From positions 1 through 23,507 of IMG/VR virus record IMGVR_UViG_3300037502_002046: a stretch of 23,507 bases of DNA; one strand, 5' to 3'. Every line of letters starts with the position of its first letter. Position 1 is the stretch's first letter. The notes below the pieces were generated by a model. That model was not told the DNA's origin. It worked only from the letters and a program-made list of their open reading frames with translations, and searched no databases. Positions 1-23,507 of this stretch are shown piece after piece. This DNA comes from a virus. The position numbers and the translations under genes are program-made.

Positions 1-103
1 CTTTATTGTCAACATAAATGTTCAACCATGCACCGTTATTCTGAATGGCTTTAACTTTTACTACATTAACAACTTCGTTATCAATCGAAACTTGCTTACA
101 CAT
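1..103 (-). CDS. Unknown small protein, C-terminus cut by window edge
   Basis: The frame opens with ATG (read leftward from 103), stays open for 34 codons and runs off the left edge, so only the N-terminus is visible (begins MCKQVSIDNEVV). A purine-rich ribosome site (AGGATAGAGAG) lies just upstream, preceded by a perfect 5-bp hairpin at 120-132 and a TTGACA promoter at 176-181. The product is not recognised; the visible part looks like a small beta-rich domain. Gene status is supported by the promoter and ribosome site rather than by homology. Confidence 0.6.
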   Translation of the reverse strand, partial: MCKQVSIDNEVVNVVKVKAIQNNGAWLNIYVDNK

Positions 104-119
104 TTTCTCTCTATCCTTT

Positions 120-132
120 CGGGCTTTGCCCG
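120..132 (-). promoter_or_regulatory. Leader hairpin upstream of the leftmost gene
   Basis: A perfect palindrome CGGGC-AAA-GCCCG (5-bp stem, 3-base loop) lies about 17 bases before the start codon at 103. It is downstream of the predicted transcription start, so it would form in the mRNA leader. It is one of several short GC-rich hairpins near starts in this arm. No T-run follows, so it is not an obvious terminator. Confidence 0.4.
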
Positions 133-151
133 TTCCGTTTGTCTTGTGTCT

Positions 152-181
152 AATCTTGAACGCTTGTAGACGCTGTGTCAA
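152..181 (-). promoter_or_regulatory. Sigma70-like promoter for gene 1-103
   Basis: On the minus strand TTGACA (176-181) is a perfect -35. The -10 is poor: AAGATT at 152-157 with an 18-base spacer. The TGA stop of the upstream gene (178-180) lies inside the -35 hexamer. Confidence rests mainly on the -35 and on the same arrangement at other genes here. Confidence 0.45.
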
Positions 182-378
182 CCTTTCTTTTCGTCTTCTT
201 TTATTCTACGCTCACACTCTGCCTTAGCCCGTTCTAAACCTTTCTCGCCTTCGTATCCAATGATGGCAACGCGTGTGCTGTGTGTAATACCTGTTCGATA
301 TACTTCATACCCGCTTTTATTGCCTTTGCACACCCAGTAAATGCCCAGCTCAAACAAAATGTCGGATTCTTTCAACAT
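178..378 (-). CDS. Unknown 66-residue protein
   Basis: ATG start with AGGAAGA ribosome site 7-8 bases upstream. The product is soluble, with a hydrophobic N-terminal part (about 5-20) and a very charged C-terminal helix rich in Lys, Glu and Arg (about 45-66, ending EDEKKG). There is no signal peptide or membrane segment. It lies downstream of tandem copies of the 20-base repeat at 455-506. Family not recognised; an early accessory protein is the default guess. Confidence 0.65.
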   Translation of the reverse strand: MLKESDILFELGIYWVCKGNKSGYEVYRTGITHSTRVAIIGYEGEKGLERAKAECERRIKEDEKKG

Positions 379-431
379 GTCTTTTCTTCCTATTTTAAAG
401 TGCCTTTGCTTTATTGCTTGGACTTGTGCGT

Positions 432-474
432 ATTATGACACCATCATAGGATATTTCTAATTGATTGTTTCTAT
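432..474 (-). promoter_or_regulatory. Repeat-marked promoter for gene 178-378
   Basis: Minus strand: the 20-base repeat (ATAGAAACAATCAATTAGAA, 455-474) runs into a -35-like TAGAAA (454-459), then a 16-base spacer and CATAAT (432-437). The leader would be about 50 bases. The -35 is poor for sigma70, but the same layout recurs at 1526-1569, 4165-4208 and 10206-10248, which is the main support. Confidence 0.45.
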
Positions 475-506
475 CGCTTATGCCTTGTCCGATTAGCCTT
501 TTCTAT
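455..506 (-). repeat. Two tandem copies of the 20-base ATAGAAA-N4-YAATYRGAC element
   Basis: Copies lie at 487-506 (ATAGAAAAGGCTAATCGGAC) and 455-474 (ATAGAAACAATCAATTAGAA), separated by 12 bases and both on the minus strand upstream of gene 178-378. The first copy follows immediately on gene 493-612, overlapping its end. Related copies occur at 637-656 (weak), 1295-1314, 1550-1569, 4189-4208, 4221-4240 and, on the plus strand, 10206-10225. Spacing and placement suggest a protein-binding site feeding a promoter. Confidence 0.6.
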
Positions 507-612
507 TGTAAATTTCTTTCGATATCATCAATGCAAAAACTGGGCTGTACTTAATAGCTATTCGCTCGGCCTTCAGTAGTTCTTCAATACTGGCTTGCTT
601 TAGCATGTTCAT
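493..612 (-). CDS. Unknown 39-residue peptide
   Basis: A short frame from ATG at 612 (a second in-frame ATG is two codons later) to TAA at 493-495. The product is predicted helical (LKQASIEELLKAERIAIKYS) and ends in a basic tail, RKG. AAGG lies about 9 bases before the first ATG. The frame stays open upstream but without a conventional start. Its position between two repeat-bearing promoter regions supports expression; no family recognised. Confidence 0.45.
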   Translation of the reverse strand: MNMLKQASIEELLKAERIAIKYSPVFALMISKEIYNRKG

Positions 613-636
613 TTGTTTAGCCTTGATTGCTTGTTC

Positions 637-656
637 ACTGAAAATAATCTTTTCTA
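637..656 (-). repeat. Degenerate copy of the 20-base promoter repeat
   Basis: Minus strand ATAGAAAAGATTATTTTCAG shares the ATAGAAA block but only weakly the second half. It sits between the stop of gene 661-849 and the start of gene 493-612, with TAAACA about 17 bases past a poor -35-like TTCAGT. Included because its location matches the other copies. Confidence 0.3.
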
Positions 657-660
657 TCTA

Positions 661-849
661 TTATCCTAAAAATTCAACACGGGAACATGTAATAACAACA
701 GAGAAGTCTGTAAAGTATACAATTAGCAGGCTGCCGTCGAATGATTCATCAAAACCTTTGTGATCCTGCTGTTTTATCCACAGACGAACAGAATCAGCGC
801 TATATCCGCTGGACTTGTATAGATTTTCAATCTCTTGTTTATTAATCAT
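661..849 (-). CDS. Unknown 62-residue protein
   Basis: I choose the ATG at 849 (product starts MINKQEIENLYKSSG), with AGGG 8 bases upstream. The frame can be extended to a TTG at 909, but that TTG belongs to a perfect TTGACA -35 element, so the extension is most likely untranslated. The product has an N-terminal helix and a C-terminal beta-rich hydrophobic half (LLIVYFTDFSVVITC). Not recognised. It is a single-gene unit with its own promoter. Confidence 0.6.
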   Translation of the reverse strand: MINKQEIENLYKSSGYSADSVRLWIKQQDHKGFDESFDGSLLIVYFTDFSVVITCSRVEFLG

Positions 850-880
850 TTCATTTACCCTTTTGTTCCGACTGAAAAGA

Positions 881-909
881 ATCTTAATCGAAGCGCCTGA
901 TTCTGTCAA
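881..909 (-). promoter_or_regulatory. Sigma70-like promoter for gene 661-849
   Basis: Minus strand TTGACA (904-909), 17-base spacer, TAAGAT (881-886). The predicted start leaves a leader of about 25 bases containing the AGGG ribosome site. The -35 is perfect, the spacing ideal and the -10 matches 4 of 6. Confidence 0.65.
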
Positions 910-950
910 GTGGTTTTCTTTAGAAAACAGACGCCTCTGTTAAAAATCTT

Positions 951-1211
951 TTATTCTTCGTCTTCGTCCTCTTCGTCGCCTTCGCTTAGGATTTCTTCTA
1001 GAATTTCTTGTGCCTTGTCTGCCACTTTCACAAAATCTTGACCATATAGGCCACCATCAAAGTCTGTTGCCCGGCAGTCTGTGTTAGTATAGTTGCCCAA
1101 ATAATCGCCGCACCAAATGTTATAATAAGCGCCGTTGACAGTAATGAGAATGTCGAGGTCTTCGTTGGAAGCAACAACCGAACCGTAGGTGAGGACTTCG
1201 TGAATGTTCAT
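951..1211 (-). CDS. Unknown 86-residue acidic-tailed protein
   Basis: ATG start just downstream of a purine-rich GGAATAAAGAAG stretch. The N-terminal 60 residues are beta-rich with aromatic residues and two Cys (YYNIWCGDYLGNY, NTDCRATDF). A helix follows (about 62-76), and the last ten residues are nearly all Asp/Glu. An all-acidic tail is common in DNA-mimic or nucleoid-interacting phage proteins, but this is suggestive only. It has its own promoter at 1260-1288 and a leader hairpin at 1226-1240. Confidence 0.65.
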   Translation of the reverse strand: MNIHEVLTYGSVVASNEDLDILITVNGAYYNIWCGDYLGNYTNTDCRATDFDGGLYGQDFVKVADKAQEILEEILSEGDEEDEDEE

Positions 1212-1225
1212 CTTCTTTATTCCTT

Positions 1226-1240
1226 AGCGCCTTATGCGCT
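1226..1240 (-). promoter_or_regulatory. Leader hairpin of gene 951-1211
   Basis: A perfect palindrome AGCGC-ATAAG-GCGCT (5-bp stem, 5-base loop) lies between the predicted transcription start (about 1253) and the ribosome site. It would be in the mRNA 5' leader and could stabilise the message or bind a regulator. It is not followed by a T-run. Confidence 0.45.
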
Positions 1241-1259
1241 TCTCTGTTGTGTTGTGCTA

Positions 1260-1288
1260 ATTATTGTACTGGGTTTTGAGCTAGTCAA
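1260..1288 (-). promoter_or_regulatory. Sigma70-like promoter for gene 951-1211
   Basis: Minus strand TTGACT (1283-1288), 17-base spacer, AATAAT (1260-1265). TACAAT is an alternative -10 but would give a 14-base spacer. A copy of the 20-base repeat (1295-1314) lies 6 bases upstream of the -35. Confidence 0.6.
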
Positions 1289-1294
1289 GCTTTT

Positions 1295-1314
1295 TCTTGA
1301 TTGGTTGTTTCTAT
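1295..1314 (-). repeat. Copy of the 20-base promoter repeat
   Basis: Minus strand ATAGAAACAACCAATCAAGA. It is nearly identical to the copy at 455-474 over the first 17 bases. It stands just upstream of the TTGACT promoter of gene 951-1211. Confidence 0.55.
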
Positions 1315-1340
1315 TGCCTTCCGTGGCTTAGATAGATTTC

Positions 1341-1490
1341 TTAAATCAACCCCATTTCCTGCGCCTTCTTCACGCCAATGGCAGCAGAAACTAGATCACC
1401 GTCTTTGTACAAGTCGATCACCCAATCACGCGAACCATAAACAGAACAACCAATCATAAAACCAAGCTTTCGAGTTTTGATTGTATACAT
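1341..1490 (-). CDS. Unknown 49-residue protein
   Basis: Short frame from ATG at 1490 to TAA at 1341, with AGGTGA 6 bases before the ATG. The product (starts MYTIKTRKLGF, ends KKAQEMGLI) looks like a compact beta-hairpin/alpha domain: a basic first strand, a central GSRDWVIDLYKDGDLV segment and a C-terminal helix. No membrane segment. It is preceded by a repeat-marked promoter at 1526-1569. Not recognised. Confidence 0.6.
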   Translation of the reverse strand: MYTIKTRKLGFMIGCSVYGSRDWVIDLYKDGDLVSAAIGVKKAQEMGLI

Positions 1491-1525
1491 TTTAGATCAC
1501 CTGTGTTTTTGCTTTCGATGGGTAA

Positions 1526-1569
1526 AGAATAGATGCCGCTTGCGCGGCAGTCTAATTGAAAATTTCTAT
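1526..1569 (-). promoter_or_regulatory. Repeat-marked promoter with palindrome in the spacer, gene 1341-1490
   Basis: Minus strand: repeat ATAGAAATTTTCAATTAGAC (1550-1569) runs directly into TAGACT (1549-1554, -35-like). A 17-base spacer and TATTCT (1526-1531) follow. The spacer contains almost all of a perfect 6-bp palindrome with GCAA loop, TGCCGC/GCGGCA (1534-1549). The repeat also overlaps the stop codon of gene 1566-1721. Confidence 0.5.
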
Positions 1570-1721
1570 TGCTCCCATACTTTGTATAGGTTGAAATTAT
1601 TCCTATAATATTTCAATTCTTCTTTTCTAACAATACTTACACTTTGGCTTTTATCCTCATATCCGCTATCGAAAATAAAAGCTTGTTTTCCTTTAATCTT
1701 ATACCAGCGAGATTCTTTCAT
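1566..1721 (-). CDS. Unknown 51-residue protein
   Basis: ATG at 1721 overlaps the TGA of the gene before it (ATGA), so translation is probably coupled. AGGCTCGGGAAAGG in the preceding gene can act as ribosome site. The product (MKESRWYKIKGKQAF... ending LYKVWEQ) is small, basic and aromatic, probably a beta-rich domain. Not recognised. The stop codon lies inside a copy of the promoter repeat. Confidence 0.6.
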   Translation of the reverse strand: MKESRWYKIKGKQAFIFDSGYEDKSQSVSIVRKEELKYYRNNFNLYKVWEQ

Positions 1722-1894
1722 CCTTTCCCGAGCCTCTCTTCTAGTTCTTGAACAAATTCTTTTTCTGTCTGTTCACTGCTTGTCCAATTATACTCTGACA
1801 ACAAACTCAGGATTAAATCTTTTACTTTCGGCTTATTGTCGCAGTGCCTGCAATTGTCTGTTGGGTTCCAATGCTCACAAAGTTCTCGATTCAT
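1718..1894 (-). CDS. Unknown 58-residue protein with CxH...CxxC cluster
   Basis: ATG at 1894, TGA at 1718-1720. The N-terminus has Cys6, His8, Cys15 and Cys18 (CEHWNPTDNCRHC), a spacing that could hold one zinc ion. A helical, acidic C-terminal half follows (EQTEKEFVQELEERLG). It is first of a two-gene overlapping unit with 1566-1721. Function unknown; small zinc-knuckle proteins of this size are common phage regulators, which is analogy only. Confidence 0.6.
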   Translation of the reverse strand: MNRELCEHWNPTDNCRHCDNKPKVKDLILSLLSEYNWTSSEQTEKEFVQELEERLGKG

Positions 1895-1932
1895 GTTTTT
1901 AATTCCTTAATATAAATAATATTTGATAAAAT

Positions 1933-2211
1933 TTAAGAGCGCAAGCTTTTCAATACAATCTCCGTACACTCTCCGCCGTGACCATAAAAACGAAAGCCAG
2001 ACAAGCCTTCTCGATCATAGGAAACACGCAGGAAATTATTACCCTTTTTGTTGGCAATGTACACTGTAGCACGTCCTTGTCCTGGCGCTACTTGAAACTT
2101 ACCCTTCTGGCGGTGCTGATACATTCCATTACTAGCGTTTACAGCCAGACGCATTGCTGCATAAATTCGTGCTTGTGTATTCGGATGATTTAGGGCGCTA
2201 ATATTCAACAT
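1933..2211 (-). CDS. Unknown 92-residue basic protein
   Basis: ATG at 2211. An N-terminal helix (residues 10-28, NTQARIYAAMRLAVNAS) is followed by a basic Gly/Gln-rich section (QHRQKGKFQVAPGQGRATVYIANKK) and a beta-rich C-terminus with a GHGGECTE turn. Net positive charge suggests nucleic-acid contact, but no named domain is recognised. It has its own good promoter at 2247-2274. The start-proximal ribosome site is weak (AAAGG). Confidence 0.65.
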   Translation of the reverse strand: MLNISALNHPNTQARIYAAMRLAVNASNGMYQHRQKGKFQVAPGQGRATVYIANKKGNNFLRVSYDREGLSGFRFYGHGGECTEIVLKSLRS

Positions 2212-2246
2212 GATGCAGTTTCCTTTGTTTTGGTTTGTTCGTGGTT

Positions 2247-2274
2247 ATTCTACAGCTTTTCAGCAGCACGTCAA
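2247..2274 (-). promoter_or_regulatory. Sigma70-like promoter for gene 1933-2211
   Basis: Minus strand TTGACG (2269-2274), 16-base spacer, TAGAAT (2247-2252). The -10 is embedded in AGCTGTAGAAT, a string also seen in the tRNA-like gene's promoter (6931-6958) and nearly at 3005-3032. The stop codon of the upstream gene lies inside the -35. Confidence 0.7.
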
Positions 2275-2537
2275 GCAATTTTTGTAATGAAAAATGAAAT
2301 TGTGTCTCCGTTCACTTTCTCTTTCCACGTCATGACACCAGAAACATGATAAAACCCTTCTTTCTCGCTTTCGTTCTCGATCAATTCATATTCAAGAATA
2401 GAAAGCAATTCTTTCTCGCCTTGCTGGTTTGCATATTCTTGCATAAGACGCCCAACTTCTTTTCTTGCGCTGTTCCACTTGTACTTGATTACATTGTGGC
2501 CTTTTGTACTGGTGATCAAAAACTGTTCACGATTCAT
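2271..2537 (-). CDS. Unknown 88-residue protein
   Basis: ATG at 2537 overlaps the end of the preceding gene by 4 bases, with AGAGGGTAAGTT as ribosome site. The product has a helical central part (WNSARKEVGRLMQEYANQQGEKELLSILEYELIEN) and a C-terminal beta part (GFYHVSGVMTWKEK). It is the last gene of the three-gene unit 2969 to 2271. Not recognised. Confidence 0.65.
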   Translation of the reverse strand: MNREQFLITSTKGHNVIKYKWNSARKEVGRLMQEYANQQGEKELLSILEYELIENESEKEGFYHVSGVMTWKEKVNGDTISFFITKIA

Positions 2538-2731
2538 AACTTACCCTCTTTAATAAAAGGCTGCTCCCAGTGTTGCCAGTCTCCAATAATATCAGAATAA
2601 AACTTTCTGTATTCTTTATCAATCTGACTGACAAAAATCTCTGTGCCTGCACTAAGTGTAAATGTACTAATTCCAGCACGATATGCTTTATTTTTCGTCA
2701 ATTTATACATTCCCGTTTCTTTAACTTCCAT
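2534..2731 (-). CDS. Unknown 65-residue protein
   Basis: I prefer the ATG at 2731, which has GGGG 6 bases upstream and lies 1 base past the previous stop. An in-frame ATG at 2743 exists but has no ribosome site. The product (MEVKETGMYKLTKNKAYRAG) looks like a beta-barrel small domain (SH3-like by pattern: short strands and an AGTEIFVSQI turn). Function unknown. Middle gene of a three-gene unit. Confidence 0.6.
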   Translation of the reverse strand: MEVKETGMYKLTKNKAYRAGISTFTLSAGTEIFVSQIDKEYRKFYSDIIGDWQHWEQPFIKEGKL

Positions 2732-2732
2732 A

Positions 2733-2969
2733 TTAAACCCCATTTATATAGTTTACATATTTCATTGTATCTTGAATACCTACACACTTTTGCATGAGCT
2801 TGTGCAAACCAATATTCAGAGTCTCAGTGAAGTCATAGTTTGCTGATTCACAAAACCCGATAATGTATTCGTAATTTTTCTGAGATTCTTTTACGTCACC
2901 AATCGCCCAGTTGTTAACCATTGCTTCAATTTTGTTGAGAATCAGTTGCTGTTGTTCTTGCTTGTTCAT
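2733..2969 (-). CDS. Unknown 78-residue helical protein
   Basis: ATG at 2969; the upstream leader carries GGAGCG about 9 bases before it. The product is almost entirely helical (MNKQEQQQLILNKIEAMVNN..., then DVKESQKNYEYIIGF, and a C-terminal LNIGLHKLMQKCVG). No membrane segment. It is first in a unit with 2534-2731 and 2271-2537, driven by the promoter at 3005-3032. Not recognised. Confidence 0.65.
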   Translation of the reverse strand: MNKQEQQQLILNKIEAMVNNWAIGDVKESQKNYEYIIGFCESANYDFTETLNIGLHKLMQKCVGIQDTMKYVNYINGV

Positions 2970-3004
2970 AGTAGACGCTCCGTCTGTTTGTCTTGATGGT
3001 TGCT

Positions 3005-3032
3005 ATTCTACAGCAAACAAAAACCCTGTCAA
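3005..3032 (-). promoter_or_regulatory. Strong sigma70-like promoter for genes 2969-2271
   Basis: Minus strand TTGACA (3027-3032), 16-base spacer, TAGAAT (3005-3010). The -10 is framed by a small inverted repeat (GCTGTAGAATAGC). The -35 shares bases with the 3' arm of the terminator at 3016-3060, so the promoter starts inside the terminator of the preceding gene. Confidence 0.75.
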
Positions 3033-3060
3033 TTGATTATTCTAATCGTTCAACAGGGCT
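3016..3060 (-). terminator. Intrinsic terminator of gene 3078-3548
   Basis: Minus strand: arm AGCCCTGT (3053-3060) pairs with ACAGGGTT (3022-3029), 8 pairs including one G-T. TTTTTGTTT follows. Inside the loop a second hairpin GATTA-GAA-TAATC can form. Only 17 bases separate the stop codon from the first arm. The overlap with a -35 element is unusual. Confidence 0.7.
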
Positions 3061-3077
3061 TAATAGAGTTTATTGAT

Positions 3078-3548
3078 TTAGATGTTTAGTTCCAATCCTT
3101 TCTTGATCCATGCCACAATCTGTTGTGTGGCTCTTTCCTGTGCATCCTTAAAACCTTTAGATAGAAAGGTTACTTCCTCTTGATCTTCTCCATATTGCCC
3201 TGCATTAACCTTGAGTATCCACTTGTCGCTGCCTTTAGGTTTAGACAATACAACATGATTATTATGTGGGCTTGTATCTTCATGCAAGCCTTTCAACATA
3301 TAAATAATTTTATCTTTTGTTTGCTTTGTTTCTTCTACTTTATACCATTCGGCCTCAAATACAATCCATTCGACAGTTTGAACAGCATCATAAATTTCAT
3401 ATGAATACTCCGCATCATTCTTTGTTGTTGCTTCTTCTACTGCATTTTCTATTTTTTCTTCCATTTTATCAAGAATAACCAAAGCCAGTTCGTTATCCTC
3501 GATTCGTGCTTTGTGTTCCAGTTGGGACAAGCTGAGAAGATGATTCAT
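3078..3548 (-). CDS. Unknown 156-residue protein
   Basis: I choose ATG at 3548 with AGAGG 8 bases upstream. The longer frame begins at a TTG that is part of the TTGACA promoter, so it is rejected. The first ~85 residues are a long acidic helical region (LSQLEHKARIEDNELALVIL, KMEEKIENAVEEATTK). The C-terminal ~70 residues are a beta-rich domain (KWILKVNAGQYGEDQEEVTF) ending in a helix. Monocistronic: promoter at 3581-3608, terminator at 3016-3060. Function unknown. Confidence 0.7.
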   Translation of the reverse strand: MNHLLSLSQLEHKARIEDNELALVILDKMEEKIENAVEEATTKNDAEYSYEIYDAVQTVEWIVFEAEWYKVEETKQTKDKIIYMLKGLHEDTSPHNNHVVLSKPKGSDKWILKVNAGQYGEDQEEVTFLSKGFKDAQERATQQIVAWIKKGLELNI

Positions 3549-3573
3549 TTTGAAGCCTCTGTGTTTTGTGAAT

Positions 3574-3608
3574 AGCGCCCATTTTATAGGGCGCTGGTAG
3601 GATGTCAA
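3574..3608 (-). promoter_or_regulatory. Promoter of gene 3078-3548 with a palindrome around the -10
   Basis: Minus strand TTGACA (3603-3608), 16-base spacer, TAAAAT (3581-3586). A perfect 7-bp inverted repeat AGCGCCC/GGGCGCT (3574-3580 and 3589-3595) flanks the -10, with the 8-base TATAAAAT as its loop. This could be an operator or a cruciform. It could also act as a weak terminator for gene 3612-3845, though no T-run follows. Confidence 0.65.
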
Positions 3609-3611
3609 GCG

Positions 3612-3845
3612 TTATTTGTACTGTTTGGCTAAAAATTCATTTTGTTCATATCCGAAAAGCTTATATTCTTTTGTACAATAGTTGTATCCGCCGTTATACA
3701 TTGGATGGTTTGGGTCGCCTTCCGAGAAAATGCCATTTTCGTTGTCACGTTCTATTTCTTTTACGGCATCAATAAATACCTGTTTGTAGTGGTGGGTTTT
3801 CTCAAAAGCCCTGAAAACTGCCTCTGGCACTTTGCGCTTTTCCAT
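3612..3845 (-). CDS. Unknown 77-residue protein
   Basis: ATG at 3845 with GGCGGAACAG just upstream. The N-terminal half is helical (VPEAVFRAFEKTHHYKQVFIDA), followed by a loop rich in Asn, Gly, Tyr (DPNHPMYNGGYNYC) and a helical C-terminus. No transmembrane segment. Its own promoter is at 3880-3908. Not recognised. Confidence 0.6.
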   Translation of the reverse strand: MEKRKVPEAVFRAFEKTHHYKQVFIDAVKEIERDNENGIFSEGDPNHPMYNGGYNYCTKEYKLFGYEQNEFLAKQYK

Positions 3846-3879
3846 CTGTTCCGCCTTCTAGTTGTTAGTCTGTGTTTGC

Positions 3880-3908
3880 ATTGTTGCCCATCCTTGGGCT
3901 TGTGTCAA
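3880..3908 (-). promoter_or_regulatory. Promoter of gene 3612-3845 with a palindrome in the spacer
   Basis: Minus strand TTGACA (3903-3908), 17-base spacer, AACAAT (3880-3885). The spacer contains a perfect 5-bp palindrome GCCCA-AGGA-TGGGC (3886-3899). A repressor bound there, or the cruciform itself, would block the promoter. The hexamers are convincing; the operator reading is inference. Confidence 0.6.
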
Positions 3909-4130
3909 CTAAATTTCTTCAATTTCCCAAAGTCTTTTGACCCTTGTTACTTCTCCATTGCGCATACGGATAAACCACTCAAACCCTTGCCACTCTACAA
4001 AGAAAACTGATCGAAAGCCTCTGTCGTCTTCCTTGTCCATACGTTCTAGAATCTTGCCTTCTCTGCGGATGATCTTAGCTTGCTGGTTCAATTCGTCCTG
4101 TGTGCTGTTCTTCAAATTCATCTCAGTCAT
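3909..4130 (-). CDS. Unknown 73-residue protein
   Basis: ATG at 4130 with AGGAACAAACGCC upstream. The N-terminus is a helix (STQDELNQQAKIIRREGKILERMD). The C-terminus is aromatic and basic and beta-like (SVFFVEWQGFEWFIRMRNGEVTRVKRL). The stop is immediately upstream of the TTGACA promoter of the next gene. Not recognised. Probably expressed from the repeat-marked promoter at 4165-4208. Confidence 0.65.
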   Translation of the reverse strand: MTEMNLKNSTQDELNQQAKIIRREGKILERMDKEDDRGFRSVFFVEWQGFEWFIRMRNGEVTRVKRLWEIEEI

Positions 4131-4164
4131 GGCGTTTGTTCCTGTGCTTTGTTGGTATGTGCTA

Positions 4165-4208
4165 ATTTTAGGACAAACAAAAAGGCCAGTGAAATTGCAT
4201 ATTTCTAT
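4165..4208 (-). promoter_or_regulatory. Repeat-marked promoter for gene 3909-4130
   Basis: Minus strand: repeat ATAGAAATATGCAATTTCAC (4189-4208), then -35-like TTCACT (4188-4193), 17-base spacer and TAAAAT (4165-4170). The repeat also forms the inner part of the terminator hairpin at 4173-4222. One sequence would therefore serve as a site in DNA and as a terminator in RNA. Confidence 0.45.
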
Positions 4209-4222
4209 GCCTCACTAGCCTT
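4173..4222 (-). terminator. Intrinsic terminator after the 5333-4267 gene group
   Basis: Minus strand outer stem GGCTAGTGA (4212-4220) pairs with TCACTGGCC (4184-4192), 9 pairs with one G-T. An inner perfect stem GCATA/TATGC carries a GAAA loop. CTTTTTGTTTG follows. It lies about 45 bases beyond the stop of gene 4267-4449. Confidence 0.75.
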
Positions 4223-4240
4223 ACGATTAAGATTTTCTAT
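4221..4240 (-). repeat. Copy of the 20-base promoter repeat
   Basis: Minus strand ATAGAAAATCTTAATCGTAA, 12 bases upstream of the copy at 4189-4208. The same tandem spacing is seen at 455-506. It lies between gene 4267-4449 and its terminator stem. Confidence 0.5.
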
Positions 4241-4266
4241 TGTTATCTATGTTTTGACAGGTAGTG

Positions 4267-4449
4267 TTAAGACACAGACTTACCGACAGCTCCTAATAAT
4301 ACAGTGAAAAATCCTCCCCATATAGCGTATCCATAACACGCTTTAGGATGAAACATATCGTCCTTGCGAATACCGACCACTATGCAAACTACTTGCAAAG
4401 TTAGGCTTGTAACTTGAAGAATTAGAAACAGAAGCTGAAGGCTGATCAT
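4267..4449 (-). CDS. Unknown 60-residue membrane protein
   Basis: ATG at 4449 with GGGAGAATAAAC upstream. Two hydrophobic segments (about 2-25, LQLLFLILQVTSLTLQVVCI, and 39-56, YAIWGGFFTVLLGAVG) are linked by a short charged loop (RKDDMFHPK). A two-pass inner-membrane protein is likely. It lies directly after 4453-4590 in the same operon and before a strong terminator. Small phage membrane proteins often affect superinfection or host physiology; nothing specific can be assigned. Confidence 0.65.
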   Translation of the reverse strand: MISLQLLFLILQVTSLTLQVVCIVVGIRKDDMFHPKACYGYAIWGGFFTVLLGAVGKSVS

Positions 4450-4452
4450 TGT

Positions 4453-4590
4453 TTATTCTCCCACATTGATCCAAATAGACTTACGTTCTTTCTTCTGACT
4501 ACGCAATTGCTTCGATTGTTTACGTTGTTGTTTTACAGCTTGAGCATATTCCCAGCTTTGATTGATACCATCTTGTTTGAACTGTTTCAT
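4453..4590 (-). CDS. Unknown 45-residue very basic protein
   Basis: The ATG at 4590 shares a base with the TAA of the preceding gene (TAATG), so coupled translation is likely. The product is highly basic (KQQRKQSKQLRSQKKERKS), probably one long helix ending in WINVGE. It resembles a nucleic-acid-binding peptide by composition only. Middle gene of the operon 5333 to 4267. Confidence 0.6.
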   Translation of the reverse strand: MKQFKQDGINQSWEYAQAVKQQRKQSKQLRSQKKERKSIWINVGE

Positions 4591-5333
4591 TATAGTAATC
4601 CCTCTTCAACGATTTGTTTAACCACTGTGTACATCTTAGCTACGTTTCGCTTGGCTGTCAACAGCTTTACAGCAAAAATCTTGAAAATGTTCCCATCTGA
4701 AAGCTTAGAGAACATACTACCCTCTGGAATGATGCTGTAATCAATCGCAATATGCTGTTTTAACAATGATTTTCCGCTATTGTAGGCGTTTTCTGCACAA
4801 AGCATTGTCATGCCCTTGCTGTGACTTGTCGCACGTTTTACACCCTCAAAATCATTACCTAACTTCCTGTCTTCAGCCTCCCAAAATGGTTTGCTTTCCT
4901 TCTCAAGCCTTCTCCAGCTTTTAATAAGTCTTTCGTCGAGCTTATAACGTAGCAGTTCATAGCGTTCTTCGTCAATCTCTCCAGAAAAATATTCTTCATC
5001 CAATTCTACACTGAGCTTTTCCATACGCTGGAAGTGTTTTTCTGCAAGGTCAATGCTATCTGCAACAGACTTCTTTTTCTTGTCTTTTGGTTTTTGCTCT
5101 GGCTCAGCAAATGCTGCAATGTTAGCTTTCCCGTTCACCCAAACTTCTGGCTCTTGTTTAGGGTAGTCAGCCTTGCGAGCAAACCAGTAGGCAGCACCAG
5201 AAAGATTCCTAGTTTCTCCAGTGATAGCATTTTTGTATTCCCGACCATTGGGAGAAAGCCCGTCCCAATCTTCCCATGTTCCTTGAATGCTTACGTCACC
5301 AATGCCTGAACGACCTTTACCACCCCATACCAT
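4590..5333 (-). CDS. Unknown 247-residue protein
   Basis: ATG at 5333 with GAGGTGA 5 bases upstream. The N-terminal ~70 residues are Gly/Trp-rich (MVWGGKGRSGIGDVSIQGTW, then an AAYWFARKADYP segment). A lysine-rich linker follows (about 80-90). Residues 90-160 are a strongly charged, probably coiled helical region (LAEKHFQRMEKLSVELDEEY). The C-terminal ~80 residues are mixed, with a hydrophobic helix near IFKIFAVKLLTAKRN. No catalytic motif recognised. It leads an operon with 4453-4590 and 4267-4449. Confidence 0.7.
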   Translation of the reverse strand: MVWGGKGRSGIGDVSIQGTWEDWDGLSPNGREYKNAITGETRNLSGAAYWFARKADYPKQEPEVWVNGKANIAAFAEPEQKPKDKKKKSVADSIDLAEKHFQRMEKLSVELDEEYFSGEIDEERYELLRYKLDERLIKSWRRLEKESKPFWEAEDRKLGNDFEGVKRATSHSKGMTMLCAENAYNSGKSLLKQHIAIDYSIIPEGSMFSKLSDGNIFKIFAVKLLTAKRNVAKMYTVVKQIVEEGLL

Positions 5334-5361
5334 AAATCACCTCAATTTACAGATACAAGAA

Positions 5362-5415
5362 AGCCCGTCTGCTTCCTCTTTTGTGTAGAGTAGGCTGAAC
5401 GGGCTAGGGTGTCAA
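5362..5415 (-). promoter_or_regulatory. Promoter of the 5333 operon, enclosed by a 7-bp inverted repeat
   Basis: Minus strand TTGACA (5410-5415), 17-base spacer, TACTCT (5387-5392). The same -10 hexamer and spacing occur at the main rightward promoter (9866-9894). Inverted arms AGCCCGT (5399-5405) and ACGGGCT (5362-5368) lie in the spacer and in the early leader. Followed by TTTCTT, the hairpin may also end transcription of gene 5425-5958, since it begins only 20 bases past that stop. Confidence 0.65.
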
Positions 5416-5424
5416 GCTTTATTT

Positions 5425-5958
5425 TCAAATTTTCTTTAATTCTTCAATCTGTTGTTTAGCAAGGAAAATGGTTTTCTCCAGTTCTTCGATTTGTTTCTGC
5501 TGTTCTGTTTTCACTTCTGGGAATATAACAGAATCGATAACAGTTTTGAAATTGAGTTTGATTTCCTTATATTCGCTCTGATCATCTTCCACTTTGTTTT
5601 TATGAATGATAGGCTCAACTTCTCCACTAGAGTTTAGATAGTTACTAATTGCAACAATGTCTTTCTCATATTTATTACCATACTCAAATTTAAAACCTAA
5701 AGATTCCACCCAATCCCGAGCAGCATTAAATTCTTGCTCGTTCTCAACACGAATAAACCAATGGTGGCTGTGCATATCAAATTGCATTTCTTCTTTCTCC
5801 TCTTTTACAAGTTTAAAATTTAGAGGATTATGGGCTGAATTATAACCTTCTAGGTAAATAAATCCACTATTCTGTGCTTCGACAGTTGCGATTTCACCCG
5901 GAATCATACCCTCATGAGTGCCGGTAGTTCGCTGTACTTTATCACCTTTCTTAAACAT
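5425..5958 (-). CDS. Unknown 177-residue protein, KOW/SH3-like N-terminus and coiled-coil tail
   Basis: ATG at 5958 with GGGGAGT upstream (overlapping the previous stop). Residues 1-50 (MFKKGDKVQRTTGTHEGMIPG...) follow the pattern of small KOW/SH3-like barrels: a GDKV turn, GEIATV strand and a FKLV end. A middle domain has HSHHWFIRVENEQEFNAARD. Residues about 150-177 are a heptad-like coiled coil (EQQKQIEELEKTIFLAKQQIEEL) probably mediating oligomerisation. Function unknown; last gene of the operon from 6807. Confidence 0.7.
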   Translation of the reverse strand: MFKKGDKVQRTTGTHEGMIPGEIATVEAQNSGFIYLEGYNSAHNPLNFKLVKEEKEEMQFDMHSHHWFIRVENEQEFNAARDWVESLGFKFEYGNKYEKDIVAISNYLNSSGEVEPIIHKNKVEDDQSEYKEIKLNFKTVIDSVIFPEVKTEQQKQIEELEKTIFLAKQQIEELKKI

Positions 5959-5960
5959 GA

Positions 5961-6194
5961 TTACTCCCCTTTATTCAATTTATCAAGAATCTTCTGTTGT
6001 GTATCCAGCATAGCAGATAGCACAATCCAAAATCCACTTAGTACAGCACAAATACAGAAACCAACCAATCCGAAGATGATCCCGTGGACAATGTTTCCAC
6101 TGATAACTGTCAAGACCGTAATGATTGCTACAAAAGCAAATAGGAGATACACCATTGCGTCATTAGTCTTGATAATAGCGTTTTTAATGTTCAT
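5961..6194 (-). CDS. Unknown 77-residue two-pass membrane protein
   Basis: ATG at 6194, 3 bases after the preceding stop. Two hydrophobic segments are clear, at about 14-33 (VYLLFAFVAIITVLTVI) and 36-62 (HGIIFGLVGFCICAVLSGFW). The C-terminus is charged and helical (DTQQKILDKLNKGE). Inner-membrane location is likely. No family recognised. Co-transcribed with its neighbours by spacing. Confidence 0.7.
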   Translation of the reverse strand: MNIKNAIIKTNDAMVYLLFAFVAIITVLTVISGNIVHGIIFGLVGFCICAVLSGFWIVLSAMLDTQQKILDKLNKGE

Positions 6195-6197
6195 TTC

Positions 6198-6575
6198 TTA
6201 GTACCCATGAGAGTAAGCTTCTTTTAGTTGTGATTCTAGATTCCGTACTTTGGACTCTAGCTCCTTGATTGTTAGATTGTCAACCTGTTTTTGAGCTTTG
6301 GTATAGATTTCTGTAGCAAGGCGATCATAGTTAGTTAGCCACACATGAACACCATTTACAACAATGTAATCCCCAACGACTTCAAATCGTCCAAGTAAAA
6401 TGTCTTCAATGCAGTCAGCAGTTCGGTCTGCTACGTTGCATTCTGTGTCAGACAGAACGTGAGGAAGATATTCAGTCTCAACAGAACCAATAACATCCTC
6501 TGCAACTTCCTTCATCTTAGCTGCAAACTCTGATAGCATATTTTGTAGATATTTTTCTTTTGCTTCATCGTTCAT
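6198..6575 (-). CDS. Unknown 125-residue protein
   Basis: I choose ATG at 6575 (MNDEAKEKYLQNM), which has GGAGGG 7 bases upstream and starts 1 base beyond the previous stop. The longer frame begins at a TTG inside the neighbouring gene. The product is mainly helical and acidic. A middle segment has two Cys (TECNVADRTADC) and a beta pair (VVGDYIVVNGVHVWL). A C-terminal coiled coil follows (KELESKVRNLESQLKEA). Not recognised. Confidence 0.7.
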   Translation of the reverse strand: MNDEAKEKYLQNMLSEFAAKMKEVAEDVIGSVETEYLPHVLSDTECNVADRTADCIEDILLGRFEVVGDYIVVNGVHVWLTNYDRLATEIYTKAQKQVDNLTIKELESKVRNLESQLKEAYSHGY

Positions 6576-6576
6576 T

Positions 6577-6807
6577 TTAAATCCCTCCATTAACAACTTG
6601 TTTTCTTCGTTGCTGAACAATAGTATTAGCTAATTCTAAAAGCCTGTCAAGCTCTTCTTTAGAATATTTTCTTGGGTATTGTGTACAAACAGTGCCAACG
6701 AACAACCCATGAGCAAAGGCTAATGTTTCTTTGTCAACAAAATAATAGATATTCTGTAGCATATGCCAAAGATATTTATTATCGAATTGCTTATTCATGT
6801 GGAGCAT
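6577..6807 (-). CDS. Unknown 76-residue protein
   Basis: ATG at 6807 with GGAG 9 bases upstream; a second in-frame ATG is three codons on. The product is mostly helical with a hydrophobic, Gly-containing centre (ETLAFAHGLFVGTVCTQYP) and a basic C-terminal helix (LANTIVQQRRKQVVNGGI). The central stretch is too short to call a membrane segment firmly. It is the first coding gene after the tRNA-like gene and is probably on the same transcript. Confidence 0.65.
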   Translation of the reverse strand: MLHMNKQFDNKYLWHMLQNIYYFVDKETLAFAHGLFVGTVCTQYPRKYSKEELDRLLELANTIVQQRRKQVVNGGI

Positions 6808-6836
6808 GTCAGTAGTCTCCTGTTACGTCTTGTGTT

Positions 6837-6919
6837 TGGCGCAGGAGGTGGGGTACGATCCCACATTTTCAGCTCCAATTACCCTTAGCAATTTAGAAGA
6901 CTGCTGGGGCTACTCCTGC
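6837..6919 (-). tRNA. tRNA-Arg(UCU)-like gene lacking a normal D-arm
   Basis: Read leftward from 6919: perfect 7-bp acceptor stem GCAGGAG/CTCCTGC, TA at 8-9, T-arm GTGGG-ATCGTAC-CCCAC (5 perfect pairs), discriminator G and encoded CCA (83 bases in all). The strongest anticodon arm is GCAGT-CTTCTAA-ATTGC, whose loop equals that of E. coli tRNA-Arg(UCU); the GCCA end also fits. But only GCCCCA lies between base 9 and this arm, leaving no D-arm, and 23 bases separate it from the T-arm. CCC and GGG can extend the anticodon stem. A competing arm, AATTG-CTAAGGG-TAATT, lies at canonical positions 27-43 (anticodon AAG). A TTGACA promoter stands directly upstream. Functional tRNA, decayed tRNA or tRNA-like RNA all remain possible. 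Confidence 0.6.
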
Positions 6920-6930
6920 TTTGTTCTTAC

Positions 6931-6958
6931 ATTCTACAGCTTCATTCTGCTTTGTCAA
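6931..6958 (-). promoter_or_regulatory. Strong promoter of the tRNA-like gene
   Basis: Minus strand TTGACA (6953-6958), 16-base spacer, TAGAAT (6931-6936) within AGCTGTAGAAT. Transcription would begin about 5 bases before the acceptor stem, so the placement suits a dedicated RNA-gene promoter. The TGA stop of the upstream gene (6955-6957) lies inside the -35. Confidence 0.75.
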
Positions 6959-7263
6959 GCTTTGTTTGGTGTTTTAATCGGTGTATTCAGTGAAGAAATC
7001 AGCTCTTGAAATGAAAGCTCACTTGGCTTGTGTTTCTTGAATAGCGATGACTGCTTTACAGCTTTAGTCTCATTTCCAAACTCAAGTTTAAATGGCTTTT
7101 CTGTTATTACGTAATGAATTTCGTCCTTAACAATGACATTCGGCCAGCGGAGTTTAGTCTCGTAAGGTGTGAGTATTTCATAAACCGTATATTCTCCATT
7201 AAACTCTGGAATACGACATTGCAAAATCACTTCTTCACCAACAGAAAATAAAGGCTCTTTCAT
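6955..7263 (-). CDS. Unknown 102-residue protein, SH3/KOW-like N-terminus
   Basis: ATG at 7263 with GAGGGAT 8 bases upstream. Residues 5-35 (FSVGEEVILQCRIPEFNGEY) match the pattern of small phage SH3/KOW-like barrels: V-G-E-E-V followed by an N-G-E-Y turn. A second beta part (IHYVITEKPFKLEF) and a helical C-terminus (SELSFQELISSLN) follow. Function unknown. Probably the last gene of the operon that starts at 9673 or 8402. Confidence 0.7.
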   Translation of the reverse strand: MKEPLFSVGEEVILQCRIPEFNGEYTVYEILTPYETKLRWPNVIVKDEIHYVITEKPFKLEFGNETKAVKQSSLFKKHKPSELSFQELISSLNTPIKTPNKA

Positions 7264-7274
7264 CTTTCAATCCC

Positions 7275-7622
7275 TCACGTTGTATATTCTACGGACTCGA
7301 TTTGACTTTCTGCAATTAAGGCGGAGCAAACTTTACAGGGGGCAGAATAGCACGGCTTGTTGTTAGCATCAACCCTGGCAATGTACATTTTGACCCCTTT
7401 TCCCTTGCTACGTACAAGAGCAAGCATTTCAGAATGAGCGTACTCTTTACACATCCCAAGCTTTTTAGAGGCTTTAGCCATCATTGGATGGGTTTTGCGA
7501 TAATCGTTAGCTCCCTCTGCAACAATCTTACCACGCTTATCTACGATTACACAATAGTGCCTGCTCCTGTGTCTTTGATAAGGCAATTCTGAGGCTTTTT
7601 GGATGCAATAATCAATAGACAT
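7275..7622 (-). CDS. Cytidine/deoxycytidylate deaminase-like zinc enzyme
   Basis: The 115-residue product has the zinc-deaminase signature. His63-Ser-Glu65 (YAHSEMLAL; usual form H-A/S-E) supplies a zinc ligand and the proton-shuttling Glu. Pro95-Cys96-Lys-Val-Cys99 supplies the two Cys ligands. An N-terminal beta hairpin (HYCVIVDKRGKIVAEGAND) fits the fold. Known members hydrolyse cytidine, dCMP or related bases, feeding dUMP/dTTP synthesis or base changes. The substrate cannot be read from the sequence; at 115 residues it is short for a dCMP deaminase. No SD is obvious; the ATG directly follows the previous stop. Confidence 0.8.
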   Translation of the reverse strand: MSIDYCIQKASELPYQRHRSRHYCVIVDKRGKIVAEGANDYRKTHPMMAKASKKLGMCKEYAHSEMLALVRSKGKGVKMYIARVDANNKPCYSAPCKVCSALIAESQIESVEYTT

Positions 7623-7898
7623 TTAATCGATCCACTCAGGAACATTACGTTTAGTCCACTTCACAATAATCGGCTTCTTGTCTGTACGTGTACGCCATTC
7701 TGTGTATTTGTGGTTAAGATAGTAACGGTAATTCTTATGCACGTCAAAGGTTTTCTTGCAGAAATCATCCATGCACCAATATGCTGTTGATTGATATTCT
7801 GCATCATTTTTAAAATACCACTTGTAAATATCACCTTCTCGCAAATCAATATCAATATTCCTCGTAATATCCAAGACCAAGCTTAGTCCAAATATCAT
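7623..7898 (-). CDS. Unknown protein, start uncertain
   Basis: The reading frame ends in TAA immediately before the deaminase start. Its body is rich in aromatic and charged residues (YKWYFKNDAEYQSTAYWCMD, DFCKKTFDVHKNYRYYLNHK) and ends VPEWID. The only conventional start is ATG at 7898, which overlaps the preceding gene by 47 bases without a clear ribosome site. GAGG just before the upstream gene's stop could instead serve an unusual AUU start near 7855. Not recognised. The competing frame 7661-7855 looks like a shadow. Confidence 0.5.
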   Translation of the reverse strand: MIFGLSLVLDITRNIDIDLREGDIYKWYFKNDAEYQSTAYWCMDDFCKKTFDVHKNYRYYLNHKYTEWRTRTDKKPIIVKWTKRNVPEWID

Positions 7899-8181
7899 TG
7901 AACATCTGCTCTGCCTTGTCAATATCTTTCTCAAACAACATAACATTCATAGTTTCAGAGGTTTCATTACCAGAATATTGAACTTCAAATTGCCATGATT
8001 CTGGAATAGTGTGCCCATTCACACAATCCTCCTTATACCACCAGCAATTGATGAAATAAAGAATACCCTTTTCATCTACAACTTTCTTTTGAAACAGGGT
8101 ATCAGTCATCTTGAAAACAGCATTCGATTTTGATACATATTTCTTATAACCACGTTCAATCAATTGTTCTTGGATGTTCAT
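7852..8181 (-). CDS. Unknown 109-residue protein
   Basis: ATG at 8181 overlaps the previous stop (ATGA), with GGAGGAGAAAGTAA as ribosome site. An N-terminal helix (MNIQEQLIERGYKKY) is followed by a beta-rich middle (GILYFINCWWYKEDC, ESWQFEVQYSGNE) and a C-terminal helix (IDKAEQMFNDIWTKLG). The mixed alpha/beta pattern resembles phage proteins of unknown role. No catalytic motif seen. Confidence 0.7.
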   Translation of the reverse strand: MNIQEQLIERGYKKYVSKSNAVFKMTDTLFQKKVVDEKGILYFINCWWYKEDCVNGHTIPESWQFEVQYSGNETSETMNVMLFEKDIDKAEQMFNDIWTKLGLGYYEEY

Positions 8182-8402
8182 TTACTTTCTCCTCCAATTA
8201 AAATTTCATACCCATTCTTGCAAATAGCTGTAGGCTTGCTGTACATATCGCTACCCCGTATTTCAATAGCTTTCAACCCTCCCATACTAGCACAAGCAAT
8301 AAAGCTTTTCTCAATGTTTTCTCGACCGATTCCGTGATATGGAGCACATCCATACAAAGTCATAGCCAAAGCAAATAAAGCGATTTTATGTGTGTTTTTC
8401 AT
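8178..8402 (-). CDS. Small lipoprotein
   Basis: The 74-residue product has a basic N-terminus, a hydrophobic core (IALFALAMT) and a lipobox L-Y-G-Cys19, the site where signal peptidase II would cleave and lipid be added. The mature part is ~56 residues with three more Cys. GGAGCTATAACC precedes the ATG. Phage lipoproteins made early commonly block receptors or exclude superinfecting phage, which is a possible role. A periplasm/outer-membrane product argues for a Gram-negative host. Position +2 is Ala, so Asp-type inner-membrane retention is not indicated. Confidence 0.75.
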   Translation of the reverse strand: MKNTHKIALFALAMTLYGCAPYHGIGRENIEKSFIACASMGGLKAIEIRGSDMYSKPTAICKNGYEILIGGESK

Positions 8403-8416
8403 TGGTTATAGCTCCT

Positions 8417-9673
8417 TTACGCCATAAGTCTGTGTTTGTGTACTATACCGTCTTCTTTAGAGCTTACACTTAGTGGTACAAGGTTGTCAACTCCAAATCG
8501 AGCACGGAAACAATCAGCCATGGTCTGAATCAAAAGATTCTCATGCTCCCTTGCTGTCAAAAAGCTGTCATGCACAGGTAGGCAAGGAATCCCCTTCTTA
8601 ATGAAGACAGATAAAATGTCAGAGGCTAGGTTACTATCATCATTCTGCAAGATACGCCCATAGCTATCGTTTTCACAGAACAGGTCACAGAACTCTGGAT
8701 AATTCTCAAAAATAAGGTTCATCACTGACCTTGCCTTTCCGAGATTATAGATTAACTTTTCATCTTTGGTTAATTTGTTAATCTCTTGCTGAATAGCTTG
8801 TTGGGCCGTTTCTTCGCTTTTGCTGTTAAACATGATATTAACCGCTAGTTTAACAATTTCCCGATCTACATAATTATTTTCATCATCGATGATTCCAGAA
8901 TAAATATCCAGCGGGATATCATCGAACGGTAAACCTTCCTTAGCAGCCGCAATACGGAAATGTAGATTGGAAAAATCTACTTCGATCACAGGACTACCAT
9001 CAATTGTAACACCAAGACGAGATTTAGTTTTCTTGTTTTTCAATTGGAGAATGTCGGCTTTGTAGAAACGTCCGCCATAATTAAAATTCTCGTTGAAAAT
9101 ACGACAATAGAAGTTAGTTAACACTTGTCCATGTTCATCACAAATCACGGCTTGTTCATTGATTTTGTTAAGTTTTCGTACCAAATCTTCCATCTCTTTC
9201 ACAGTCTGATTACTCCTAAAATTTGTTGGGAGTTTGTTTGTATCTCTCAGTTCAACCACTTGAAACCCTTCTTGATATGCCTGTTCACACTTTATCATAA
9301 ACTCCTCACACTTGAACATTTGAATAAATTTATCTGTTGGTGTCATGAAGCTTACCTTGCGTTTCTCTTTGTATGCATGGGCTGTACCTTTGAAATTAGT
9401 GACAAACCCTTCTTTCTCAAGGAAATCAACACATTTCATCACTTTCTTGGCGTTAACACCCTTCTTACTGTTCCCGAACCCTGCTGTGCTTCGGCTATAG
9501 GTTAACACACTACCCTTACGAAGGCAAGAGATGAGATTTGCACACACAACGTTAAGAGTAGTGATATCATCATAACCCAACCACTTAGTCTTGTTTCGTA
9601 CATCCAATCCTACCTTTAAGTCGTAAGTTAGCAATCTACTGTTTATTAGTACACCACCATCCTCCTCTACCAT
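8417..9673 (-). CDS. Compact polymerase-A-like protein (418 residues) with N-terminal winged-helix-like region
   Basis: ATG with a strong GAGGAGG ribosome site. Residues about 35-110 look like a winged helix (GVNAKKVMKCVDFLEKEGFV). The C-terminal half carries motifs of the polymerase I / T7 RNA polymerase palm in order. Motif A: VIEVDFSNLHFRI (Asp233). Motif B: Arg271-x3-Lys275-x3-Asn279 (REIVKLAVNIMFNS). A Q-x-x-D-S-x-x-A-S-D-I segment (343-353) resembles the QGTAADI helix of Pol I. Motif C: PVHDSF (His368-Asp369). HDS is typical of single-subunit RNA polymerases, HDE of DNA polymerases. There is no exonuclease domain. I recall related phage/plasmid proteins annotated only as hypothetical. 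Primer synthesis, replication initiation or transcription are possible roles. First gene leftward from the divergent region. Confidence 0.7.
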   Translation of the reverse strand: MVEEDGGVLINSRLLTYDLKVGLDVRNKTKWLGYDDITTLNVVCANLISCLRKGSVLTYSRSTAGFGNSKKGVNAKKVMKCVDFLEKEGFVTNFKGTAHAYKEKRKVSFMTPTDKFIQMFKCEEFMIKCEQAYQEGFQVVELRDTNKLPTNFRSNQTVKEMEDLVRKLNKINEQAVICDEHGQVLTNFYCRIFNENFNYGGRFYKADILQLKNKKTKSRLGVTIDGSPVIEVDFSNLHFRIAAAKEGLPFDDIPLDIYSGIIDDENNYVDREIVKLAVNIMFNSKSEETAQQAIQQEINKLTKDEKLIYNLGKARSVMNLIFENYPEFCDLFCENDSYGRILQNDDSNLASDILSVFIKKGIPCLPVHDSFLTAREHENLLIQTMADCFRARFGVDNLVPLSVSSKEDGIVHKHRLMA

Positions 9674-9726
9674 CTTCCCCCCTCCTCTATCATATAAATT
9701 CTTTTTAAGGTAAAATAAACCCTACA

Positions 9727-9786
9727 GCCCTTGTGGCACTAAGCGTTGAGGTCAAATCACCAGAAGTAAAATCTACCCCACAGGGC
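9727..9786 (-). promoter_or_regulatory. Inverted repeat in the leader of the polymerase-like gene
   Basis: Minus strand GCCCTGTGG (9778-9786) can pair with CCACAAGGGC (9727-9736) with one bulged base, closing a 41-base loop. It lies in the roughly 120-base leader downstream of the predicted transcription start. A 5' regulatory structure is possible; no known riboswitch class is recognised. Confidence 0.4.
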
Positions 9787-9802
9787 AAAACCAATAGGGA
9801 GC

Positions 9803-9832
9803 ATTAAACCACATTCGTAGCACGAAAGTCAA
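9803..9832 (-). promoter_or_regulatory. Leftward promoter for gene 8417-9673
   Basis: Minus strand TTGACT (9827-9832), 18-base spacer, TTTAAT (9803-9808). It matches five of six -35 bases and four of six -10 bases. The spacer is slightly long. The leader to the ATG is about 120 bases. Confidence 0.6.
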
Positions 9833-9865
9833 GCATTCCCTGAAAATATTTTCTTGTTCTTGTTG

Positions 9866-9894
9866 TTGACAAGCTAAGAAATGGTGTGTACTCT
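9866..9894 (+). promoter_or_regulatory. Rightward promoter of the replication arm
   Basis: TTGACA (9866-9871), 17-base spacer, TACTCT (9889-9894). The leader of about 55 bases contains a small AGGC/GCCT hairpin and ends with AGGGGA before the first ATG. The -10 TACTCT and spacer length are the same as at 5387-5415. Confidence 0.7.
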
Positions 9895-9954
9895 TGTATC
9901 CCATAGGCCACTAAAACAGCCTAAACAAGTGAAATTGTAACCTAGGGGACACAA

Positions 9955-10206
9955 ATGCTAACAGAAAGACAGGTACGTTTGATTGAAAAATGTAAGAAAA
10001 CCGGGTATGGTTGGAGGAAATTCGCAGAGTCTGTTGAGGCTCAAGGATGGTGTAGCCATGCTCAAGAAGAAAAGCTTGTAGAGATGTGGCAGAAGATCAT
10101 TCATGCAGAGTGTGTGAAAGCTGGTAATATCAAACCAGATTACAACTACTGCTATGACTCGGATGCTTCTGATGCAGAAGCCTATCGATCAGGGGATAGA
10201 TTCTGA
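9955..10206 (+). CDS. Unknown 83-residue protein
   Basis: ATG with AGGGGA 5-6 bases upstream; first gene rightward from the divergent region. The first 55 residues are helical (MLTERQVRLIEKCKKTGYGW, then EEKLVEMWQKIIHAECVK) with three Cys in the product. The C-terminus is acidic and Tyr-rich (YNYCYDSDASDAEAY). No named domain. Its stop overlaps the start of the promoter repeat at 10206. A regulator of the early region is possible but not shown. Confidence 0.65.
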   Translation: MLTERQVRLIEKCKKTGYGWRKFAESVEAQGWCSHAQEEKLVEMWQKIIHAECVKAGNIKPDYNYCYDSDASDAEAYRSGDRF

Positions 10207-10248
10207 TAGAAAATTCCAATTAGACTAGAACACAAATTGCTGTACAAT
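10206..10248 (+). promoter_or_regulatory. Repeat-marked promoter for gene 10291-10746
   Basis: ATAGAAAATTCCAATTAGAC (10206-10225) runs into TAGACT (10221-10226). A 16-base spacer and TACAAT (10243-10248) in GCTGTACAAT follow. This is the only rightward copy of the repeat and the clearest example of the class. An AGCC-TTTT-GGCT hairpin (10268-10279) lies in the leader just before the ribosome site AGGAGA. Confidence 0.6.
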
Positions 10249-10290
10249 GTGTCTACGTTAAATGAAAAGCCTTTTGGCTAGGAGAAGATT

Positions 10291-10746
10291 ATGGCTACGC
10301 TTAAAACCAAATACAACCTGGAACAAACTGTTTATAACGCTTATTGCACTAAACAACCTTACTCCGTGCCTTGCGAAGATTGCGATGGTACTGGCTATTG
10401 GAAAATTGCAAACACAGAAAAGACCATCGGTTGCCACACATGCAATAAAGATAGTGGTTGGCACAATAATACCCCCGGCAAGATCACTAAATACAAATAT
10501 TTTCCAGGCGTACAAAATTTGACTATTGGGCAGGTTAGGGCTACTATCGGCCACAAAGCAGAAATTCGCTATATGTGCGCAGAGAGTGGTCTAGGGTCTG
10601 GTACTCTTTGGTCAGAAAAGAGTCTTACAGATAATTATGATCTAGCTGTTGAAGCTTCCAAGATTCTTGCAGAAAAGAAGAACGCAGGAGAGGAAGTGGA
10701 AATTGCAGACCTTTATGTCCAGATGGGTGGCATCCATGAAAAGTAA
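10291..10746 (+). CDS. Protein with a DnaJ-like CxxCxGxG zinc motif
   Basis: ATG with TAGGAGA upstream. Cys28-x2-Cys31-Asp-Gly-Thr-Gly, then Cys48-x2-Cys51, forms one zinc module of the type repeated in DnaJ and found singly in small zinc proteins. The C-terminal half (about 77-151) is a separate beta-rich domain with an ESGLGSGTLW turn followed by two helices. Not a J-protein (no J domain). A role in replication or as an adaptor is guesswork. First gene of the operon running to the primase-helicase and polymerase. Confidence 0.7.
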   Translation: MATLKTKYNLEQTVYNAYCTKQPYSVPCEDCDGTGYWKIANTEKTIGCHTCNKDSGWHNNTPGKITKYKYFPGVQNLTIGQVRATIGHKAEIRYMCAESGLGSGTLWSEKSLTDNYDLAVEASKILAEKKNAGEEVEIADLYVQMGGIHEK

Positions 10747-10957
10747 AGTGAGTTTACCTCGCAATCCTGTAGTTAAATTCATGCACAAAGCAAACAATTA
10801 CGCTTGCTTTCATGAAGCAAAGAGAGATAAGATTCTTCTTGAACTAGCAGAGAAGGAAGGAGAAGAAGCATTGCTCCCGTATCTTGATTGCTATTATGAT
10901 GGTACGTGTTTTGATGATGTTGGGTGTTCATCGATTAGTATTGATAGAGAGGAATAG
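10736..10957 (+). CDS. Unknown 73-residue protein
   Basis: I choose ATG at 10736, overlapping the previous gene by 11 bases, with GGGTGG upstream. The frame is open back to 10649, but that part lies wholly inside the neighbour. A basic N-terminus (MKSKVSLPRNPVVKFMHK) is followed by helical AKRDKILLELAEKEGEEA and an acidic, Cys-containing tail (DGTCFDDVGCSS). Not recognised. Confidence 0.6.
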   Translation: MKSKVSLPRNPVVKFMHKANNYACFHEAKRDKILLELAEKEGEEALLPYLDCYYDGTCFDDVGCSSISIDREE

Positions 10958-10963
10958 AGAATA

Positions 10964-11263
10964 ATGAAACAGATTGAAATTTACATTGATTGCTATACAT
11001 TCTTTATCGACGTAACACGTTACTTCGTGCAAAAACCACTTGGTAAGTGGTGCGATAGTGATTACGACGCAATGGGCTACACAGACTTGGAGTTTGAGAT
11101 TACAGGCATTGAGGAATCTTTTGAGGATGATTCTTATTTGTTATATTCTGAAACACACTTGAAAGAAACATTCGATAAGCTTGTTGACGAATATCACGAA
11201 GCTGTGTATGATCGAGTTCTTGAGAAATTAGAAGAGGAGAAAGATGATGACCGATATTACTAA
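10964..11263 (+). CDS. Unknown 99-residue acidic protein
   Basis: ATG with AGAGAATA upstream. The product is strongly acidic, with an N-terminal beta/aromatic part ([16 protein letters not shown]), a central [15 protein letters not shown] stretch and a C-terminal Glu/Lys/Asp-rich helix (ELF-like, ends [13 protein letters not shown]). No membrane segment. Not recognised. Overlaps the next gene by 20 bases. Confidence 0.65.
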
Positions 11264-11867
11264 GCTTGAGAAACAGATCGCAGAAAAGGAGGCTCGTTGC
11301 AAAGAAATTTGGGATATTAAAAAACCTCTGGATGCAGAGCTAACGAAGCTACGTAATCAAATTGAGAAAATTCAAGATAAAATTACAGAAGCTAAACTCA
11401 AAAAGGATATGACTCTAGGTGAGAAAATTGAATGGCTCTTGCATGAAGATGGCTACAGCTCCGACATGAAGCGGTACAATGAGGCTCAAAAGTTCATTCA
11501 TGAGATGGGTTTGTGGATGGGTGGTTATTATCCTTATTCTGAGCAAAAAGCTGTTGAAATCATGCTTTACAAGGGCGATCAAGACAGCCTAGAAAAGACC
11601 TTCAAATCGCTGAATGTTCTTCTCCCGTTCATTAAACCTATTGATGACGCAGGTAATCGACGTTTCAAGCTTTTTGAGCATACATTTTCTGAAAACGGTG
11701 TTTATGATCTTCGGGTAGATGTGCATGGTGCGTGGACTCTGAACAAAACCACGTATGGTCGTGAAAGTGTATTGAAAACCTTTGACAATCTTCTTGATGC
11801 TCTGAAATATTGCCAAGAGTACCACTACTATCAATCTTCAGAGGATGACGATAATGACTTGGGTTGA
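11244..11867 (+). CDS. Unknown 207-residue coiled-coil protein
   Basis: AGAGGAGAAAG precedes a double ATG (11244 and 11247). Residues 5-60 are a coiled coil ([31 protein letters not shown]). The remainder is mixed alpha/beta, including [20 protein letters not shown] and a C-terminal [18 protein letters not shown] segment. The end is acidic ([10 protein letters not shown]). No catalytic motif recognised. It overlaps both neighbours, so is part of one operon. Confidence 0.7.
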
Positions 11868-12819
11868 TGATGTAGACAAAGCATACAAAACACTCGGTAG
11901 TCAGATTGAGTATCTGAAAAAGAAAGCAGACGAAGCTTTCCCAAAACCAATGGAAGTTAAGACTTTACCTAAGTGCGCCAGCACAGCTTTTACAAGCTCT
12001 TTTAACTGGAAAATTAAAGGTGGTTATTATTCAAGTGATCGTGAACCAAACACGATTGAAGAAGTTGATAATCTTCTGAAGAACGCTAATGAACTTTTGA
12101 CTAAAGACCTTGAGAATCTGAAAGCTGTTCATGAGGCTAATGTTCCAGCAATTGAGAATAACCTAAAGATTCATGAAAAAGTGACATTGCTTATGCGTGA
12201 TGTTCTTGGTGTTCGTAGTTATAGCACTTCTGAATATAAAACCAGCCGTAGCCGCAAGGCTACTACAACAACGCATCAGCCGGGATATATTGGTGATCTG
12301 TCTCGCACTGTTAAGACTTCAGATAGCTACGATTACACTGTGTCTCAGCTTAAATATTACCCCCAGAAATTTGCAGAGATTGCTAACCAACTGAAGGCTA
12401 AGATTAACCAAGCAGAGGCTGAGAAAAGAAAAACTGAGCAGGCTAAGAAAGAAGTTCTTGCTAAAGCTCGTTTGCAAGTAAAGTATGGTCTAACTGAAGA
12501 TTCTGATTGGGTAGATGTTCTTGAAGCCTTGGATGAGAAATGCAAGTATTTTGCTCTAGCTCGTGCTTTGGAGGATCAACGTAATGATTGGTCAGAAGGT
12601 TTTGATCGTGTACAATACGCAATCGATTCCTTCAAAGTAGAAACGCCAGAAGATCAAGAGATTTATGATTCTTTGTATGAGCTTGCATATGACGAAGATT
12701 TGTGTGATGGTCGGGTGTTTAGGGATTGTGAGTGGAATTACTCTGCTCTTTATGGTAAAGTAGATTCTGAGCTTATGAAAGATTATGCAACTCTGCAAGA
12801 ATATTACAGTAAATGGTAG
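11854..12819 (+). CDS. Unknown 321-residue helical protein
   Basis: I prefer ATG at 11854, with GAGGATG upstream; an in-frame ATG lies at 11845. Long helical stretches dominate: an N-terminal LGSQIEYLKKKADEA, a central LLKNANELLTKDLENL, and a Gln/Ala/Lys-rich coiled coil (LKAKINQAEAEKRKTEQAKK). A Ser/Thr/Arg-rich linker (SEYKTSRSRKATTTTH) separates two halves, and the C-terminus is acidic. No enzyme motif recognised. Position just before the primase-helicase suggests replication or a scaffold role, by context only. Confidence 0.7.
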   Translation: MTWVDDVDKAYKTLGSQIEYLKKKADEAFPKPMEVKTLPKCASTAFTSSFNWKIKGGYYSSDREPNTIEEVDNLLKNANELLTKDLENLKAVHEANVPAIENNLKIHEKVTLLMRDVLGVRSYSTSEYKTSRSRKATTTTHQPGYIGDLSRTVKTSDSYDYTVSQLKYYPQKFAEIANQLKAKINQAEAEKRKTEQAKKEVLAKARLQVKYGLTEDSDWVDVLEALDEKCKYFALARALEDQRNDWSEGFDRVQYAIDSFKVETPEDQEIYDSLYELAYDEDLCDGRVFRDCEWNYSALYGKVDSELMKDYATLQEYYSKW

Positions 12820-12858
12820 GAGGATGTTTGATTGAGTTATTTTAAGAAAGGAGATAAA

Positions 12859-14499
12859 ATGCGTAACGAAGATGGCTATGTCCCAAAAGAAACTGTTGCT
12901 GATGTGCAAGCACTGAAAAGTGTTGATGTACCAGAACGAGGTATTCGTAAAGAAACACTAGAACGCTTTGGTGTTAAAGTTGCTGTATCCCAAGAAGATG
13001 GGAAAACCCCAGAAGCTGTTTATTTTCCCTCTTATAATCAAAAAGGGAAGATTACTGGCTATGCAAAACAAGATTTGACAAAACCAAAGGAAGAGAAGTA
13101 TCATTGGTCTGTTGTCGGTAGTGTGACCATTGGTAATAAACTATTTGGTCAGAATGTGGCGGAAGCTCAGAATCGTAAACGTAACAACCTAACCATCACT
13201 GAGGGACAGTGGGATATGCTCTCTGTGTGGCAAGCAGGTGTTGATAGCGTAAAAGGAACTAAATACGAAGGGATTGAACCCCTTGTTGCTTCTATTCCTA
13301 TGGGCACAGCTAACGCTGTAGAATCAATTCTACACAACGAAAGCTATGTTCTTTCTCACGACTCTTTGACTATTTTCTTTGATGATGACCACTGCACACC
13401 AGCAGAGCTTCAGAAAAAGATTATGAAAGGGCATGAGGCTCGTGAAGCTGTAGCTAATGCTTTGGTTGGATCAGGGATTAGTCTATTTGCTGTAACGCCA
13501 GAAGAAGGCTTTAAAGACGCTTCTGACTACATGCAAGCAGGACGTTCAGAAGACCTAGCAAAGCTTGTGCAGTTTGGTCGTCGTCCATATTCATCTGAAA
13601 AGATTGTGAAGGCAATTGACCTAGATTTGGATTATCTGCTAGAGCCACGTCCAGAAGGCATTTATGTAAACAGCTTTCCTAAGCTTATGGACAAGCTACA
13701 CGGGTTTCGTACACGAGAACTGTGTCTGCTTACCAGTCCTAGCGGGGTTGGTAAGTCAACAGTTTGCTCAATCTTTGCTTCTGCTTTTATGGAAGCTGGT
13801 GAAAAGCTTGGAATGATCTATCTGGAGGAAACGAACAAGGAAACTATTCAACGACTAATTGCATCTAAACTGAAAGTAAACTATCTTGAGTTTAAGAATA
13901 ATCCCCTGAAAGTGGCAAGTCGTGAACGTATTGAGAAAGCTTACAAAGAGATTGTAGAGAATGACCAGCTTGTTATGCTAGGCCACTTCGGCAGTCTGCC
14001 TGTTAGTGAGCTTATGGCTAAGATTAAACACATGCACTTGGTAGAAGGCTGTAATTTCATTATCCTTGATCACCTAAGCCTTGTGATTTCTGGTAGTGCT
14101 GTAAAGGATGAACGCAAAGAGCTTGACATGGTGATGACAGAGCTAGCTGCTTTCTGTGCTGCTAATGAAGTGTGCATTATTGCTGTTAGTCACATCAACC
14201 GAACTCTTGCAGATCAGTTTAAGGCACCAAAGCTTAAAGATGGAGAAGAGCCTAAACCTTATTGGGTACAAGTTACGAAGGAGTCAATGCGTGGCTCATC
14301 TGCGCTCGAACAGCTAAGCTTTGTTATCCTTGGTTTGGAGCCTGAGATTAATCCAGATCGAAGCCGTGGCCGTGTACGACTGACAGTGCTAAAGAACCGT
14401 CCTTGGGGTTATCTTGGTGTTTGCGATGCTTTCACAATTGATGACGAGAGCTGGGAAGTGTTGCTATCTAATGATGAGTTTGATAATGTAGATTTTTAA
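12859..14499 (+). CDS. T7 gp4-type primase-helicase without the zinc-ribbon domain
   Basis: Start chosen at ATG 12859 (AAGGAG 6 bases upstream); a TTG at 12832 with its own TAGGAGG would add nine residues. Residues (ATG numbering): TOPRIM fold with Glu115 (ITEGQWDML) and Asp175-177 (FFDDDH); RecA-type helicase with Walker A SPSGVGKST (Lys299), Walker B IILDH (Asp404), an AVSHINR motif near 442-448, and RGSSALEQLSFVILGLE like T7's RGSGALRQLS. It should form a hexameric ring that unwinds DNA 5'-3'. The Cys4 zinc ribbon that T7 gp4 uses to read primer sites is absent (no Cys near the N-terminus), so primer synthesis may be altered or rely on a partner. Confidence 0.93.
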   Translation: MRNEDGYVPKETVADVQALKSVDVPERGIRKETLERFGVKVAVSQEDGKTPEAVYFPSYNQKGKITGYAKQDLTKPKEEKYHWSVVGSVTIGNKLFGQNVAEAQNRKRNNLTITEGQWDMLSVWQAGVDSVKGTKYEGIEPLVASIPMGTANAVESILHNESYVLSHDSLTIFFDDDHCTPAELQKKIMKGHEAREAVANALVGSGISLFAVTPEEGFKDASDYMQAGRSEDLAKLVQFGRRPYSSEKIVKAIDLDLDYLLEPRPEGIYVNSFPKLMDKLHGFRTRELCLLTSPSGVGKSTVCSIFASAFMEAGEKLGMIYLEETNKETIQRLIASKLKVNYLEFKNNPLKVASRERIEKAYKEIVENDQLVMLGHFGSLPVSELMAKIKHMHLVEGCNFIILDHLSLVISGSAVKDERKELDMVMTELAAFCAANEVCIIAVSHINRTLADQFKAPKLKDGEEPKPYWVQVTKESMRGSSALEQLSFVILGLEPEINPDRSRGRVRLTVLKNRPWGYLGVCDAFTIDDESWEVLLSNDEFDNVDF

Positions 14500-14508
14500 G
14501 GAGATGAG

Positions 14509-16614
14509 ATGTTGGATGAAAACGAAATTATCCTAGATATTGAGGCAGATGGATTCATTTTTGAATCAACAAAAATCTGGACTGTCTGTGCAACAAATAT
14601 CCAGTCTGGTGAAAAGATTAAACTTAATCCTTTTAAGGATCAAGATGCAAAGGATAAGCTCATTTCTTTCATCTTTAAAAAAGAAAATCCAACAATCGGA
14701 TTTCACTACGGGCTGGGATACGATATGTTTGTTCTGCAAAACCTGCTTGATATTAAATTTACGGTTGGTAAAGATACAATTGAAGGCAGGCCAGTACAAT
14801 TTGTGGATACCCTGTATTTGTCAATGTTCCTCAACCCTGATAGGGACGGTCACGGTATTGAAGCGTTTGGTGAAATTCTCGGTCTTGAGAAAATCGACTA
14901 TCGTGAAAAAGCAATTGAACTTGGACTAATTGACCGTAATGCCCCTAAAGGAGCTGAGTTTATGCAGTGGCATCCAGAAATGGATGTTTATTGTGAACGT
15001 GACGTGGCTGTGAACATTCTTGTTTTCAAATATTTGAAAAAAGAGTGGAAAGATGTTTACGGAAAAGATTTCTCAATCACCGATGCCTTTAAGTGCGGAC
15101 AGAAGTCTTTTTACCTGATGTCATGCCAAGAACTAACAGGCTTTAAATTTGACATTGAAGGGGCTAAAAAGCTCTCTGTAAAAATTCAAGAGATGATGGA
15201 AGAAATTCGTGCTGATGTTGAACCCAAGCTTCCACCAAGACCATTGAAGAAGGGTGAGCAGAAAGAATACACGATGCCTGCAAAGCCATTTAAAAAAGAT
15301 GGAACATTCTCTGCAACTTGGCTGAAGTGGGCTGAAAAGCACAACGGCGTGCAACGTGGTGAACAGTGGGAGTTTTATGGTAAACTCTATGATGTTATTG
15401 GTGGTCAACTTCTAGATATTAAACTTCCAATGGAAATGGCTAACCAAGATCAGATGAAGGATTGGTTCTTGGAAAATGGCTGGTCGCCGACGCTCTGGAA
15501 TTACCAACGTGGCCCAGATGGAAAGCCTATGCGCGATCCAAAGACCCGTAAACTTATTCCAACAAGCCCGAAGATTCAGGAAACACAAAAGATTTGTCCT
15601 AACTTGCTGAAAATGGAGGGTGATATTGTAAAACAGGTGGTGAAGTGGTTAAGTTTACGCAATCGGCTTTCTGTCTTGCAGGGTTGGTTGGATAATCCTC
15701 GTTTGGAGATGGATGGACGAATCGGTGCAGGGAGGACGGGCATTGCCGCGACACACAGGCAACGACATCATACTGTTGTAAACGTCCCGAAAGCTTCTGA
15801 GAAGGTATTGCTTGGTAAGGAGTTTCGTAGTCTTTGGATTGCAGAGGATGGCTTCTTGATTGCCGCAGGTGACGCAGCGGCATTGGAAGGGCGTGTGATG
15901 GGGCACTATACCTTCAAATACGATGGTGGTGAAACTGCAACTGAAATTCTTGAAGGCGATCCACACTCTAAGAATGCTATTGCTTTCTATGGGCATGAAA
16001 GGGACATTCAAAAGTTCGACATCCAATCAGAGGATTTTGATAAGGACGATCCCGTTTTTAAGCCGTACCGGGATAGAAGTAAGAACGGATTTTACGCTAT
16101 TTTGTATGGTGCTGGCGGCCCTAAAGTGGCGAGTACCCTTGGCCTTCCAGAGAAGATGGGTAATGATAAGCTAGAGAAATTTTGGCAAGCAAACCCTGCC
16201 ATTAAGGCTCTTAGGGACAATTTAGAGAAGTATTGGGAGAGTGTAGGAAAAAGCAAATATCTTCCAGCTATTGATGGTCGCATACTCTGTACTCGCAAAA
16301 AGAGTGCTTTGCTTAATACGATCTTTCAAAGTTGTGGCGGTATCACAATGGACTATGCTGGATGTTTCATGGATGTGTGGCTTGGCGGGTTGAAGTGGAA
16401 GGATCGGAAGCCTTACTACGAGTATAAGGGATATATTGTTCGTCGGATTGCTTATCAGCATGACGAATACGAGTATGAAGCTGAAGAGCCGATTGCAGAG
16501 GAAGTTGGAAAGATGATTGAAAAAGCGATTGAGAAAGCAGGGCAATATTTGAAACTGAACGTGCCTCTAGCTGGAGAGGCTAAAATTGGGAAATCGTGGA
16601 AAGAGGTTCATTAA
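14509..16614 (+). CDS. Family A DNA polymerase with 3'-5' exonuclease, T7 gp5 type
   Basis: 701 residues, close to T7 gp5 (704). Exonuclease: Asp10/Glu12 (LDIEADG), Asp72 (YDMF), Tyr161-x3-Asp165 (YCERD). Polymerase motif A GDAAALE (Asp455, Glu460); motif B Arg521-x3-Lys525-x3-Tyr529 (NGFYAILYGAG); motif C QHDEYE (His651-Asp652). This is the replicative polymerase, acting at the fork with the primase-helicase 9 bases upstream. The usual Asn of exonuclease motif II is Tyr67, and the Ser of motif A (DASGLE in T7) is Ala. AAGGAGATGAG precedes the ATG. Frame intact; its TAA overlaps the homing endonuclease start. Confidence 0.96.
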   Translation: MLDENEIILDIEADGFIFESTKIWTVCATNIQSGEKIKLNPFKDQDAKDKLISFIFKKENPTIGFHYGLGYDMFVLQNLLDIKFTVGKDTIEGRPVQFVDTLYLSMFLNPDRDGHGIEAFGEILGLEKIDYREKAIELGLIDRNAPKGAEFMQWHPEMDVYCERDVAVNILVFKYLKKEWKDVYGKDFSITDAFKCGQKSFYLMSCQELTGFKFDIEGAKKLSVKIQEMMEEIRADVEPKLPPRPLKKGEQKEYTMPAKPFKKDGTFSATWLKWAEKHNGVQRGEQWEFYGKLYDVIGGQLLDIKLPMEMANQDQMKDWFLENGWSPTLWNYQRGPDGKPMRDPKTRKLIPTSPKIQETQKICPNLLKMEGDIVKQVVKWLSLRNRLSVLQGWLDNPRLEMDGRIGAGRTGIAATHRQRHHTVVNVPKASEKVLLGKEFRSLWIAEDGFLIAAGDAAALEGRVMGHYTFKYDGGETATEILEGDPHSKNAIAFYGHERDIQKFDIQSEDFDKDDPVFKPYRDRSKNGFYAILYGAGGPKVASTLGLPEKMGNDKLEKFWQANPAIKALRDNLEKYWESVGKSKYLPAIDGRILCTRKKSALLNTIFQSCGGITMDYAGCFMDVWLGGLKWKDRKPYYEYKGYIVRRIAYQHDEYEYEAEEPIAEEVGKMIEKAIEKAGQYLKLNVPLAGEAKIGKSWKEVH

Positions 16615-17177
16615 TGACAGAAATTTGGAAACCTTTGATTTTAGATGATATACAACTAAGGTATGCTGTCAGCAATAAGGGTAGAGTTTTTGACCTGAAA
16701 TTGCTTAAATATCTCAATATAAATGATAACGGGGCAGGGTATAAAACCGTTGCTATGATGGGGCCAAGGAGTAAGCTAAGGCTCAGGTATTTGCATAGAC
16801 TTGTCGCACATGTTTTTCTTGACAATCCAGACAATTTACCGCAAGTTGGTCACAAAGACCACACAAGGGATAATAACGTAGTTGATAATTTGTACTGGAC
16901 AACTCAGAAACAGAACACACAAGATGGGATAAAAGCTGGTAAAATTAATGCAAATCGTCCAAAAAGTAATAGGACGTTGACAAAGGAAGAAATCTGCACT
17001 ATTGCCTTGCTTGAATCTGAGGGTTATGGTGTTGCTGAGATTGCTAAGAAACTTGGCTGCCACAGAACAACCATCTCAAGTGTTTTCAATGGTAGGAGTA
17101 ATTGGGAGCTTTTCTCATTTGCAAGAGAAGAGATTGCTTCAATGAAAATACTTCAGAAAACATTTGACAACCCCTGA
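16614..17177 (+). CDS. NUMOD4-HNH homing endonuclease
   Basis: 187 residues from ATG 16614, which overlaps the polymerase stop (TAATG) and has AGAGG 8 bases upstream; a GTG at 16596 is possible but weaker. Residues 4-26 are NUMOD4-like (WKPLILDDIQLRYAVSNKGR). The HNH core has LHRLVAHVFL (His61), VGHKDHTRDNN (His80, His83) and NLYWTT. A DNA-binding helix-turn-helix (VAEIAKKLGCHRTTISSVFNG) ends the protein. Such free-standing nucleases cut intronless relatives to spread themselves; the polymerase gene is a typical neighbour and likely target. The -35 of the next promoter lies inside its last codons. Confidence 0.92.
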   Translation: MTEIWKPLILDDIQLRYAVSNKGRVFDLKLLKYLNINDNGAGYKTVAMMGPRSKLRLRYLHRLVAHVFLDNPDNLPQVGHKDHTRDNNVVDNLYWTTQKQNTQDGIKAGKINANRPKSNRTLTKEEICTIALLESEGYGVAEIAKKLGCHRTTISSVFNGRSNWELFSFAREEIASMKILQKTFDNP

Positions 17178-17192
17178 AAATCGTGATTTAAT
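17164..17192 (+). promoter_or_regulatory. Promoter of the operon starting at 17279
   Basis: TTGACA (17164-17169, inside the end of the homing endonuclease gene), 17-base spacer, TTTAAT (17187-17192). The leader of about 80 bases carries two hairpins, AGACT-TTGCT-AGTCT and TGGCG-TTCAAG-CGCCA (17232-17247). GAGGAGA lies ahead of the ATG. Confidence 0.7.
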
Positions 17193-17278
17193 AGATGCCA
17201 AGCTTGAGACGAGACAGACTTTGCTAGTCTCTGGCGTTCAAGCGCCACTAGGGCTTTTAAACCAAAGAGGAGAAACAA

Positions 17279-17668
17279 ATGGGAAGCGTAACCGCAACAG
17301 TAACAGACTCTGTTAACGATGTGTTCCAAACACGAAGTATTCACTTTGAGTCTTATGAAGACTTCATTAACTATGAAAATGATGCTACTATCCATACAGA
17401 AAGTCAGCATACAGAGGGAGAGAACAAAAACAACATCTGCCTAACAGACCAACAAATCTACAAGCTTCGTATTCTACTTGGTCATGTACTAGGTGATAAA
17501 GATTGTGCTGATCTTAACGAACAACTTGACACCATGTTTGATGACGAACTAGAATGTGAAGACTACAACAAGCTGTATTTTACATTCAACGTAGATGACG
17601 TTCCTGTTATCTTGGAAGATGGTGATAAAGATGCTACAATTCAATTTAAAATAGGAGAAACAAAATGA
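17279..17668 (+). CDS. Unknown 129-residue acidic protein
   Basis: ATG with AGAGGAGA upstream, first gene after the promoter at 17164. Composition is acidic and Thr/Asn-rich. A helical section (TDQQIYKLRILLGHVLGDKDCADLNEQLD) and a C-terminal beta part (NKLYFTFNVDDVPVILEDG) are visible. No domain recognised. Its TGA overlaps the next ATG (ATGA), so the two are coupled. Confidence 0.7.
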   Translation: MGSVTATVTDSVNDVFQTRSIHFESYEDFINYENDATIHTESQHTEGENKNNICLTDQQIYKLRILLGHVLGDKDCADLNEQLDTMFDDELECEDYNKLYFTFNVDDVPVILEDGDKDATIQFKIGETK

Positions 17669-17832
17669 GTAATAAATTTGTATATGTTCTACAACAAAAA
17701 TCTACTGGCATTCCTGTGCAAGATGTGATGTTCAATCGAGATGAAGCAAGAGAGACAAAACGTCTGTATGAGCAACGGGATGGAACTAAATACTCTATCG
17801 TGCGTTATGAACAAAATGGTGTGATTCGATAA
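17665..17832 (+). CDS. Unknown 55-residue protein
   Basis: ATG at 17665 within ATGA, with TAGGAGA upstream; TAA at 17830-17832. The product (MSNKFVYVLQQKSTGIPVQD...) has a beta strand, a helix rich in Arg/Glu (RDEARETKRLYEQRD), then a final strand (YSIVRYEQNG). The pattern resembles small phage proteins with a beta-alpha-beta fold. Basic overall. Not recognised. Confidence 0.65.
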   Translation: MSNKFVYVLQQKSTGIPVQDVMFNRDEARETKRLYEQRDGTKYSIVRYEQNGVIR

Positions 17833-17843
17833 GGAGGACGAAA

Positions 17844-18140
17844 ATGAATAAAATCCTGCTGGTAGTTTTGGCGATTATTGGTGCCACTCTTTTCATTGGT
17901 CTTACGGGTGTATATTACGCTTTTGTTCTTTCAACCCTTTGGGCATGGTTTGTAGTCCCTCTAGGTGTTGCAAAGATTGGTATGGCACATGCTTATGGTC
18001 TATCACTGATTCCAACTACTATTCTTGGTGTTCGTGGTCTGTACGCACCAGAAGACAAGCGTAAAGAATCGATAGTTGCGACTCTGCTACTCCCTGCTAC
18101 ATCATTACTGTTTGGTTGGATTGCACTAGGCTTCATGTAA
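17844..18140 (+). CDS. Unknown 98-residue membrane protein
   Basis: AAGGAGG lies 6 bases before the ATG. Three hydrophobic segments are likely: about 3-27 (ILLVVLAIIGATLFIGLTGV), 29-62 (FVLSTLWAWFVVPLGVAKIG) and 78-97 (VATLLLPATSLLFGWIALGF). A charged loop (APEDKRKES) separates the last two. Inner-membrane location is likely. Not a recognisable holin: too far from any lysis gene and in an early operon. Confidence 0.7.
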   Translation: MNKILLVVLAIIGATLFIGLTGVYYAFVLSTLWAWFVVPLGVAKIGMAHAYGLSLIPTTILGVRGLYAPEDKRKESIVATLLLPATSLLFGWIALGFM

Positions 18141-18162
18141 TTAAATAAAGGAGAAATAATTA

Positions 18163-18384
18163 ATGCGTAATAAAATTGCTAAAAAGCTGCGTAAAGAAGC
18201 TAAACAAATTGCACAAGCTAATGGTTTTCCATACGAAGAATATACTGTAAAAACTTATAAGAAAATGGCAACTAAGCTGGATGGTAGCCCTGTTGTCTAC
18301 CAAGTTTATACAGCCTTCTTGATCAATGATTGCCAAAAGAAAACCTATAAACAACTGAAGAAAGTAAATAAGGAGATGAAATAA
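18163..18384 (+). CDS. Unknown 73-residue very basic protein
   Basis: AAGGAGAAATA precedes the ATG. The product is Lys-rich throughout (IAKKLRKEAKQIAQANGF at the start, KKTYKQLKKVNKEMK at the end) with a short beta-like centre (GSPVVYQVYTAFLI). The charge suggests nucleic-acid binding, but no domain is recognised. Its TAA overlaps the next ATG (TAATG). Confidence 0.7.
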   Translation: MRNKIAKKLRKEAKQIAQANGFPYEEYTVKTYKKMATKLDGSPVVYQVYTAFLINDCQKKTYKQLKKVNKEMK

Positions 18385-18512
18385 TGGGGTATACTAAAGA
18401 AGCTGTACTGAATCTGCTGCTGAATGCAATTGCACAAGCAACCAATGATCTAAATATGGAGCGAGTGGCTGTATTGTCACAAGCATATCAACGTATTCAA
18501 GCGCAAGCTTGA
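18384..18512 (+). CDS. Unknown 42-residue peptide
   Basis: ATG at 18384 shares a base with the previous stop, with AAGGAGATG upstream. The product is one or two helices (KEAVLNLLLNAIAQATNDLN, then MERVAVLSQAYQRI), with no membrane character. A terminator-like hairpin follows 7 bases after the stop. Not recognised; coupling and ribosome site support expression. Confidence 0.6.
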   Translation: MGYTKEAVLNLLLNAIAQATNDLNMERVAVLSQAYQRIQAQA

Positions 18513-18519
18513 TTAACCC

Positions 18520-18546
18520 GGCTCTGCATAGAGTGGAGCCTTTTCT
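18520..18546 (+). terminator. Terminator-like hairpin between 18512 and the SSB gene
   Basis: GGCTC (18520-18524) pairs with GAGCC (18536-18540) over an 11-base loop, followed by TTTTCT. The 5-bp stem is short, so termination may be partial. It could instead serve as a leader hairpin of the SSB gene. Confidence 0.5.
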
Positions 18547-18570
18547 AAATGTAATAAGAGGAAATACTAA

Positions 18571-19629
18571 ATGTCATTTGAAGTTTATACAAACACTCAA
18601 ACTGAATCTAAAAGCAACAACAAAGCAACTGTCGATTTCGACAAGCTTAATTCTTACGTTGTAGAAGCTGCTGATCTACAAGAAGCTGCTGTTCTTCCCG
18701 GTGTAATTAGCTGTATCGTTGATCTTGGTATCCAAGCACAATCTGATGCTGAATACGTTTTTGAAGGCACGGAAGAAGATGAGGTTGTAGAGCAACAAGC
18801 AAATCCTGCTGTTAAGTTTGAAACCCGAGCTAAGTTCTTCGATAACGGTAAATGGCTGAACGATGTACGTGTTAAGATTGTTCCACAACGCGATGTTCAA
18901 TCTGTCGCACTGGCTGTTGACTTTCCTGACATTCTTGTGGATAAAGGTCAGTTCTTCGGTGAAAGCAAACCTCTACCACTTCGTATTTGGATGGGTGGTC
19001 AGTTCTTCATTGAAGGTAGTGGTATGGTTATTCAGAACCTAATGGCTCTACGTGAAACTAATCTGGATACCACTCGTGCTACTCAGAAATGGAGTCTTAA
19101 CCCGAAGGGTACTCTGTACAAGATGGCTAAGAGTGCTAAGCTAGTTAAAGATGGTGAAGTGTTTAAAGCTAATCAGATTGACCAACTGCTAGGCACTGCT
19201 CATCAGTTTGAAGCTCGTGTATTTATGAAGCCGGCAAAGAATGGTAAGAGTTATTACACAGAGCAAGTGAAGTTTGTTGGTGCTCTGAGTCGTGGTCAAA
19301 CTGTAGACGATTCTGTTGTCACTCCAATGCTGATTCAGTTCAACAAGGAGAATCCAGAAGCTGCCATCAAAGAACTTCGTGCTCATGTTGTTAATACAAT
19401 TAAGCGTGCGAAGAACTATGAAGGCTCTGTGATTCAGAAGCAGATCGAGGAAGTGCGTGGTAGCTATAGCAGTGAAGCTAAAACTGAACAGAAGCAGGAA
19501 CAAGATGCTTCTAAGCAAGAGGTTGTAAAGCCAAAAGCCAAGAAACAACCGGAGCCTGTCTTCGATAATCTAGATGACGATATCCCGTTTATGAACCCTT
19601 ACTTTGGTGTCCGTAGTCTGCTGGTTTGA
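18571..19629 (+). CDS. Single-stranded DNA-binding protein (SSB-like)
   Basis: 352 residues; AGAGGAAAT precedes the ATG. The core (about 40-240) is beta-rich with scattered aromatic and basic residues (FETRAKFFDNGKWLNDVRVK, LRIWMGGQFFIEG), consistent with an OB-fold-type binding protein. A Gln/Lys/Glu-rich linker (about 300-330) leads to FDNLDDDIPF (331-340). DDDIPF is the exact tip by which bacterial SSB recruits partner proteins, but here 12 more residues (MNPYFGVRSLLV) follow. Likely role: coating DNA at the fork and recruiting the polymerase or exonuclease. The fold is inferred; the tip motif is seen. Confidence 0.75.
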   Translation: MSFEVYTNTQTESKSNNKATVDFDKLNSYVVEAADLQEAAVLPGVISCIVDLGIQAQSDAEYVFEGTEEDEVVEQQANPAVKFETRAKFFDNGKWLNDVRVKIVPQRDVQSVALAVDFPDILVDKGQFFGESKPLPLRIWMGGQFFIEGSGMVIQNLMALRETNLDTTRATQKWSLNPKGTLYKMAKSAKLVKDGEVFKANQIDQLLGTAHQFEARVFMKPAKNGKSYYTEQVKFVGALSRGQTVDDSVVTPMLIQFNKENPEAAIKELRAHVVNTIKRAKNYEGSVIQKQIEEVRGSYSSEAKTEQKQEQDASKQEVVKPKAKKQPEPVFDNLDDDIPFMNPYFGVRSLLV

Positions 19630-19637
19630 TGCAACTT

Positions 19638-19665
19638 GGGGCTTGAAATATTAGCCCCTTCTTTT
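19638..19665 (+). terminator. Intrinsic terminator after the SSB gene
   Basis: GGGGCT (19638-19643) pairs perfectly with AGCCCC (19653-19658) over a 9-base loop, followed by TTCTTTT. It starts 8 bases past the SSB stop. AAGGAAG, the ribosome site of the next gene, follows directly, so readthrough must feed the downstream genes unless an unseen promoter exists. Confidence 0.7.
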
Positions 19666-19678
19666 AAGGAAGATTTAA

Positions 19679-19873
19679 ATGTCTATCCAAAACAATCCAG
19701 AATTTATACCGCGTGGTTTCATGTGCATCAAATGTGAGCATAAACACAGGAAATGTAATCATCTTGACTTCACTAATATGCAAGTGATTGGTGTTTTTAA
19801 AGATGATGGTACTCGTGAAGTGAAGTGTACAGACTTTATTAAGTCACCTGATTTTAAACAAGAAATTAATTAA
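19679..19873 (+). CDS. Unknown 64-residue Cys4 protein
   Basis: Four Cys (16, 19, 26 and 50), with CIKCEHKHRKC forming the core of a likely zinc site, followed by LDFTNMQVIGVF and EVKCTDF. AAGGAAG is the ribosome site. The RGFMC-x2-C...C...LDF pattern resembles small proteins I recall from other phages, without known function. No DNA-binding role can be claimed. Confidence 0.7.
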   Translation: MSIQNNPEFIPRGFMCIKCEHKHRKCNHLDFTNMQVIGVFKDDGTREVKCTDFIKSPDFKQEIN

Positions 19874-19885
19874 GGAGAGAGATAA

Positions 19886-20134
19886 ATGAAAGATAAGAAA
19901 GAGCTATTCCGTCGCGCATACAATCTAGAACAAGAGATTGTACAAGCACAAGAACTTCTGAAAGACCTTAAGGGTGAGTTCAGTTACGACAAAGAGTTTT
20001 GTACTGATGGTATTCCAAAGAAAGAAGTTTCTAAGATTCTCAAAGCTGCAAAGAGTAAAGCCAAGCAAGACAATTTGAAAGAAAAGGCTGAAGAACTACT
20101 GGAGATTGATGCACTTGTAGAGGAGCTTGAATAA
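19886..20134 (+). CDS. Unknown 82-residue coiled-coil protein
   Basis: AAGGAGAGA precedes the ATG. Two helices are separated by a short turn: an N-terminal coiled coil (LFRRAYNLEQEIVQAQELLKD) and a basic-then-acidic C-terminal helix (VSKILKAAKSKAKQDNLKEK). The layout resembles small DNA-binding coiled-coil proteins of the GapR/DUF2312 type, but conserved residues were not confirmed. Its stop overlaps the next ATG (TAATG). Confidence 0.65.
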   Translation: MKDKKELFRRAYNLEQEIVQAQELLKDLKGEFSYDKEFCTDGIPKKEVSKILKAAKSKAKQDNLKEKAEELLEIDALVEELE

Positions 20135-20631
20135 TGACTGATATTAGAGCGCTGCTGAAACAATATGAAGAAGTGAACGCTGAGCTGAATAAGCAAATCT
20201 CAGAAAACGGGAAGCAGTTTCTTGAGTCTGTTTTCCAAGAAATCTTTGATCAAAACGAAGGTCTAAAGCTTATCTACATCCTTGGTTGGACTCCCGGCTT
20301 TAACGATGGAGAGCCTTGCACTCATAGTCAAGAATCTTATGTAGGTTGCTCCCATGTATGGGAGTGGGGTGGTGAACAACAACTATCTTATGATTTTGAT
20401 GAACGCGAGCTTTATGAAGAATTTGAAGTTGAGTTTGACGACGAAGATAGCGAAAAAGTAATCAACCACATCAACTCTGGCTGCAAAACTCTTGATCAAG
20501 TGGCTAAACAAGTTGCAGCTTATGAAGAGCTAGTTGAACGAGTTTACAACACTAACTTTGAGATTAAAGTCACTGTGAACGATGACGGTAAGGTTGTAGT
20601 AGATCAAGATTGGTATGAATGTGGCTATTAA
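20134..20631 (+). CDS. Unknown 165-residue acidic protein
   Basis: ATG shares a base with the previous stop. An N-terminal helix (LLKQYEEVNAELNKQISENG) leads into LIYILGWTPGFNDGEPCTHS, a stretch with Cys and His, then CSHVWEWGG. A very acidic middle (EFEVEFDDEDSEK) and a C-terminal beta part (IKVTVNDDGKVVVDQDWYEC) follow. Not recognised as an enzyme; the Cys/His may hold a metal. It is directly adjacent to the dioxygenase-like gene. Confidence 0.7.
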   Translation: MTDIRALLKQYEEVNAELNKQISENGKQFLESVFQEIFDQNEGLKLIYILGWTPGFNDGEPCTHSQESYVGCSHVWEWGGEQQLSYDFDERELYEEFEVEFDDEDSEKVINHINSGCKTLDQVAKQVAAYEELVERVYNTNFEIKVTVNDDGKVVVDQDWYECGY

Positions 20632-21186
20632 ATGATCATCCTAAACAAAGATAGTCTTGAGCTTGACTTGTTTGAATATGTGGAGGAGGCTTTTGCCTCT
20701 CTCCCTGTTCAAATGTTTAAATATAAACGGTGGGATTGGGCCTACGAGAATGTACCTGGTATTGTGAAACCACTACTAGCTAAGATGTTTGATGTAATGG
20801 CTGTTGATGATGATGGTAGTTGTAAATGGTTGGTTGATTATAAAGTAAGAGAACTAAAAGCTGGTGATTGTGGTTGTATGTTAGAAGGTTGGCATTTAGA
20901 TGTTGTGGAAGACCCTTTCCATGAAAGTAAGCCAGACATTCATCTAATTTATTCAACTGAATTTGGTACAGAGTTTCTTACCCAGCCTGTTCCAGCATTT
21001 AAGGGAGATACTTTTAAGTCTTGTCTTGAACCTTTTAATCCAGAAGCTTTAGAACAACGTGTTGTAAGGTCTAAACCAAATCACGTACACGCTTACAACC
21101 GATTCCAACTGCATCGTGGCCCTAAAGTTACAAGAGATTGTAAGAGAATGCTTTTAAGGTTGACAGCGACGGAGGTTATTAAATGA
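20632..21186 (+). CDS. Putative Fe(II)/2-oxoglutarate-dependent dioxygenase-like protein
   Basis: 184 residues. The iron facial triad can be read as His88-Leu-Asp90 (GWHLDVV) and His161 (FQLHRG), with a candidate 2-oxoglutarate-binding Arg172 (KRMLLRLT) 11 residues later. This is the order and spacing of the double-stranded beta-helix fold. Strands such as IHLIYSTEFGTEFL lie between. Family members hydroxylate proteins, small molecules or nucleic-acid bases; the substrate here is unknown. ATG follows the previous stop directly. Overlaps the exonuclease gene by 4 bases (ATGA), hinting at a DNA-related job. The assignment is by motif only. Confidence 0.55.
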   Translation: MIILNKDSLELDLFEYVEEAFASLPVQMFKYKRWDWAYENVPGIVKPLLAKMFDVMAVDDDGSCKWLVDYKVRELKAGDCGCMLEGWHLDVVEDPFHESKPDIHLIYSTEFGTEFLTQPVPAFKGDTFKSCLEPFNPEALEQRVVRSKPNHVHAYNRFQLHRGPKVTRDCKRMLLRLTATEVIK

Positions 21187-22142
21187 CTAAGAAACTTTTA
21201 GTTGTGGACGCAGATACGATATTATATGCGTCTTCGGCCCAACAGCAGCTCAATAAATGTCTAGCTACAAATATTGAATACGGCTCTCAGCGTCTGTTTG
21301 AATCTAAGACAGCTTTCAATGAATGGGCTAAAGAAAACAACCGAGACAAAGCCAACTACTCATTTGAAACAATCTCAGAAATTAAACCGGACGCAGAGCC
21401 TCGATTTGCTTTTCAAGCTATTAAACAGAAAGTAGATAACATTGTTCAAGCCGCAGGTTGTGATGATTATGTTCTTTGTATTGAAGGCGAAGGGAACTTT
21501 CGTAAGGACTTCAAGTCTAAGTTCGTAGACTATAAAGGGCAGCGAAGCCCAAAACCAATTCTGTTTGAAGAATGCAGAGAGTTCTTTCTAAAGAAATACA
21601 AGAAGAAAGTGATTCTTTCTGAAGGGAGAGAGACTGACGACACCTGCAATATCCTAGCTTGGGATAGCTATAATAAAGGTGTTGCTTCTAAGGATAGAAG
21701 CAAGTGTGATGTTGTCTTAGCCTATTGTGATAAAGACCTTGCTGCTAACAGCCGTGGTTGGATGCTCAACTACAACAAGCTAGAGGAGGGAATCTTCTGG
21801 AACGATTCTTTCACGCAGTCTTACAACTTTGCTACACAATTGCTCACAGGCGACAACGCAGACAATATTCCCGGCATTGAAAAGCTTTCTAAGATTACAA
21901 AAGAACGATTCAATATTAAAGTAGAAGGTGTTGGCCCTGCTACAGCTAAAAAGATTCTTGCTGATTGCAAGACTGAAAAAGATTTAGCTGGTAGAGCGTA
22001 TGAGTGCTATTCTGCAATGTACGGAGAGGAAGAAGGCTGGGAAGAACGTCTATATGAGAATGGATTCTTCTTGTATTTGCTAAGGCATGAAAAAGATCGG
22101 TGGGATTTGGATAGATATTTAGAAGGGACTATTTATGAGTAA
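21183..22142 (+). CDS. 5'-3' exonuclease / flap endonuclease (T7 gp6 and T5 D15 type)
   Basis: 319 residues. Acidic metal-binding clusters are present in order: Asp9/Asp11 (VVDADT), Glu150-x-Asp152-Asp153 (GRETDDT), Asp183/Asp185 (YCDKDL) and Asp224/Asp227 (TGDNADNIPG). FRKDFKSKFVDYKGQR (106-121) is the basic helical-arch segment. VEGVGPATAKKIL (248-260) is the helix-hairpin-helix. It likely removes RNA primers and trims 5' flaps, and may degrade host DNA. Start overlaps the previous stop (ATGA) with GACGGAGG upstream. Confidence 0.92.
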   Translation: MTKKLLVVDADTILYASSAQQQLNKCLATNIEYGSQRLFESKTAFNEWAKENNRDKANYSFETISEIKPDAEPRFAFQAIKQKVDNIVQAAGCDDYVLCIEGEGNFRKDFKSKFVDYKGQRSPKPILFEECREFFLKKYKKKVILSEGRETDDTCNILAWDSYNKGVASKDRSKCDVVLAYCDKDLAANSRGWMLNYNKLEEGIFWNDSFTQSYNFATQLLTGDNADNIPGIEKLSKITKERFNIKVEGVGPATAKKILADCKTEKDLAGRAYECYSAMYGEEEGWEERLYENGFFLYLLRHEKDRWDLDRYLEGTIYE

Positions 22143-22332
22143 AGCTAGCTTTAGAAAAGACTTGATTGATTTTCTTGTTGAAGCTTCTAATAAAGATGAA
22201 AACTACTATGGTTATATCAATCCTTGGCTTATTGCCGAGGTAGTATCAGCTTTGCGTGGTACAGCTCCCGGTGATGAGGAAGCTGAGTTAGAGGGATTAT
22301 CCGAGTGGGCTGATGAGTATTGGAGCTGGTAA
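22135..22332 (+). CDS. Unknown 65-residue protein
   Basis: ATG at 22135 overlaps the exonuclease gene by 8 bases, with AGAAGGGA upstream. An N-terminal helix (FRKDLIDFLVEASNKDE) precedes PWLIAEVVSALRGTAPGDEE, and the C-terminus is acidic and Trp-rich (EWADEYWSW). No known domain. Packed between two nuclease genes, so replication/recombination linked by context only. Confidence 0.65.
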   Translation: MSKASFRKDLIDFLVEASNKDENYYGYINPWLIAEVVSALRGTAPGDEEAELEGLSEWADEYWSW

Positions 22333-22917
22333 ATGGCAGTTCCAACTAAAGCAGACCTAGATAAACGAGAGAAGAAGCTAAAAGAGTTCTTGAAAAATCT
22401 GGATGAAGATGGCAAAGGCAGGGAAGCCAAAATCATTGGAGTTGTTCGTTCTGCTATCCGTAGTGCTTGGCTAAAATCAGATACGAAATTAGCCTATCTC
22501 TACATGAACACGATCCCAGATATGGATGATTCAACAAGAACTAAATGGCTTTGGAAGTGTGAGATTTGTGGAGAGCTGTTTCAGCTAAAAGATATTAACG
22601 TAGACCACAAGTGGGGTAATCATCCTTTCACAAAGCTTGAAGACTTCCCTAATTATTTCAAAAATATTCTCATGGTTGGGTTTGACGATCTTCAAATTCT
22701 GTGTAAAGATGGGTGTCATACTCAGAAGAGTTATGCGGAAAAGAATGGAATTTCCTTTGAGGATGCTGGTTATATGAAAGTGATCATTGCATTGGAAAAG
22801 AAAAAGATGCTTAAAGATTACATTATCTCTCAAGGAGAAACCCCTAAGAGCAATGCAGAGCTTCGACGTGAACAAGCTTTTAAACTAATGAAACAGGAGA
22901 AAGAGAATGTTCTATAA
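22333..22917 (+). CDS. HNH-type (beta-beta-alpha-metal) endonuclease
   Basis: 194 residues. Cys76-x2-Cys79 (CEICGEL), Asp91-His92 (NVDHKWG), Cys124-x3-Cys128-His129 (LCKDGCHTQKS) make a zinc-stabilised HNH core with the catalytic His in the DH pair. The N-terminal ~70 residues and the C-terminal helix are basic. Located with the exonuclease, it occupies the place often held by phage recombination nucleases (endonuclease VII type), but it could be another homing nuclease; the lack of NUMOD/HTH parts favours the former. The ATG directly follows the previous stop. Confidence 0.8.
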   Translation: MAVPTKADLDKREKKLKEFLKNLDEDGKGREAKIIGVVRSAIRSAWLKSDTKLAYLYMNTIPDMDDSTRTKWLWKCEICGELFQLKDINVDHKWGNHPFTKLEDFPNYFKNILMVGFDDLQILCKDGCHTQKSYAEKNGISFEDAGYMKVIIALEKKKMLKDYIISQGETPKSNAELRREQAFKLMKQEKENVL

Positions 22918-23224
22918 AGATAAGAAACGTGCAATGATGAAAGAGGTTATCAGGCAAGCTGGTGGTGAAAATGCCACTAAAGAAGATATTCTTGAAGTGC
23001 TTTTCCCTGATAGTGGGCAGGAATATGGGGATTTCTATGTCTATTGGTGGGACAATCCTTGGGATGAAGATAAAACCATTTGGAACCGCCTTAATTTGCT
23101 TTGGTTCGCACCTATCTTTATTCTGTTGATCGCCCCTGTTCAGTGGTTGTTTAAGGGTGCTGTAGGATTCGATCATAGGAGTAAAATTGGAGAGTTTATC
23201 CTTAAAATGCTCGGAGAGAAGTAA
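22907..23224 (+). CDS. Unknown 105-residue membrane-anchored protein
   Basis: ATG overlaps the nuclease gene by 11 bases, with GGAGAAAGAGA upstream. A basic N-terminal helix (KDKKRAMMKEVIRQAGG), an aromatic acidic middle (YGDFYVYWWDNPWDEDKT) and one strong hydrophobic segment (about 64-82, LLWFAPIFILLIAPVQWLF) are seen. The C-terminus is a short amphipathic helix. One-pass inner-membrane protein likely. Not recognised. Confidence 0.65.
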   Translation: MFYKDKKRAMMKEVIRQAGGENATKEDILEVLFPDSGQEYGDFYVYWWDNPWDEDKTIWNRLNLLWFAPIFILLIAPVQWLFKGAVGFDHRSKIGEFILKMLGEK

Positions 23225-23379
23225 TGAGTGACACAGATTTTAGACTCCTGCATGAAAAACTAGATAGATTTGAACAGAAGCTTAAAGAGATTGAAGCAGA
23301 GATTAAAGCTTTGAAACCAATTCTATACTCTGTTAGTTTTGATGTTACAAAGGAGAGAAAAGATGAACAATCCATTTGA
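23224..23379 (+). CDS. Unknown 51-residue coiled-coil peptide
   Basis: ATG shares a base with the previous stop (TAATG), and GGAGAGA lies upstream. The first 33 residues form a clear heptad helix (FRLLHEKLDRFEQKLKEIEA), followed by a short charged tail ending EQSI. The last 17 bases overlap the next gene. Not recognised; a protein-protein contact peptide by composition. Confidence 0.6.
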   Translation: MSDTDFRLLHEKLDRFEQKLKEIEAEIKALKPILYSVSFDVTKERKDEQSI

Positions 23380-23482
23380 AATGTATTACAATTGGCTACT
23401 TTATGGAGAGCTTGTGAAGTTTGGCGTATTTGCAAATGTATTCCTAGAGCAAGTATCTGGTCAATTTGCGTGGTTAGTGTAA
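23363..23482 (+). CDS. Unknown 39-residue peptide
   Basis: ATG at 23363 with AAGGAGAGAAA upstream, a good ribosome site. The product (MNNPFEMYYNWLLYGELVKF...) is hydrophobic and aromatic without a clean membrane helix. TAA at 23480-23482 overlaps a following ATG. Not recognised. Confidence 0.5.
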   Translation: MNNPFEMYYNWLLYGELVKFGVFANVFLEQVSGQFAWLV

Positions 23483-23507
23483 TGGGGGGGTTTGTAATGG
23501 GAGAAGT
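23482..23507 (+). CDS. Possible start of another gene, cut by window edge
   Basis: ATG at 23482 shares a base with the previous stop (TAATG) and the frame (MGGFVMGE) stays open to the edge. A second in-frame ATG at 23497 is an alternative start. Too short to judge; listed because this overlap pattern is how most genes here begin. Confidence 0.3.

Follow-up and report, generated by a model that had tools for sequence, protein, structure and literature searches.

A divPolA2-family polymerase of a phage, with relatives in bacterial integrative elements and at the ICP1 origin region, as a candidate initiator primase-polymerase

The window, i.e. the complete stretch of 23,507 nucleotides analysed here (IMG/VR record IMGVR_UViG_3300037502_002046), is part of a phage genome, and a 97% identical copy of the gene under study is present in an 88.8-kb IMG/VR record. 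The gene is an open reading frame on the minus strand with an ATG start. Its parts and the neighbouring features needed below are as follows.

8417-9673, minus strand: divPolA2-family polymerase gene (PHROG 4756), 418 amino acids; phrog_4756 E-value 1e-61
9266-9673, minus strand: N-terminal domain, residues 1-136, putatively winged-helix-like
9062-9076, minus strand: GGRFY motif, residues 200-204, aligned to TGRLSS..QNIP of Pol I
8954-8983, minus strand: motif A, residues 231-240 (E-V-D233-F-S-N-L-H238-F-R), with D233 as catalytic Asp and H238 at the position of Pol I Glu710
8819-8863, minus strand: motif B (O-helix), residues 271-285, with N283 at the position of Tyr766 (Pol I) or Tyr639 (T7 RNAP)
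8624-8659, minus strand: G339..L342-Q343..D346-S347 helix preceding motif C, from the family alignment
8555-8581, minus strand: motif C, residues 365-373 (LPV-H368-D369-S370-FLT), with D369 catalytic and S370 at the position of Glu883
9674-9954, no strand: divergent intergenic region upstream of the gene, at the minimum of the cumulative GC skew in the window
12832-14499, plus strand: DnaB-like helicase/TOPRIM primase-helicase, from profile matches
14509-16614, plus strand: T7-like family A DNA polymerase, replicative, 701 amino acids; phrog_17 E-value 1.8e-94

The gene at 14509-16614 bears out a claim of an earlier note made from the letters alone, namely that the phage has a full T7-type DNA polymerase elsewhere. 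The PHROG match of the primase-helicase begins only at profile position 103 of 801, and the protein may be without the N-terminal zinc-binding domain by which primases of the T7 type initiate primers. An HNH homing endonuclease-like gene (16596-17177, plus strand) lies directly 3' of the DNA polymerase gene. The region 12948-17122 is common to the window and Pseudomonas phage vB_PsaM_M1, with a DNA identity of about 73%. An ORF of 115 amino acids at 7275-7622 (minus strand) resembles a zinc-dependent nucleotide deaminase in its HSE...PCxxC pattern, and homologues of it occur near the polymerase gene at three other loci (L002, L103 and L008). At L103, L104 and L106, the polymerase gene and about 30-120 bp upstream of it are 84% identical in DNA, while the flanks (6 kb on each side) are almost entirely without DNA similarity, as if gene and leader moved or persisted as a unit.

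The window protein was assigned to the divPolA2 family, which corresponds to PHROG 4756 (no function assigned), so the family itself is not new. The divPolA2 representative AUR84708 (MG592441.1) matches the family HMM built here with an E-value of 6e-43. In Pfam, no family was found for the window protein at E-values up to 1, PF00476 included, and searches of NCBIfam and, by sequence, of the PDB gave no meaningful match, only the TrmB winged helix appearing in NCBIfam (0.0056). In the open-access literature searched, the name divPolA2 was found only in Yutin et al. 2024 (Virol J 21:200, PMC11348598) and in the preprint of the same work. The family was described there in barbaviruses and other phages only, with one to three copies per phage in addition to the regular DNA polymerase and in a variable neighbourhood. 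The palm was described as active, neither an exonuclease nor a known thumb was recognised, and the N-terminal domain was 'without detectable similarity' to known domains (PMC11348598). A role as "repair DNAP or RNA polymerase" was suggested, no function was given, and the main text is silent on integrases and mobile elements (PMC11348598). The window protein agrees with this description in its homology, its palm without a 3'-5' exonuclease and its companion DNA polymerase. Two divPolA2 copies each were found in three genomes (G015, G016, G017), and gene neighbours are not conserved among the 47-55% relatives. New here, for an already known family, are its bacterial integrative-element branch, a link to replication origins by coincidence with that of phage ICP1, a co-varying His/Asn/Ser triad and a winged-helix-like N-terminus.

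Among 65 diverse phage and bacterial relatives, residues G201, R202, F203, R219, D233, R271, K275, H368 and D369 are invariant. E231, N283, D346 and S370 are nearly invariant (62/65 for N283, 63/65 for S370), and position 238 is His in 54/65. In a wider set with this region aligned, all 110 sequences have D233, K275 and D369, so the two aspartates are kept throughout the relatives. The earlier note had read motif A, motif B, a Pol I-like Q...SDI helix and motif C in correct order within only 418 residues. This order holds (V-I-E-V-D233-F-S-N-L-H238-F-R-I, R271-x3-K275, the Q343..D346-S347 helix, P-V-H368-D369-S370-F), with an invariance of the core residues that is beyond chance. For motif B, given there as R-x3-K-x3-N, the R271-x3-K275 part stands, but the conserved Asn is N283 rather than N279 (33/65).

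In a profile comparison with bacterial PolA, the counterpart of GGRFY is TGRLSS..QNIP, that of D233 the motif A Asp, that of H238 Glu710 and that of HDS the HDE motif; N283 was placed by its K+8 spacing. This alignment is collinear over 208 columns with a probability of only 22%, whereas profile-profile comparison with T7 RNAP gave no collinear alignment. Which of the two is the closest relative is not settled by sequence alone. At positions 238/283/370, His/Asn/Ser is found in 20/31 phage and 56/79 bacterial sequences, and a phage subgroup carries Glu/Asn/Glu or Glu/Tyr/Glu. The latter is the Pol I state and is that of AUR84708, while the window protein has His/Asn/Ser. The triad appears to co-vary in replacing Glu710/Tyr766/Glu883. 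In the phage subgroup the three positions tend to change jointly in the direction of Pol I, which suggests that the active site is functional. The window protein holds the selectivity set of neither Pol I nor T7 RNAP and may use either dNTPs or rNTPs.

These observations bear on the possibility that the protein is a DNA-binding regulator of excision or copy number which has retained the fold but is catalytically dead or does not polymerise. The unusual substitutions at the positions of Glu710, Tyr766 and Glu883 would fit such a regulator. However, the catalytic Asp pair and the motif B Lys were lost in none of the 110 sequences and the triad positions tend to change in concert, which makes the inactive regulator offered in the earlier note most improbable.

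An AlphaFold2 model of the window protein, calculated on the family alignment, reached a mean pLDDT of 93 and a pTM of 0.90, and a family A palm/fingers fold is confidently predicted. In the PDB, Foldseek ranks DNA polymerase I of Aquifex pyrophilus first (4e-6), ahead of mitochondrial RNA polymerases. TM-scores of Foldseek to PDB chains were low (mostly 0.2-0.4), and VIA-align was relied on instead. It gave Z-scores of 15.0 for yeast mitochondrial RNAP (3.6 A, 250 residues), 14.7 for the apicoplast DNA polymerase and 13.5 for T7 DNA polymerase. The matches span mainly residues about 132 to 402-413, and many of the alignments begin only at residues 132-142. A recognisable thumb may be missing, as also stated for the family (PMC11348598), which would fit short, distributive synthesis. 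Fold prediction and conserved catalytic residues together agree with a minimal right-hand family A polymerase without exonuclease, as first read from the letters. Compared to DNA polymerase I and T7 DNA polymerase (PF00476), the protein shares palm and fingers, the motif A Asp, Arg..Lys of motif B, His-Asp of motif C and GR..Q. It differs in lacking the exonuclease, in having about half the length and in carrying His238, Asn283 and Ser370 in place of the steric-gate Glu, the O-helix Tyr and the motif C Glu. From model and alignment, we regard it as a small and probably active relative of polymerase I.

The same data were considered with regard to a single-subunit RNA polymerase for the transcription of phage or element genes, its winged helix reading the promoter. 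Such an enzyme was suggested by Yutin et al. (PMC11348598) and was also proposed, for phage genes, in the earlier note. The HDS motif C is as in T7 and mitochondrial RNAPs (T7, N4 RNAPII and mitochondrial enzymes share it), the structural score of yeast mitochondrial RNAP is tied with those of the DNA polymerases, and a few family members weakly match RNAP families (phrog_414, best 0.00039; PF00940, best 0.036). The position of the gene at divergent operon junctions would also be in line with a transcriptase. On the other hand, its N-terminal region is unrelated to that of these enzymes, no RNAP promoter-binding domain being recognised, and only PolA gave a collinear profile alignment. His238 stands where T7 RNAP has its steric-gate Gly542, and Asn283 where it has the O-helix Tyr639. 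A dedicated RNA polymerase is moreover hard to motivate in 8-kb elements consisting of an integrase and a restriction-modification operon, where homologues form the only replication-type gene recognised (see below). With the selectivity sets of RNAP and Pol I both absent, we consider this reading unlikely. N4 RNAPII gp16, which is of similar length (404 amino acids), was dropped as kin since the motif C patch alone aligns.

Residues 1-136, modelled separately with AF2 (pLDDT 84), comprise helices at 23-32, 37-53 and 75-87 and wing strands at 91-94 and 108-112. In structural comparison, the top matches are almost exclusively proteins of the winged-helix type (MarR, Fur, ScpB, Orc1, eS10) with Z-scores of 6.0-6.7. 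These values are below 8, the level called clear, and the winged-helix-like nature of the N-terminus is therefore suggestive. The DNA-reading domain which the earlier note had thought possible is supported to this extent.

The polymerase gene is the first leftward gene, and the divergent junction upstream of it coincides with the minimum of the cumulative GC skew. The region 9674-9954 may thus be a candidate origin or a bidirectional promoter region. Of the 'first leftward promoter' read earlier, the gene order is confirmed but sigma-70-like sites at the junction do not stand out from chance (8 sites, 6.3 expected). Iterons or origin-like repeats upstream of the polymerase gene were not found beyond chance in 84 loci. 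In three 88-kb relatives of the window phage, 4/5 divPolA2 copies lie at or beside a divergent junction with a cumulative GC skew minimum, and in one genome (G018) the lowest point of the whole genome lies 181 bases from the divPolA2 gene start. Because GC skew follows the direction of transcription, skew minima at divergent junctions are weak and not independent evidence.

A single search of 85,000 genomes, made with a pair of short patterns, yielded 180 relatives. A member was found in 24/398 sampled species of Pseudomonadota with the seed included (23/397 others), which corresponds to about 6%. The numbers for Thermodesulfobacteriota and Nitrospirota, likewise including the seeding genome, are 5/198 (4/197 others) and 2/100 (1/99 others), respectively. 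In the tree, a single branch separates phage from bacterial members (SH-aLRT 99). The commonest neighbour of the bacterial genes is a tyrosine integrase (43/82 loci, many of them truncated), followed by serine resolvases and type I/III restriction-modification genes. In a first set, all ten loci with a tRNA or tmRNA gene have part of that gene repeated such that the repeats enclose the polymerase gene. A second sample of 18 loci, taken from the HMM survey and not chosen for neighbours, showed enclosing repeats in 10/12 loci with a tRNA gene and an integrase in 15/18 (within the 15-20 kb fetched). The att direct repeats bounding the polymerase gene are 15-60 bp long, and 20 elements of 7.7-16.6 kb could be delimited by them. 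When tRNA genes were compared to other loci as a control, the longest repeat was at most 13 bp in 290/306 pairs; the exceptions (14-20 bp) could plausibly be att sites where elements occupy tRNA genes of the same type.

The elements contain an integrase and the divPolA2 protein, often a resolvase and mostly defence cargo, e.g. restriction-modification, TIR, AbiE, Cas9 and similar systems. Minimal elements (Thioclava, Marivivens) hold little beyond integrase, divPolA2 protein and a type III restriction-modification pair. A Pfam scan of 59 non-core proteins of 10 delimited elements revealed no helicase-primase, Rep, relaxase or other polymerase, which leaves the divPolA2 protein as the only replication-type gene recognised there. 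In a Rhodobacterales group, a non-coding stretch of 131 bp (L015, 5247-5377, and its equivalents in L020, L021, L022 and L029) is 90-98% identical, while the polymerase genes are only about 67-69% identical, which points to strong constraint at the element end. The stretch ends about 165 bp upstream of the gene and was considered as an origin; since it starts at the att site, it was read as attachment-end DNA instead.

The abundance of defence genes could indicate that divPolA2 is itself part of the cargo, as a defence or counter-defence effector with template-independent polymerase activity like the Abi reverse transcriptases. We consider this very unlikely, as the gene is constant across elements while the cargo varies, no convincing match to defence families was obtained with PADLOC, and the gene is common in lytic phages and lies at the ICP1 origin. 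A closer parallel is found in pipolins, which also integrate into tRNA genes, have only the polymerase gene and the att sites as constants, and carry recombinases and variable cargo (PMC7385651). The bacterial elements (not the window) resemble them in integrase, tRNA att repeats and constant polymerase, but not in polymerase family. The piPolB of pipolins belongs to family B and its primer-independent synthesis has been demonstrated (PMC7385651), whereas the polymerase of the elements belongs to family A by its predicted fold and has a putative winged-helix-like domain.

In phage ICP1_2006_E (MH310934.1), a family member is encoded by ORF100 at 58,951-60,618, 32 kb away from the DNA polymerase gene ORF58 (23,821-26,547). 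Barth et al. used this isolate throughout and found an early coverage peak of theta replication "near the 60 kb position" at 8 min, with a strain that lacked part of the CRISPR region (PMC7145576). ORF100 coincides with this peak, the position of which was taken from the published plot with 1-kb bins (PMC7145576). The chance that a given gene falls within 2.5 kb of the stated point is about 5%. According to a review, the ICP1 origin lies between the tail and capsid modules, and no phage RNA polymerase is predicted (PMC9040626). An initiator of early ICP1 replication is not named in the open-access literature searched. In the ICP1 isolate 2017_Dha_A (L271, MW794152.1), compared to HQ641347.1 (L009), a single small gene and another member of the family take the place of ORF98-102, and the triad is Glu/Tyr/Glu instead of His/Asn/Ala. 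Such a swap is as expected of an exchangeable initiator-origin module. The ICP1 satellite PLE likewise combines an initiator gene (repA) with a divergent non-coding origin, although its RepA_N is a DNA-binding initiator without polymerase and of unrelated fold (PMC7145576).

Element anatomy and the ICP1 origin also affect the reading of divPolA2 as a repair or translesion DNA polymerase which fills gaps or protects element or phage DNA and has no part in the start of replication. Yutin et al. proposed a repair role (PMC11348598), and a small enzyme without exonuclease alongside a replicative polymerase in phages would be compatible with it. It leaves unexplained the near-constant pairing with an integrase in minimal elements and the place at the ICP1 origin, and of the 59 scanned neighbours only one, Vsr, is clearly a repair gene. 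We therefore judge it to be quite unlikely.

Taken together, we lean towards the divPolA2 protein being an origin-linked initiator primase-polymerase. This is the alternative of the earlier note (initiator or primer synthase) favoured by the element anatomy and the ICP1 origin, and the simplest reading that covers both phage and element settings. The winged-helix-like N-terminus would bind DNA at or near an origin beside its own gene, and the reduced family A palm and fingers would make the first strand or primer there. A dedicated replisome would then take over, that of the host in bacterial elements and the phage's own DNA polymerase and helicase in phages. We infer polymerising activity, origin binding and priming without a pre-existing primer from the predicted fold, the invariant catalytic residues, the element anatomy and the map coincidence in ICP1. 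By analogy with piPolB of pipolins, divPolA2 may be the elements' own replication gene, and the frequent serine resolvase is as needed for resolving replicated multimers. Counting against this initiator role, the phages already carry a primase-helicase, many phages do without a divPolA2 gene, replication of the elements could be initiated by the host at an origin that went unrecognised, and a few of the cargo proteins are ATPases (AAA_15, AAA_21, SMC_N).

In a wider form, which we put forward tentatively and with more doubt than conviction, divPolA2 would be a new class of initiator combining origin recognition (winged helix) and self-primed synthesis (His/Asn/Ser pocket) in one chain of ~45-60 kDa. 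It would define widespread, unnamed, self-replicating and defence-carrying elements as a family A counterpart of pipolins. In large phages, ICP1 among them, it would determine where early replication begins, with whole initiator-origin modules being swapped between isolates. The initiator proposal provides a testable function for a polymerase family that had none when it was described in 2024, and it offers a candidate for the starter of early DNA replication in the cholera phage. It also draws attention to a large set of small elements that integrate and carry restriction-modification, CRISPR-Cas9 and other defence genes, and whose replication is so far unexplained. If self-priming holds true, the enzyme would be a family A counterpart of piPolB, with an active site that resembles neither that of Pol I nor that of T7 RNA polymerase.

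As a separate observation, a 12.1-kb element of Desulfovibrio sp. UBA6079 (L227, G005:C51:72000-91999) was seen by eye to carry an apparent type II CRISPR-Cas9 system. It comprises a Cas9-like protein of 1058 amino acids, Cas1-like and Cas2-like proteins and an array of repeats with units read as CSREGNEVKPQ, and these genes adjoin the integrase, the resolvase and the polymerase gene.
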